From NCBI GenBank assembly GCA_037200385.1, contig JBBCGL010000001.1:1178001-1242000 (forward strand): a stretch of DNA of 64,000 nucleotides, read 5' to 3'. The notes beneath the pieces are model-generated. The model was not told the DNA's origin. It saw nothing but the letters and a program-made list of their open reading frames with translations, and ran no database searches. Below are positions 1 through 64,000 of this stretch, in pieces; the stretch's first letter is position 1, and each line of letters starts with the position of its first letter. The translations under genes and the position numbers were made by a program. Source of the DNA: Rhizomicrobium sp. (GTDB lineage Bacteria; Pseudomonadota; Alphaproteobacteria; Micropepsales; Micropepsaceae).

Positions 1-1820
<1,820 letters not shown>

Positions 1821-2095
1821 GGCCATCGCGCGCGAATGCGCGGTATCGCGTTGGCCGCCGCGGAAGGGAACCGACCGTATCGCCTGCAGTCTTATTATTA
1901 ACGCGCCGGCTTAAGTGTTTGCAGAGGAAACTATGGCGTTGCCGCAGCGGACCGCCAATCCTCGACAGGGAACGGCTTTCTCGCTTTGATGAATGCCTTT
2001 GCGCAGCAACGTTACGTGTTTGAAATACATGCTCGACCTGTTAGACAATTGTTGCGCCGCACCACCGCGTATGTTTTCAAGCTGGACTCGGACTT
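1821..2095. other. Noncoding spacer, locally AT-rich, upstream of the ATP-grasp gene
   Basis: No convincing gene is visible here. Base composition drops in GC compared with the flanking genes. A weak promoter-like pair for the downstream gene is TTGAAA at 2020-2025 and TAGACA at 2042-2047 with 16 bases between them. I see no clear terminator for acs. A TTAA-N9-TTAA pair at 1898-1914 has the wrong spacing for a CtrA box. Confidence 0.4.
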
Positions 2096-3178
2096 ATGTC
2101 GTTTCGTGTTATTGTAACCGATGCAAATTACCGGCCGAGCATCGCCCTCGCGCAGTACGCCAAAAGAGCCATCCCGGACCTGCATCTGATCGGGCACTCG
2201 ACGGGACCATCCTATCCGGCGCGATGGTATTCCTGCTACGACGAGATCGTGTCGGACACGCCGCTCGCGCCTTTTCTGCAGAGCGCTCAATACGACATGG
2301 TGATCCCGGTCGGTGCCGACTCGGTGTTGGCGACATCGGCGGTCGCACCCGACAAGGCGGTGCTGCCGCCGCGCGACAAGATCGAAATCTGTTTCGACAA
2401 AGTCCGGACATTGGCGCTCGCGCGCGAGCAGAACGTTCCTTTTCCGGCAACCCGGCATTTCGAACGCGGCCAGCCACTCGATTTTTCGGGGATCGCGTTT
2501 CCCTGCGTCGTCAAGGCGGCGCGTGAAAACGCGCGCGGCAAGGTCGTCCGCTATTGCGACGACGAAGCCTCCCTGAAGGCGGAGGTCGCGAAGCAGTTGG
2601 AGACGATAGGCGGCAATGGCGGCCTGCTCGTGCAAGAGCGCATCGACGGCAGCGGCGCCGGGCTTTTCGCGCTGTGCGACCGCGGCAAACCGCTGCGTGT
2701 GTTCATGCATCAGCGCCTGCGCGAATATCCGCCGACCGGCGGCATCAGCGTGGCCGCCCGTGCCTTCTATTCGGAGCGCCTGAAGGAACTGGGCCTGCGG
2801 CTGCTCGCGGCGCTCGAATGGCATGGAGTGGCGATGGTCGAGTTCCGCCGCAGCCATGCGACGGGCGAATTCGTGCTGATGGAGATCAACGGCAAGTTCT
2901 GGGGCTCCCTCGAGCTTTCGCTCGCCGCCGGCGTGAACTTCGCCGCCGATCTCATCCGGTTCTACCGCGGGGAGACGCTCGAAGCCGATACGGGATTCGA
3001 CCGCGACTGCGAATTCTACTGGCCGCTGGACGGCGATATCCTCACACTGTGGAAGACGGGCGCGCTCGGGAAGATGCGCGACTACTGGCGTCCCAATGCG
3101 CATACCAATCTCGGCGGAAGCTTGATGGCGGACGCGCGCAAATCGCTCGCGCTGGTCTACAAGGCGATCACGACGTGA
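2096..3178 (+). CDS. ATP-grasp domain ligase of unknown substrate
   Basis: A 360-residue single-chain ATP-grasp protein, the fold that joins a carboxylate to an amine or other nucleophile through an acyl-phosphate. What shows this is the CPSase-like lysine segment around residues 140-160 (FPCVVKAA), a later LVQERIDGSGAG segment, and the metal-binding stretch LMEINGKFWGSLELS near residue 262 that matches the family's E-x-N signature. No biotin carboxylase or D-Ala-D-Ala ligase partner domains are present, so the substrate cannot be read off. Its last four bases overlap the GTG start of the PHP gene, which in turn overlaps a ceramidase-like hydrolase, so the three are probably made and used together. 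The start at 2096 gives a sensible beta-strand N-terminus (SFRVIVTDA) but has no strong ribosome site. Confidence 0.85.
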   Translation: MSFRVIVTDANYRPSIALAQYAKRAIPDLHLIGHSTGPSYPARWYSCYDEIVSDTPLAPFLQSAQYDMVIPVGADSVLATSAVAPDKAVLPPRDKIEICFDKVRTLALAREQNVPFPATRHFERGQPLDFSGIAFPCVVKAARENARGKVVRYCDDEASLKAEVAKQLETIGGNGGLLVQERIDGSGAGLFALCDRGKPLRVFMHQRLREYPPTGGISVAARAFYSERLKELGLRLLAALEWHGVAMVEFRRSHATGEFVLMEINGKFWGSLELSLAAGVNFAADLIRFYRGETLEADTGFDRDCEFYWPLDGDILTLWKTGALGKMRDYWRPNAHTNLGGSLMADARKSLALVYKAITT

Positions 3179-3891
3179 ACGACGGCTACCTTCGCGGGAT
3201 CATCCACTGCCATTCGCGGCATTCCCACGACTCGCTGGTCAACATATCCGCCTATCTGAATGCGGCACGCCGGCACGCGCTGGACTTCATCGTTTTGACG
3301 GACCACGACACGATCGAGGGCTCGCTGGAACTGGCCGACGCCGCCCGCCGCATCCTGCCCCGTCTCCAGGTACCCTTGGCGGCCGAATACAATACCAGTC
3401 ACGGCGACGTCATCGCCGTGTTCCTCAAGGAAGACATCGCCAGCCGCCAGATCGACGCGTTCTTCGCCGAAGCCCGCGCGAAAGACGCCCTGCTTCTATT
3501 GCCGCATCCCTATGTCGGGCACCAGGAAACCGAGGCGCTGGCGGCGCAGTGCGATCTCGTCGAGGTCGTCAATTGCCGCGCCTCGGCGCCGGCCAATCAA
3601 CGCGCCACGGCGCTCGCCGCCGCGTTGGGCAAGCGCAGCTATCCCGCGTCCGATGCGCATTTCGCGCACAGCCTGGGCAATGCCATCGTCGAAGTGCAGG
3701 ATTTGGGGTCGTTGCGCGCTTCGCTGTCCCATGGCCAAATGCGCTGGCGACAGCCGCGGCTGACCGGTCAGTTCGAATATGGTGCATCGCAGCTCATCAG
3801 CGCGGTCAAACTGAAAGACATGAACAGGCTGAAGATATTGGCAAAGCGGACCGTTCGCCGATTGTATGCCGGCCTAAATGGCAATGCGTGA
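3175..3891 (+). CDS. PHP-domain metal-dependent phosphoesterase
   Basis: A 238-residue PHP-family protein, probably a metal-dependent phosphoesterase or related hydrolase in the cytoplasm. The metal ligands are visible in order: HCHSRHSHDS near residue 11, LTDHDT near residue 43, an acidic AAEYNT near residue 69, LLPHPY near residue 106 and SDAHFAHS near residue 159. The GTG start at 3175 overlaps the previous stop (GTGA); the frame is open further upstream but only as antisense-like filler, and the PHP fold begins right after this GTG. The 3' end overlaps the next gene by 14 bases. The PHP family covers histidinol phosphatase, polymerase-associated and nucleotide phosphatases; this stand-alone short form does not match any one of these closely enough to assign a substrate. 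Confidence 0.85.
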   Translation: MNDGYLRGIIHCHSRHSHDSLVNISAYLNAARRHALDFIVLTDHDTIEGSLELADAARRILPRLQVPLAAEYNTSHGDVIAVFLKEDIASRQIDAFFAEARAKDALLLLPHPYVGHQETEALAAQCDLVEVVNCRASAPANQRATALAAALGKRSYPASDAHFAHSLGNAIVEVQDLGSLRASLSHGQMRWRQPRLTGQFEYGASQLISAVKLKDMNRLKILAKRTVRRLYAGLNGNA

Positions 3892-5134
3892 TGCCGGGAT
3901 GACTGCGCCGGGCGTCACCATCGCCGTCGGCAGCGTCGACATCACGCCTCAGAAACCCGTTGGCCTCGGTGGATATTCCGGGCGCACGGCGCTCTTCCAA
4001 AGCATCGCCGATCCGCTGGAGGCCAACGTCCTGGTCCTCGCCGGCCCCGCGACGCGGGTGGTGTTCGTCACCATCGACTCGCTTTTCCCGGGCCGGACTT
4101 TGCGTGAGCACCTGCTGACGACGCTCGGCCTGAAGGACGAAGAGCTCGTCCTCGTCGCATCGCACACCCATTTCGCGCCCCTGCTCGCCCCCGAATTGCC
4201 CGGTCTTGGTCAACCGGCCCCCGATCAGGCCGTGTTCGTGGCCGAGCGGATCGCCGCCCTCGTCCGCTCCTTGGAAGGCAAGGGGCGCGCCGCGCAATGC
4301 TTCCATTCCCAAGGCAAGGCCGATCATGCGATAAGCCGGCGCCTCAAATGGCTGCGTCTCACGCGCAAGGGTCTTTCCTACGGCGCCGGTCTCGGGCCGA
4401 ACCCCGGCGGCGAAAAGGACGAACGGATCGCGGCCTTGCGGTTCTGCGACGACGCCGGCCAAACCGTTGCGTTGCTGTGGAACTACGCCTGCCATCCCAC
4501 CGACTTTCCGGAACGGCTGCAGGTTTCAGCCGATTATCCCGGCGTGGTCCGCGCCCGGCTGCGCGAAGCATTCGGCGATGTGCCGGTATTGTTCCTGCAG
4601 GGCTTCGCAGGGGATGTGCGGCCTCCCTTCAGCGGGACGACCCCCAGCCTGGCCGGACTGCTTCACAGGGTCCTGCTCGGACCGCAATTCCGCAGGCCCG
4701 CGATGCCCGAATGGCGTGCCTGGGCCGATGGACTGGCGGCGCGCGTGGTCGCGGCCTTCCGGTCGCCGGCCGCGCCGCTCGTGCTGAGCGAACCGGTGGC
4801 AACCCGTCTGACGGTGGCGGAGGCGCTGCTCGGAGACGGCGGCGGCGGCGACAAGCCGCTCGTGTGGCACAAGGTGGAATGCGGCGGTTTCCGCCTGCTC
4901 GCCGTCAACGCGGAGCCCGTCACCGCCTATCGCCGTCTGCTCGAACCCCATTTCACCGACAAGCTGCTGCTGACCGCAGGCTATATCGACCAGACGCACT
5001 GCTACCTGCCTGTCGACAGCATGCTGGACGAAGGCGGCTATGAGGTGGAAGGCTTTCGCCCGCTGTTCGGCTATCGCACGCGCTTTCGCAAGGGCATGCA
5101 GGCTGCCGCGATCGCGCCGCTGCTCCGCAGCTGA
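3878..5134 (+). CDS. Neutral/alkaline ceramidase-like hydrolase
   Basis: A 418-residue protein resembling the N-terminal catalytic domain of neutral/alkaline non-lysosomal ceramidases. Signs are the early GSVDITP segment, LVASHTHFAPLL near residue 95 (the family's ASHTHSGP zinc site), NYACHPTDFP near residue 204 and FAGDVRPP near residue 245. The C-terminal immunoglobulin-like domain and the signal peptide of secreted ceramidases are both absent, so it is likely cytoplasmic and its amide or ester substrate may not be a ceramide. ATG at 3878 overlaps the PHP gene; internal ATGs at 3884 and 3899 are alternative starts. Being last in the coupled trio suggests it acts on the same metabolite as the ATP-grasp and PHP enzymes. 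Confidence 0.82.
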   Translation: MAMRDAGMTAPGVTIAVGSVDITPQKPVGLGGYSGRTALFQSIADPLEANVLVLAGPATRVVFVTIDSLFPGRTLREHLLTTLGLKDEELVLVASHTHFAPLLAPELPGLGQPAPDQAVFVAERIAALVRSLEGKGRAAQCFHSQGKADHAISRRLKWLRLTRKGLSYGAGLGPNPGGEKDERIAALRFCDDAGQTVALLWNYACHPTDFPERLQVSADYPGVVRARLREAFGDVPVLFLQGFAGDVRPPFSGTTPSLAGLLHRVLLGPQFRRPAMPEWRAWADGLAARVVAAFRSPAAPLVLSEPVATRLTVAEALLGDGGGGDKPLVWHKVECGGFRLLAVNAEPVTAYRRLLEPHFTDKLLLTAGYIDQTHCYLPVDSMLDEGGYEVEGFRPLFGYRTRFRKGMQAAAIAPLLRS

Positions 5135-5142
5135 TCGATCGT

Positions 5143-5445
5143 TCAGCGCGCTGCCGCGTTTTCCGCGTAGTCGTTCATCGCCGCGGCCATGTCGATATCG
5201 TTCTGCGTGACGCCTCCGGCATCGTGCGTCGAAAGCAAGACGTCCAGCTTGTTGTAGACGTTCGACCATTCGGGATGGTGGTCCATCTTCTCGGCCAGCA
5301 GCGCGACGCGCGTCATGAAGGCGAAAGCCGCGTTGAAATCCTTGAACAGGAAGCGGCGCACGATGGCGTCGCGGTCGCCGGCCGGCGTCCAGCCGCCGAG
5401 CGTCTTCAGCGCGGCGTCGCGCGCGGCAGCGTCGAGTTTTTTCAT
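5143..5445 (-). CDS. phhB: 4a-hydroxytetrahydrobiopterin dehydratase (pterin carbinolamine dehydratase)
   Basis: A 100-residue protein of the PCD/DCoH family, which dehydrates 4a-hydroxytetrahydropterin made by aromatic amino-acid hydroxylases. The active-site signature is intact: [11 protein letters not shown] around residue 55, then [17 protein letters not shown] around residue 71, with the paired histidines and the THxxGG element. Length is typical. It converges on the ceramidase-like gene with only eight bases between the stop codons, and its start lies 38 bases from a divergent metallopeptidase gene. No phenylalanine hydroxylase gene is in the window, so its partner cannot be shown; some alphaproteobacterial homologues act in molybdopterin-related chemistry instead. 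Confidence 0.92.
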
Positions 5446-5483
5446 GCGAAAAGCCTCTGGGATTCGGGGTAATCTAGCGAACC

Positions 5484-5882
5484 ATGGATTGGAACGATAT
5501 CGAATCCCCGCCGCTCGACGTGTTCGAAGCCCTTGCGCGTTCGGCCTTCGAGGGCCTGCCAGCCGAATTCCGGGCCCTGACGGGGACGGTGGTTTTCCGT
5601 ATCGAGGACTTTCCAGGCGAGGACGTCGTGCGCGACATGGCCCTGGAAAGCGAATTCGATATCCTCGGATTGTTCCAGGGACCGACGCTGGCCGACCACG
5701 AAGCGGGACGCGTCCACGGCATGCAGACGATGATCTTCCTCTATCGCCGGCCGATCCTCGACTATTGGGCGGAGCACCGCGAACCGCTTGGCGCGATCGT
5801 CCGGCACGTCCTGATCCATGAGATCGGCCATCATTTCGGATTGTCGGATGACGATATGGAGGCCATCGAGGCGGAAGACTGA
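5484..5882 (+). CDS. Zincin-like metallopeptidase family protein (DUF1025 type)
   Basis: A 132-residue cytoplasmic protein with the zinc-protease motif [14 protein letters not shown] near residue 113, an HExxH with a third likely ligand just downstream. Size and layout match the small 'metallopeptidase family' proteins formerly called DUF1025, whose substrates are unknown. There is no signal peptide or membrane segment. The start at ATG 5484 lies in the short gap shared with the divergent pterin dehydratase gene. The C-terminus is acidic (EAIEAED). It converges with thpR, with 35 bases between the stop codons. Confidence 0.88.
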
Positions 5883-5917
5883 GGTTCCGAAAGCCGGCGG
5901 CCGAGGCGCCCCCGGGG

Positions 5918-6454
5918 CTAGCCGCGCAGGCGATAGGCGTGTTCGGCGCGGTAGATGCTGCCGTCGCTGGTCAGCACGCTCGAATAGAGGATGAAGCCCT
6001 CGACCGCGAAGTCCGGCGAAGAGTAGAGCGCGTGGTCGGTGAGATAGTCCATCACCCGGCCGACACTGCCGCCGCGCAAGCGGGCGAGCGTGACATGCGG
6101 CGTGTATTTCTGACGATCTGCCGCAAGGCCTACGCGCTGCAGGGCGGTTTCCACCTTGCGCTGCAGATGCGTCAGCGGCTCGCTCGGACGTACGCCGGCC
6201 CATAGCGCCTGCGGCCGCTTGCCGCCGAACGCGCCCACGCCATGCAGCGCCAATGTGAAGGCGGAAGCGTCGATGGCCGACAATGCGTCGTGCGCCATGG
6301 CCGCCTCCCGGCCATCGACCTCGCCGATGAAGCGGAGCGTCAGGTGCAATTGTTCCCGGCTCTGCCAATGCGCGCCCGGTACGCCGCCCTGCAGCGAGGC
6401 GAGCGACGGTGCGACATCGTCGGGAATGGCGAGAGCAGCGAACAGGCGCGGCAT
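5918..6454 (-). CDS. thpR: RNA 2',3'-cyclic phosphodiesterase (LigT/ThpR)
   Basis: A 178-residue 2H phosphoesterase. The two catalytic HxTx motifs are present as HLTL at residues 37-40 and HVTL at residues 120-123. The family hydrolyses 2',3'-cyclic phosphate ends of RNA and was first named as a 2'-5' RNA ligase. The gene is last of a three-gene minus-strand series, starting three bases after the murJ stop, so it is probably cotranscribed with murJ and the SGNH hydrolase; no functional link with them is obvious. Confidence 0.93.
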
Positions 6455-6457
6455 CGC

Positions 6458-7993
6458 TCAGCCCCCCGCCCGCGCCAGGCGCCCAAGCGGCAAGGCACGG
6501 CGACAGAGCAAGACGATGACGCCATAGACGGCCACACCCAACGCGCCGCCGGCGCCGAGGCCGGCCAGACCTTTCAGTGCGTGCGCGACATGGAGATGCG
6601 CGGCGATCTCCACGCCCGCATAGGCGCCGAGACCGCCGCCGGCGCCGGCCAGCAGCACCGGAAGCATGGCGCGGCGGAAATTGCCGTCGATCACGAGCAG
6701 CCCTCGGCGACGCCCGAGCCAGACCAGCTGGCCGACATTCAACCAAGCCGCCAGCGACGTGCCCAGCGCGACGCCGGCGATGCCCAGATGCAGGCCAAGC
6801 ACGAGCACCAGCTTGATCGCGATATTCGCCGCGATCGCTATGACGGTCGCACGAGCGGGCGTTGCGGTGTCGTGCCTCGCATAGAATGTCGACGCGACGA
6901 TGCGCACCAATGCGAAAGCCGGGAGGCCCACGCCGTAGGCCGCGAGAGCAACCGCCGATTGCGCCGCCGCCTGCGCGCTGAAGGCGCCATGAGCGAAGAT
7001 ACCCATGACGGTACCCGGTATCGCAACGAACACCGCCGCAAAGGGCAGCGTCAGCAACAGCGACAGCGCCGCGGCATTGTTTTGCGCCGCGTCGGAGCCG
7101 GGTCGATCGTTCTTCGCCAGACGCGACGACATTTCCGGCAGCAGCACGGTACCGAGCGCGATGCCCAGCACGCCAAGCGGCAACTGGTTGACGCGATCGG
7201 CAAAGTATAGCGCCGTACGGCTGCCGACCGGCAGCAGGCTGGCGATCACCGTGTCGATGAAGGGCGCGATCATCACGCTGGCCGAACCGATGGTGACGGC
7301 GCCCAGCGCCTTGAAGAATTCCTTGATCTCCGGAGTCCAGCGCGGCCAGGAAATCCGCAGCGTCAGCCCGTCCCGCGCGGCGGCCCACAACATGAAGAAG
7401 AGCTGCAGAACGCCGCCCAGCAACACGCCCCAGGCGGCGGCATAAGCCGCGTTGGGAAACCAGTGCGAGGCGAGCAAGGTCGCGATCATTGCGAGGTTCT
7501 GGAAATTCGACCACGCCGCCGCGGCCCAGAATTTCTCGACCGCGTTCAGCATCGCGGAGAGCTGGATCGCGACCACGGTGAGAATGAGATAGGGGAAAGT
7601 GATCCGCGCGAGATCGACGGTGAGCGCGAGCTGCTTGGGATTGTCGGCGAAGCCGGGCGCCAGCAGATGGACGAGGAGCGGCATGAAGGCGAGCGCAGCG
7701 ATCAGCAGCACAAGCTGGGCCGACATCTGCCAGGAGAACACCCGGTCGGCGAACACCGCCGCGGCGCGCGCCTCGCCCCTGGCGTGCAGCGCCGCATAGC
7801 GCGGCAGGAAGGCAGGATTGATCGTCCCTTCGCCGAAGATCTGACGGAAGTAATTCGGAAAGAGGAAAGCGACGATGAACGCGTCGGAATACCAGGTCTT
7901 TCCCAGCGTCCAGGCCATCAGCAAATCGCGGGCGAAGCCGGTGATGCGCGACAGCAGCGTGAACCCACCAACGGAGAGAAGACGCTTGAACAT
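6458..7993 (-). CDS. murJ: Lipid II flippase MurJ (MviN)
   Basis: A 511-residue polytopic inner-membrane protein of the MOP superfamily that moves the peptidoglycan precursor lipid II to the periplasm. The N-terminus (LLSVGGFTLLSRITGFARD) is the highly conserved MurJ opening, and hydrophobic segments recur along the whole length, as expected for 14 helices. Length is typical. It sits between an SGNH hydrolase gene (three bases upstream) and thpR (three bases downstream), which looks like one transcript. It is probably essential. Confidence 0.96.
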   Translation of the reverse strand: MFKRLLSVGGFTLLSRITGFARDLLMAWTLGKTWYSDAFIVAFLFPNYFRQIFGEGTINPAFLPRYAALHARGEARAAAVFADRVFSWQMSAQLVLLIAALAFMPLLVHLLAPGFADNPKQLALTVDLARITFPYLILTVVAIQLSAMLNAVEKFWAAAAWSNFQNLAMIATLLASHWFPNAAYAAAWGVLLGGVLQLFFMLWAAARDGLTLRISWPRWTPEIKEFFKALGAVTIGSASVMIAPFIDTVIASLLPVGSRTALYFADRVNQLPLGVLGIALGTVLLPEMSSRLAKNDRPGSDAAQNNAAALSLLLTLPFAAVFVAIPGTVMGIFAHGAFSAQAAAQSAVALAAYGVGLPAFALVRIVASTFYARHDTATPARATVIAIAANIAIKLVLVLGLHLGIAGVALGTSLAAWLNVGQLVWLGRRRGLLVIDGNFRRAMLPVLLAGAGGGLGAYAGVEIAAHLHVAHALKGLAGLGAGGALGVAVYGVIVLLCRRALPLGRLARAGG

Positions 7994-7996
7994 CGC

Positions 7997-8695
7997 TCAG
8001 CGCTTGGGCGGGCGGGCTTGCGCCACCAGCCGCTTCACATAGGGCAAGATGCGCTCGACCACGATCCTCACGCCGGCAGGGTTGGGATGGATGCCGTCCG
8101 CCTGGTTGAGCTTTGGATTCATCGCCACCCCATCGAGAATGAAAGGATAGAACAGCACGTCGAACCGCTTCGCCAGCCGCGGATAGATCGGATCGAATTG
8201 CGCGGCGTATTCGGGGCCGAAATTGCGCGGCGCCAACATGCCGGTGAGCAGCACGGGCACGTGCGCCGCCTTCAACTTCGTCAACACCGCGGCGATGTTG
8301 CTTTCCGTCTGCGCCGGCGACTGGCCGCGCAGTGCGTCGTTGGAGCCGAGCTCCAAGATCGCGGCATCCGGACGGTCGGCCAGCGACCAGTCGAGCCGCG
8401 CCAGGCCGCCGGCCGAGGTGTCGCCCGAGACGCCCGCATTGATCACCTTGGCGTCGATGCCTGACGCCCTCAGCCGCGCCTCCAGCACGACCGTGAAATC
8501 GAACCCCGGCGGCACGCCATAGCCCTGGGTCAGGCTGGTGCCGAGCGCGAGGATCTTGACCGGCGCGGCGTGGGCGGCGGACGCCATGGCGAGCGCGCAA
8601 AGCAGCAGCACGGCACTGCAAGCTGCCCACGCCATCGCGGGGACGCGCGAACTTATTTCCGCCACCCCACTACGGAAAGATGAAAACCATCCCAT
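7997..8695 (-). CDS. tesA: Exported SGNH-hydrolase (arylesterase / TesA-like)
   Basis: A GDSL/SGNH esterase of the TesA (thioesterase I/arylesterase) type, acting in the periplasm. The catalytic blocks are visible: LALGTSLTQGYG with the nucleophilic serine, NAGVSGDT, LGSNDALRG and the C-terminal DGIHPN with the Asp-His pair. A signal peptide precedes them, ending near ASAAHA. Start choice is uncertain: the ATG at 8695 is used here; one at 8635 directly precedes the hydrophobic core, and one at 8743 would overlap the divergent ybbA gene. As in E. coli, the gene is divergent from ybbA-ybbP, which supports a joint role in handling acyl or lipid material at the inner membrane. Confidence 0.88.
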   Translation of the reverse strand: MGWFSSFRSGVAEISSRVPAMAWAACSAVLLLCALAMASAAHAAPVKILALGTSLTQGYGVPPGFDFTVVLEARLRASGIDAKVINAGVSGDTSAGGLARLDWSLADRPDAAILELGSNDALRGQSPAQTESNIAAVLTKLKAAHVPVLLTGMLAPRNFGPEYAAQFDPIYPRLAKRFDVLFYPFILDGVAMNPKLNQADGIHPNPAGVRIVVERILPYVKRLVAQARPPKR

Positions 8696-8727
8696 ATCGG
8701 CTGTAAGGTCGCGCCCGCGAGTCATCG

Positions 8728-9447
8728 ATGCACAATCCCCCACCCGCCATCAATTTGGAAGACGTGACGCTGACGCTGGCCAGCGTCGCCGGACCGGTCA
8801 ACATCCTGAACGGCGTATCGCTCGCGGTTCCATCGGGTGAAACGGTCGCCCTGCTGGGGCCTTCGGGCTCGGGCAAGTCGTCGCTCCTGATGGTGGCGGC
8901 AGGCCTGGAGACCGCGACCTCCGGCCGCGTAACGGTCGCCGGCACCGACATCACCCGGATGGGCGAGGACGGACTGGCGCGCTTCCGCCGCGGCCGCATC
9001 GGGATCGTCTTCCAGTCGTTTCACCTCATCCCGACCATGACGGCGCTCGAGAACGTCGCGGTGCCGCTGGAGCTGGCCGGGATCGCCGACGCCTTCGACC
9101 GGGCGAAAAGCGAGCTCGACACAGTCGGATTGGGAGCGCGGCTCGAGCATTATCCGGGACAGCTGTCCGGTGGCGAACAGCAGCGTGTGGCGCTGGCGCG
9201 CGCCATCGCGCCCCGTCCCACCGTGCTGTTCGCCGACGAGCCGACCGGCAATCTCGACGGCGCCACCGGCAAGGAAATCTCCGACCTGCTCTTCGCGCTG
9301 CATGCCCGGACCGCGACCACGCTGTTTCTCGTCACCCATGAAGAAACGCTGGCCCGGCGATGTCATCGTATCGTGCGGCTCAAGGATGGCCGCATCGTGG
9401 CCGATGAACCCATAGTGCGTTCTCCCGTCCCGGCAGGCGCGGCATGA
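8728..9447 (+). CDS. ybbA: ABC transporter ATP-binding protein, YbbA type
   Basis: A 239-residue ABC ATPase of the LolD/MacB/YbbA class. Walker A is GPSGSGKSS near residue 47, the signature LSGGEQQRVALARA near residue 147, and Walker B FADEPTGNLD near residue 170. It is followed after 10 bases by its large FtsX-type permease. The E. coli counterpart YbbA works with YbbP and lies beside tesA, an arrangement kept here with tesA divergent. It probably uses ATP to power extraction of a hydrophobic compound rather than classic import. Confidence 0.92.
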   Translation: MHNPPPAINLEDVTLTLASVAGPVNILNGVSLAVPSGETVALLGPSGSGKSSLLMVAAGLETATSGRVTVAGTDITRMGEDGLARFRRGRIGIVFQSFHLIPTMTALENVAVPLELAGIADAFDRAKSELDTVGLGARLEHYPGQLSGGEQQRVALARAIAPRPTVLFADEPTGNLDGATGKEISDLLFALHARTATTLFLVTHEETLARRCHRIVRLKDGRIVADEPIVRSPVPAGAA

Positions 9448-9457
9448 GGGTCGCCGC

Positions 9458-11983
9458 ATGATCCGGCTCGCCCTCCGCTTCGCGCGGCGCGAGATGCGGC
9501 AGCGACTGAGCGGCTTTCGTATCTTCTTCGCCTGTCTCGTGCTGGGCGTCGCCGCGATCGCCGGCGTGGAATCGCTTTCCGCGGCGTTCCTCACCGGACT
9601 GGCGGAACAGGGCCGCACCTTGCTGGGTGGCGATGTCGTCGTGCATCTGGTGCATCGCGAGGCAAGCGCCGAGGAACGCGCCTGGATGGCGGAGCGCGGG
9701 CGCGTCTCCGAGACCGTCTCGATGCGCGGCATGGCCTATGCGCTCAAACGCGGTGTCGAAGACGAGCGCCAGCTCGTCGAGCTGAAAGCTGTCGACCGCG
9801 CTTATCCGTTCTTCGGCACGGTATCGCTGTCGCCGGCGCTGAATCTCAAAAAAGCGCTGGCCTGCGACGCGGAGGCTTGCGGCGCGGTGGCGGAACAGAC
9901 GCTGGTCGACCGCCTGCATCTTGCGCCCGGCGGCCTGATGAAGATCGGAACGCAGGTTTTCCGTCTCAGCGCGGTGTTGAACGGCGAACCCGACCGAATC
10001 TCGGGCGGCTTCAGCCTTGGCCCGCATGTCCTGATCGGCATGGCGGCGCTGCCCCGCACCGGTCTCGTCACGCTCGGCAGCCTGATCGACTACAACTACC
10101 ATCTCGTGTTGCCGCCCGACGCGGACCCGAAGGCGTTCAAGGCACGAGCGACGGCCGCATTTCCCGATGCCGGCTGGGACATCCGAGACCGCAGCGACGC
10201 CGCGCCCGGCATCCGCCGCTTCGTCGAGCAGGTCACCATGTTCCTCACCCTGGTCGGCCTCACCGCGTTGGCGGTGGGCGGCGTGGGCGCCGGCCAGGCG
10301 GTCAGCGCCTTCCTCGACCGCAAGCGGGGCGAGATCGCGATCTTCAAGTCGTTGGGCGCCGACGGCACGCTGATCTTCCTGATCTTCTTCCTGCAGGTGA
10401 TGGCGATCGCGGCCTTGGCGGTCGTCACCGGATTGATCCTGGGCGCCTTGCTGCCCTTCGGCGTCCAATATGCTTTCGCCCAAGACCTTCCGGCCCCGGC
10501 GCATTTCGCGCTCTATCCGGGGCCGTTGCTGTTCGCCGCCGCCTTCGGGTTGCTGTCCGCGATCGCCTGCGCCGTGCCGCCTTTATCGCGCGCGCGGCTG
10601 ATCCCGCCCGCCAGCCTGTTCCGCGATCTCGTCGCGCCGGCGGATGCGCGCGGCGCCCTGCCCTATTTGTTGGGTGCGGGCGTCGCGGGCCTGGGAATCG
10701 TGGCGCTCGCCCTGCTGCTGGCTCCGGCGCCGGACTTCGCCGCGGAGTTCATGGGCGGGGTGCTGGCCGGACTGATCCTGTTGCGCCTGATCGCGGAAGG
10801 CTTTCGCTTCCTGCTCAAGCGCCTGCCGCGACCGCGCATGCCGACGCTGCGGCTGGCGCTGGCCAATCTCACGCGGCCCGGCGCGGCAACGACGGGCGTG
10901 GTGACCGCCCTGGGGCTGGGCCTCACCCTGCTGGCCACCGTATCGCTGCTCGACCACACCATCTCGGCCCAGGTGAAGGATCGTTTGCCGGGCACGGCGC
11001 CCAGTTTCTTCTTCGTCGATATCCAGCCGGACGAGGCGGTGCGCTTCGACGCGGCGATCCTCAAGTTCAAATCGGCGGAAGACTTCAAGCGCACGCCGAT
11101 GATCCGGGGACGGATCGTCTCGCTGAAGGGCGTGCCGGCGAAGGACGCGAAGATCGCGCCGGACGCGAAATGGGCGGTCAGCGGCGATCGCGGCATCACC
11201 TATGCCGCAGAGCCGCCCGACGGCACCGTCATCACGGACGGACGGTGGTGGGCCAGGGACTATGCCGGTCCGCCGCTGGTCTCCTTCGATGCCGCGCTGG
11301 CGGAGGGGATGGGGCTGCGGATCGGCGACAAGCTCGTGATGAATGTGCTGGGGCGGGAGATCCCCGCCACCATCGCAAACCTGCGCAAGGTCGATTTCAC
11401 GACCGGCGGGCAGAACTTCATCATCGTGATGTCGCCCGAGCCCATTTCGCATGCGCCGCATTCCTTCCTCGCGACGGTGCGCGTCGACCCGCGCGACGAA
11501 GAAGCGCTGTACCGCGCGATCACGGATGCGTTCCCCAACATCTCGACCATCCGGGTGAAGGACGCCATCGCACAGGTCGATGGACTGCTCCAGGAATTGA
11601 GCGACGGCGTGCGGGCGGCGAGCCTTCTCACCATCCTCTCCGGTCTGCTGGTGCTGGCCGGTGCGATCGCCGCAGGCGGGCGCGGGCGGCTCTACGACGC
11701 AACGGTCCTGAAGGTGCTGGGTGCGACGCGGGCCCGAATCGCCCTGGTCTATGTGATCGAGTACGGCGTCACAGGATTGCTGACCGGCCTGCTGGCGCTG
11801 GGCGCCGGGACCTTGGCGGCGGCCGTCATCTGCGAGCAGGTCCTGGGAGTTCCGCTGATCTTCGACGCGGCCGCGGCCTTGCTGACGGTCGCAGGCGGTG
11901 GCGCCGCAACCTTGTTGTTCGGGCTCGCAGGCGCCTGGACGGCCCTGGCGGCCCGGCCGGCGCAACAGCTGCGTGCGCCATAG
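9458..11983 (+). CDS. ybbP: FtsX-family ABC permease, YbbP type
   Basis: An 841-residue inner-membrane permease with the YbbP layout: an N-terminal membrane helix (residues about 20-40), a large periplasmic domain, a first FtsX membrane bundle near residues 260-375, further helices to about residue 495, a second periplasmic domain, and a C-terminal FtsX bundle from about residue 715. The cytoplasmic EIAIFKSLGAD segment after the first bundle helix is the usual coupling region to the ATPase. The length fits the double-FtsX class that functions with a single ATPase. It is cotranscribed with ybbA, and no accessory membrane-fusion protein is nearby. Confidence 0.92.
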   Translation: MIRLALRFARREMRQRLSGFRIFFACLVLGVAAIAGVESLSAAFLTGLAEQGRTLLGGDVVVHLVHREASAEERAWMAERGRVSETVSMRGMAYALKRGVEDERQLVELKAVDRAYPFFGTVSLSPALNLKKALACDAEACGAVAEQTLVDRLHLAPGGLMKIGTQVFRLSAVLNGEPDRISGGFSLGPHVLIGMAALPRTGLVTLGSLIDYNYHLVLPPDADPKAFKARATAAFPDAGWDIRDRSDAAPGIRRFVEQVTMFLTLVGLTALAVGGVGAGQAVSAFLDRKRGEIAIFKSLGADGTLIFLIFFLQVMAIAALAVVTGLILGALLPFGVQYAFAQDLPAPAHFALYPGPLLFAAAFGLLSAIACAVPPLSRARLIPPASLFRDLVAPADARGALPYLLGAGVAGLGIVALALLLAPAPDFAAEFMGGVLAGLILLRLIAEGFRFLLKRLPRPRMPTLRLALANLTRPGAATTGVVTALGLGLTLLATVSLLDHTISAQVKDRLPGTAPSFFFVDIQPDEAVRFDAAILKFKSAEDFKRTPMIRGRIVSLKGVPAKDAKIAPDAKWAVSGDRGITYAAEPPDGTVITDGRWWARDYAGPPLVSFDAALAEGMGLRIGDKLVMNVLGREIPATIANLRKVDFTTGGQNFIIVMSPEPISHAPHSFLATVRVDPRDEEALYRAITDAFPNISTIRVKDAIAQVDGLLQELSDGVRAASLLTILSGLLVLAGAIAAGGRGRLYDATVLKVLGATRARIALVYVIEYGVTGLLTGLLALGAGTLAAAVICEQVLGVPLIFDAAAALLTVAGGGAATLLFGLAGAWTALAARPAQQLRAP

Positions 11984-12032
11984 CGTCCCCTGCGGGCGTG
12001 ATGCAAGGATTAGGGCGATTTAAGCTGCCGTC

Positions 12033-12063
12033 TTGATACCGCGTCTCCGAAACACGATATAAT
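12033..12063 (+). promoter_or_regulatory. Promoter candidate of the Bax-inhibitor-1 gene
   Basis: TTGATA at 12033-12038 and a perfect TATAAT at 12058-12063, separated by 19 bases, which is longer than the ideal 17. The -10 match is striking in GC-rich DNA. It places the transcript start about 35 bases before the gene. A short CCGGC/GCCGG stem lies between the promoter and the start codon. Alphaproteobacterial ybhL leader RNAs occur before such genes, but I cannot confirm one by eye. Confidence 0.5.
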
Positions 12064-12102
12064 GCGGGAGCCGGCGACCTTGCCGGGAAGAAAGGGTTTC
12101 AC

Positions 12103-12876
12103 ATGGCTGACTTCGACAACCGCGTCCTGCCCGGCCAGGCGGCTGCCGCCGGCGTGTATGACGAGGGCCTGCGCGGCTACATGCTGCGCGTCTACAACTA
12201 CATGCTGATCGCGATGCTGGTCACCGGCGTCAGCGCCTACGGCATCTATTCCGCTTCGGTGACGACCGATCCGGCCGCCGCTGCCGCGCATCTCAGCGGT
12301 GGACTTATGCTCACCAAGCTGGGCGTGGCGATCTTCACCTCCCCGCTCCGCTGGGTGATCATGCTGGCGCCCGTCGGGGCCGCGCTGTTCCTGCAGGCCC
12401 GCGTGCGGGTGATGTCGGTGGTCGGCGCCCAGGCGGTGTTCTGGGTCTTCTCCGCCCTGATGGGCTTTTCCATCGCGGCGATCTGCATGGTCTATGCGCA
12501 GACCGACATCACGCAGGCCTTCTTCCTCACGGCCGGCGCGTTCGGCGGGCTCAGCCTCTACGGCTACAGCACCAAGCGCGACTTGTCGGGCATGGCGTCG
12601 TTCCTGATCATGGGCATGTGGGGCCTGTTCTTCGCCCTGATCGCGAACATCTTCTTCGAGTCGAAAGGCGCGCAGCTGCTGCTGTCGATCATCGGCGTCG
12701 GCATCTTCGCCGGCCTGACCGCCTATGACTCGCAGGCCATCAAGGAGCGCTATTCCGCCAACGACGACGGCACGGTCACGGGCCGCAAGGCGATCCTGGG
12801 CGCGGTGCACCTCTACATCGACTTCATCAACATGTTCCAGTTCCTGCTGTACATCATGGGCGGCAGCCGCCGCTGA
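12103..12876 (+). CDS. Bax inhibitor-1 (YccA/YbhL) family membrane protein
   Basis: A 257-residue inner-membrane protein with seven hydrophobic segments beginning near residue 28. It carries the family's C-terminal features, including YDSQAIKERY near residue 208 and the final helix with DFINMFQFLLY. Bacterial members are thought to be calcium-leak or proteostasis-related channels, and some bind FtsH (YccA). It is a single-gene unit with its own promoter-like sequence and a strong terminator immediately downstream. Confidence 0.93.
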   Translation: MADFDNRVLPGQAAAAGVYDEGLRGYMLRVYNYMLIAMLVTGVSAYGIYSASVTTDPAAAAAHLSGGLMLTKLGVAIFTSPLRWVIMLAPVGAALFLQARVRVMSVVGAQAVFWVFSALMGFSIAAICMVYAQTDITQAFFLTAGAFGGLSLYGYSTKRDLSGMASFLIMGMWGLFFALIANIFFESKGAQLLLSIIGVGIFAGLTAYDSQAIKERYSANDDGTVTGRKAILGAVHLYIDFINMFQFLLYIMGGSRR

Positions 12877-12898
12877 GCAGACGCGCAGGCGGAATCAA

Positions 12899-12928
12899 GG
12901 GCCTCGGTGCTTCACCGGGGCCCTTTTT
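12899..12928 (+). terminator. Rho-independent terminator of the Bax-inhibitor-1 gene
   Basis: An 11-base stem, GGGCCTCGGTG at 12899-12909 and CACCGGGGCCC at 12913-12923, with one G-T wobble, a three-base loop, and a run of five T at 12924-12928. It lies 22 bases after the stop codon and before the convergent DUF2794 gene. The opposite strand lacks a matching T-run, so it works mainly for the plus strand. Confidence 0.9.
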
Positions 12929-12936
12929 CGTTAGCG

Positions 12937-13347
12937 TCAGCCGCCGGTCGCGAGCGCCTTGAGCAGTTTCTTGTCGAAGACCCGCAGCACCTGGGCGAGG
13001 TCGTGGCCGCGCTTGAGGATGTGGCCGGTGGCGGCGATCACGGAATACATGCCCTGGGCGCCACGCAGCCGCGGCCGCTTCTCCACCCGGAACAGCGGGA
13101 CCTCGGAGGTGCGGCGGAAGACCGAGAACACCGCGACGTCATCCAGGAAATCGATCGCATAGTCGCGCCATTCGCCGGCCGCGACCATGCGGCCATAGAG
13201 CGTCAATATCCGGTTGAGCTCGGCCCGGTCGAAGCGCACCTGCGCGGCCGTGAAGCCTGCCTGGCCCTGGTTGGATCCGCCTGAATGGTCTGTCCGCGCG
13301 GCCGGCGACGGGCCTGCGCGGAGGAACGCTATGGGTTCTTCCGCCAT
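12937..13347 (-). CDS. DUF2794 domain protein
   Basis: A 136-residue protein matching the alphaproteobacterial DUF2794 family: FDRAELNRILTLYGRMVAAGEWRD-type core from about residue 39, followed by AVFSVFRR and PLFRVEKRP, and a leucine/lysine-rich C-terminus. The function is unknown. The start at ATG 13347 (MAEEPIAF) gives the usual size; the frame is open upstream but with arginine-rich low-quality sequence. It has no signal peptide or membrane segment and appears to be cytoplasmic. Its upstream neighbour on the same strand is an O-methyltransferase gene 71 bases away. Confidence 0.82.
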   Translation of the reverse strand: MAEEPIAFLRAGPSPAARTDHSGGSNQGQAGFTAAQVRFDRAELNRILTLYGRMVAAGEWRDYAIDFLDDVAVFSVFRRTSEVPLFRVEKRPRLRGAQGMYSVIAATGHILKRGHDLAQVLRVFDKKLLKALATGG

Positions 13348-13418
13348 CGGTGGAAGTTTGGCCTTGTCATGGGACTGTCGCAAGCCCCCAACGCCGGCCA
13401 CTGGCGTTCGCGGACGGC

Positions 13419-14075
13419 CTATCGCTTCACCGCCAACATCACCCCGTCGCCCACCGTCGCGAGCGCCATGTCGACCCGGCTGTCCGCATGGATCTTCGCG
13501 TTGAGGGCGCGCAAGGCGGCAGTGTCGGGGTCGGTGACATCCGGATCGGCGACGGCGCCACTCCACAGCATGTTGTCGAGCGCGACCAACCCGCCCGGCC
13601 GCAGCAGGCGCAGCACGCGCTCGTAGTAGCCGTCATAGTTGGTCTTGTCCGCGTCGATGAAGGCGAGATCGAAGGGGCCTTCCCCCTTGGCGATCATCGC
13701 ATCCAGTGCCGCCAGACCCGGGCCGAGGCGCAGATCGATCTTCGCCTCCACGCCGGCTTCCTTCCAGTAGCCACGCGCCTTGTCGGTGAATTCCTTGCTG
13801 ACATCGAGCGCCACCAGCCGGCCGGCCGGCGGCATCGCCAAGGCGACGCTGAGCGCGCTATAGCCGGTGAACGTGCCGATCTCGACATAGTGCTTTGCAT
13901 CCGTGAGCCGGGCGAGAATCTGGAGAAACGCGCCCTGCTCCGGTGCGATCTGCATCACCGCGTTGGGCAGCTTGGCGGTCTCTTCGCGGCAGCGGATCTG
14001 CGCCGGCGCTTCCCGCGCGCCTGTCTTGCTCAGATACGCCATCAAGGCGTCGGTGGCGTGCACGAAGCGTCCCAT
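13419..14075 (-). CDS. Class I SAM-dependent O-methyltransferase (Methyltransf_3 family)
   Basis: A 218-residue soluble methyltransferase of the catechol/caffeoyl-CoA O-methyltransferase family. SAM motif I is VEIGTFTGYSALSVALAMP near residue 68; the metal- and SAM-binding AFIDADKTNYDGYYE segment lies near residue 140 and ALDNMLWSG near residue 166. Such enzymes methylate a phenolic or other hydroxyl group with a divalent metal. The substrate is not predictable from context. It has no membrane segment. Confidence 0.92.
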   Translation of the reverse strand: MGRFVHATDALMAYLSKTGAREAPAQIRCREETAKLPNAVMQIAPEQGAFLQILARLTDAKHYVEIGTFTGYSALSVALAMPPAGRLVALDVSKEFTDKARGYWKEAGVEAKIDLRLGPGLAALDAMIAKGEGPFDLAFIDADKTNYDGYYERVLRLLRPGGLVALDNMLWSGAVADPDVTDPDTAALRALNAKIHADSRVDMALATVGDGVMLAVKR

Positions 14076-14243
14076 GAGGTCTCCTTCGCCGCAAAATGGT
14101 CACGATGAGACCATCGCACGGCCGTGGTTTCCGCCGACGGTCCTGTCGCCGGCGGGTCCGAGTTGACGGGCCGCACGCGAGCGAATCAAGCCCCCAGCCC
14201 TCTCTTGCGGGCGCCTTGATCGGCCCGCCGGATTTTCTCCGTG

Positions 14244-14609
14244 TCAGACGTTGAGCTTGCGGATGTTGGCCGCCATCTGGCCGAACAGGCCGCCGATGGC
14301 GCCTGTCAGGATGGTCAGCGCCGTGCCGACCGGCAACACGATCAGCGTGACATCCCGCAGAACGTTGGCCAAGGCGATGCCGATAAGGCCCGCGGCGCCG
14401 CCCGCGATGGCGCCGCCGAACGCACCTTTGGCATAGCCCTTGGCGAAATCGCGCGCATAGAACAGCCCCGCCAGACCGGAGATCATCATCGTGCCGAACG
14501 CAAAGACATTGGCGCGCACCCAAGGGACGTAGTGCCCCAGCACAACAAGCGTCACCTGCAACGCGACGCCGGTGACCGTTGCCTGCTGCACGAGTTTGCC
14601 GTCGAACAT
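14244..14609 (-). CDS. Small four-helix membrane protein, paralogue A of a tandem pair
   Basis: A 121-residue protein of unknown family with about four hydrophobic segments (near residues 15-30, 35-52, 64-82 and 90-110) and many glycines. It aligns along its length with the next upstream gene: both begin M-[FL]-D-x-K, share GATxxG-like openings, and contain VFAFG followed by IS and LxG. The ATG at 14609 is chosen because AAGGAA lies a few bases upstream; the frame is open to 14678 but without a ribosome site. I cannot name a family; an inner-membrane location is the only safe inference. Confidence 0.75.
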   Translation of the reverse strand: MFDGKLVQQATVTGVALQVTLVVLGHYVPWVRANVFAFGTMMISGLAGLFYARDFAKGYAKGAFGGAIAGGAAGLIGIALANVLRDVTLIVLPVGTALTILTGAIGGLFGQMAANIRKLNV

Positions 14610-14674
14610 ACCGGTTCCTTCCGCCGGACGCGGCACGCGTCCTCGCGCCAATGATGGCGGATCGCCGGTGCGAT

Positions 14675-15031
14675 TCAAGCCGAGACGGTTCCCGAAACAA
14701 GACGCCCGATCGCCCCGCCAACGGCGCCGGTGACGGCAGAACTCGCCGTCCCCAGCACCAGGATGTTGGCGGGCACGTCGTGCAACGCGAAAGAGACCGC
14801 GATGCCGATCAAGGCGCAGACCCCGCCCGCCAGCGCGCCGCCCAGCGCCGCACCGCCGAGGCTGGACGCTCTGCGGCCATAGAGAAAGCCGGCAGCCAGC
14901 GAGATGGCCATGCCGCCGAACGCGAACACGTTCATCTTGACGAAAGCGACGAAATGACCGGCGACGACCATGGCAAGTTGAAGCACGGTGCCGGCGATGG
15001 TAGCGCCCTGAAGCGCCTTGGTGTCGAGCAT
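14675..15031 (-). CDS. Small four-helix membrane protein, paralogue B of a tandem pair
   Basis: A 118-residue relative of the gene just downstream, evidently from a tandem duplication. Shared landmarks are the start (MLDTKALQGAT against MFDGKLVQQAT), VVAGHF against VVLGHY, NVFAFGGMAIS against NVFAFGTMMIS, and a glycine-rich helix pair. The ATG at 15031 is preferred over that at 15040, because a GAGG lies nine bases upstream of the former but directly touches the latter. Sequence identity looks moderate, so the duplication is old and both copies have been kept. Function is unknown. Confidence 0.75.
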   Translation of the reverse strand: MLDTKALQGATIAGTVLQLAMVVAGHFVAFVKMNVFAFGGMAISLAAGFLYGRRASSLGGAALGGALAGGVCALIGIAVSFALHDVPANILVLGTASSAVTGAVGGAIGRLVSGTVSA

Positions 15032-15059
15032 GGCGTTCATCCTCGGGGTTTGCAGGGAA

Positions 15060-15611
15060 TCAGTTCTTTCCGAATCTGCCGGCGAGCGCGATCAGGTATT
15101 CGGCGTTGCCGCCGCGCAGATGGTCATAAAGTTCGTCGTATCTCGTGCCGGTGGCAAAGCCGATCACGGTCTCGGTCACTTTCGTCCTGCCGGCGCCGGC
15201 ATCCTCGAAGGTCATCACCGTGCGCACGGTGGCGAACGTCGCCGGATCGAACGGACCGCCGGCGGGAACGAATTCGTTCTGCCAGGCCAGCATCGCGTCC
15301 GGCAGCCAGAGCACGATCCGGTGGCGCACATTGCCGGGATCGCCGATTTTCGCGCCCGGCATGAGGCCAAACTCGATCGTCCCGCCATTGCCGGGCGTGA
15401 TATGCGCAACGGGTACGCCTGACCACTGCATGAAGGCGCCGTCATCCGTAAAGGCCGCCCAGACCGCCGGTCGTGCGGCATCGACCACGACGGATTCGCG
15501 CAGCACCCGCGCTCCGTCCGCATCCTGGAACGAATCGTCCTTCACCGCGGCCCGCGCAGGCGAGAACAGCAGCGTGGCGAGCGCCAAAACGGCCAAGTGA
15601 CGAGCCTTCAT
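15060..15611 (-). CDS. Exported SRPBCC/START-like domain protein
   Basis: A 183-residue protein with a cleavable signal peptide (about residues 1-21, ending SPARA-A) followed by a polyketide-cyclase/START-like (AHSA1-type) fold: VVVDAARPAVWAAFTD near residue 41 is the classic opening of the domain, and RTKVTETVIGF sits near the C-terminal half. SRPBCC proteins hold hydrophobic ligands in a deep cavity. Export to the periplasm is less usual for this fold. Its ATG overlaps the stop of the upstream TetR gene (ATGA), so it is translationally coupled to that regulator and is a likely target of its control. Confidence 0.85.
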   Translation of the reverse strand: MKARHLAVLALATLLFSPARAAVKDDSFQDADGARVLRESVVVDAARPAVWAAFTDDGAFMQWSGVPVAHITPGNGGTIEFGLMPGAKIGDPGNVRHRIVLWLPDAMLAWQNEFVPAGGPFDPATFATVRTVMTFEDAGAGRTKVTETVIGFATGTRYDELYDHLRGGNAEYLIALAGRFGKN

Positions 15612-16237
15612 GATGTCTTCCTCTTCGAAGCGGCTTCGGTCTCGAGCCGGGTGACGTAGTCGCGCAGCATCGCCACCGAGCGGTCGAAGGCGGCGAGATC
15701 GCGGTGGGTACGCGACTGCATCACGCCACCCTCCATCGTGGTCAGCGTGAAGATCGCAAGGCCGCGGCGGTCGAGATCGCGCGGCAGGCGCGCGCCGGCC
15801 GCGACATAGCATTCCTCGACGGCATCCACCCAGCCGTCGAAATTCACCGCGATGAGATCGCGCACCGGCGGATCCGGCTCGTGAATCTCCAATGCGAGGC
15901 TGCCGATCGGGCAGCCATAGAAAAAGTCACTGCCCTTGAGCGCCTGGCGATAGCGCGCCAACAGCGCAAAGACGCGCTCGATCGGGTCCTCGACGCCCTC
16001 CCAGGCCGGCGCCAGCAGCATCGGGCGGATGCCGTCGCGATACCGGCGCAACACCTCGATCAGCAGGTCCTGCTTGGTCGGAAAGAAGTGATAGAGGCTG
16101 CCGCTATTCGCATTGGCGGCGCGCAGGATGTCCGCCACCGAAGCGGACTCATAGCCCTTCTCGGAAAACAGCCGCATCGCGGTCATGACCAGCCGGTCTT
16201 TGGTGTCCTCAGCCACATCGCATATTTGATTGATCAT
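15608..16237 (-). CDS. TetR-family transcriptional regulator
   Basis: A 209-residue repressor with the TetR helix-turn-helix at about residues 14-58 (TAMRLFSEKGYESASVADI, then SGSLYHFFPTKQDLL) and a ligand-binding C-terminal domain containing a CPIGSLALEI segment typical of the AcrR/YxaF-like branch. It is coupled to the SRPBCC gene through a four-base overlap. A perfect 8+8 inverted repeat at 16226-16245 covers its start codon, so it probably represses its own operon. A GTG at 16216 is an alternative start that would leave the operator upstream. Confidence 0.9.
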   Translation of the reverse strand: MINQICDVAEDTKDRLVMTAMRLFSEKGYESASVADILRAANANSGSLYHFFPTKQDLLIEVLRRYRDGIRPMLLAPAWEGVEDPIERVFALLARYRQALKGSDFFYGCPIGSLALEIHEPDPPVRDLIAVNFDGWVDAVEECYVAAGARLPRDLDRRGLAIFTLTTMEGGVMQSRTHRDLAAFDRSVAMLRDYVTRLETEAASKRKTS

Positions 16238-16245
16238 TCAATCAA
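16226..16245. promoter_or_regulatory. Probable operator of the TetR regulator
   Basis: A perfect inverted repeat TTGATTGA-TCAT-TCAATCAA, exactly the size expected for a TetR dimer site. It spans the annotated ATG (complement of 16235-16237) of the TetR gene. It is AT-rich against a GC-rich background, which makes chance less likely. The next gene on the plus strand starts 145 bases away, so the site could also affect the divergent ABC operon. Confidence 0.7.
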
Positions 16246-16389
16246 GTCAAGTGACGCCATTCATACGGAGTTGAGACGGCGGCCGCCGCGTTCCGGACGC
16301 GGGAATCCATAAACCAACTTTAAGCCGTCCGAACTTGCGATGCGGTCGCGATTTCTCTAAGCAAACCTTGGCTTTATCCACCAGGCGAC

Positions 16390-17352
16390 ATGATCGAAAT
16401 CGAGGGACTGACCAAGCGCTTCGGCCCTTACACGGCCGTCGCCAATCTTTCGCTCAACGTCGCCAAGGGCGAGGTTCTGGGGTTCCTCGGGCCGAATGGC
16501 GCCGGCAAGTCCACGACCATGAAGATGGTGACCGGCTTCCTTGCGCCCAGCGCGGGACGCGTTCGCGTTTGCGGCCATGACGTCGAAACGGACACCCTCG
16601 CCGCCCAATCCGCCATCGGCTACCTGCCGGAAGGCGCGCCCGCCTATGGCGACATGACGGCGCGGCAATTCCTGACCTTCATCGCCGAGATACGCGGCTT
16701 CAAGGGCGCGGCGGCGCGGGCGAGGGTGGAGGCGGCAACCGCCAAGACCGAGCTCGAAGGGGTGCTGGACCAGCCGATCGAGACGCTGTCGAAAGGCTTC
16801 AAGCGCCGCGTCGGCCTGGCGCAGGCCATCCTGCACGACCCGCCGGTGCTCATCATGGACGAGCCGACCGACGGGCTGGATCCCAACCAGAAGCATGCGG
16901 TGCGGACGCTGATCCGCGGCATGGCGGCGCAGAAGGCGATCATCGTTTCGACCCATCTGCTCGAGGAAGTGGAAGCCATCTGCACCCGCGCGGTGATCAT
17001 CGACCGGGGGCAGATCGTCGCCGACGGGACGCCGGCGCAATTGCTGGCGCGCTCGCGCTATCACAACGCGGTCAGCATCGCCCTGCCCCTGGCGCAGCAG
17101 AGCGCCGCCGTGGCGAAGCTGAAGGCGCTCGGCTCGGTCGCGAGCGTCGAAGCCGCGCAGCGCGATGGCGGCACGGTGCTGATCACCGCCTTTCCGCGCA
17201 ATGGCGCGCTCCCGATCGAGGACATCAGCGCGCTCGCCGTATCCGAGAAATGGGACGTCAAGGAATTGCGCGCCGAGGCCGGCCGTCTCGACGAGGTGTT
17301 CCGCGCCATCACCACGCATGACGCGACGCGCCCGAAGGCCGCCGCGGCATGA
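16390..17352 (+). CDS. ABC transporter ATP-binding protein, GldA-like
   Basis: A 320-residue ABC ATPase. Walker A GPNGAGKSTT is near residue 35, the signature LSKGFKRRVGLAQA near residue 135 and Walker B IMDEPTDGLDP near residue 155; about 100 extra C-terminal residues follow the nucleotide-binding domain, as in drug/gliding-type ATPases. Together with the next three genes it forms the 'Gld' type ABC system (ATPase, permease, GldG-like auxiliary protein). In Bacteroidetes this set is tied to gliding, but in proteobacteria its cargo is unknown. Its stop overlaps the permease start (ATGA at 17349-17352). Confidence 0.92.
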   Translation: MIEIEGLTKRFGPYTAVANLSLNVAKGEVLGFLGPNGAGKSTTMKMVTGFLAPSAGRVRVCGHDVETDTLAAQSAIGYLPEGAPAYGDMTARQFLTFIAEIRGFKGAAARARVEAATAKTELEGVLDQPIETLSKGFKRRVGLAQAILHDPPVLIMDEPTDGLDPNQKHAVRTLIRGMAAQKAIIVSTHLLEEVEAICTRAVIIDRGQIVADGTPAQLLARSRYHNAVSIALPLAQQSAAVAKLKALGSVASVEAAQRDGGTVLITAFPRNGALPIEDISALAVSEKWDVKELRAEAGRLDEVFRAITTHDATRPKAAAA

Positions 17353-18083
17353 AATACATCTGGCCGATCTTCAAGCGCGAATTCGCAGGCTATTTCGCGA
17401 CGCCGCTCGCCTATGTCTTCATCGTGATCTTCCTGCTCGCGATGGGCGCCTTCACCTTCTATGTGGGGCGCTTCTTCGAGAACAACATCGCCGACCTGTC
17501 GGTGTTCTTCGGCTACCATCCCTGGCTCTACCTGTTCCTGGTGCCGGCGATTTCGATGCGGCTATGGGCGGAGGAGCGGCGCACCGGAACGATGGAACTG
17601 CTGCTGACGCTTCCCATTCCGCTCTGGGCGACGGTGGCCGGCAAGTATCTCGCCGCCTGGGCGTTCGTCGCCGTGGCCCTGGCCCTGACCTTCCCGATCT
17701 GGATCACGGTCAATTACCTGGGCGATCCCGACAATGGCGTGATCGTCGCGTCCTATGTCGGCAGCCTGCTGATGGCCGGCGGCTATCTCGCGATCGGCGC
17801 CTGCGTCTCCTCGACCACCAGCAACCAGGTGATCGCCTTCGTCGTCACGGTCGTGGTCTGCTTCCTGTTCACGATCTCCGGCGCGCCGCTGGTGCTCGAC
17901 GTCTTCCGCGCCTGGGCGCCGCTGGCGCTGGTCAACGCGGTGTCGTCGTTCAGCTTCCTCACCCATTTCCAGCAGATCGAAGCGGGCGTCATCGACCTGC
18001 GCGACCTGATCTATTTCTTCTCGCTGATCGCCTTGTTCCTCGCCGCGAACATCGTCGTCGTCGACCTGAAGAAGAGCGGTTGA
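17349..18083 (+). CDS. ABC permease subunit, GldF-like
   Basis: A 244-residue ABC-2 type permease with six hydrophobic segments, starting with a helix near residues 17-40. EERRTGTMELLLTLP near residue 75 is the conserved cytoplasmic element that contacts the ATPase in this class. It overlaps the ATPase gene by four bases and is followed four bases later by the GldG-like gene. An inner-membrane location is certain from hydrophobicity; the transported molecule is unknown. Confidence 0.9.
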   Translation: MKYIWPIFKREFAGYFATPLAYVFIVIFLLAMGAFTFYVGRFFENNIADLSVFFGYHPWLYLFLVPAISMRLWAEERRTGTMELLLTLPIPLWATVAGKYLAAWAFVAVALALTFPIWITVNYLGDPDNGVIVASYVGSLLMAGGYLAIGACVSSTTSNQVIAFVVTVVVCFLFTISGAPLVLDVFRAWAPLALVNAVSSFSFLTHFQQIEAGVIDLRDLIYFFSLIALFLAANIVVVDLKKSG

Positions 18084-18087
18084 TCCG

Positions 18088-20016
18088 ATGAAGCCGCTGC
18101 CGCGTCGCCTCTACGCCATTGCCGCCCTCGTGCTCGCCGCGGTCATCTTCGTCTGCGTGAACATCGCGGCCGACATCGCAATCACGACCGCCAAGCTCGA
18201 CCTCACGGAGAATGGCCAGTTCACCCTCGCGCAGGGTACGCGCAACATCATCCGGAAGATCCCCGAGCCGATCACGCTCAAATTCTTCTTCTCGAAAAAA
18301 GTCGCCGCGGACTATGCGCAAACCTCGGCCTATGCCAAGCGGGTGCACGACCTGCTCCGGGAATACGCCGCACTCAGCCATGGCAAGATCGTGCTGCAGG
18401 AAATCGATCCCGAACCGTTCTCCGCCGCGGAGGATGAGGCGACCTCGAACGGGCTGAGCGGCGCGCCGACGGATTCCGGCGATACCGTCTATTTCGGCCT
18501 CGTCGGCACCAACCGGATCGATGGCAAGGAGGTCATTCCGTATTTCAGCGCCGAGCGCGAACAGTATCTCGAATTCGACCTCTCGACGCTGATCTACCAT
18601 CTGTCGCAGCCGCAAAAGCCGGTGCTCGGGATCATTTCGAGTCTGCCGCTCGATGGCGGCGGCGGCGGGATGCAGGCGGCGCTGCAGGGTGGATCGCAGC
18701 CCTATGCGATCTATTCCGAGCTGATCCAGACCTATACGACACAGATGCTCGATCCCGCCGCGCGCCAGATCCCCGCGAACATCTCGGTCGTGATGGTGGT
18801 GCATCCGGCGGGCCTCTCGGCGGCGGCGCTTTACGCCCTCGACCAGTTCGTGCTGCGCGGCGGGCGGGCGCTCGTCTTCGTCGATCCCAATTCCGAATTG
18901 CTCCAGGCGGGCGGCGGCATGGATCCACGCGCCGGCGGCGATCCGTCGTCCGACCTGCCGCGCCTGTTCCAGGCCTGGGGTGTCGGCTATGCGCCGGACA
19001 AGGTGGTCGCGGACCGCGAGCTCGCCCAGCGCGTCCAGGTATCGAGCGATCCGCGCAATCCGGTGGCGAGCTATCCGGTCTGGCTGAAGCTCGTCCCGGC
19101 GGATTTCGATTCCAAGGACATCGTCACCGCCGCGATGCAGTCGCTCAACCTTGCAAGCGTCGGCGCGCTGCATGCCCTGAAGGGCGCGACGACGACCTTC
19201 TCCCCGCTGGTGCGCTCCTCGGCGCAAGCCGCGCTGCTGGACGTGCAGGCGGTGCGCTTCAATCCGCGCCCTCAGGATCTGATGGGCGCGATCAATCCGA
19301 CGGGTGAGCGCTTCGTCATCGCGGCGCGCGTCTCCGGTCCGGCGAAGACCGCGTTCGCGGATGGACCGCCCGCGGCGATGACGACTGGCGGTCAGCCGCC
19401 GCCCGGGCCGCTGCCGCCGCAGATCAAGGATTCGGCCGGGCCGATCAACGTCATCGTGATGGCGGACAGCGATATTTTCGACGATCGCTTCTGGGTGCAT
19501 GTCGAAAACGCCTATGGCAAGCGCGTCGCGGCGCCTTTCGCCGACAACGGCGCCTTCGTGATGAACGCGGTCGAGAACCTGATGGGCTCGAGCGACCTGA
19601 TCACGCTGCGTACCCGCGCCACCAATGATCGCCCGTTCACGGTGGTGAAGGACATGCAAGCCGAGGCGCAGTCCGCCTTCCAGGCCGAAGCCGAGGGCCT
19701 GCAGACGCAGATGACCGCCGTGCAGCAGCGCCTGCATGAGCTCGAACAGGGCGCCAGCGTCAACGGCCAGCCTGCCAATGCCCAAGGCCTGAGCCCGGCA
19801 CAGCAAGCGGAGATCGACCGCTTCAAGAAGCAGCTGGTCGAGATCCGCACGAGGCTGCGCGACGTCCAGCATCGCCTGCGCAAGGATGTCGACGACCTCG
19901 GCAGTTTCCTCGCCTTCGTCAACATCGCGCTGGTGCCGCTGCTCATCGTCATCTTCGCCATCGCGCAGGCTTGGCTGCGCCGGCGCCGCCGCCGTGCGCG
20001 CGCGCTGGCAGCCTAG
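18088..20016 (+). CDS. GldG-family ABC auxiliary protein
   Basis: A 642-residue protein with an N-terminal membrane anchor (residues about 8-30), a large periplasmic region of the ABC_transp_aux/GldG type containing LDLTENGQFTLAQGT near residue 38, a coiled-coil-prone stretch at about residues 525-600 (EAEGLQTQMTAVQQRL), and a second membrane helix close to an arginine-rich C-terminal tail. It belongs with the upstream ATPase and permease. Such proteins are thought to be periplasmic sensing or substrate-handling parts of the transporter, but no cargo is proven. Confidence 0.88.
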   Translation: MKPLPRRLYAIAALVLAAVIFVCVNIAADIAITTAKLDLTENGQFTLAQGTRNIIRKIPEPITLKFFFSKKVAADYAQTSAYAKRVHDLLREYAALSHGKIVLQEIDPEPFSAAEDEATSNGLSGAPTDSGDTVYFGLVGTNRIDGKEVIPYFSAEREQYLEFDLSTLIYHLSQPQKPVLGIISSLPLDGGGGGMQAALQGGSQPYAIYSELIQTYTTQMLDPAARQIPANISVVMVVHPAGLSAAALYALDQFVLRGGRALVFVDPNSELLQAGGGMDPRAGGDPSSDLPRLFQAWGVGYAPDKVVADRELAQRVQVSSDPRNPVASYPVWLKLVPADFDSKDIVTAAMQSLNLASVGALHALKGATTTFSPLVRSSAQAALLDVQAVRFNPRPQDLMGAINPTGERFVIAARVSGPAKTAFADGPPAAMTTGGQPPPGPLPPQIKDSAGPINVIVMADSDIFDDRFWVHVENAYGKRVAAPFADNGAFVMNAVENLMGSSDLITLRTRATNDRPFTVVKDMQAEAQSAFQAEAEGLQTQMTAVQQRLHELEQGASVNGQPANAQGLSPAQQAEIDRFKKQLVEIRTRLRDVQHRLRKDVDDLGSFLAFVNIALVPLLIVIFAIAQAWLRRRRRRARALAA

Positions 20017-20025
20017 GAGCGCGCG

Positions 20026-21123
20026 ATGGACGTCAACACGATCCTCTCCGATCCGCGCCGCCGCAATCTGGCGATCCTCGCCGCCGTGGCGCTCGTCAGC
20101 CTGCTGCTCGCCATCGGCGCCGTCTGGCAGGAAGCCGATGAAGGCCTGCCGGCCTACAAGCCGCAGCAGTTCTTCCGCGGGTTTGCACGGGACGTCCGCA
20201 ACGCGGCGCATATCCATATCGCGTCCAAGACGGGCGCGTTCGACGTCGTCTTCGTGCCCGAAAAGGGCTGGGTCGTGCCGCAGCGCGGCGACTATCCGGC
20301 CTCGTTCGATCTCGTCCAGCGCACGCTGGTGGGTTTTGCGGCCTTGCAGACCATCGAGCCCAAGACGGCGCGGCCGGAACTGTTCGATCTCGTGGGGCTC
20401 GACCCTCCGCCGCGCGGCAACGGCGTCGCTATCACGGTGAGCGACGACAAGGGACGCGAGCTCGCGGCGCTGGTCGCCGGCAAGAGCGAAGACATCGGCG
20501 ATCCTTCCGGCGCGACCGGGTTGTTCGTACGCCGCCCGAACGAGAATCAGGCCTGGCTCGTCCGCGCCGTGTTCGAGCCGCGGCCGGCAATCTCCGACTG
20601 GCTGAGCAAGCAGGTGCTGAATCTCGACCGCGCGCGCATCCAGGAGGTGGATTTCGACCCGGCCGGCGGCACCACGCCTTTCGTCGTGACCCGGGCCCGG
20701 CCGAGCGAGCCCGACTTCAAGGTGCTGCCGGTGCCCGCCGGCAAACCCGCGCCCGACGCCGGCGTGGCCGACAGCGTCGCGTCGGCGCTCACAGAGTTCG
20801 GCTTCGACGACGTGCGGCCGGCGCATGAACTGGATTTCGCCAACACCGCGCTCACCGCCCGCGCCGTCACCAAGACCTTCGACGGGCTGAAAGTCACCGT
20901 GAATGTGCAGAAAGCAGGCCCGGATTACTGGGCGACGGTTTCTGCAGAGGCCTTCGGCCCCGGCGATTCGGCCAGGGAGGCGATCCAGATCAATGCACAC
21001 GCCTCGGGATGGGCGTATAAATTGCCGGCGTTCAAGGGCCAGCTTTTCATGACCACCCTCGACAGCCTGCTCAAAGCTCCCGCACCGGGTGCCGGCCTGC
21101 CGCCAGGCATGGCGCCGCAATGA
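20026..21123 (+). CDS. DUF4340 domain protein
   Basis: A 365-residue protein with one N-terminal membrane helix (about residues 15-35) and an extracytoplasmic DUF4340 region containing repeated DxxGREL / ALVAGK-like beta segments (for example TVSDDKGRELAALVAGKSED near residue 145). DUF4340 proteins commonly follow GldG-type genes, and together they probably form the periplasmic part of the transporter. The stop overlaps the start of a Rieske oxygenase gene by four bases, coupling the two. The biochemical role is unknown. Confidence 0.85.
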   Translation: MDVNTILSDPRRRNLAILAAVALVSLLLAIGAVWQEADEGLPAYKPQQFFRGFARDVRNAAHIHIASKTGAFDVVFVPEKGWVVPQRGDYPASFDLVQRTLVGFAALQTIEPKTARPELFDLVGLDPPPRGNGVAITVSDDKGRELAALVAGKSEDIGDPSGATGLFVRRPNENQAWLVRAVFEPRPAISDWLSKQVLNLDRARIQEVDFDPAGGTTPFVVTRARPSEPDFKVLPVPAGKPAPDAGVADSVASALTEFGFDDVRPAHELDFANTALTARAVTKTFDGLKVTVNVQKAGPDYWATVSAEAFGPGDSAREAIQINAHASGWAYKLPAFKGQLFMTTLDSLLKAPAPGAGLPPGMAPQ

Positions 21124-22202
21124 CGGTCGAGACGTCCCTGCCCGCCGGTGCCGCGGAAGCGGTGCCGCTGTTTCTGCGCGACTGCTGGTACATGGCGTGC
21201 CTGGCGTCGAAAGTGGGCAAGGCCGGCAGCCTGCGGCGCGAGATGCTGTTGGGCGAGCCGGTGCTGGTCGGGCGTGGGCGGGACGGCAAGGTCTTCGCGC
21301 TGCGCGACATCTGTCCGCATCGCGGCGTGCCCTTGTCCGCCGGCAAGGTGCTGGCCGACAATACGGTCGAGTGCCCTTATCATGGCTGGCGCTTCAAGCA
21401 GGACGGTATCTGCTCGCTCATTCCGTCGCTGGTCGGCGGCGAGGTCATCGAGCCGGACAAGATCCGCGTCCGCGCCTATCCGGTGCGCGAACAGGATGGG
21501 CTGATCTGGGTCTATATGGCGGCCGCCGGACGCGAGGCGGCGCCGCCCCGCAATGCGCCGCCCAAGGTCGGCGTGCCGAACGCCACGCCGCGCTGGAGCG
21601 AGACGCAGCTCTTCCACTGCAGCATCGACCATGCCGTGATCGGCCTGATGGATCCGGCGCATGCGCCCTATGTGCATGGCCGCTGGTGGTGGAAGGTGCG
21701 CCCGAAGGACAAGGCCAAGACCTATGCGCCGCTGGCCAACGGCTTCGTGATGACGCGGCACAAGCCGAGCAAACCGATGTATGCCGTGCTCGGCACCGAC
21801 GTCTCGACCGAGATCACCTTCGAGCTGCCCAGCGTCCGGTTCGAGAACATCTCGGGCACCGTGCTGGGACGCAAGATCGACGTGGTCGGCTTCACCGCCT
21901 GCACCCCGCGCGATGCCGATACGACGGACGTGACGCAGGTCTTCTACTGGCCGATCTGGCTCGGCTTCATCAGGCCGTTCTTCCAACTGCTCGGCCCGAC
22001 CTTCCTGGGCGACGACCGCCGGATCGTGGAGCTGCAGCGCGAGGGCCTGAAGTTCAACCCATCGCTGATGCTGATCCAGGATTCGGACGTCCCGGCCATG
22101 TGGTACCACCGTCTCAAGAAGGCCTGGGCGGAATCGACCAAAAACGGCACGCCGTTCAGCAATCCCGTACAGGGTGAACGCACGCTACGCTGGCGGAGCT
22201 AG
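21120..22202 (+). CDS. Rieske-type aromatic ring-hydroxylating oxygenase, alpha subunit
   Basis: A 360-residue oxygenase of the phthalate/vanillate-demethylase-like type. The Rieske 2Fe-2S ligands are CPHRGVPLS near residue 66 and CPYHGW near residue 85, and the mononuclear iron site is DPAHAPYVH near residue 178 (H-x4-H) with a late QDSDVP acidic site. It needs an external reductase, and none is adjacent. The ATGA overlap with the DUF4340 gene places it in the Gld-type transporter operon, which suggests oxidation of the molecule being moved, possibly a lipid or terpenoid; this last point is inference only. Confidence 0.9.
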   Translation: MTVETSLPAGAAEAVPLFLRDCWYMACLASKVGKAGSLRREMLLGEPVLVGRGRDGKVFALRDICPHRGVPLSAGKVLADNTVECPYHGWRFKQDGICSLIPSLVGGEVIEPDKIRVRAYPVREQDGLIWVYMAAAGREAAPPRNAPPKVGVPNATPRWSETQLFHCSIDHAVIGLMDPAHAPYVHGRWWWKVRPKDKAKTYAPLANGFVMTRHKPSKPMYAVLGTDVSTEITFELPSVRFENISGTVLGRKIDVVGFTACTPRDADTTDVTQVFYWPIWLGFIRPFFQLLGPTFLGDDRRIVELQREGLKFNPSLMLIQDSDVPAMWYHRLKKAWAESTKNGTPFSNPVQGERTLRWRS

Positions 22203-22206
22203 GCGA

Positions 22207-22218
22207 GTCGGGCCCGAC
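22207..22218. promoter_or_regulatory. Short perfect palindrome after the Rieske gene
   Basis: GTCGGGCCCGAC, a 12-base perfect palindrome four bases after the Rieske stop codon. Without a loop or T-run it is not a normal terminator. It could be a protein-binding site or chance in GC-rich DNA. The rest of the 204-base gap before carB shows nothing I can name. Confidence 0.25.
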
Positions 22219-22406
22219 GAAAGCCCGCCTGCGGTTGAGCCGGCCCGCTCGGAGCCTCATGCCGGCTGCATCGCCCCGTGGACGGTTGCGAGGAAGGGGT
22301 TGCGGCCCCCGCCCTACCCCTCTAAACGATCCCCTTAACCTGCAATTCCGGGCCCCCACGGACGCCGTTTACGCGCGCCCGCAGAGGCTCGCGCGCGCGA
22401 GATGAG

Positions 22407-25745
<3,339 letters not shown>

Positions 25746-25926
25746 GCCCAACCCTTGAAGTCGGGCTCTACCGGTCCTACTATTTACCGGTTGGCGCCCC
25801 CGTATGGGACGGTAAAACCAAGGCGTAACAAGGATTTAATAGATACACCCTCAGACTTCGCAGCCGGCGTCCCTGCCAAGGCGGGTCCGGGCGGAGCATC
25901 TTTGCCGATAGCAGGACGATTGTGCC

Positions 25927-26400
25927 ATGGAACGTATTCCTATGACCGCCGCTGGATACAAGCACCTCGAGGACGAGGTGAACCAGCTCAAGAACATCGA
26001 CCGCCACGAGATCATCAAGGCGATCGCCGAGGCGCGCGCGCATGGCGACCTGTCGGAGAACGCCGAATATCACGCGGCCAAGGAGCGCCAGAGCTTCATC
26101 GAAGGCCGCGTCATGGAGCTGGAAGACCAGATCGGCCGCGCCGAAGTGATCGACGTGTCGAAGCTCACAGGCTCGACCGTGAAGTTCGGCGCCACCGTGA
26201 CGCTGGTCGACGAGGATTCCGACGAGAAGCGGAAGTACCAGATCGTCGGCGACGTCGAGAGCGACGTGAAGCGCGGCAAGATCTCGCTGTCGTCGCCGAT
26301 CGCGCGCGCGCTGATCGGCAAGGGCAAGGGCGACACGGTCGAAGTCTCGACGCCGGGCGGCGCGCGCTCCTACGAAATCCTCAAGGTCGAATTCGTGTGA
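25927..26400 (+). CDS. greA: Transcription elongation factor GreA
   Basis: A 157-residue Gre factor that stimulates RNA cleavage by backtracked RNA polymerase. The N-terminal coiled coil is present with the catalytic acidic tip in [14 protein letters not shown] near residue 40, and the C-terminal FKBP-like domain starts near residue 83. Length is standard. It lies 181 bases after carB; the gap contains an imperfect AGCCCAAC/GTCGGGCT stem just after the carB stop that may end carB transcription. Confidence 0.97.
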
Positions 26401-26407
26401 CCGCGCT

Positions 26408-26442
26408 GCCGGAAGATGCGCGGTTCGCCGCCCTCTTCCGGC
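26408..26442. terminator. Inverted repeat after greA, terminator-like
   Basis: Perfect nine-base arms GCCGGAAGA (26408-26416) and TCTTCCGGC (26434-26442) with a 17-base spacer, starting seven bases after the greA stop codon. There is no T-run. A second eight-base inverted repeat, CGCGAACG/CGTTCGCG, lies at 26518-26548. Either could end greA transcription or bind a regulator of the following two-component genes. Confidence 0.45.
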
Positions 26443-26578
26443 GCGTGCGGCCGGCGTCGCTCCGCCGAAGCCGCGGCCCGGCGCCCGAGATGCGCGCTGA
26501 CACTCCCTGGAACGCATCGCGAACGGGCTCGCGCGGGTATCGTTCGCGCGATCGCAAACGCCGCCGCGGCGGCGCCCG

Positions 26579-26607
26579 CTTTGCTTTGCCGGACACGGGC
26601 TTATACT
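26579..26607 (+). promoter_or_regulatory. Promoter candidate for the chvI-chvG operon
   Basis: A good -10 hexamer TATACT at 26602-26607, with a weak -35 region around 26579-26586 (CTTTGC with 17-base spacing, or TTGCTT with 15). It lies 28 bases before the chvI start codon. Confidence 0.4.
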
Positions 26608-26634
26608 GGACCTTGCTGCAAGGGCCCTCGAATC

Positions 26635-27336
26635 ATGGCGAACATCGCACTCGTCGACGATGACAAGAACATCCTGGCCTCGGTCAGCATGCTGCTGGAG
26701 CAGGAGGGCTATCACGTCCGGACGTTCTCCGATGGCGCCTCGGCGTTGACGGCGTTGTCGGCCAATGCGCCCGATCTTGCGATCCTCGACATCAAGATGC
26801 CGCGGATGGACGGGCTCGAGCTGCTGCGCCGCCTGCGCCAGACCGCCGACCTGCCGGTCATCTTCCTCACCTCGAAGGACGAGGAGATCGACGAATTGAT
26901 GGGCCTCAATGCCGGCGCCGACGACTATATCCGCAAGCCGTTCTCGCAGCGCCTGCTGCTCGAGCGCGTGAAGGCCGTGCTGCGCCGCGCCGATGCCAAC
27001 AAGGGCCTGCCGCCGGGACCGGAGGGCAAGACCGAAGCACTGGTGCGCGGCAAGCTGGCACTCGATCCGCAGCGCCACGAATGCACCTGGGATGGCAAGC
27101 CGGTGCGGCTCACCGTCACCGAATTCCTCATCCTCCAGGCGCTGGCGCAGCGTCCCGGATTCGTGAAGAGCCGCGACAGCCTGATGGACGCCGCCTATGA
27201 CGACCAGGTCTATGTCGACGACCGCACCATCGACAGCCACATCAAGCGGCTGCGTAAGAAATTCAAAGTGGTCGCGGACGATTTCGACGCGATCGAGACG
27301 CTGTATGGCGTCGGCTATCGCTACCGCGAGGCGTAA
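26635..27336 (+). CDS. chvI: DNA-binding response regulator, ChvI type
   Basis: A 233-residue OmpR/PhoB-family regulator. The receiver domain has the acidic pocket DDD at residues 8-10, the phosphoacceptor Asp52 in [10 protein letters not shown] and the conserved lysine in YIRKPFS. The winged-helix domain covers about residues 135-230 with [15 protein letters not shown]. The start at ATG 26635 fits the receiver fold. It is followed nine bases later by a ChvG-like kinase. In Rhizobiales and Caulobacter this pair controls envelope stress and acid response, and it commonly precedes hprK as here. Confidence 0.93.
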
Positions 27337-27345
27337 CGCCTGAAC

Positions 27346-28917
27346 ATGGCCACCGCGATGCCCCCGCGACCGCGCTTCTCCGCGCTGACGCGGCGCATCC
27401 TCCTGTTCAACGGCTTCGCATTGGTCGTGCTGATCGCCGGCGTGCTGACGGTGCAGTGGAACCGCGCCAGCCTGGTCGACGAACGGCTCAGCGGCATCCA
27501 GCAGCAGGCCCAGATCGTCGCCAGCACGCTCGCCGAATATTCCACCGACGAGTTCAACCACATGGTCTATGTGAGCCAGGCCAAGCCCCTGCTCCGCCAG
27601 ACCATCGCACCGACGCGGCTGCGCGCCCGCCTCTACGACACCAACGGGCATCTGCTGATCGACACCCGCTATCTCCTGGCGCGCAACGTGGTGCAGGTCG
27701 AGGACCTGCCGCCGCTCGACTGGTGGGACCGCTTCAAGGCCGACGTCTCGCGGCTCTATGAGGGCGTGATGGGGGTGCGGCCGTTCACGCATATCGATCC
27801 CTATTTCGAGGCCGGCGACGACGGCCGCGTCTACAGCGAGGTGACGACGGCGCTGGGCGGCGACGTGGCCTCGGCCGAGCGCGTCGACGAGCACAACAAG
27901 CTCGTGCTCTCGGTCGCCATGCCGGTGCAGCGTTTCAAGGCCATCTACGGCGTGCTGCTGGTCTCGACGGAGGGCGGCGATATCGACGACATCCTGCGCG
28001 ACGAGCGGGCGACCCTGATCCGGGTGTTCCTCGTCGCCGTTGCGGTGATGGTGGTGTCGTCGCTTTTCCTGGCGCGGTTCATCGCCGAACCGATCCAGCG
28101 CCTGGCGCGCGCGGCGGACGAGGTGCGCGGCGGCCATGCCGGTCGTGCCACGATACCCACTATGGAAGAGCGCCGCGACGAGATCGGCGATCTGGCCGAA
28201 AGCCTGTCGGCCATGACGCGGGCGCTCTACGACCGGATCGACGCCATCGAGCGCTTCGCCGCCGACGTGGCGCATGAGCTGAAGAATCCGCTGACGTCGC
28301 TGAAAAGCGCGGTGGAGATGCTGGCGCGGGCCGGCACGGACGAGCAGCGCGCGCGGCTGATGGGCATCGTGCGCAACGACGTCAAGCGCATCGACCGGCT
28401 GATCACCGACATCTCCGACGCCTCGCGCCTCGATGCCGAGCTCAGCCGCGAGACCAGCGAGCGCGTCGACCTGGCGCATCTGCTCGAAACCATCGTCGAG
28501 GTCTACCGCTTCACCGAGATCTCCAAGGGCGTGAACGTCGAGCTCGCCGTCGACCTTCCGCCGCAGGCGCGCGTACTGGGACGCGACGAGCGCTTGGGCC
28601 AGGTGTTCCGCAACCTGATCGACAACGCGGTGTCGTTCACCCCGGAAGGCAGGACCGTCACGGTGTCGGCGAAAGCCGAAGGCGGCGTCGCGCGCGTGAC
28701 GGTGGAAGACGACGGACCAGGCATCCCGCCCGACAATCTGGAGACCATCTTCGAACGCTTCTACACGGAGCGGCCGCACGCCAATTTCGGCAACAATTCC
28801 GGCCTCGGTCTCTCGATCGCGCGCCAGATCGCGCAAAGTGCCGCGGGACGGGTCTGGGCGGAGAACCGCGAGAACGGCGGCGCGCGCTTCGTCGTGGAAC
28901 TGCCGCTGGTGCGCTGA
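27346..28917 (+). CDS. chvG: Sensor histidine kinase, ChvG type
   Basis: A 523-residue membrane kinase with two transmembrane helices (about residues 21-42 and 225-247) around a periplasmic stimulus-sensing domain, then HAMP, a HisKA domain with the phosphorylated histidine in AADVAHELKNPLTSL near residue 308, and a HATPase_c domain (DNAVSFTPEG, DDGPGIPPDN, GLGLSIARQIA). It is the cognate kinase for the regulator just upstream. The stop codon directly abuts the ATG of hprK, so the two genes are very likely on one transcript. Confidence 0.94.
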   Translation: MATAMPPRPRFSALTRRILLFNGFALVVLIAGVLTVQWNRASLVDERLSGIQQQAQIVASTLAEYSTDEFNHMVYVSQAKPLLRQTIAPTRLRARLYDTNGHLLIDTRYLLARNVVQVEDLPPLDWWDRFKADVSRLYEGVMGVRPFTHIDPYFEAGDDGRVYSEVTTALGGDVASAERVDEHNKLVLSVAMPVQRFKAIYGVLLVSTEGGDIDDILRDERATLIRVFLVAVAVMVVSSLFLARFIAEPIQRLARAADEVRGGHAGRATIPTMEERRDEIGDLAESLSAMTRALYDRIDAIERFAADVAHELKNPLTSLKSAVEMLARAGTDEQRARLMGIVRNDVKRIDRLITDISDASRLDAELSRETSERVDLAHLLETIVEVYRFTEISKGVNVELAVDLPPQARVLGRDERLGQVFRNLIDNAVSFTPEGRTVTVSAKAEGGVARVTVEDDGPGIPPDNLETIFERFYTERPHANFGNNSGLGLSIARQIAQSAAGRVWAENRENGGARFVVELPLVR

Positions 28918-29361
28918 ATGACAAAGCCGCTCAACATCCATGCGACCTGCGTCCGCTTCGGAACCAAGGGCGTGCTGCTGCTCGGCAAGAGCGGCGCGGG
29001 AAAATCCGACCTCGCGCTGCGCCTGATCGGCCGCGGCGCCGTGCTGGTGGCAGACGACCGCTGCGACCTCGCCGTGGTGCAGGGCCGGCTCGTCGCCCGC
29101 GCGCCCAAGGCCATCGCGGGCCTCCTGGAGGTGCGCGGCATCGGCATCACCAAAATGCCGCATGCGGCCGCCGCGACGATCGCGCTGGCGGTCGATCTGT
29201 CGGCCCCTGTCGAGCGGCTGCCGGAGGGGAAATCTTATGATATGGCGCTTAAGCTGGCCGCGCCGCCGCCTTTGATCGCCGTCAATGCGTTCGAGGCTTC
29301 GGCGGCGGACAAGGTCATCCTGGCGCTTCGCCTCGGCCGCCGCGCTGTCAAGCACAATTGA
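28918..29361 (+). CDS. hprK: HPr kinase/phosphorylase, short alphaproteobacterial form
   Basis: A 147-residue catalytic-domain-only HprK. Walker A is [14 protein letters not shown] near residue 22, followed by [10 protein letters not shown] and the EVRGIGI capture element near residue 73. The N-terminal domain of Firmicutes HprK is missing, as is usual in Alphaproteobacteria. It phosphorylates and dephosphorylates HPr at the regulatory serine. ATG begins on the base after the chvG stop, and the EIIA and HPr genes follow, which gives enzyme and substrate in one operon. Confidence 0.94.
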
Positions 29362-29413
29362 TGCCTGTTCCGCCACTTGAACCTTGCTATCGTGCCGCCA
29401 TATAGGGGCTCTC

Positions 29414-29824
29414 ATGATCGGTATCGTACTCGTCACCCACGGCCGTCTCGCGCAGGAATTCATTGCCGCGATGGAACATATGGTGGGGCCGCAGACCCAT
29501 CTGCGCGCCGTCTGCATCGGACCGGAGGACGACATCGAGCGCCGCCAGCGCGAGATCGCCGCCGCGGCGAAATCCGTCGATTGCGGCCGCGGCGTGGTGA
29601 TCGCCACCGACATGTTCGGCGGCACGCCGTGCAACCTCGCACTCACCGTGCTGGAGCGCGGCAAGATCGAAGTGCTCGCCGGCGTGAACCTGCCCAGCCT
29701 CATCAAGCTGATCGACGTGCGCAACAAGCTGCCGCTGGACGAAGCGGTGAAGCTCGCGATCGCCGCAGGCCGCAAATACATGCGCGCCGGCTCGGCCGAC
29801 CTGGCGGGCGTCGCCAAGGAATGA
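29414..29824 (+). CDS. PTS EIIA component, mannose-family (regulatory PTS)
   Basis: A 136-residue EIIA of the mannose/PTS-system fructose IIA fold. The phosphorylated His9 lies in VTHGRLAQEF, and TDMFGGTPCNLAL near residue 62 is the family signature. The start at 29414 is supported by an AGGGG ribosome site a few bases upstream; the frame is open for 30 further bases upstream without one. No EIIB/EIIC transporter genes are present, so it belongs to a regulatory PTS. Its stop overlaps the HPr start (ATGA). Confidence 0.93.
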   Translation: MIGIVLVTHGRLAQEFIAAMEHMVGPQTHLRAVCIGPEDDIERRQREIAAAAKSVDCGRGVVIATDMFGGTPCNLALTVLERGKIEVLAGVNLPSLIKLIDVRNKLPLDEAVKLAIAAGRKYMRAGSADLAGVAKE

Positions 29825-30102
29825 GCGAGCCGCAACGCCGCGTCGCCATCGCCAAGATCACCAACAAGCGCGGCTTGCATGCGCGCGCCTCGGCGAAGAT
29901 CGTGGAGGCCGCGGCGCGCTTCGAGTCGGACATCACCATCGCGAAGGACGGCCAGAGCGTCAACGCGCGCTCGATCATGGGCCTGATGATGCTGGCGGCG
30001 AGCCTGGGCAGCGAGATCGAAGTGACGGCGGAGGGCGTGGACTCCGCCGAGGCCTTGACCGCCATCCTGGCGCTGATCGAGGCCAAGTTCGGCGAAGAAT
30101 GA
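29821..30102 (+). CDS. ptsH: Phosphocarrier protein HPr
   Basis: A 93-residue HPr. The active-site histidine is His20 in KRGLHARASAK, and the regulatory serine phosphorylated by HprK is Ser51 in ARSIMGLMML. It overlaps the EIIA gene by four bases. In Alphaproteobacteria this HPr passes phosphate from EI(Ntr) to EIIA-type proteins to regulate metabolism and envelope pathways rather than sugar import. The EI gene (ptsP) is not in the window. Confidence 0.96.
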   Translation: MSEPQRRVAIAKITNKRGLHARASAKIVEAAARFESDITIAKDGQSVNARSIMGLMMLAASLGSEIEVTAEGVDSAEALTAILALIEAKFGEE

Positions 30103-30105
30103 GCC

Positions 30106-30669
30106 TCAGGCCGCTTCGCGCCGGTAGTGCCTGCCCTCTTCCACCTCCTCGACGATCTTGCCGACGAACGCATCGAGGTCCTCGGGCGAGCGGCTGGTGA
30201 CGATGCCGTTGTCGACCACGACCTCTTCGTCGAGCCACGTCGCGCCGGCGTTCTCGACGTCCCTGCGGATCGACTTGAACGACGTCGCCTGGCGGCCCTT
30301 CAGCGCGCCGGCCTGCACCAGCAGCCATGGCCCATGGCAGATCGCGGCGACGACCTTTCCGGCCGCGAGAAATGCCTTGACGACCTTCATCGCATCGTCG
30401 TCGACCCGCAGCTTGTCGGGGTTGATCACGCCGCCGGGAATGACCAGCGCGGTATAGTCCTCCATCTTCGCATCGGCGATCTTGAGATCGGCGGCGGCGG
30501 GGCGGCCCCAATCCTTGCGGTCCCATCCCATGATCGCCTTGCCGTCCGGCGTGGCGACGTCGACCTTGGCGCCTTTGGCGCGAAGCTGGTCGCGCGGAAC
30601 CTCCAGTTCCAGTTGCTCGAAGCCGTTGGTGGCGATGATCAGAATGCGGGCTTTGGCGATGTCGGTCAT
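30106..30669 (-). CDS. DJ-1/PfpI family protein
   Basis: A 187-residue class I glutamine-amidotransferase-like protein of the PfpI/YhbO type. The nucleophilic Cys111 lies in AAICHGPWLL with His112 next to it, and Glu18 sits in the FEQLE segment, completing the usual DJ-1 superfamily site. Reported roles include general stress protection, protease/chaperone activity and deglycation, the last being disputed. It converges with the HPr gene three bases away. Confidence 0.93.
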   Translation of the reverse strand: MTDIAKARILIIATNGFEQLELEVPRDQLRAKGAKVDVATPDGKAIMGWDRKDWGRPAAADLKIADAKMEDYTALVIPGGVINPDKLRVDDDAMKVVKAFLAAGKVVAAICHGPWLLVQAGALKGRQATSFKSIRRDVENAGATWLDEEVVVDNGIVTSRSPEDLDAFVGKIVEEVEEGRHYRREAA

Positions 30670-30722
30670 GACGCGTCTCCTGTTCTCGACAGAGAACCGG
30701 CGCGCGGCAAAGCGGTTCCGCG

Positions 30723-31367
30723 TCAGGCAAGTCGCGCGGCAAGTTCCGCATGACCGCGTTCGCGGGCGATGTCTCCGGCGGTCTTGCCGTCGCCCTGGGC
30801 CAGCGACCGGTCCGCGCCCGCCTCGAGCAGCGTATCGACCGCGGCGTCGAAGCCGTTGGCGGCGGCGATCATCAGCGCGGTGTAGCCCTGCTTCTGCTTC
30901 GCATCGGGATCGCCGGTCGCGGCGATGAGCTTGATCATCGCGGCCTTGCCGATGCGGCGGCCGGCGCAGGCCGCGTGGATCGGCAGGTTCTGTTCGAAGG
31001 CACGGCCCATGATCCGCGCATTCGCGCCGAGTGCGAGCAGCGTCTCGACCGCGGCGTCATTGCCGACGAACGCCGCGAGATGCAGTGTGGTCCAGCCGTC
31101 GGGCGAAAGGAGATCGATGGTCCAGGGCGCCGCCCCGACCAACGCCTCCACCCGCGCCGCATCGCCCGCCAGCGCCGCGTCGTGCGGACCAAGTCCGCCA
31201 TGCCGCTTGATCGCCTCGGCCGCTTTCGCATGCCCGTGGAACAGCGCGAAACGATAGAGCGACTCGCCATCAGCATTGTGCAACCGCGTCAGGTCGGCGC
31301 CCTTCAACGCAACGTCCAGCGCTGGAACACCGTCGGCGGCAGCCAGCGTAAACAAATCGGCGGTCAT
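30723..31367 (-). CDS. Ankyrin-repeat protein
   Basis: A 214-residue protein made almost entirely of ankyrin repeats, the clearest being DGWTTLHLAAFVGND near residue 108, LPIHAACAGRR near residue 140 and GYTALMIAAANGFDAAVDTLL near residue 173. About five repeats are visible. There is no signal peptide or enzymatic domain, so it probably mediates protein-protein contact in the cytoplasm. The ATG at 31367 is preferred because GGGGAA lies upstream; the frame is open to 31415. Its partner is unknown. Confidence 0.85.
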   Translation of the reverse strand: MTADLFTLAAADGVPALDVALKGADLTRLHNADGESLYRFALFHGHAKAAEAIKRHGGLGPHDAALAGDAARVEALVGAAPWTIDLLSPDGWTTLHLAAFVGNDAAVETLLALGANARIMGRAFEQNLPIHAACAGRRIGKAAMIKLIAATGDPDAKQKQGYTALMIAAANGFDAAVDTLLEAGADRSLAQGDGKTAGDIARERGHAELAARLA

Positions 31368-31418
31368 GACGTCATTCCCCTCAGCACGCCGCAAGGTTAA
31401 TCCGGCGCCGAGCAAATC

Positions 31419-32345
31419 TCATCTGCCGGAATTGCGAATTTGCCCCGGCGTCGCGCCAAAGCGGCGGCGGAAGGCTCGGTCGAAAGCGGTTCGGCTTTCA
31501 TAGCCCGCGCGCCGCGCGATCTCTTCCACAGGGTCGCCGGTCAGCAGCAAAGTATCACGCGCACTCTCCAGCCGCCGCCCTGCCGCCCAAGCCAGCGGCG
31601 TCTCTCCATAAGCCGCGCGGAAGACGCGGATCAGGTGGAACGGCGACAGAGCCGCGGTCGCTGCCGCACCTTCCAGAGTCGCACCCTGGTGCGCCTCGAT
31701 CAGATAGCTCTCCGCCCGCGCGGCCCGGCGCAGGATCTCCTCGCGCGTGCTGCGCCGGATCGCCGGCAGCGCCTGCGCCATGCGGCGGCGTTGCCGCGCC
31801 AGCACTGCGACGTCGCCAAGCAAGGTCAGCGCCTGTTCGCGCAGCAGCGCGCCATCCAACTGCACCCGCCACGACTCCGCGCGAAGCTGCGCCAGGCCGC
31901 GCTGCAACGCCGCCTGGCTCGGCCCCGCCACGCTGGGCACTTCGGGAAAAGCCTCCGCACGCCCACTGAGCGCAGCCCAGGCCGCATCCGCCAGGACGCG
32001 ATCGAAGAACACCACGAAACTCTCCGACGGCTCGCGCATATCCAGCCGATAGGCCTGCCCGCGGTTGAGCAGCAGCTGCGCATTGCCCTTGAGCGCAAAC
32101 CGATGCCCCTCGCTGCGATAGCGTGCGAGGCCCTGCGGAATCCATTTGAGCGATAGCTCCGGCTCGTCCCCACCGCCCTCGAACCGCGCGCCGCGGGCAT
32201 TGAGGATGGCGACGCGGGGTCCGGCGCCAAACACCAGCCGCCGGCTGCGCGCGGGTGTAATCAAATCGGGTTGGTCAAGAAGCACGGACACACCTGTACT
32301 TTGCCCCGCCTCGTCGCTTGACGCGAGCCGTGCAACCAGGCACAT
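31419..32345 (-). CDS. AraC-family transcriptional regulator
   Basis: A 308-residue activator with the two-helix AraC DNA-binding domain at the C-terminus (about residues 205-305), including LSPFHLIRVFRAAYGETPLAW and IARRAGYESRTAFDRAFRRRFG. The N-terminal part resembles a cupin-like effector domain but has no recognisable ligand. The start at ATG 32345 is chosen from the AraC domain length; the reading frame stays open for another 1.5 kb antisense to ahcY, which I regard as chance. It is transcribed away from ahcY; the shared gap is AT-rich. Confidence 0.88.
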   Translation of the reverse strand: MCLVARLASSDEAGQSTGVSVLLDQPDLITPARSRRLVFGAGPRVAILNARGARFEGGGDEPELSLKWIPQGLARYRSEGHRFALKGNAQLLLNRGQAYRLDMREPSESFVVFFDRVLADAAWAALSGRAEAFPEVPSVAGPSQAALQRGLAQLRAESWRVQLDGALLREQALTLLGDVAVLARQRRRMAQALPAIRRSTREEILRRAARAESYLIEAHQGATLEGAAATAALSPFHLIRVFRAAYGETPLAWAAGRRLESARDTLLLTGDPVEEIARRAGYESRTAFDRAFRRRFGATPGQIRNSGR

Positions 32346-32382
32346 TCGTTCTCTATATGTTCTCAGCGGTGGAGGGACCGAA

Positions 32383-32392
32383 TTGAATTCAA
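32383..32392. promoter_or_regulatory. AT-rich palindrome in the araC-type/ahcY divergent gap
   Basis: TTGAATTCAA is a perfect ten-base palindrome inside a conspicuously AT-rich stretch (about 32345-32455) between the AraC-family gene and ahcY. A GCCC/GGGC stem lies nearby at 32408-32420. It could be part of the regulator's own control region; there is no further evidence. Confidence 0.3.
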
Positions 32393-32457
32393 AAAAAGTG
32401 AAATTCAGCCCACATAGGGCATCTGAATAAAGATATGTAGATTTCTTTATATCCTCC

Positions 32458-32486
32458 TTGCGGCTCTGCCGGGCCGCTGCTATATC
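32458..32486 (+). promoter_or_regulatory. Promoter of ahcY
   Basis: TTGCGG at 32458-32463 and TATATC at 32481-32486, separated by exactly 17 bases, ahead of a GAAGGA ribosome site at 32503-32508 and the ahcY ATG at 32514. The leader would be only about 20 bases, which leaves no room for a SAH-type riboswitch. Confidence 0.6.
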
Positions 32487-32513
32487 GCGCTCGCTTTCGC
32501 TCGAAGGAATCTC

Positions 32514-33920
32514 ATGACCGCCGCACAGGACTACGTCGTCAAGGACATCTCGCTCGCCGAATGGGGCCGCAAGGAGCTCAATATCGCGGAAGTCGAGATG
32601 CCCGGCCTGATGGCCACCCGCGCCGAGTTCGCCAAGGCGCAGCCGCTCAAGGGCGCCCGCATCGCCGGCTCGCTGCACATGACGATCCAGACCGCGGTGC
32701 TGATCGAGACGCTCAAGGCGCTCGGCGCCGACATCCGCTGGGTGTCGTGCAACATCTACTCGACGCAGGACCATGCCGCCGCCGCCATCGCGGCCGCCGG
32801 CATCCCGGTCTTCGCGATCAAGGGCGAGAGCCTGAAGGACTACTGGGACTACACCGCCAAGCTGTTCGAATGGCACGGCGGCGGCTATCCCAACATGATC
32901 CTCGACGACGGCGGCGACGCCACCATGCTCGTCCATCACGGCCTGCGCGCCGAGAAGGGCGACGTCGCCTTCCTCGAGAAGCCGGAGAACGAGGAAGAGG
33001 AAGTCTTCTACGCCCTCATCAAGCGCCTGCTGAAGGAGAAGCCGAAGGGCTGGTTCGCCGAGGTCGCGGCCAGCATCAAGGGCGTCTCGGAAGAGACCAC
33101 CACCGGCGTGCATCGCCTCTATCTGATGGAGAAGGCCGGCAAGCTGCTCTTCCCCGCCATCAACGTGAACGACAGCGTCACCAAGTCGAAGTTCGACAAC
33201 CTCTATGGCTGCCGCGAGAGCTTGGTCGACGGCATCCGCCGCGGCACCGACGTGATGATGGCCGGCAAGGTCGCGATGGTCGCGGGCTTCGGCGACGTCG
33301 GCAAGGGCTCCGCCGCTTCGCTGCGCCAGGCCGGCTGCCGCGTCATGGTCTCCGAAGTCGATCCGATCTGCGCGCTTCAGGCCGCGATGGAAGGCTATGA
33401 GGTCACGACGATGGAAGACGCCGCGCCCCGCGCCGACATCTTCGTCACCGCGACCGGCAATGTCGACGTGCTGACGGTCGACCACATGCGGGCGATGAAG
33501 GACCGCGCGATCGTCTGCAACATCGGCCATTTCGACTCCGAGATCCAGGTCGCGGGCCTGCGCAATCTCAAGTGGAGCAACGTCAAGCCGCAGGTCGACG
33601 AGGTCGAATTCCCCGACGGCCACAGGATCATCCTGCTGTCCGAAGGCCGCCTGGTGAACCTCGGCAACGCGATGGGGCACCCGTCCTTCGTCATGTCGGC
33701 GTCGTTCACCAACCAGACGCTGGCGCAGATGGAACTGTTCGCCAATGAGGGCAAGTACCAGAAGAAGGTCTACACCCTGCCCAAGCACCTGGACGAGAAG
33801 GTGGCGCGGCTGCACCTGGAGAAGATCGGCGTGAAGCTGACCACGCTCACCGACAAACAGTCGGAATACATCTCGGTGCCGCAAGCCGGACCGTTCAAGC
33901 CGGATCACTACCGGTATTAG
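32514..33920 (+). CDS. ahcY: S-adenosylhomocysteine hydrolase
   Basis: A 468-residue enzyme that cleaves S-adenosylhomocysteine to adenosine and homocysteine, keeping methylation reactions running. The family signatures [15 protein letters not shown] near residue 56 and [20 protein letters not shown] near residue 252 (NAD site) are intact, and the C-terminus ends in KPDHYRY as usual. The length is that of the bacterial form with the extra ~40-residue insert. It has its own promoter and a GC-rich hairpin directly after the stop. Confidence 0.98.
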
Positions 33921-33929
33921 TTGAAGCGA

Positions 33930-33958
33930 TCGGGCGGCACCTTCAAAGTGCCGCCCGA
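33930..33958 (+). terminator. Hairpin downstream of ahcY
   Basis: An 11-base perfect stem, TCGGGCGGCAC at 33930-33940 and GTGCCGCCCGA at 33948-33958, with a seven-base loop, ten bases after the ahcY stop codon. There is no T-run, so it is either a weak intrinsic terminator or an mRNA 3'-stabilising structure. The next gene starts 18 bases further on. Confidence 0.55.
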
Positions 33959-33976
33959 AGTGTTTGAGGCGAGCCG

Positions 33977-34456
33977 ATGGTTTCCGTCCAACTGCGCCAC
34001 GCCGATCTCGACGACACCGACACCATCGTCGCGCTGTTTCGCGAATATGCCGGCGGGCTGGGCATCGACCTCGGCTATCAGGGGTTCGAGGACGAGCTCG
34101 AATCCCTCCCCGGCGCCTATGCGCCGCCGCGCGGCGTGCTGCTGCTGGCCGAGATCGACGGCGAGGCGGTCGGCTGCGTCGCGGTGCGGCCGCTGCACGG
34201 CACGGCGTTCTGCGAGATGAAGCGGCTCTATGTGCGCGACCGCGCGCGCGGCACCGGCGCCGGCCGGTTGCTCGCCACCGCGGCGATCGCGGAAGGCAAG
34301 CGCATGGGCTACAGCGCGATGCGCCTCGACACGCTGTCGACGATGCAGGCCGCGCTCTCGCTCTATCGCGGGCTCGGCTTCAAGGATATCCCGGCCTATT
34401 ACGAGACGCCGGTCGCCAGCACGGTCTTCCTGCACAAGGCGCTGGACGGGGAATGA
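33977..34456 (+). CDS. GNAT-family N-acetyltransferase
   Basis: A 159-residue acetyl-CoA-dependent acetyltransferase. The acetyl-CoA binding motif A is visible as MKRLYVRDRARGTGAGRLL near residue 81, followed by the typical LYRGLGFKDIPAYYE C-terminal segment near residue 131. The acceptor is unknown. The stop overlaps the next gene's start (ATGA at 34453-34456), so the two are coupled. Confidence 0.9.
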   Translation: MVSVQLRHADLDDTDTIVALFREYAGGLGIDLGYQGFEDELESLPGAYAPPRGVLLLAEIDGEAVGCVAVRPLHGTAFCEMKRLYVRDRARGTGAGRLLATAAIAEGKRMGYSAMRLDTLSTMQAALSLYRGLGFKDIPAYYETPVASTVFLHKALDGE

Positions 34457-34854
34457 CGATGGCGACGCGCACCGCCACCTGCTCCTGCGGCCAGTTGCGC
34501 GTCACCTGCGAGGGCGAGCCGGTCCGGATCTCGATGTGCCATTGCCTCGCCTGCCAGAAGCGGTCCGGCGCGCCGTTCGCGGTGCAGGCGCGCTGGCCGC
34601 GCGCGCGGGTCACCTTCGAAGGCACGGCGACCATTTATGTGCGGACCGGGGACAGCGGGAGCACGGCCAACTTCCACTTCTGCCCGACCTGCGGCTCGAC
34701 GGTGCATTACGACATGCCGCAAATGCCGGACGTCGTGGCGGTCGCGGTCGGCGCCTTCGCCGATCCGAAATTTCCGCCGCCGACCGTCTCGGTCTACGAG
34801 ATCCGACGCCACGACTGGGTTTGCGTGCCGCCGGATGCCGAGCACCACGATTAG
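34453..34854 (+). CDS. GFA-domain (CENP-V/GFA) zinc protein
   Basis: A 133-residue protein of the glutathione-dependent formaldehyde-activating enzyme (Gfa/CENP-V) fold. The zinc-binding cysteines are arranged as CSCGQ near residue 10, CHCLACQ near residue 29 and CPTCGS near residue 75. Stand-alone members of this family are mostly of unknown function, and formaldehyde activity should not be assumed. The start at ATG 34453 overlaps the GNAT stop. Confidence 0.88.
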   Translation: MTMATRTATCSCGQLRVTCEGEPVRISMCHCLACQKRSGAPFAVQARWPRARVTFEGTATIYVRTGDSGSTANFHFCPTCGSTVHYDMPQMPDVVAVAVGAFADPKFPPPTVSVYEIRRHDWVCVPPDAEHHD

Positions 34855-34943
34855 GATGGCGGTCCAAGCGCTCGGCCGCATGCTGAATTTCGCCTTAAGC
34901 ATTGAAAGATGACGATAAAAATTCGTGCCAGCCGATGGCGCGC

Positions 34944-35128
34944 GATTCGATTCTCCGTACCCGGACTTTGTAATCGGCTGATTTGACTCGGAAATTGGAA
35001 TTTGCCGCAAAATGTTGTGAGCAGTCCCATATTTGGATTTTCACACTTTCTTAACCACATTCTCTTGCGGCTCTCTGGCCTCCGTATCATGTTGATTCCA
35101 CAGTGATTCGTCGCTGTTGACTCGAATC
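34944..35128. promoter_or_regulatory. Cluster of seven GANTC (CcrM-type) methylation sites before divL
   Basis: GANTC occurs at 34944, 34949, 34985, 35094, 35105, 35119 and 35124 (GATTC, GATTC, GACTC, GATTC, GATTC, GACTC, GAATC). Seven sites in 185 bases is far above chance for a five-base degenerate motif in GC-rich DNA. In Caulobacter and relatives the methyltransferase CcrM methylates GANTC, and GcrA reads the methylation state at promoters of cell-cycle genes. The cluster lies wholly in the noncoding gap before the DivL homologue. Confidence 0.75.
35040..35056 (+). promoter_or_regulatory. CtrA-box-like sequence before divL
   Basis: TTCA-N7-TTAACC at 35040-35056 matches the CtrA consensus TTAA-N7-TTAA(C) with one mismatch. 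It lies between two groups of GANTC sites, 87 bases before the divL start. A single near-match is weak evidence on its own. Confidence 0.35.
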
Positions 35129-35142
35129 GGGGAAGCGCCGGG

Positions 35143-37563
35143 ATGGGTCCCAGCAAGGGACAAAACAAGCGCCCTGGCATCAGGGGAGGATTTTGGGGAT
35201 CGCGCGCCTTGGGCGCCGTGCTGACCGGATTCCTGCTTGCACCCAGCCCCGCTCTCGCCGCGCCCGACCTCGCGACGACGCAGCAGATTCTCGTGCTCGG
35301 TGCCGTGACGACCGGAGCGCTGGCGCTCGCGATCGCGGCGGCCTTGTGGGCGCTGGCGGAGCAGAACCGCGCGGGCAAGCTGCGGCGGGCGCTGCGCCAG
35401 TCGGGGGCGCGGACACGGGCGGCGGTGGGCGAGCGCGATGCGCTGCTGCAGGCCGGACGCGAGGCGCTGATCGTGTGGGGCCGCGACGGCACACCGCCGA
35501 TCGCCTATGGCGGCGCGGAAAGCATGCTCGACGCCTGCCTGGCGGGACCCGATGCGACGGTCGTGAGCCAGGCGCTCGACGATCTTTCGGATCGCGGCGC
35601 CGGCTTCACCCTGACCGGACACGACAAGGACGGCCGCGCCTTCGCGCTGCGCGGCCGCGCGGTGGGCGGCATGGCGGCGGTGTGGATCGAGCAGGCGGCG
35701 GTCGTCGCCAGGAGCGGCATCGACTTCCAGGCGGTGCTCGATGCGCTGCCCGTGCCGGTGTGGCTACGCGACAAGACGCTGTCGCTGGTCTGGGGCAATC
35801 GCAGCTTCCTGAGCGCCGCCGGCGCCAAGGATGCGCAAGCCGCGGTGGCGGCGCAGGCGTCGCTGGACCGCTCGGAGCGCGACCTGGCAGCGACGGCGCG
35901 CAGCCAAGGCGCCGCCTATGAGGCGCGGCGCTTCGCCGTGATCGCCGGGCAGCGGCGCGCGCTGGTCTTCACCGAGACGCCGCTGGACGGCGCGGGCATC
36001 GTGGGCAGCGCATTGGACGTGACCGACGTCGCGGCGGCCGAGGCGCGGCTGCAGCAGCATGTCGACGCCCATGCCGACACGCTCGACAAGCTGGCGACGG
36101 CGGTGGCGATCTTCGGGCGCGACCGGCGGCTGACCTTCTTCAACCAAGCCTTCGCGCGGCTGTGGGATCTGCCGGACAAATGGCTGGAGAGCCATCCCGG
36201 CGACGGCGAGATCCTCGACCGCCTGCGCGAGGACCGCAAACTGCCCGAGCAGCGCGACTACCAGGCGTGGAAGCGCGAGCGGCTCGCGCTCTACGACAAT
36301 CCGCGCGACTATCCGTCGGAGGATCTGTGGCACGTGCCCAGCGGCAAGACGCTGCGCGTGGTGGCGCAGCCGCATCCGTTCGGCGGTCTCACCTTCCTCT
36401 ACGAGGACGTGACCGAGAAGCTGGCGCTGGAGAGCTCCTACAAGACGCTCACCAAGGTGCAATCGGCGACGCTCGACACGCTGCAGGAGGCGGTGGCGGT
36501 GTTCGGGCCGGACGGCAAGCTCAAGCTGCACAACGCGGCCTTCCTCGGCATCTGGGAGCTCGAGCCGAAAGACGTCGCGGGCGAGCCGCATGTGCGGGCG
36601 ATCGCCGCGGCCTGCGCCGAGAAATTCGGCGACGAGGCGGTGTGGGAAAGGCTGATCCAGAGCCTCGTCTCCGGCGCCCCGACGCGGCGCGACTGGGGCG
36701 AGATCGAGCGCAACGACCATACGATCCTGTCGCTCACCCTGTCGGCGCTGCCAGACGGCGCGACGCTGGTGACCTTCGCCGACGTGACCGACCGGGCGCG
36801 GATCGAGAACGCGCTGCGCGAACGCAACGAGGCGCTGGAGGCGGCGGACAACCTGAAGTCCGACTTCATCAAGCACGTCTCCTACGAGCTGCGCACGCCG
36901 CTGAACACCATCCTGGGTTTCGCCGAGCATCTGGCGAGCGGCCTGCCGGGCAGGCTCAACCCGGCACAGGAAGGCTATGTGCAGGACATCGTCAGCGGCT
37001 CGAACACGCTGAAGGACCTGATCAACAACATCCTCGACCTGTCGCTGATCGAGAGCGGCGCGTTGCGCCTGGAGCTCGAACGCATCGACCTGCACGCCCT
37101 GCTGGAGAGCGTGGCGGCGACGGCGCGCGACTGGGCGGCGAAGCTCGATCTCACGCTCAAGGTCGAGGTGGCGCCGGATGCCGGCCTGTTCCTCGGCGAC
37201 GAGCGGCGGATTTCGCAGGTGATCTACAACCTGCTGTCCAACGCGTTCAAATACACGCCGGCGGGCGGAACGATCACGCTCACCGGTGCGATCGCCGGCG
37301 AGGACGTGCAGATCGCGGTCGGCGACACCGGGCCGGGCCTCGCGCCCGAGGTGAAGGCGAATGTATTCGAGCGCTTCGCCTCCAAGCACCGCTCGGGCCA
37401 GCGCGCCGGCGCGGGGCTCGGCCTGGCGCTGGTGAACCGCTTCGTCGAGCTGCATGACGGCTGGGTCGAGATCGAGAGCGGGGACGGCACGCTGGTGCGC
37501 TGCCACTTCCCGCGCCGCATCCACGACCAGCCGGTTGCGCCGGGCGAGAAGAAGACGGCCTAG
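35143..37563 (+). CDS. divL: DivL-like tyrosine pseudo-histidine kinase
   Basis: An 806-residue membrane protein with N-terminal hydrophobic segments (about residues 20-39 and 49-70), several PAS-like regions (about residues 190-540), a HisKA-like helix and a C-terminal HATPase domain (NLLSNAFKYTPAGG, GDTGPGLAP, GLGLALVNRF). The position of the phosphorylated histidine is Tyr581, in KHVSYELRTPL, exactly the substitution that defines DivL of Caulobacter. DivL controls the CckA kinase and hence CtrA, linking DivK~P to cell polarity and replication timing. Downstream order divL ... tsaE-amgK-murU-addB-addA-trxA also fits. A GANTC cluster precedes it. Confidence 0.9.
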   Translation: MGPSKGQNKRPGIRGGFWGSRALGAVLTGFLLAPSPALAAPDLATTQQILVLGAVTTGALALAIAAALWALAEQNRAGKLRRALRQSGARTRAAVGERDALLQAGREALIVWGRDGTPPIAYGGAESMLDACLAGPDATVVSQALDDLSDRGAGFTLTGHDKDGRAFALRGRAVGGMAAVWIEQAAVVARSGIDFQAVLDALPVPVWLRDKTLSLVWGNRSFLSAAGAKDAQAAVAAQASLDRSERDLAATARSQGAAYEARRFAVIAGQRRALVFTETPLDGAGIVGSALDVTDVAAAEARLQQHVDAHADTLDKLATAVAIFGRDRRLTFFNQAFARLWDLPDKWLESHPGDGEILDRLREDRKLPEQRDYQAWKRERLALYDNPRDYPSEDLWHVPSGKTLRVVAQPHPFGGLTFLYEDVTEKLALESSYKTLTKVQSATLDTLQEAVAVFGPDGKLKLHNAAFLGIWELEPKDVAGEPHVRAIAAACAEKFGDEAVWERLIQSLVSGAPTRRDWGEIERNDHTILSLTLSALPDGATLVTFADVTDRARIENALRERNEALEAADNLKSDFIKHVSYELRTPLNTILGFAEHLASGLPGRLNPAQEGYVQDIVSGSNTLKDLINNILDLSLIESGALRLELERIDLHALLESVAATARDWAAKLDLTLKVEVAPDAGLFLGDERRISQVIYNLLSNAFKYTPAGGTITLTGAIAGEDVQIAVGDTGPGLAPEVKANVFERFASKHRSGQRAGAGLGLALVNRFVELHDGWVEIESGDGTLVRCHFPRRIHDQPVAPGEKKTA

Positions 37564-37624
37564 GCGAGGCTGCGCGGATATTTCCGCATACGGAACTCAA
37601 GGACCGCCGGGAACCCGGCCGCAA

Positions 37625-37661
37625 TTCCCGCACCGGCACAGAAGATGTGCCGAAGCGGGAA
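37625..37661. other. Nested inverted repeat after divL
   Basis: Outer arms TTCCCG (37625-37630) and CGGGAA (37656-37661) enclose inner arms GGCACA (37635-37640) and TGTGCC (37646-37651). It folds into one hairpin with a small internal loop. There is no T-run. It may be an mRNA-end structure for divL or part of the control region of the next kinase gene. Confidence 0.4.
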
Positions 37662-37740
37662 GCGGCGCGCGGCTGGTGATCCGCCGACCCGAAACTTTCG
37701 TTTACGTGGACGTTCTATGCTTGCCATTGAGGTACTGCGT

Positions 37741-38892
37741 ATGCGTAACGCTTCTGCCGCCGTCAGGCCCGTGTCGACATCGTCGGACGAGCTTCTCTTC
37801 AAGAAGCTCGTGGATGCCGTGCAGGACTATGCGATCTTCATGCTCGATCCGGCGGGGCATGTGCTCACCTGGAACCAAGGAGCGGAGCGCAACAAGGGAT
37901 ACACGGCCGCCGAAATCGTCGGGCGGCACTATTCCGTCTTCTTTCCGCGAGAGGCGATCGCACAGGACGACCCGGACCAGCATCTGCTCCAGGCGGCGCG
38001 CGACGGCCATTTCGTCGAGGATGGCTGGCGGGTGCGCAAGGACGGCACGCGGTTCTGGGCCCATGTGGCGCTCAGCGCGATCCACGACGCCGACGGCACG
38101 CTGGTCGGCTTCTCCAAGGTGACGCGGGATCTGACGCAGCGGCGGCTGCAGGACGAGGCGTTGCGCCTGGCCAGGGACCAGGCGGAGGCGGCGAGCCGGG
38201 CGAAATCGGCGCTGCTCGCCAATATGAGCCACGAATTGCGCACCCCGTTGAACGCGATCATCGGCTTCTCGGAAGTTCTGTGTACGGACGGGCTGCGGAC
38301 GATCACGGACGCCAAGCGGCGCGAATTCGCCGGCGACATCCTGAGCAGCGGCAAGCATCTGCTGAACCTGATCAACACCATCCTGGACATCGCGCGGCTC
38401 GAGGCCGGCACCGAGGCGCTGCAGTTCGAGACCGTGCCGCTGGACGAGCTGGTGGCCGAAGCGCTCGTCGCGGTGCGGCCGCAGGCAGCCGCGAAGGTCA
38501 TTGCCCTGGAGACGAAGATCGCGCCGCCGAACATGCTCCTGGCGGTCGACCGCAGGCGGGCGCGGCAGATGCTCGTCAACCTGCTGTCGAATGCCGTGAA
38601 GTTCACGCCGCAGGGCGGCGCCGTCATCCTGCGCGCCGGCATGGCGGACGGCATGATCGACATCGTCGTCGAGGACAACGGAATCGGCATCGACGAGAAG
38701 GACATTCCGCTCGCCCTGTCGTCCTTCGGCCAGGTCGACTGCCGGCTGGACCGCGGCCATGCGGGAACCGGGCTCGGCCTTGCCCTCGTCACGCGTCTCG
38801 CCGCGCTGCACGGCGCGAGCTTCGTGCTCAACGGCAAGGCCGACGGCGGAACCTGCGCGCTGCTGTCGTTTCGGGCCGCGCCGGGACGCTAG
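37741..38892 (+). CDS. PAS-domain sensor histidine kinase, soluble
   Basis: A 383-residue kinase without membrane segments. A PAS domain covers about residues 15-130 (YAIFMLDPAGHVLTWNQGAE, then VGFSKVTRDLT), followed by HisKA with the histidine in NMSHELRTPLNAIIGF near residue 164 and a HATPase_c domain (NLLSNAVKFTPQGG, EDNGIGIDEKD, GLGLALVTRLAALHG). The ATG at 37741 has GAGG eight bases upstream; an ATG at 37717 is an alternative. No response regulator is adjacent. It lies between divL and tsaE, where related genomes have no such gene as far as I recall. Confidence 0.88.
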   Translation: MRNASAAVRPVSTSSDELLFKKLVDAVQDYAIFMLDPAGHVLTWNQGAERNKGYTAAEIVGRHYSVFFPREAIAQDDPDQHLLQAARDGHFVEDGWRVRKDGTRFWAHVALSAIHDADGTLVGFSKVTRDLTQRRLQDEALRLARDQAEAASRAKSALLANMSHELRTPLNAIIGFSEVLCTDGLRTITDAKRREFAGDILSSGKHLLNLINTILDIARLEAGTEALQFETVPLDELVAEALVAVRPQAAAKVIALETKIAPPNMLLAVDRRRARQMLVNLLSNAVKFTPQGGAVILRAGMADGMIDIVVEDNGIGIDEKDIPLALSSFGQVDCRLDRGHAGTGLGLALVTRLAALHGASFVLNGKADGGTCALLSFRAAPGR

Positions 38893-38999
38893 GCGCGACG
38901 CGCAGCGCCGCCGCATGGCGGGCCCGCCGGATCGCGATGCGGCCAAACTAGCGGCACGAGCTTAGGCTTGCCGCGCCAGTCGACGAATCCGGAGCTTCC

Positions 39000-39572
39000 A
39001 TGAGCCGTGCCAAGACCGCCTTCTTCGCCGCCGCGCTTTGCCTCGCAGCCATACCCGCTTTCGCCGGCCAGAGCGTGCCGCTTGGCCCTTTCCGCGCCAT
39101 CCAGCTCGAAGGCGGCGGACAGATCGTGGTGCGGCATGGCGCGGCGCAGAGCGTCACGCTGGTCAAGGGCAGCACCGAATTCACCACGCTGGAGGTCCGA
39201 CCGGACGGCACGCTGGTCATCGAAGCCTGCAACGACCGCTGCCCGCACCAGTACGATCTCGCCATCGAGATCGTCGTGCCGCAGATCGAGGCTGTGGCGG
39301 TGAAGGGCGGCGGTGCGATCCGGCTCGAGAGCGGCTTTCCCGCACAGCGCGAATTCGATGCGGCGATCGCCGGTGGCGGCTCGGTCGACGGCCGCGCGGT
39401 ATCGGCGCAAAGCGTCAATGCCGCGGTCAATGGCGGCGGACATGTCCAGGTTACGGCGAACGGCGCGCTGAACGCGGCGGTCAATGGCGGCGGCCATATC
39501 CTCTATTGGGGCCAGGCCGACGTGCACCAGGCCGTGAGCGGCGGCGGCAGCATCGCGCGCGGCGGGGAGTAG
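39000..39572 (+). CDS. Exported GIN-domain (DUF2807) protein
   Basis: A 190-residue protein with a clear signal peptide (residues 1-22, ending AFA-G) and a DUF2807/GIN domain, a right-handed beta-helix-like fold of unknown function, formerly described as an auto-transporter adhesin head. The C-terminal third has repeated NGGGH and GGGS segments separated by short beta strands. Two cysteines (in CNDRCPH) could form a disulfide in the periplasm. It converges with the ferredoxin gene; a small CCCGT-CACC-ACGGG hairpin at 39612-39625 lies between them. Confidence 0.82.
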   Translation: MSRAKTAFFAAALCLAAIPAFAGQSVPLGPFRAIQLEGGGQIVVRHGAAQSVTLVKGSTEFTTLEVRPDGTLVIEACNDRCPHQYDLAIEIVVPQIEAVAVKGGGAIRLESGFPAQREFDAAIAGGGSVDGRAVSAQSVNAAVNGGGHVQVTANGALNAAVNGGGHILYWGQADVHQAVSGGGSIARGGE

Positions 39573-39635
39573 GCGCGCCCGCTCCACCCGCTGCGCGATA
39601 TGATCCCCTCGCCCGTCACCACGGGGGAAGAAACG

Positions 39636-41179
<1,544 letters not shown>

Positions 41180-41279
41180 AATCGCCCCGGTTTGGCCGGC
41201 GAACATGGCCGAACACCCTTGCCAAATCAACAGCTTGTGGCGCGTTGAGCGGCAGGCCCGGGCGGGCTAGAACAGACGC

Positions 41280-41756
41280 ATGTCCTTAGATTCCCAACGC
41301 TTTGAGCAGACGATGGCGCTGCCCGGGCTCGGCGCGACGCAGGCGCTGGGCGCGCGGATTGCCGCATCCCTCCGGGTCGGCGACGCGGTGGCGCTGGAGG
41401 GCGATCGCGGTGCGGGCAAGACGACGCTGGCGCACGCGATTCTGCACGCCCTGGGGGTCGACGAGGAGGCGACGCGCCGGGCTGCCGCGGTGATGCGGTC
41501 CTACGAGACCGCGACGTTGAATATCCGGCACTACGATCTCTATCGCATCGAGAAGCCGGAGGACGTCGATGGGCTTGGGCTCGACGAGGCGCTGGACGAT
41601 GGGGCCGCGCTGATCGAATGGCCCGAACGGGCGCTGGCCTGGTTGCCCCCGGACCGCCTGCATGTCGCGCTCACGATCCTGGGCGGCGGACGGCGGGCGA
41701 AGATCAGCGGGCCGGCGCGCTGGGCCGAGCCGATGGCGGATGCCGGGCATGGCTGA
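41280..41756 (+). CDS. tsaE: TsaE, tRNA t6A biosynthesis ATPase, with an altered switch region
   Basis: A 158-residue P-loop ATPase that works with TsaB and TsaD to form threonylcarbamoyl-adenosine 37 in tRNA. Walker A GDRGAGKTT is at residues 41-49, and the later YDLYRIEKPEDVDGLGLDE and LIEWPER segments are typical. However, the conserved SPT[FY]TLV switch that should fill residues 64-73 reads ATRRAAAVMR, with the same length and no frameshift in the sequence. That either impairs the enzyme or is a lineage-specific change. The stop overlaps the amgK start region. Position between divL and amgK-murU is the usual one. Confidence 0.9.
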   Translation: MSLDSQRFEQTMALPGLGATQALGARIAASLRVGDAVALEGDRGAGKTTLAHAILHALGVDEEATRRAAAVMRSYETATLNIRHYDLYRIEKPEDVDGLGLDEALDDGAALIEWPERALAWLPPDRLHVALTILGGGRRAKISGPARWAEPMADAGHG

Positions 41757-42855
41757 GCGCGGCGAACAGAGGGACGTGTTCCTGGCGGGCGCAGGATGGG
41801 GCGACGCGGTGCGCGCGCCCCTGCCCGGCGATGCCTCGACGCGGCGCTATGTGCGGCTGGCGATGAACGGCCGCAAGGCGATGCTGATGGACCAGCCGCA
41901 GGGGACGGAGACGCCGGCGGCGCCGGCCGATGCGACGCCGGACGAGCGCCGTGCGCTGGGCTACAACGCGGTGGCGCGGCTGGCGGGCGCCGATACCGGC
42001 CGCTTCATCGCGGCCTCGAACTATCTGCGCAAGCGGGGGCTCAGCGCGCCGGAGATCCTGGCCGCGGATCCCAAGCTCGGCTTCGTGCTGCTCGAAGATC
42101 TCGGCGACGGGCTGTTCGCCGACGTCGTCGATGGCGGCAACGAGGCGGAGCTCTACCGCACAGCCGCGGAGGTCCTGGCGGCGCTGCACGCGGACCGGGC
42201 GCCAGCCGTGCTGCCGCCCGACAAGCATCTGCATGCCTATGACGAGACCGCGCAACTCGCCGAGGTCGATCTGCTGACCGAGTGGTTCATGCCGGTGGCG
42301 CTGGGGCGCGCCGCGCGCCCGGACGAAGTGACCGAGCATCGCGCCTTGTGGCGCGCCGCGCTGGCCGGGGCGCTGGCCGTGGATTCCGTTTTCGTGCATC
42401 GCGACTACCATGCGCAGAACCTGCTCTGGCTGCCGCAGCGCAAGGGCGTGGCGCGGGTCGGGCTGATCGATTTCCAGGACGCGGTGGCGGGCTCGAAGGC
42501 CTATGACCTGATCTCGCTGGTCGAGGACGCGCGGCGCGACGTGCCGCCGGACATCGCCGCGGCGACGACGGCGCATTACCTGGAAAGCATGAAGGCGCAG
42601 GGCACGCCGCTCGACGAAGCACGTTATCGCGGGGAGATGGCGGTGATGGCGGCACAGCGCAACGCCAAGATCGCCGGGATCTTCGCCCGGCTGCACAAGC
42701 GTGACGGCAAGGCCCGCTATCTCGCCTATCTGCCGCGGGTGTGGGGTTATCTCAACCGCGATCTGGCGCATCCGGCGCTCGCCGGCCTCAAAGCATGGTA
42801 CGACAGGACCATTCCGCCGGAAAAACGCGGGATGCCGACAGGAGCGGCGCCATGA
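41749..42855 (+). CDS. amgK: Anomeric MurNAc/GlcNAc kinase AmgK
   Basis: A 368-residue aminoglycoside-phosphotransferase-fold kinase that phosphorylates the anomeric carbon of N-acetylmuramate (and GlcNAc) in peptidoglycan recycling, bypassing the fosfomycin-sensitive route. Visible motifs are GDASTRRYVRL near residue 28, the catalytic HRDYHAQN near residue 219 and the metal-binding DFQDAVAG near residue 241. The ATG at 41749 overlaps the tsaE stop; one at 41740 is an alternative. Its own stop overlaps the murU start (ATGA). The pair amgK-murU is diagnostic of the pathway. Confidence 0.93.
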   Translation: MAERGEQRDVFLAGAGWGDAVRAPLPGDASTRRYVRLAMNGRKAMLMDQPQGTETPAAPADATPDERRALGYNAVARLAGADTGRFIAASNYLRKRGLSAPEILAADPKLGFVLLEDLGDGLFADVVDGGNEAELYRTAAEVLAALHADRAPAVLPPDKHLHAYDETAQLAEVDLLTEWFMPVALGRAARPDEVTEHRALWRAALAGALAVDSVFVHRDYHAQNLLWLPQRKGVARVGLIDFQDAVAGSKAYDLISLVEDARRDVPPDIAAATTAHYLESMKAQGTPLDEARYRGEMAVMAAQRNAKIAGIFARLHKRDGKARYLAYLPRVWGYLNRDLAHPALAGLKAWYDRTIPPEKRGMPTGAAP

Positions 42856-43574
42856 GACCGATACGCGCGATGATCATGGCGGCGGGGCTGGGGACGCGGA
42901 TGCGGCCGCTGACCGACGACAAACCCAAGCCGCTGGTGATGGTGGCGGGCAAGACGCTGATCGACCACGCGCTCGACCGGCTGGTGGCGGCGGGCGTGCG
43001 CTTCGCGGTCGTCAACGTGCATTACAAGGCGCAGATGGTGAAGGATCACCTCGCCAGGCGGCACGACATCGAGATCGTGTTCTCGGAAGAGACCGATGCG
43101 CTGCTCGGCACGGGCGGCGGCGTGGTCAAGGCGCTGCCGCATTTCGGCGGCGAGCCGTTCTACATCATGAACTCCGACACGGTGTGGGTCGAGAATGTCG
43201 GCTCGGCGCTCGAGCAGATGGTGGCGCGCTGGGATCCCGAGACGATGGATGCGCTGCTGCTGATGGCGGCGATGACGACGGCGCTGGGCTTCGAAGGGCC
43301 GGGCGATTTCAACATGGCGGCGGACGGGGCGCTGAGCCGGGTCGACGAGGGGCGGCTGTCGCCCTTCGCCTATCCCGGGGTGCAGATCGTCCATCCGCGG
43401 CTGTTCGACGGCGCACCGGCGGGCGGGTTCTCGACCAACCGGATGTGGGACGTCGCGATCGGAAAGCGCCGAATGTTCGGCGTCCGGCTGGACGGCGTGT
43501 GGATCCATGTCGGCACGCCCGAGGCGGTGAGCGAGGCGGAGGCGTTCCTCGCCGACCGGACGCTGGCCGTCTGA
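42852..43574 (+). CDS. murU: MurNAc-1-phosphate uridylyltransferase MurU
   Basis: A 240-residue sugar nucleotidyltransferase that converts MurNAc-1-phosphate from AmgK to UDP-MurNAc. The nucleotide-binding signature MIMAAGLGTRMRPLTDDKPK is at residues 8-27 and the metal-binding MNSDTVW near residue 109. The short length without a C-terminal hexapeptide domain separates it from GlmU and mannose-1-phosphate guanylyltransferases, and adjacency to amgK supports the assignment. The start at 42852 overlaps the amgK stop. Confidence 0.93.
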   Translation: MRPIRAMIMAAGLGTRMRPLTDDKPKPLVMVAGKTLIDHALDRLVAAGVRFAVVNVHYKAQMVKDHLARRHDIEIVFSEETDALLGTGGGVVKALPHFGGEPFYIMNSDTVWVENVGSALEQMVARWDPETMDALLLMAAMTTALGFEGPGDFNMAADGALSRVDEGRLSPFAYPGVQIVHPRLFDGAPAGGFSTNRMWDVAIGKRRMFGVRLDGVWIHVGTPEAVSEAEAFLADRTLAV

Positions 43575-43576
43575 CG

Positions 43577-46504
43577 GTGGCCGCAAAGGTCTATACGATC
43601 CCGCCAAGCGCGAATTTCGCGCAGGCCCTGGCGCGCGGCCTGATCGCGCAGGCGGGCGACGCGCCGCTGGCGCTGGCCGATACCACCATCTACCTGCCGA
43701 CCCGGCGGGCGCAGCGCAGCTTCGGCGACGCCTTCGCGCGCGAGCTGGGCGGCGCGGCACTGCTGCCGCGCTTCCGGGCGCTGGGCGATGCGGATGAGGA
43801 CGAACTGCTGTTCGAGGCGGAGGCGCTGGAATTGCCGCCGGCGATCGCGCCGATGCGGCGCACGCTGTTGCTCGCAACGCTGGTGCGGCGCTGGCATGCG
43901 GCACGGCACGACGACCAAATGGGTTTCGCCCAGGCGGCGGCGCTGGCCGACGGCCTCGCCGGCGTGATGGACGAGGTGGAGACGCAGGGCGCGTCGCTCG
44001 CCGCTCTCGACGCCGTCGTGCCGGGCGCGCTGGCGGCGCATTGGGACCAGGTGCGCGGCTTCCTCAAGATCCTCGAAACGACATGGCCGGCCGTGCTGGA
44101 GCCCGAGGGCTGCATCAGCCCGCCGGCGCGGCGCAATCTCGCGCTGTACGCACTGGCGGCGCAGCTGCAGCGCGTCCCGCCGCGCGGCCCGGTGATCGCG
44201 GCGGGCTCGACCGGCTCGATCCCGGCGACGGCGGCGCTGTTGAAAGTCATCGCGGAACTGCCGAATGGCGCCGTCGTGCTGCCGGGACTGGACCGCGAAC
44301 TCGATGCGGCGAGCTGGGACGGGCTCGATCCCGGTCATCCGCAATTCGGCATGAAGCAGCTGTTGGGGCGGCTCGGCGTGGCGCGTGAGGCGGTGGCCGA
44401 CTGGGATGGCGCGCGCGGCGGGACGCGGGAGCGGCTGCTGCGCGAGGCCTTGCGCCCGGCGCCGACCACCGACGCGTGGCGCGCCCTGGCGGACGCCGCG
44501 GAGGAACCGGCGATCGCGGACGGCGTGCGCGGCCTGTCGCTCATCGAGGCGGCCGATCCGACCGAAGAGGCCGACGTCATCGCGCTGGTGCTGCGCGAGG
44601 CGCTGGAGACGCCGGGCACGACCGCGACGCTGGTGACGCCGGACCGGGCGCTGGCCCGGCGGGTCGCGGCCGCGCTGCGGCGCTGGGAGGTCGAGGTCGA
44701 CGATTCCGCCGGCCGGCCGCTGGCGCACACGCCGCCGGGAACATTCCTCTGCCTGCTCGCCGAAGCGGCGGATGCGGGATTTGCGCCGGTGCCGCTGCTC
44801 GCGCTGCTCAAGCATCCGCTCTGCACGCTGGGCGGCGCGGCGGCGGCGTTCCGCGAGCAGGCGCGCGAACTCGACAAGACGCTGCGCGGGCCCAAGCCCA
44901 ATCCGGGACTGGAGGGCATACGCGCCGCGCTCCTGCGGCAGCGCGCGCAGGCCGACGAAGCGCGGCGCGAGCGCCTGTCGGTGCTGCAATACTGGTTCGC
45001 GGAGGTGGCGGCGGCGCTGAAGCCGCTCGAAACCGCATTCGAAACGCGCGAAACGCGCTTGGCCGACATCGTCGCGACGCATCTTGCGGTGGCGGAGACC
45101 CTGGCGGGGACCGAATTGTGGCGCGCCGAGACCGGAGAAGCGGCGGCGCTGTTCGTCGCGGAGCTGCAGGAAGCCGCGAACGATGTCGCGATGGAGCCGA
45201 ACAGCTATGCGGCGCTGCTGCGCAAGCTCATGCTCGCCAAGCCGGTGCGGCTGGCGCGCAGCGCGCATCCGCGCGTGGCGATCCTCGGGCCGCTGGAAGC
45301 GCGGCTGCAGAGCTTCGACACGGTGGTGCTCGGCGGGCTCAACGAGGGCAGCTGGCCGCGTTCGCCGGGCGCCGACCCGTGGTTCTCGCGGCCGATGCGG
45401 GCGGCGCTGGGGCTCGAGCAGCCGGAGCGCGCCATCGGCCAGGCGGCGCATGATTTCGCGATGCTGAGCGCGGGGCCCCGCGTGGTGCTGACGCGGGCGC
45501 AGAAGGCGGAGGGCGTGCCGGCGGTGGCGTCGCGCTGGGTGCAGCGGCTCATCCAGCTCACCAATGGGCTTGGGCTGAAAACGGCGCTGGTGCCGTCGCA
45601 GGACTATATCGTGCTGGCGCAGGGCGAGCGCGACGCAGGACCGCCGGCGCGGATCAAGATGCCGCGGCCGACGCCGCCGGTGGAGGCGCGGCCGGTGCGG
45701 CTGCCGGTGACCGACATCGAGAAATGGGTGCGCGATCCCTATGCGATCTATGCGCGGCGGGTGCTGCGGCTGCGCGTGCTCGACCCGCTGGAGGCGCAGA
45801 TCGGCCCGCTGGAAAAAGGCAATGCCGTGCATCTGGCGCTGGAGCGGTTCGTGCAGGCGTTTCCCGGCGAACTGCCGCCCGACGCCGCGCTGCAACTCTG
45901 CACCATCGCCGATGCGGTGTTCGCGGCGGAAGGCACGCCCAAGGCGGCACTGGCGCTGTGGCGGCCGCGCTTCACGCGCGCCGCGGAGTGGTTCGTCGAA
46001 CTGGAACGGGCGCGGCGCGGCGAGATCGCGGCATCGCATACCGAGCGGCATGGCGAGATGGCGGTGACGCCCGACTTCGCGCTCTACGGCATCGCCGACC
46101 GCATCGACCTGCTGACCGACGGCCGCGCCGCGATCCTCGACTACAAGACGGGACAATTGCCGACGACCAAGCAGATCGAGAGCTTCCTGGCGCCGCAGCT
46201 CCCGCTCGAGGCGGCGATGCTGGCGGCGGGCGCGTTCGACGGCGTGGCGGCGAGGGACGTCCGCGAGTTGCTCTATGTACAGATCAGCGGCGGCCGCAAG
46301 CCTGGCGACATCAAGCCGGTGGAGATCGGATTGATCGGCGAGGCGTTGGAGAAGCTGAAGAAGCGGATCGCCGATTTCGCGCGGCCGACGACGGCATATG
46401 AGCCGCGGCTGCATCCCAAGGAGGCACGCATCTCGGGCGACTACGATCATCTCGCGCGGGTGCGCGAATGGTCGATCAGCGGCTGGGAGGCGCCGGCGGA
46501 ATGA
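43577..46504 (+). CDS. addB: Double-strand-break repair nuclease AddB
   Basis: The 975-residue partner of AddA in the RecBCD-like end-resection complex. The C-terminal PD-(D/E)xK nuclease core is visible in AILDYKTGQLPTTKQ near residue 853. Starting at GTG 43577, two bases after the murU stop, gives the expected N-terminus (VAAKVYTIPPSANFAQ). The protein has only four cysteines and none after the nuclease core, so the 4Fe-4S staple of Bacillus AddB is not present here. It overlaps addA by four bases. Confidence 0.93.
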   Translation: MAAKVYTIPPSANFAQALARGLIAQAGDAPLALADTTIYLPTRRAQRSFGDAFARELGGAALLPRFRALGDADEDELLFEAEALELPPAIAPMRRTLLLATLVRRWHAARHDDQMGFAQAAALADGLAGVMDEVETQGASLAALDAVVPGALAAHWDQVRGFLKILETTWPAVLEPEGCISPPARRNLALYALAAQLQRVPPRGPVIAAGSTGSIPATAALLKVIAELPNGAVVLPGLDRELDAASWDGLDPGHPQFGMKQLLGRLGVAREAVADWDGARGGTRERLLREALRPAPTTDAWRALADAAEEPAIADGVRGLSLIEAADPTEEADVIALVLREALETPGTTATLVTPDRALARRVAAALRRWEVEVDDSAGRPLAHTPPGTFLCLLAEAADAGFAPVPLLALLKHPLCTLGGAAAAFREQARELDKTLRGPKPNPGLEGIRAALLRQRAQADEARRERLSVLQYWFAEVAAALKPLETAFETRETRLADIVATHLAVAETLAGTELWRAETGEAAALFVAELQEAANDVAMEPNSYAALLRKLMLAKPVRLARSAHPRVAILGPLEARLQSFDTVVLGGLNEGSWPRSPGADPWFSRPMRAALGLEQPERAIGQAAHDFAMLSAGPRVVLTRAQKAEGVPAVASRWVQRLIQLTNGLGLKTALVPSQDYIVLAQGERDAGPPARIKMPRPTPPVEARPVRLPVTDIEKWVRDPYAIYARRVLRLRVLDPLEAQIGPLEKGNAVHLALERFVQAFPGELPPDAALQLCTIADAVFAAEGTPKAALALWRPRFTRAAEWFVELERARRGEIAASHTERHGEMAVTPDFALYGIADRIDLLTDGRAAILDYKTGQLPTTKQIESFLAPQLPLEAAMLAAGAFDGVAARDVRELLYVQISGGRKPGDIKPVEIGLIGEALEKLKKRIADFARPTTAYEPRLHPKEARISGDYDHLARVREWSISGWEAPAE

Positions 46505-49500
46505 GCGACCCTTCCATCATCGCGGCCGATCCGACGCGCTCCGCCTGGGTCGCGGCCAATGCCGGCTCGGGCAAGACCTATACGCTCGCCAACCGGGTGA
46601 CGCGATTGCTGCTGGCGGGCACCAAGCCCGAGCACATCCTGTGCCTGACTTACACCAAGGCCGCGGCGGCGGAGATGCAGGGCCGGCTGTTCAAGCAGCT
46701 CGGCGAATGGGCGATGCTGCCCAACCGCGAACTGGAAAAGAAAGTCATCGAGATCGGCGCCGATCTCGGCGGGCCGGAGGAGATGAAGGAGGCACGGCGG
46801 CTGTTCGCCAAGGCGCTGGAGACGCCGGGCGGCATCAAGATCCTCACCCTCCACGCCTTCTGCCAGAACGTGCTGTCGCGCTTTCCGCTGGAGGCCGGCG
46901 TGCCGGCGTCGTTCGACGTGCTGGACGACCAGACGGCGCGCGAATTGATGGCGGCGGCGCGGGGGCGGATGCTGGAGCAAGCCGGCTCGGGCGATGCGCC
47001 GCGCGCGGCGGCGCTGGCCTTCCTGCTCACCAACACCAGCGAGGCGACGCTGGGCGATATCCTCGATGCGGCCTTGGGCGCAGACCGCCGCAAGCTCGAA
47101 CGCTTCTTCGAAGGGCTGGGCGGGACCGATCTGTCCGTTGCAATACGGCGGGCGCATGGCGCGGACGAAGAGCTCAGTGCGGACGGCCTGCAAGGCGCGT
47201 TCTGCGAAGACCTCCTCGAAGTCGCGGATGACCTGCGGGCGCTCGCCGAATGGATGGCGCTCGGCGCAAAGACCGACAGGGAGCGCGGCGCCGCGCTGGC
47301 GGCGGCGCTGGCGATGCGGCCGGGCGCGGCGATGTTCGAGGCCTATCGCGGGCTGTGGCTCACCAAGGAGGGCGAGCCGCGCAAGGAGCCGGTGACGAAG
47401 AAGCACTCTGCGACGCGGCCGGAGCTGCGCGCGCTGGTCGACCGCCTGCAGGCCGAGGTGCTCGAATGCGAGGAGCGGCGGCGGGCAGCGCATGCGGCGG
47501 CGCTGGCGGAGGCGGCGCTGACCGTGGCGGACGCGGTGCGCGCGGAATATGCGCGGGCCAAGCGGGCGCGCGGCGCGCTCGACTATGACGACCTGATCGT
47601 CAAGACCCAGTTGTTGCTGGAGCGCAGCGATGCGGCCGCCTGGGTGCTCTACAAGCTCGACGGCGGCATCCATCACGTGCTGATCGACGAGGCGCAGGAC
47701 ACCAGTCCCGAGCAATGGCGCATCGTGAAGGCGCTGACGGCGGAGTTCTTCGCGGGCGCCGGCATCGACGACGGCGCGACGCGGACGGTGTTCGCGGTCG
47801 GCGACGAGAAGCAGTCGATCTTCAGCTTCCAGGGCGCCGATCCCGCCGAGTTCGACCGCCACCGCCAGTTCTTCCGCGACGCCGCCGGCGCGGCCAAGAT
47901 GGAATTCGTCGAACAGCCACTGACGCAGTCGCGCCGCTCGGTGCCGCAGGTCCTGACCTTCGTCGACGAAGTGTTCCGCCCCGACGAGGCGCGTGCCGGG
48001 CTGACCTCGGAAGGCGGGCCGCTGCATCACGAGCCGCATCGCGCCGGCGATGCCGGACGGGTGGAGATCTGGCCGACGGTCAAGCCGGCCGACGTGCCGG
48101 ACGGCGATCCTTACGAATTGCCGCCGATCGACATCGCGCCCAAGGACAGCCCGGTCGTGCAGCTGGCGCGGCGGGTGGCGGAGCAGATCCGCGGCTGGAT
48201 CGGGCGCACGAAGCTGCCGGGACATGACGCGCCGGTGAAGGCGGGGGACGTCATGATCCTGCTGCCGCGGCGCGAGCCGTTCGGCAGCGCGGTGATCCGC
48301 GAGCTCAAGCTGCGCGGCGTGCCGGTCGCGGGAGCGGACCGCATCGTGCTGACCGAGCAGATCGCGGTGATGGACCTGATCGCGCTGGGCCGCTTCGTGC
48401 TGCTGCCGGAGGACGACCACATGCTGGCGGTGGTGCTGCGCTCGCCGCTGTGCAGCGTGTCCGAGGAGGAATTGTTCGCGCTGGCACATGGCCGCAAGGG
48501 CTCGCTGTGGCGGGAGCTGCAGCGGCGGCAACAGGAAACGGCGTCCTTCGCCGAAGCATATGGGTTCCTGGCAGAGATGCGGGCGCGGGCGGATTTCGCG
48601 CCGCCTTACGAGTTCTACGCCCATGCGCTGGGCGTGCGCGGGATGCGGCTGCGGCTGCTGAAGCGGCTGGGCCACGAGGCGAACGACGTGGTCGACGAGT
48701 TCCTCTCGCTGTCCTTCGGCTACGAAGCCGGCAACACGCCGTCGCTGGAAGGCTTCCTGCACTGGATCGAACGCGGCGGGGCACAGATCAAGCGAGACAT
48801 GGAGCGGGCGCGCGACGAGGTGCGGGTGATGACGGTGCATGGCGCCAAGGGGCTGGAGGCGGATATCGTCGTGCTGCCGGACACCACCGGCCTGCCGAGC
48901 CTCGCCAATGACCGCGGCAATCTCCTCTACACCGAGGACGGCGTGCTCTATCCGATGGCGGATGCGCAGGCGCCGCGCGCGGTGCTGGAGGCCAAAGCGG
49001 CCGCGAAGGCCCGGATGCTGGAGGAGCATCGCCGGCTGCTCTATGTCGCGCTGACGCGGGCGCGCGATCGGCTGGTGGTGTGCGGCTTCGAGGGCGTGCG
49101 CGGGATGAAGGACGGCTCGTGGTACGCGCTGGCGCAGCGCGCCGCGAACGAGATCGGCATCCCCCTGACGCGCGGCGGCGAAACCGTGCAGATCGTGGGC
49201 GACGCCGCCGACGAAAGCGCGACACCGCGGGCCGCGGCGCCCGTCGCGGCCGCGCCGCCGCCCGGCTGGCTGGCGCGCCCCGCCCCGCGCGATGTGCCGG
49301 CGCCGCGCCTGGTGCGGCCGTTCGATGCCGCAGGCATGGACGAGCCGCCGACGCTTTCGCCTTTCGCGGACAATCGGCGCTTCCGCCGCGGCCGGCTGGT
49401 GCATGCGCTGCTGGCGCATCTGCCGGAGACGCCGCCGGCCGAGCGGGCAGCCTTGGCGCGGCAGTTCCTCCGCTTACGGAATATTCCGGAGGAGGACGCC

Positions 49501-49914
49501 GAAGCGCTGATCCGCGAGACGCTGGCGGTGCTGGACGATCCGGTGTTCGCCGCCGCCTTCGCGGCGGGCAGCCGGGCGGAGGTCGCGATCGTGGCCGATC
49601 TGCCGGAACTCGGCGCGGCGGCGCGGGTCAATGGCCGGATCGACCGGCTGGCGGTCTCCGAGGACAGCGTGCTGATCGTCGATTTCAAGACCAACCGCCC
49701 GCCGCCGGCGCGCGAGGACGACGTCGCGCCGCTCTACAAGACCCAGATGGCGCTCTACCGCGCCGCGGCAGGCAAGATCTTCGCGGGCAAGCGAATCGTC
49801 TGCGGCCTGATCTGGACCGACGGACCCACACGCATGGAACTGTCCAACGGGCTCCTGGACGGGGAAATGGGCCGCATCCGCGCGCGCCTTGACCCTTCCC
49901 AGGGGCATTCCTAA
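46501..49914 (+). CDS. addA: Double-strand-break repair helicase-nuclease AddA
   Basis: An 1137-residue UvrD-type helicase with a C-terminal nuclease domain. Helicase motifs are visible in order: AANAGSGKTYTLANRV near residue 20, LIDEAQDTSPEQW near residue 394, MTVHGAKGLEADIVVLPDT near residue 776 and LLYVALTRARDRLVV near residue 844. The RecB-type nuclease motif is LIVDFKTNRPP near residue 1060. With AddB it processes DNA ends for RecA loading. The ATG at 46501 overlaps the addB stop. Confidence 0.96.
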   Translation: MSDPSIIAADPTRSAWVAANAGSGKTYTLANRVTRLLLAGTKPEHILCLTYTKAAAAEMQGRLFKQLGEWAMLPNRELEKKVIEIGADLGGPEEMKEARRLFAKALETPGGIKILTLHAFCQNVLSRFPLEAGVPASFDVLDDQTARELMAAARGRMLEQAGSGDAPRAAALAFLLTNTSEATLGDILDAALGADRRKLERFFEGLGGTDLSVAIRRAHGADEELSADGLQGAFCEDLLEVADDLRALAEWMALGAKTDRERGAALAAALAMRPGAAMFEAYRGLWLTKEGEPRKEPVTKKHSATRPELRALVDRLQAEVLECEERRRAAHAAALAEAALTVADAVRAEYARAKRARGALDYDDLIVKTQLLLERSDAAAWVLYKLDGGIHHVLIDEAQDTSPEQWRIVKALTAEFFAGAGIDDGATRTVFAVGDEKQSIFSFQGADPAEFDRHRQFFRDAAGAAKMEFVEQPLTQSRRSVPQVLTFVDEVFRPDEARAGLTSEGGPLHHEPHRAGDAGRVEIWPTVKPADVPDGDPYELPPIDIAPKDSPVVQLARRVAEQIRGWIGRTKLPGHDAPVKAGDVMILLPRREPFGSAVIRELKLRGVPVAGADRIVLTEQIAVMDLIALGRFVLLPEDDHMLAVVLRSPLCSVSEEELFALAHGRKGSLWRELQRRQQETASFAEAYGFLAEMRARADFAPPYEFYAHALGVRGMRLRLLKRLGHEANDVVDEFLSLSFGYEAGNTPSLEGFLHWIERGGAQIKRDMERARDEVRVMTVHGAKGLEADIVVLPDTTGLPSLANDRGNLLYTEDGVLYPMADAQAPRAVLEAKAAAKARMLEEHRRLLYVALTRARDRLVVCGFEGVRGMKDGSWYALAQRAANEIGIPLTRGGETVQIVGDAADESATPRAAAPVAAAPPPGWLARPAPRDVPAPRLVRPFDAAGMDEPPTLSPFADNRRFRRGRLVHALLAHLPETPPAERAALARQFLRLRNIPEEDAEALIRETLAVLDDPVFAAAFAAGSRAEVAIVADLPELGAAARVNGRIDRLAVSEDSVLIVDFKTNRPPPAREDDVAPLYKTQMALYRAAAGKIFAGKRIVCGLIWTDGPTRMELSNGLLDGEMGRIRARLDPSQGHS

Positions 49915-49947
49915 GTATAGCAGCCAGCTAACCCAAGGACGCATCCC

Positions 49948-50271
49948 ATGGTCTCTCCCCTCAAAGTCTCGGACGCCTCGTTTCAGGCCGATGTGCTCAA
50001 CTCCAAGACGCCCGTGGTCGTCGATTTCTGGGCCGAATGGTGCGGACCGTGCAAGATGATCGCACCGGCGCTCGAAGAGCTCGCGGGCGAGATGAGCGGC
50101 AAAGTAACCATCGCCAAGATCAACATCGACGAGAACCCGCATGTCCCGCAGAAGTATGGCGTGCGCGGCATCCCGACCATGATGATCTTCTCCCAGGGCC
50201 AGGTCGCGGCGACCAAGGTCGGCGCGCTGCCCAAGAACAAGATCAAGGAATGGATCGAGTCGTCGGTCTGA
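49948..50271 (+). CDS. trxA: Thioredoxin
   Basis: A 107-residue thioredoxin with the redox motif WCGPC in [20 protein letters not shown] near residue 27 and the cis-proline in GIPTMMIF near residue 71. It reduces protein disulfides in the cytoplasm. It follows addA by 33 bases, with an AAGGA-like ribosome site before the ATG, and is probably the last gene of the divL-region operon. Confidence 0.98.
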
Positions 50272-50388
50272 GCCTGCAGTCCTAGCTCCAGTTCGTTTTC
50301 CTCCGACGGCGGCGCGCCGAAGCCTGGCCGGACGGCGCGCGGCGGCGTGAAAGGCGCTAGACTGGGCCGATACATTTCCGGGTCGCAG

Positions 50389-50757
50389 ATGCGCATCGTC
50401 GCCTTGCTTGCCGTTGTCCTGCTGCTGCCGGGCTGCACCTGGGTCCGGCAGGAGCTGGCGCCGCCGCCCGCGCCGCCAGCCGGCATCGCGCTGCCGGCCG
50501 TCGCAAAGCCGGAGACCGTGCGTCCCTTGCGCAAGCCCAAGCCGCGCGCCGAGCGGGCGGCGCCTGCGCCACAGCCGCAGCCTGCCGCAGTGCCGCCCGC
50601 GGCCGTTCCGCCACCGGCGCCCGACTACAATGCGCGTTGCCATGCGATGGCCGACAACCGCGCCGAGGACGCGCGGCAATTGGGCGCCGACGCCGCCGAC
50701 CAGGCCAAGGTCGAGAGCGACACCTACCACGACTGCATGACGCAATCGGTGAAGTGA
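50389..50757 (+). CDS. Small proline-rich lipoprotein
   Basis: A 122-residue predicted lipoprotein. A lipobox LLPGC places the modified cysteine at residue 16 after a short hydrophobic signal (starting MRIVALLAVVLL). The mature part is first proline/alanine-rich (residues about 20-80, with PAPQPQPAAVPPAA-type tracts that could span the periplasm) and then a compact C-terminal segment with two cysteines (RCHAMADN and HDCMTQS) that may form a disulfide. No known family is recognised. The ATG at 50389 is chosen because the signal begins there; the frame is open to 50347. Confidence 0.72.
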   Translation: MRIVALLAVVLLLPGCTWVRQELAPPPAPPAGIALPAVAKPETVRPLRKPKPRAERAAPAPQPQPAAVPPAAVPPPAPDYNARCHAMADNRAEDARQLGADAADQAKVESDTYHDCMTQSVK

Positions 50758-50894
50758 GCCGCATTCGGGACACTCGTCATTGCCGGCGCCGCGCCGCCGC
50801 TGGTGCCGCTTCGAGGTGCGAAAGCTCCTCAATCCGTCATCGCCCGTCCTTACGCTGTCGCTAGAGTCCGTTGCTTTCAAGTTGATGCAACCAA

Positions 50895-50982
50895 CCCGTC
50901 ATCGCCCGCTTTATGCGGGCGACCCATTTTGCTTTCGGGCGCAAAAGAAAATGGATTGCCCGGACAAGCCGGGAATGACGGG
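50895..50982. repeat. Palindromic REP-like element with three nested hairpins
   Basis: The element is bounded by CCCGTCAT (50895-50902) and ATGACGGG (50975-50982). Inside are a hairpin CGCCCGC-TTTAT-GCGGGCG (50903-50921), a central pair CCATTTT (50924-50930) / AAAATGG (50948-50954) enclosing TTTTGC/GCAAAA, and a hairpin CCCGG-ACAAG-CCGGG (50959-50973). This is the architecture of dispersed intergenic palindromes common in Alphaproteobacteria. Partial copies of the CGTCAT-CGCCCG unit appear at about 50774 and 50837, in the same noncoding gap between the lipoprotein gene and folC. Confidence 0.75.
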
Positions 50983-51000
50983 TGGATTTTATGAATGGCT

Positions 51001-52332
51001 TCAGCTGTTCTCCACCAGCACCTGTCCCGCCAGGTAGAGCGAGCCGCAGATCAGGATGCGCGGCGGCGGTTCCTTCGGATGGGCGCGGCTCCAGGCCTGC
51101 AGCTGCAGCATCGCGTCCTCGAGATCCTCCGCCGGCGCGGCGTCGATCCCAGCATGACGCGCCATGTCGTAGAGCGCCCCGGCGCCGAGGCTGGCCGGCT
51201 CGCCCGGAATGGTCACGGTCACGACATGGCGCGCCAGACCGCGAAAGGCGGAGAGGAAGCCGACCGCGTCCTTGGTCCGCAGCATGCCGCAGATCAAATA
51301 GAGCGGCCGCTCCGAGCGTTCCTCGAGATCGGCGATGGCGCGGGACACGGCGGCGGCGCAATGCGGATTGTGGCCGCCGTCGAGCCAGACCTCCGAACCC
51401 TTCGGCGCCATGTCGATCAGCGGGCCGTGGGTCAGGCGCTGCAGCCTGGCCGGCCAGTCGACGGTGCGCAAACCGGTTTCGATTCCTTTGTCGGTACCCC
51501 AGTTGCGGTTCGCATGGCGCAAGGCGGCAATGGCGACGGCGGCGTTCTCGATCTGATGACGGCCGATCAGCCTGGGCAGCGGCAGGTCGAGCAGGCCGTG
51601 CTCGTCCTGATAGACCATGCGGCCATGCTCCTGGTGCGCGCCGAAATCCTGGCCGAAGACAAAGGCCGGGGCGCTCAGCCGGTCGGCGCGCGACAGGATC
51701 ACCTCGAGCGGCGCCTCGTCCTGCGGGCCGATGACGACCGGCACGCCGGGCTTGATGATGCCCGCCTTCTCGGCGGCGATCGCCTTGATGTCGTGGCCGA
51801 GGAAATCCTGGTGATCGAGGCCGATGGGCTGGATCACCGTCATCGCGGGGCGGTCGATCACGTTGGTGGCGTCGAAGGTGCCGCCGAGCCCGACCTCCAG
51901 CACCAGCGCGTCGGCGGGATGGCGCGAGAAGGCGAGGAACATCGCCGCGTCGGTGATCTCGAAATAGGTGATCGGGCGGCCGGCATTGACACGCTCGACC
52001 TCTTCGAGCGTCGCGACCAGTTCGTCCTCGGAGATCAGCGACCCCGCGATGCGGATGCGTTCGTGGAAGCGCACCAGATGCGGCGAGGTGTGCATGTGGA
52101 CCTTGAGGCCCTGGGCCTCCAGCATGGCGCGCGAGAAGGCGCAGACCGAGCCCTTGCCGTTGGTGCCCGCGACGTGGATCGTCGGCGGCATCTGCTTCTG
52201 CGGGTCGCCCAGTTCGTGCAGCAGGCGCAGGATCCGGTCGAGCGCGAGATCGATCTTCTTGGGATGCAGACCCAGCAGGCGTTCGAGGACGGCGGTGCTG
52301 CGGAAGTCGGCGGCGTCGTTCTGGACGCTCAT
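51001..52332 (-). CDS. folC: Bifunctional dihydrofolate/folylpolyglutamate synthase
   Basis: A 443-residue Mur-ligase-family enzyme that adds glutamate to dihydropteroate and to tetrahydrofolates. The ATP-binding loop is [18 protein letters not shown] near residue 53, followed by [13 protein letters not shown] near residue 80, and the C-terminal DGGHNPHCA near residue 318. It overlaps accD by four bases at its start, as in many proteobacteria, and is last in the trpF-trpB-trpA-accD-folC series. Confidence 0.97.
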
Positions 52333-53282
52333 TCCGCGGCTTTGGGCAGGGCTTCCGGCGGCGGCACGCGCGTCGCGGTAGCGCTGACGACGGCCGGGGG
52401 AGTCGCGGCACGGCTGCGCGGGCGCGAGCGCTTCATCAGCATGTGCACCAGCTTGGACAGCGTGTAGCGCAGTTCGGGCCGCGGCACGACCATGTCGATC
52501 ATGCCGTGTTCGAGCAGGTATTCGGCGCGCTGGAAGCCTTCGGGCAGGCGCTCGCGGATGGTGTTGGCGATGACGCGCGGGCCGGCGAAGCCGATCTGGG
52601 CGCCGGGCTCGGCGATCTGGATGTCGCCCAGCATGGCGTAGGAGGCACTGACGCCGCCATAGGTCGGGTCGGTCAGCACGACGACGTAAGGCAGGCCCGC
52701 CTCGTGCAGGCGGTCGATCATGATGGTGACGCGCGGCATCTGCATCAGCGAGAGGATGCCTTCCTGCATGCGGGCGCCGCCGGAGGAGACGAACAGGATG
52801 AAGGGGCGCTTCTCGGCGATCGCCGCGTCCATCGCGCGCACCAGGCCCTCGCCCACGCCCATGGAGAGCGAGCCGCCGAAATAGTCGAAGGGCTGCACCG
52901 CGATCATGACCGGCATGCCTTCGAGCGTGCCGCGTGCCGCGGTCAGCGCCTCGTTGCGCTGGGTCTTGCCGCGCTGGGTCTTGACCTCGTCGACATAGCG
53001 CTTTTCGCCGCGGAATTTGAGCGGATCGAACGGGACCTCCGGATAGGGCAGTTCCTCATAGCTGGACGCGTCGAAGATCGCGGTGAAGCGGTCGGCCGGC
53101 CCGATGCGCATATGGAAGCCGCATTGCGGGCAGACGAACTGCGCCGCCGCAAGGTCGCGATGGAAGATCATCTCGCCGCAGGACGGGCATTTCTTCCAGA
53201 GGTTCTCGGGCGTTTCCGCGCGCGATGCGGCGCCGATCAGACTTTTGATCCGGGGCCGGACGAAATTGGCAATCCAGTTCAT
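52329..53282 (-). CDS. accD: Acetyl-CoA carboxylase carboxyltransferase beta subunit
   Basis: A 317-residue subunit that, with AccA, transfers carboxybiotin's CO2 to acetyl-CoA for fatty-acid synthesis. The N-terminal zinc ribbon has paired cysteines in CPSCGEM and CPQCGFH near residues 33-58, and the crotonase-fold body has [11 protein letters not shown] near residue 165. The C-terminus is extended and rich in arginine, proline and alanine. It lies three bases after trpA and overlaps folC by four. Confidence 0.97.
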
Positions 53283-53285
53283 GGG

Positions 53286-54122
53286 CTATCCTACCACGGA
53301 ACCTTCCCGGGCCGCATGCACGGATTTGGCGATCGCCGCGCAGAATGCAATCACCTCCGCGACCAATTCGGCACGTTTCGTGCCTCTTAAGACATGCGAC
53401 TCGATTGTGGCGACGATGGAGGAGCCCACCACCGCCCCTTCTGCGAAACGCGCGATGGCAGCCGCCTGTTCCGGCGTCTTGATTCCGAAACCCACCGTCA
53501 CCGGCAGCGCGGTCGCGGTGCGGATGCGGCCGAGCGCGGCGCGGACCTCGTCCTCGGCGAAGCTCTTGGTGCCGGTGATGCCGGCGACCGAGGCATAATA
53601 GAGGTAGCCCGTGGCGCCTTCGAGCACGACCTTCAGCCGCCCGGCGTCGGTGGTCGGCGCGAGGAAGCGGATGATGTCGATGCCGTGCGCCGCGGCGGGA
53701 ACGCGCAGCACGTCGTCTTCCTCCGCCGGCACGTCGACGATCAGCAGGCCGTCGACGCCGGCCTCCGCCGCGTCCTTCATGAAGCGCGCCGTGCCATAGG
53801 CGTGGATCGGATTGTAGGCGCCCATCAGGACGACCGGCGTCGCCTTGTCGACCTTGCGGAACTTGCGCACCAGCTCGACGAGCTTGGAGAGCGTCATGCC
53901 GGCCTTGAGCGCGCGCAGGTAAGACGCCTGGTTGATCGGACCGTCCGCCATCGGATCGGAGAACGGGATGCCGAGCTCGATGATGTCGGCGCCGGCGGCC
54001 GGCAGCTTCGAGAGGATCTCGAAGGCGGTCTCGGTGTCGGGATCGCCGGCCGTGATGAAGGGCACGAAGGCAGCGCGGTCCTGCTTCTTGAGCGCCGCGA
54101 AGGTGGCGGAGATGCGGCTCAT
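53286..54122 (-). CDS. trpA: Tryptophan synthase alpha subunit
   Basis: A 278-residue TIM-barrel enzyme that cleaves indole-3-glycerol phosphate to indole. Catalytic elements are ELGIPFSDPMADGP near residue 51 and LIVDVPAEED near residue 130, with FVPFITAGDPD near the N-terminus. It is 22 bases after trpB and three before accD on the same strand, consistent with cotranscription. Confidence 0.98.
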   Translation of the reverse strand: MSRISATFAALKKQDRAAFVPFITAGDPDTETAFEILSKLPAAGADIIELGIPFSDPMADGPINQASYLRALKAGMTLSKLVELVRKFRKVDKATPVVLMGAYNPIHAYGTARFMKDAAEAGVDGLLIVDVPAEEDDVLRVPAAAHGIDIIRFLAPTTDAGRLKVVLEGATGYLYYASVAGITGTKSFAEDEVRAALGRIRTATALPVTVGFGIKTPEQAAAIARFAEGAVVGSSIVATIESHVLRGTKRAELVAEVIAFCAAIAKSVHAAREGSVVG

Positions 54123-54144
54123 GGGATGGCACCGAATTTGACGT

Positions 54145-55355
<1,211 letters not shown>

Positions 55356-55359
<4 letters not shown>

Positions 55360-56015
55360 GCCGCGGCTCCGAACTGCGCGTTGCGCGCGGCGCTGACGAA
55401 TTGGGCGATCTTCTCGGGACTCTTGACGCCCGGCGCGCTTTCGACGCCGGAGGAGACGTCGACGCCAGGCGCCTCGGCGATGCGCAGGGCGCGCGCGACA
55501 TTCTCCGGATTCAGTCCGCCACTGAGGAACCAGGGTCGGGCGAATTTGCGGCCGCTCAAAATCTTCCAGTCGAAGGCGATGCCGTGGCCGCCTTCGCGGG
55601 TCGCGCCCACCGGCGCCTTGGCGTCGAACAGCAGCATGTCGGCAGCGTCTTCATAGGCGGCGACGCCGGCGAGGTCGGAGGGCTCCGCGACCGCGATCGC
55701 CTTGATCACGGGCACGCCGAAGCGCGAACGGATGGCAGCCACGCGGCCCGGGGGCTCGCCGCCGTGCAGCTGGATGAAATCGGGCCTGACGGCAGCCATG
55801 GCGGCGGCGACGGCTTCGTCGCTCGGATCGCTCAGCAGGACCACGAGGCGCAACCGGCCGCGCAGGCGGGCGGCCAGGGTCGCGGCCTGGTCGGGCGTCA
55901 CATGACGCGGCGATCTGGGGTGGAAAACCAGGCCGGCAAAGTCGGCACCGGCGCGCGCCGCCGCATCGGCCGCTTCGGCCGCGTTGATCCCGCAGATTTT
56001 CACCAGGACAGCCAT
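55356..56015 (-). CDS. trpF: Phosphoribosylanthranilate isomerase
   Basis: A 219-residue TIM-barrel isomerase of tryptophan synthesis. The catalytic cysteine is in VKICGI near residue 7, FHPRSPRHV follows, and the C-terminal [11 protein letters not shown] and [10 protein letters not shown] bind phosphate. The ATG at 56015 (MAVLVKICG) is used; the frame extends to 56057 without motif content. It heads the trpF-trpB-trpA-accD-folC group. Confidence 0.97.
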
Positions 56016-56072
56016 GAGGCGGGCCTTATGACCTGCCCGGCCCCGCCGATCAAGCAAAGCCCGGTTGTCTGC

Positions 56073-56789
56073 TTAAGCCGTTGTAAGTCCGAGCTCGTCG
56101 GCGATGGCCCGGGCCGCTTGGGCGGGGTCGGCGGCACCGGTGATCGGGCGGCCGACGACGAGAATGTCGGCGCCGGCGCGGTGCGCCTCGGCCGGGGTCA
56201 TGACGCGCCGCTGGTCGTCGAGCGCCGCGCCGGCCGGGCGGATGCCCGGCACGACCAGCAGGAAGTCCGGGCCCAGCGCCTTGCGCAGGACCCCGATCTC
56301 ATGCGCGGAGCAGACGACGCCGTCGAGGCTGGACTGTTTGGCAAGCTTTGCGAGACGCAACACCTGCTCGGCGGCCGGACCACGCTGCCCGACGGATTCC
56401 AGCACCGTGTCGTCGAGGCTGGTCAGCGCGGTGACGCCGATCGCCTTGATCTTGGGATCGACTGCGCGGGCTGCCGCGGCCGCTTCGCGCATCATCACTT
56501 CGCCGCCCGACGTGTGGATGTTGAAGATCATGGCGCCCAGCCTTGCAAGCTCGCGCGAGGCCGCCGCCACGGTGTTGGGAATGTCGTGGAATTTCACGTC
56601 GGCGAAGACGGGGAGGCCCAGCGCGACGATCTTGCGGACGCCGTCCGGTCCGTTCGCGGTGATGAATTCCAGGCCGATCTTCAACCCGCCGACATGGGGC
56701 CGAACCGCCGAGGCGACGGCATAGGCGCGCGCAAGATCGGGGGTGTCGAGGGCGACGAAGACGGGGTTCGAGAATCGCGGAGCGCTCAT
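56073..56789 (-). CDS. pyrF: Orotidine 5'-phosphate decarboxylase
   Basis: A 238-residue enzyme for the last step of UMP synthesis. The catalytic Lys-Asp array is in VFADVKFHDIPNTV near residue 63, and the phosphate-binding VPGIRP lies near residue 189. It precedes trpF by 57 bases on the same strand and follows ihfB by 52 bases. Confidence 0.97.
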   Translation of the reverse strand: MSAPRFSNPVFVALDTPDLARAYAVASAVRPHVGGLKIGLEFITANGPDGVRKIVALGLPVFADVKFHDIPNTVAAASRELARLGAMIFNIHTSGGEVMMREAAAAARAVDPKIKAIGVTALTSLDDTVLESVGQRGPAAEQVLRLAKLAKQSSLDGVVCSAHEIGVLRKALGPDFLLVVPGIRPAGAALDDQRRVMTPAEAHRAGADILVVGRPITGAADPAQAARAIADELGLTTA

Positions 56790-56841
56790 CGAAAGCCGGT
56801 CTTAGTCATAGAGCATGAGGCGGGCAAGAGCGGCTGGCGGA

Positions 56842-57144
56842 TTATTCGCCTTCTTCGCCCGCGACGCCGTTGTTCAGCCGCTCGCGCAATTCCTTGCCGG
56901 TGCGGAAAAAGGGCGCGCGCTTCTCGTCGACCGAGACCGGCTCGCCGGTGCGGGGATTGCGGCCCTGGCGGGCGGGGCGGACTTTTACGGAAAAGGCGCC
57001 GAATCCGCGCAATTCCACGCGGTGGCCGGCGGCCAGCGCCTTGGTGATCTCGTCCAGCATCGTCGACACGATCCGCTCGATATCGCGGTGGTAGAGATGC
57101 GGGTAGCGAGCGGTGAGCCTTGCAACCAGTTCGGACTTGATCAT
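56842..57144 (-). CDS. ihfB: Integration host factor beta subunit
   Basis: A 100-residue HU/IHF-family DNA-bending protein. The start [10 protein letters not shown] is characteristic of the beta subunit, and the DNA-intercalating beta arm carries the proline in [11 protein letters not shown] near residue 69 after [11 protein letters not shown]. The ATG at 57144 is used; the frame runs on to 57210 without family similarity. A few acidic residues follow the domain at the C-terminus. rpsA, which lies upstream of ihfB in many proteobacteria, is here about 3.2 kb away, separated by three other genes. Confidence 0.95.
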
Positions 57145-57280
57145 CCCCTGCCCCTGAGGGAAATGCGCAAAGAGCAGAATCCCCTGCTCCGGCACGATTA
57201 ACTGTGACAAGTCTGTGGCGGCACGTCAACCGAAGCTACTGAAAAACCAGTACTTTTTTGAGACGGGGAAGGAGTTCCGG

Positions 57281-57309
57281 CGCCGGCAGGGCGATTCGCC
57301 CCGCCGGCG
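57281..57309 (-). terminator. Long hairpin directly after the MASE1 kinase gene
   Basis: A 14-base stem, CGCCGGCAGGGCGA (57281-57294) and TCGCCCCGCCGGCG (57296-57309), with one mismatch and a minimal loop, touches the stop codon of the minus-strand kinase. There is no T-run on that strand, so it would act as a weak terminator or as an RNA-end structure. The remaining gap to ihfB has A- and T-runs at 57242-57259. Confidence 0.5.
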
Positions 57310-58998
<1,689 letters not shown>

Positions 58999-59053
58999 TA
59001 GCTGGTTCCCGGGACAGCCGACTTACGGTAGCGCCGCATGGGATAAGGAGGTG

Positions 59054-59449
59054 TTAAACCGATCGTACACGCGCACGGCCTTTGAGGGTTTTCGCGCTGC
59101 TTTTGCGCGACGTTTTGGCCGGCGCCGCCGCTGCATGCGACGCACTGACCGCGAGCCAATGGCCGAGTGTCTTGCGATCGGACAGCATCGCATCGGGCAC
59201 GACGATGTAGGTCTTGCTGGGCGGCATGGCCGGCTCGTATTGCAGGCGCCTGGCGCCCTCGAGCGCGAGCAGCGTCTCCTGCTCCCTCGGCGGCAACTTC
59301 ACCGCGACGCCGATGTCCGAAAGCGAGACGCACATCCTGTCATTGGCATAGACGCCGATGCCGCCGAACATCGGACGGAAGCGCCAGTCGATACCGGCGG
59401 GCATCGCGGCTTCCATCGCCTTCTGCAGATCGGCGGGCTTGTGCGGCAT
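59054..59449 (-). CDS. TfoX N-terminal domain protein
   Basis: A 131-residue protein with the TfoX/Sxy N-terminal domain: RPMFGGIGVYANDRMC near residue 25 is the typical RxMFGGxGxY motif. The tail from about residue 100 is alanine-, lysine- and arginine-rich and probably disordered or nucleic-acid binding. Stand-alone TfoX-N proteins are widespread outside competent bacteria and their role is unknown, so a competence function should not be assumed. It is separated from the VOC gene by nine bases and likely cotranscribed with it. Confidence 0.88.
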   Translation of the reverse strand: MPHKPADLQKAMEAAMPAGIDWRFRPMFGGIGVYANDRMCVSLSDIGVAVKLPPREQETLLALEGARRLQYEPAMPPSKTYIVVPDAMLSDRKTLGHWLAVSASHAAAAPAKTSRKSSAKTLKGRARVRSV

Positions 59450-59458
59450 GGCGCTCTC

Positions 59459-59893
59459 CTATTTCTCCGACCAGGCGGCGATCTGCGTGCCGTCGGGATC
59501 GGTGAAGTGGAAGCGCCGCCCGCCCGGAAAGGCGAAGGGCGGCGTCACGACCGTGCCGCCCGCCGCCCGGACGCGCGCCAGCGCCGCGTCGAGGTCGGCG
59601 ACGTAGAACACGACGAGCGGGCCGCCGGGATGCGGCGTGCCCTGCGTGGTGAAGCCGCCGCCGATGCGGCCGTCGTCGAAGCTCGCATAGGCCGGACCGT
59701 AGTCGGTGAAGTGCCAGCCGAACACGGCGCCATAGAACGCCTTGCTGCGCGCCATGTCGGCGACGGTGAATTCGACATAGTCGGGCGGCGCCGCCGCTTG
59801 CGCGGCCGGAGCGGCCTGCGACCCCGGGGACGCGCCCAGCGTAATCAGCGTGGCCAGGACAAAGCCGGCGGCCATGGAAACGTATTTCATCAT
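59459..59893 (-). CDS. Exported VOC-family (glyoxalase-like) protein
   Basis: A 144-residue single VOC module preceded by a signal peptide (about residues 1-28, ending GSQAA). The VOC part begins PDYVEFTVADMARSKAFYG near residue 37 and ends FHFTDPDGTQIAAW, the classic strand pattern with the last metal or ligand site. Most VOC proteins of this size are cytoplasmic, so a periplasmic location is unusual. The enzyme activity cannot be predicted. Two inverted repeats lie upstream and may regulate it together with the TfoX-domain gene. Confidence 0.85.
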   Translation of the reverse strand: MMKYVSMAAGFVLATLITLGASPGSQAAPAAQAAAPPDYVEFTVADMARSKAFYGAVFGWHFTDYGPAYASFDDGRIGGGFTTQGTPHPGGPLVVFYVADLDAALARVRAAGGTVVTPPFAFPGGRRFHFTDPDGTQIAAWSEK

Positions 59894-59930
59894 CCTCTCC
59901 TCAATGGACCGGGATCATAGGCGGGGGCTG

Positions 59931-59948
59931 CTGACAGGGTTCTGTCAG
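59931..59948. promoter_or_regulatory. Perfect inverted repeat upstream of the VOC gene
   Basis: CTGACAG-GGTT-CTGTCAG, seven-base perfect arms with a four-base centre, 38 bases upstream of the VOC start codon (minus strand). The position and size fit an operator for a dimeric repressor. Confidence 0.45.
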
Positions 59949-59961
59949 GAGAGTGGCAGGA

Positions 59962-59991
59962 GCGGCCCGGATCGCGTTTCGCGAGGGCCGC
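59962..59991. promoter_or_regulatory. Strong hairpin upstream of the VOC gene
   Basis: GCGGCCC (59962-59968) pairs with GGGCCGC (59985-59991), and inside TCGCG-TTT-CGCGA (59972-59984) forms a second perfect stem, with a three-base GGA bulge between the two stems on one side. It lies just beyond the CTGACAG repeat, so the pair forms a compact control region. There is no T-run on either strand. Confidence 0.4.
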
Positions 59992-60341
59992 CAATCGCTT
60001 ATGCGATTTTCGGCAAGATAATTGTTCTCCGCGCGTGTGGCGGCCGCAGCGCTGCCGGCCACGGACGTTCGGCCAGACGCACATGTTATCCCCCCGAGCC
60101 GAAGCATGACGGGCACGCAAGAGTGTTCGGCCCGGCGCGGTGGCGCGGCATCCGAGGCCGTGTCTTGCGGTCTTCGCTGAGCAAAGCGCGTATCCATGGC
60201 GCCATTATAAGGCCGGTGGAGCAGCTGGTGGATAAGTGCCTGGCGCAGGAGCATTCGCTCAGCCGCTCTGGAACAGCGGGGTCGCGCGCGCGCGGAAATC
60301 GAAGGCACCGGCGAAACGCAGCCACGCCAAGGACGCATTCG

Positions 60342-60374
60342 CAAAGAAAAAGGCGCGTCTTCCGACGCGCCTTT
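60342..60374 (-). terminator. Rho-independent terminator of rpsA
   Basis: Perfect 11-base stem AAAGGCGCGTC (60349-60359) and GACGCGCCTTT (60364-60374) with a four-base TTCC loop. Read on the minus strand, the stem is followed by TTTTTCTTT (complement of 60342-60350 and beyond). It begins 21 bases after the rpsA stop codon and is the clearest terminator in the window along with the one at 12899. Confidence 0.92.
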
Positions 60375-60395
60375 CCGGTTCGATGATTGCGACGA

Positions 60396-62141
60396 TTACT
60401 CTTCGCTCTTGCCGCCGCGCTTCTTGAGCGCCGCGCCCAGGATGTCGCCGAGGCTCGCGCCGGAGTCGGACGAGCCGTATTGCGCCACGGCCTCCTTCTC
60501 CTCCGAGATCTCGCGCGCCTTGATCGAGACCGAGACCTTGCGGCTCGACTTGTCGACCTGGGTGACGAGGACGTCGACCTTGTTGCCGACCTGGAAACGC
60601 TCGGGGCGCTGGTCGTTGCGGTCGCGGGCGAGGTCACTGCGGCGAACAAACGCCTTCACGCCGTCCGCGAGCTGGACCTCGATGCCGCCGTCGTTCACTT
60701 CCGTGACCGTGACGGTGACGACCTGGTTCTTGCGCAGCGCGCCGCCGCCGGCGCCGGCCTTCTCGATCGGATCGTCGCCCAGCTGCTTGACGCCCAGGCT
60801 GACGCGTTCCTTCTCGGAGTCGACGTCGAGCACCTTGGCCGAGATGACCTGGCCCTTCTCATAGTCCTTGACCGCCTCGTCGCCGGACTTCGCCCAGCTG
60901 AGGTCGGAGAGATGGACCATGCCGTCGATATCGTGACCAAGACCGACAAAAAGGCCGAACTCGGTGATCGACTTGATCTCGCCTTCGATCGTGCTGCCGA
61001 CCGGGTGGTCGCGCATGAAGGCTTCCCACGGATTGTCCTGGGTCTGCTTGAGGCCGAGGGAGATGCGGCGCTTGTTGGAATCGACTTCCAGCACCTGCAC
61101 TTCGACTTCGGTGCCCGGCACGACGATCTTGGACGGCGCGACGTTCTTCTTGACCCACGACATTTCCGAGACGTGGACCAGGCCTTCGACGCCCGGCTCC
61201 AGCTCCACGAAGGCGCCGTAATCGGTGACGTTGGTGACCTTGCCGGTGAACTTGGCGCCCGGCGGGTACTTCACGGCGACGCCTTCCCACGGATCGGTCT
61301 GAAGCTGCTTCATGCCCAGCGAGATGCGCTGCGTCTCGTGGTTGATCTTGATGATCTGCACGGTGACGGTCTGGCCGACGGACAGGACCTCGGTCGGGTG
61401 CGAAACGCGGCGCCACGCGATGTCGGTGACGTGCAGCAGGCCGTCGACGCCGCCGAGATCGACGAAGGCGCCGTAGTCGGTGATGTTCTTGACCACGCCC
61501 TCGACCACCTGCTTCTCCTGCAGCGAGGCGACGAGCGACGTGCGCTCCTCGGCGCGGCGCTCTTCGAGCACGGCGCGGCGCGAGACCACGATGTTGCCGC
61601 GGCGGCGATCCATCTTGAGGATCTGGAAGGGCTGCGGCTGGTTCATCAGCGGGCCGACGTCGCGCATCGGGCGGACGTCCACCTGCGAACCGGGCAGGAA
61701 GGCCACGGCGCCATCGAGGTCGACGGTGAAGCCGCCCTTGACGCGGCCGAAGATCACGCCGGTGACGCGGGTCTGCTCGTTGAAGGCGCGCTCGAGCTTG
61801 ATCCAGCTCTCTTCGCGGCGGGCCTTGTCACGGCTGAGGACGGCTTCGCCGAGCGCGTTCTCGACGCGCTCGAGATAGACCTCGACCTTGTCGCCGACGT
61901 TCACGGTGACCGGCATGCCGGGCATCGAGAATTCTTTCAGGGAAACGCGGCCTTCGGTCTTGAGGCCGACATCGACGACGGCGAAGTCGTTCTCGACGGC
62001 GACGACGGTGCCGGTGATGACGGCGCCTTCCTGGGGGGATTGGGTCTCGAAGGAGGCTTCGAGCATGGCCGCGAAGTCGTCGCGGCTCGGGGAGGCAAGG
62101 GATTCGTCTCGGATCTTGGTTGCGGTCGCGTAGCGCGCCAT
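60396..62141 (-). CDS. rpsA: 30S ribosomal protein S1
   Basis: A 581-residue mRNA-binding ribosomal protein with six S1 repeats, recognisable by openings such as GTVVAVENDFAVVDVG, GVVKNITDYGAFVDLGGVDG, GKVTNVTDYGAFVELEPG and GEIKSITEFGLFVGLG. The start at ATG 62141 (MARYATATKIRDESLASPSR) matches family N-termini; the frame is open to 62342 but that part overlaps cmk. It follows cmk with a 145-base leader that contains a structured hairpin, and ends in a strong terminator. Confidence 0.97.
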   Translation of the reverse strand: MARYATATKIRDESLASPSRDDFAAMLEASFETQSPQEGAVITGTVVAVENDFAVVDVGLKTEGRVSLKEFSMPGMPVTVNVGDKVEVYLERVENALGEAVLSRDKARREESWIKLERAFNEQTRVTGVIFGRVKGGFTVDLDGAVAFLPGSQVDVRPMRDVGPLMNQPQPFQILKMDRRRGNIVVSRRAVLEERRAEERTSLVASLQEKQVVEGVVKNITDYGAFVDLGGVDGLLHVTDIAWRRVSHPTEVLSVGQTVTVQIIKINHETQRISLGMKQLQTDPWEGVAVKYPPGAKFTGKVTNVTDYGAFVELEPGVEGLVHVSEMSWVKKNVAPSKIVVPGTEVEVQVLEVDSNKRRISLGLKQTQDNPWEAFMRDHPVGSTIEGEIKSITEFGLFVGLGHDIDGMVHLSDLSWAKSGDEAVKDYEKGQVISAKVLDVDSEKERVSLGVKQLGDDPIEKAGAGGGALRKNQVVTVTVTEVNDGGIEVQLADGVKAFVRRSDLARDRNDQRPERFQVGNKVDVLVTQVDKSSRKVSVSIKAREISEEKEAVAQYGSSDSGASLGDILGAALKKRGGKSEE

Positions 62142-62172
62142 TCGGGTCTTCCAGTTCACTTCACAATGCCGA

Positions 62173-62201
62173 TCCGCCTTCGCCCCTTGGGCTTCGGCGG
62201 A
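62173..62201 (-). promoter_or_regulatory. Structured hairpin in the rpsA leader
   Basis: TCCGCC (62173-62178) pairs with GGCGGA (62196-62201), and inside GCCC (62182-62185) pairs with GGGC (62189-62192) around a three-base loop. The two stems are separated by a symmetrical TTC/TTC internal loop. It sits 32 bases before the rpsA start on the minus strand. S1 is known to repress its own translation in E. coli through leader hairpins, so this may be an autoregulatory site; that is inference. Confidence 0.45.
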
Positions 62202-62286
62202 CGGACTTCCCGCGCGGACGGATGTCCGCTTGGGCGGTTGGGTTTTCAGCAAAGTTCGGGGTGGCTCGATGAGGCCGCCGGGTCTC

Positions 62287-62976
62287 CTAACCCCTGTGGC
62301 GTGCCTTGAGCGCGCTCGTGACCTTGGGAGAAACCAAGGCAAGAGCAGCCGCGAACGCGTGCTCTATAGCCAAAGCGGTGGTGTCAAGCAAGTCCGCGTC
62401 GGGCGCGGGCATCATCGGGGAGATGGGCCGGTTGCGGTCGCGGTCGTCCCGCGCCACCAATTCAGCCAAAATGACCGCCTCGTCGGGCAGCTTGGAAAGG
62501 CCAGGGCCTTCCGCCCACTGGCTTTTCAGTTCCAGCCAGCGGCGGTGGGCACGGACTGCCGGTGCTGCATCGACGAAGAGCTTGGCGGTCGCCTCCGGAA
62601 AGACGACGGTGCCGATGTCACGACCATCGATCACCGTGCCGGGTGCGCCGCCCGGGGGCCGGCGGGCGAAGTCGCGCTGATAATCGAGCAACGCGGCACG
62701 GACGGACGGAAACGCCGACACCACGGAGGCGGCGCGTCCGACCTCGACCGAGCGGATCGCCGCATCGTTGGCCCAGACGGGATCGACGGTCCTGGCGCCG
62801 TCCAGGGCGGCGGCCTCGTCCGACGGATCGCGGCCGGCGCGCAGGACATTCTGCGCCGTCAGGCGATAGAGCGATCCGGAATCCAGATGCGCGAAGTTGA
62901 AGTGGCGGGCCAGCCGCTTGGCGAGCGTGCCCTTGCCCGAGGCGGCGGTGCCGTCGACGGCGACGACGATGCTCAC
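62287..62976 (-). CDS. cmk: Cytidylate kinase
   Basis: A 229-residue (d)CMP kinase. The P-loop is [16 protein letters not shown] near residue 8 and the CMP-binding [10 protein letters not shown] follows near residue 31; [18 protein letters not shown] near residue 115 is also diagnostic. It overlaps aroA by four bases and precedes rpsA, the aroA-cmk-rpsA order common in proteobacteria. Confidence 0.96.
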
Positions 62977-64000
62977 GAATTCACCACCTGGAAATCCGCA
63001 CCCAGCTCGCGCATCAGCCCTTCGAATTCCGGGAAGCTGGTCGCGATCATCGCGGTGTCGTCGACGCTCACCGCGTCCCGCGCGGCGAGGCCCATCACCA
63101 GGAAGCTCATCGCGATGCGGTGGTCGAGATGCGTCGCGACGCGGCCGCCGCCGGGGACGCCGTCCGCGCCCCTGCCCTCGACGGCCAGCGTGTCGTGGGT
63201 CTCTTCGATGCGGACCCCGTTCGCCTTCAGGCCGGTGGCGATCGCCGAGAGACGGTCGCTCTCCTTCACGCGCAATTCCTCGAGACCGCGCATCACGGTG
63301 CGGCCCTCGGCGAAGGCGGCGGCGACGGCGAGGATGGGATATTCGTCGATCATCGCGGGCGCGCGCGCGGGCGGTACCTCGACGCCCTTCAAGGCCGAGG
63401 CGCGGACGACGAGATCGCCGATCCGCTCGCCGCCGCTGCTGCGCTCGTTCTCGATGGCGATCTTCGCGCCCATCTCGAGCAGCGTGGTGATCAGGCCGAT
63501 GCGGCGCGGGTTGAGCAGCACGGCGGGGATGCGGACCTCGGATCCCGGCACGATCAGCGCGGCGACCAGCGGGAAGGCGGCGGAGGACGGGTCGCGCGGC
63601 ACGTCGACGGCGCAGGGCTTCAGCTCGACCTCGCCGGTGACATAGACCGCTTCGCCGGTGGGGAGCGGCTCGACCGCGATCGCGGCACCGAACGCGGCCA
63701 GCATCTTTTCGGTATGGTCGCGGGTCAGCGCGTCTTGGGCGATGCGCGAGCGGCCGGGGGCGCCGAGCGCGGCCAACAGCAACGCCGACTTCACCTGCGC
63801 CGACGCGACCGCGACGTGGTGCTCGACGGAGATCGGCTCGCGGGCGCCGCAGAGCGTCACGGGCATCAGGCCGCGGGCGCGGGCCGTATAGGTCGCGCCG
63901 AAGCCCAGAAGCGGATCGAGGACGCGGGCCATCGGCCGGCCGCGCAGCGAGGCATCGCCGGTGAACACGGCGGCGATCGGCGTCGTCGCCATCGCCCCCA
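62973..64000 (-). CDS. aroA: 3-phosphoshikimate 1-carboxyvinyltransferase, 5' end cut off by the window
   Basis: The C-terminal part (about 342 of ~440 residues) of EPSP synthase of the shikimate pathway. Visible motifs include [11 protein letters not shown] near the truncated end, [20 protein letters not shown], and [12 protein letters not shown] close to the C-terminus. The frame continues to the last base of the window ([10 protein letters not shown] at the edge), so the ATG at 63992 is internal. The segment around the glyphosate-sensitivity site lies outside the window, so its class cannot be judged fully. Confidence 0.96.

What the first reader, a model, noticed from the sequence alone, without database searches (positions are those of the whole stretch)
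2096..5134. Coupled ATP-grasp / PHP / ceramidase-like trio of unknown pathway
Three enzymes with no assigned substrate are joined by overlapping starts (GTGA at 3175-3178, then a 14-base overlap at 3878-3891). One fold makes an amide or ester bond (ATP-grasp), one removes a phosphate (PHP), and one hydrolyses an amide or ester (ceramidase-like, but lacking both a signal peptide and the C-terminal domain of true ceramidases). Together they could build and trim a peptide-like or lipid-linked metabolite. The block is preceded by an unusually AT-rich spacer and is bounded by ordinary housekeeping genes. This is my leading candidate for an undescribed system.
Basis: partly seen in the sequence, partly recalled or inferred. 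Interest (0 to 1): 0.7.

Follow-up and report, generated by a model that had tools for sequence, protein, structure and literature searches.

The report
Acquired trio for editing surface sugars
Three overlapping genes, sitting between two ordinary genes, look like a small acquired kit that cuts and remakes amide bonds on cell-surface sugars, using a relative of the fat-cutting enzyme ceramidase in a setting where it is not usually expected.

Summary
The three genes and their coupling are real. They encode an ATP-grasp ligase, a PHP metallophosphoesterase and a protein with the neutral-ceramidase catalytic fold and no visible signal peptide; recalled active-site positions are largely kept. The trio is not conserved: in the samples searched it was seen whole only here. 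In 27 of 29 genus relatives read, the flanking genes (acs, PCBD) are convergent neighbours, 508 bp or less apart in 14, so the trio fills a variable site and was probably gained as a block. Relatives of its members mostly live apart, but often near surface-glycan genes: 9 of 14 full-length ceramidase-like and 14 of 21 ATP-grasp relatives. Partial groupings recur: ATP-grasp with PHP (Natribaculum), ATP-grasp and ceramidase-like in one locus (Azospirillum), ATP-grasp fused to an LMW phosphatase (two genomes). The best parallel is the Campylobacter capsule, where an ATP-grasp enzyme attaches a phosphorylated amine and a phosphatase strips the phosphate. Most likely function: amide editing of a surface-glycan intermediate (deacylate, religate, dephosphorylate). 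Activity, substrates and order are inferred. New variant of a known kind; the newest part is the ceramidase fold as a possible sugar amidase.

The parts
1821..2095 (.). spacer, 56% GC; one weak sigma-70-like match at 2020-2049 (+)
   Evidence: 1 found, 0.6 expected: no better than chance
2096..3178 (+). ATPG: ATP-grasp ligase, 360 aa; K140, E263, N265 invariant and E249 nearly so in 13 rows
3175..3891 (+). PHP: metallophosphoesterase, 238 aa, GTG start; HxH 11/13, DH 43/44, E71, H111, D160/H162
3878..5134 (+). CER: neutral-ceramidase-fold hydrolase, 418 aa, probably cytosolic; H96/H98, H206, E346, Y376; GDVR where ceramidases have GDVS (recalled)
42..1820 (+). acs (ORF as seen in the window; in relatives the gene is about 645 aa, so its start probably lies upstream): left flank of the variable site
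5143..5445 (-). PCBD (pterin-4a-carbinolamine dehydratase): right flank of the variable site

Best explanation
The trio is a compact, acquired cassette that edits amide bonds on a precursor of a cell-surface glycan. CER, a zinc hydrolase of neutral-ceramidase fold without signal peptide, works in the cytosol and removes an N-acyl group from an amino-sugar unit. ATPG uses ATP to form a new amide at the sugar, with a phosphorylated amine or a phosphorylated acid as partner. PHP removes the phosphate from the ligated product, as a phosphatase does in the Campylobacter capsule pathway. The glycan itself would be made by genes elsewhere in the chromosome. Shown by calls: the genes, their families or fold, kept site positions, a variable insertion site, the glycan setting of many relatives, and repeated ATP-grasp/phosphatase pairing. 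Inferred: activity, metal, substrates, order of steps, and that the three act on one molecule.
Against: The three were seen together only here. No glycan gene was recognised beside the trio. 16 of 21 ATPG relatives have no recognised phosphatase fused or directly adjacent. 5 of 14 CER relatives have no confirmed glycan gene: L027 (weak glycosyltransferase match), L028 and L032 (short contigs, neighbours not scanned), L053 (asparagine synthase beside it) and L139 (phage structural region). L027 has changes at two putative metal positions (H206D, E346A). ORFs for Pfam were chosen by eye and no background rate of glycan genes was measured; several ATPG rows are near kin (Haloprofundus L051 and L081). 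The phosphatase parts of the two fusions resemble Wzb, which acts on a protein kinase. The flippase family found in this genome also rang in 14 of 14 control genomes, so it is no proof of a matching glycan pathway.
Confidence: 0.5

Rival explanations
1. A small peptide-like metabolite: ATPG joins amino acids, CER and PHP trim it.
For: ATP-grasp enzymes include amino-acid ligases; the ATPG profile also matches L-amino acid ligase 3vot (E 6.6e-10) and D-Ala-D-Ala ligases. The trio has no recognised glycan gene beside it. One ATPG relative lies beside an amino-acid racemase and a D-cysteine desulfhydrase.
Against: No transporter, carrier or NRPS-like ORF in the block; many relatives of CER and ATPG are near glycan genes.
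Confidence: 0.2
2. Lipid amide turnover: CER hydrolyses a bacterial ceramide or N-acyl amino lipid inside the cell.
For: The clear solved relatives are true neutral ceramidases. A distant CER-like gene in Caulobacter lies near acyl-CoA genes.
Against: No visible signal peptide, no C-terminal domain, Arg where ceramidases carry the GDVS serine (recalled); glycan setting of 9 of 14 closer relatives.
Confidence: 0.1
3. PHP is a regulatory tyrosine phosphatase of glycan export, like CpsB, and the other two are tailoring enzymes.
For: LMW (Wzb) and PHP (CpsB) phosphatases are functional equivalents in capsule assembly (PMC2777267, abstract seen), and ATPG relatives carry Wzb-like or PHP partners.
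Against: PHP matches general PHP models, CehA/McbA and nucleotide-phosphatase models (the latter below cut-off); no CpsB model or structure was listed. No Wzc-like kinase ORF was recognised in the block.
Confidence: 0.1
4. Three unrelated acquired genes that happen to share a variable site.
For: The acs-PCBD gap holds other ORFs in several relatives; the trio was not seen elsewhere.
Against: Overlapping or abutting ends on one strand, no other recognised gene in the gap, and two of the three pairings recur in one locus each in other taxa.
Confidence: 0.1

Closest known systems
Campylobacter jejuni HS:2/HS:19 capsule amidation, Cj1438C ATP-grasp amidoligase and Cj1435 HAD phosphatase (PMC11800379 and PMC13276843, passages read)
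   Same: ATP-grasp ligase and phosphatase serving a surface glycan; ligation of a phosphorylated amine followed by removal of the phosphate
   Different: Cj1438C is TupA-like and fused to a glycosyltransferase; the phosphatase is of HAD type; no ceramidase-like amidase was mentioned in the passages read; the window block has no glycosyltransferase
Neutral ceramidase, PF04734 (2zws, 4wgk)
   Same: catalytic-domain fold; HxH and the later His align with 4wgk
   Different: no visible signal peptide, no C-terminal domain, Arg at the GDVS position, below the Pfam cut-off, glycan rather than lipid setting of most closer relatives
Polysaccharide deacetylase + PHP + ATP-grasp group of Natribaculum luteum (L047)
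   Same: overlapping PHP and ATP-grasp genes beside an annotated deacetylase in a glycan locus
   Different: no ceramidase-like gene; gene order is deacetylase-PHP-ATPG; 28% (PHP) and 29% (ATPG) identity
Wzb / CpsB phosphatases of capsule loci (PMC2777267, abstract seen)
   Same: LMW and PHP phosphatases serve as equivalents in glycan systems
   Different: they act on a tyrosine kinase; no kinase recognised here and no CpsB match

Membership tests
Neutral ceramidase (PF04734) | catalytic-domain fold | tested here: met
Neutral ceramidase (PF04734) | Pfam gathering score | tested here: not met
   21.4 of 32.1 bits
Neutral ceramidase (PF04734) | zinc-site residues (two His, Glu, Tyr; roles recalled) | tested here: inconclusive
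   HTH and CHP align with 4wgk in the profile match; Glu and Tyr only in a 0.9-bit stretch; each kept in 12 or 13 of 13 rows
Neutral ceramidase (PF04734) | GDVS serine (recalled as catalytic; not aligned to a solved ceramidase by any search) | tested here: not met
   R248 in the window; R in 11 of 13 rows
Neutral ceramidase (PF04734) | C-terminal domain | tested here: not met
   the 418-aa model spans chain residues 3-482 of 2zws (630 residues)
Neutral ceramidase (PF04734) | signal peptide | tested here: inconclusive
   no hydrophobic N-terminus by eye; no predictor run
ATP-grasp ligase | family profile and nucleotide/metal residues | tested here: met
   profile to 2pn1 E 2e-26 and to carbamoyl-phosphate synthase; K140, E263, N265 invariant, E249 nearly. 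Roles of residues recalled
ATPgrasp_Ter (PF15632) | gathering score | tested here: not met
   24.6 of 29.1 bits; relatives L049, L054, L055, L072, L073 pass it
TupA-like amidoligase (as Cj1438C) | sequence match to a TupA ATP-grasp model (that Pfam holds one is recalled) | tested here: inconclusive
   no such model among the two Pfam matches at E 0.01
PHP superfamily | PF02811 score and metal-binding motifs (recalled) | tested here: met
   28.4 of 26.4 bits; HxH, DH, E, H, DxH invariant in 3 of 3 rows
CehA/McbA metallohydrolase (NF038032) | curated score | tested here: not met
   45 of 80 bits; the L047 relative passes, 86.4 of 80
CpsB-type tyrosine phosphatase | match to a CpsB model or structure | tested here: inconclusive
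   none listed
Campylobacter-type glycan amidation pathway | ligase and phosphatase genes linked to each other | tested here: met
   GTGA overlap
Campylobacter-type glycan amidation pathway | lies within a glycan locus | tested here: not met
   no glycosyltransferase or other glycan gene recognised beside the trio
Campylobacter-type glycan amidation pathway | ligation of a phosphorylated amine, then dephosphorylation | not testable with these tools
   needs enzyme assays

The most novel reading that the evidence does not exclude
The neutral-ceramidase fold has a sparse, undescribed cytosolic branch (GDxR motif, no C-terminal domain) that is a family of sugar N-deacylases for surface glycans, found so far in Gemmatimonadota, Bacteroidota, alphaproteobacteria and even a phage structural region; with an ATP-grasp ligase and an exchangeable phosphatase it forms a deacylate-religate-dephosphorylate relay that rewrites amide groups on glycans.
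Probability: 0.3. Interest if true: 0.68.

Novelty: new variant of a known kind. Interest (0 to 1): 0.48.

Why it matters
Ceramidases are known as lipid enzymes (recalled); a soluble branch acting on sugars would explain some 'hypothetical' genes in polysaccharide loci and offer a new amidase for glycan chemistry. The recurring ATP-grasp/phosphatase pairing suggests a wider rule, shown in the papers I saw for one capsule system: ligate a phosphorylated amine, then strip the phosphate. Both claims can be tested with purified proteins.

Tried and rejected
Conservation of the trio as a unit: not found; PHP was searched in the class draw, in 20 handles and in plasmids, not in the whole order. The TAL-effector matches of the CER profile look like a repeat artefact around the ASHTH motif and were not followed. 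The C-terminal CER profile found no ceramidase among PDB sequences. The PHP model without alignment was poor (pLDDT 42.8) and was not used. The promoter and terminator scans are no better than chance; repeats and tRNAs gave no insertion mechanism. L054 7675-8688 looked like a deacetylase by eye, but neither Pfam nor NCBIfam matched it; the deacetylase match of L057 8170-9153 is below cut-off (18.9 of 23.1 bits). No match of CER, or of the L139 relative, in 50,697 phage records at E 1e-3. PHP in viral contigs: 2 of 36 candidates, 50-residue matches in what looks by eye like a phage replication region, dropped. The list of GD-x-[RSN] motifs came from a pattern that asked for R, S or N, so it is no survey; R and N were seen, S was not. 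The 790-residue ORF sent for L056 is in another frame than the ATPG match there; it showed a GNAT domain only. Rows dropped before counts: CER relatives under 30% identity or partial (L002-L021, L035-L042, L062/L065, L076-L079 and the distant plasmid hits other than Azospirillum). Of 67 plasmid records with an ATPG match, 12 were read through their hits. Of 44 other genus genomes with a PCBD match, 29 were read at the flank; of the 13 with a gap over 508 bp, 10 were read.

Full report
OBSERVATION. ATPG 2096-3178, PHP 3175-3891 from GTG, CER 3878-5134, all on +. The 14-base overlap depends on which ATG starts CER; ATG 3899, without overlap, matches the starts of some relatives better. The spacer is 56% GC, in the lowest 1.3% of 275-base windows. 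The trio has somewhat lower third-position GC (0.78-0.80) than acs (0.88).

ORIGIN. In 96 genomes of the order, CER matches at E 1e-8 occur in 14 besides this one, 27-31% identical and none reaching past residue 252, and ATPG in 2 others, with no other genome in both lists. In 387 genomes drawn from the class, own included, CER occurs in 2 others (E 1e-18), ATPG in 4 others (E 1e-15), PHP in none (E 1e-12), with no overlap; the tool scored only part of its candidates in some genomes. With the CER profile, 2 of 396 others in a phylum-wide draw matched (one of them partial), and 6 of 106 in the phylum of G828, G828 included (two strong, four weaker and partial). Of 14 genomes or records holding a CER relative, ATPG was found in 2 (G828, on other contigs; Azospirillum, in the same locus) and PHP in none. 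Of 50 genus genomes searched, 45 have PCBD, own included; 29 others were read at the flank. In 27 of 29 acs and PCBD are convergent, with estimated gaps from -3 to 9,827 bp: 508 bp or less in 14, and 664 bp or more in 13. Ten of those 13 were read; a simple ORF picker shows other ORFs in the gap of nine, the tenth (L129) being unclear. In the window the gap is about 3.3 kb and the trio is all that was recognised in it. So the site is variable and the trio most likely came in as a block; loss in all the relatives is less likely but not excluded, and no insertion mechanism is visible.

SETTING OF RELATIVES. CER, 14 relatives full length at 30% identity or more (L027-L034, L049, L052, L053, L063, L080, L139): glycan genes by Pfam or record annotation in the DNA read in 9 (L029, L030, L031, L033, L034, L049, L052, L063, L080); not confirmed in L027 (weak glycosyltransferase), L028 and L032 (short contigs, neighbours not scanned), L053 (asparagine synthase) and L139. 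A flippase-family gene is the neighbour in L049, L052 and L030, and by eye in L063, where Pfam found nothing. Distant CER-like genes in haloarchaea lie by aminotransferases, Gfo/Idh or a sugar-phosphate isomerase, in Nitratireductor directly after a NagA-like gene and a SIS sugar isomerase, and in Caulobacter near a glycosyl hydrolase and acyl-CoA genes. A CER gene 36% identical lies on the opposite strand inside a phage structural region. ATPG, 21 distant relatives read: glycan genes in 14 (L047, L049-L051, L055, L056, L058, L072, L073, L081, L084-L087), not confirmed in L023, L054, L057, L082, L083, L088, L089. A phosphatase is fused or adjacent in 5 of 21: L047 PHP, L049 calcineurin-like, L054 and L055 LMWPc fused, L057 LMWPc adjacent and convergent; in L083 and L085 an annotated phosphatase lies one to three genes off. 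PHP has matches in 2 of 72,556 plasmid records, both haloarchaeal; one overlaps ATPG, the other lies some kilobases from glycosyltransferases. The ORFs scanned were chosen by eye from a simple ORF picker and no background rate was measured, so these counts show association, not its significance.

FUNCTION. In Campylobacter jejuni the ATP-grasp domain Cj1438C amidates glucuronic acid of the capsule with serinol-P or ethanolamine-P, and Cj1435 then removes the phosphate (PMC11800379, passages; PMC13276843, passages). This would explain why an ATP-grasp enzyme travels with a phosphatase. An annotated polysaccharide deacetylase is the third partner in Natribaculum, where CER stands in the window. 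An ATP-grasp ligase in the locus of another proposed glycan-amide enzyme was noted by others (PMC4000134, passages), and fusion of an ATP-grasp domain to a glycan esterase in animals by others again (PMC2824669, passages). I therefore read the trio as an amide-editing cassette for a surface glycan. The genome has possible glycan genes elsewhere: two matches to a flippase family (the family also rang in 14 of 14 control genomes) and by-eye RmlB-, DegT- and GalU-like ORFs around them.

LIMITS. No activity, substrate or order is shown. The Wzb-likeness of the fused phosphatases and the equivalence of Wzb and CpsB in capsule assembly (PMC2777267, abstract) keep a regulatory role for PHP open.

Noticed in passing
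window 1820-5143; L096-L136: The interval between acs and PCBD varies across the genus: 508 bp or less in 14 of 27 genomes; in nine of ten larger gaps read, other ORFs lie there (TetR-like, beta-lactamase-fold-like, TonB-receptor-like by eye).
   Followed up: partly
L054 5951-7678; L055 9123-11102: ATP-grasp domains fused to a C-terminal LMW phosphatase domain resembling Wzb, in two genomes of different families of the class.
   Followed up: partly
L139 2619-3893: A full-length relative of CER (36% identity) on the opposite strand inside a phage structural region (tail- and head-annotated PHROGs) of an IMG/VR contig: a candidate phage-carried surface-glycan modifier.
   Followed up: partly
L094 3380-7248: A distant ceramidase-like gene directly follows NagA-like and SIS sugar-isomerase genes in a Nitratireductor plasmid, beside a sugar ABC transporter.
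   Followed up: partly
L031 6455-7963; L080 8046-9575: A protein of about 505 aa with no Pfam match at E 1e-4 lies beside CER in Bacteroidetes and Gemmatimonadota loci; the two are 23% identical over their length (E 3e-28).
   Followed up: partly
L027 1852-3129: A close CER relative with changes at two putative zinc positions (H206D, E346A) while most of the rest is kept.
   Followed up: no
L030 1-1119; L034 6853-7938; L056 about 11966-12380: GNAT-type acyltransferase domains next to CER or ATPG relatives, in keeping with removal and re-addition of acyl groups.
   Followed up: no
L059 3968-5176 (about 3-4 kb upstream of the window start): An ORF that looks by eye like a membrane acyltransferase lies upstream of acs in this genome; it was not scanned and is not adjacent to the trio.
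   Followed up: no
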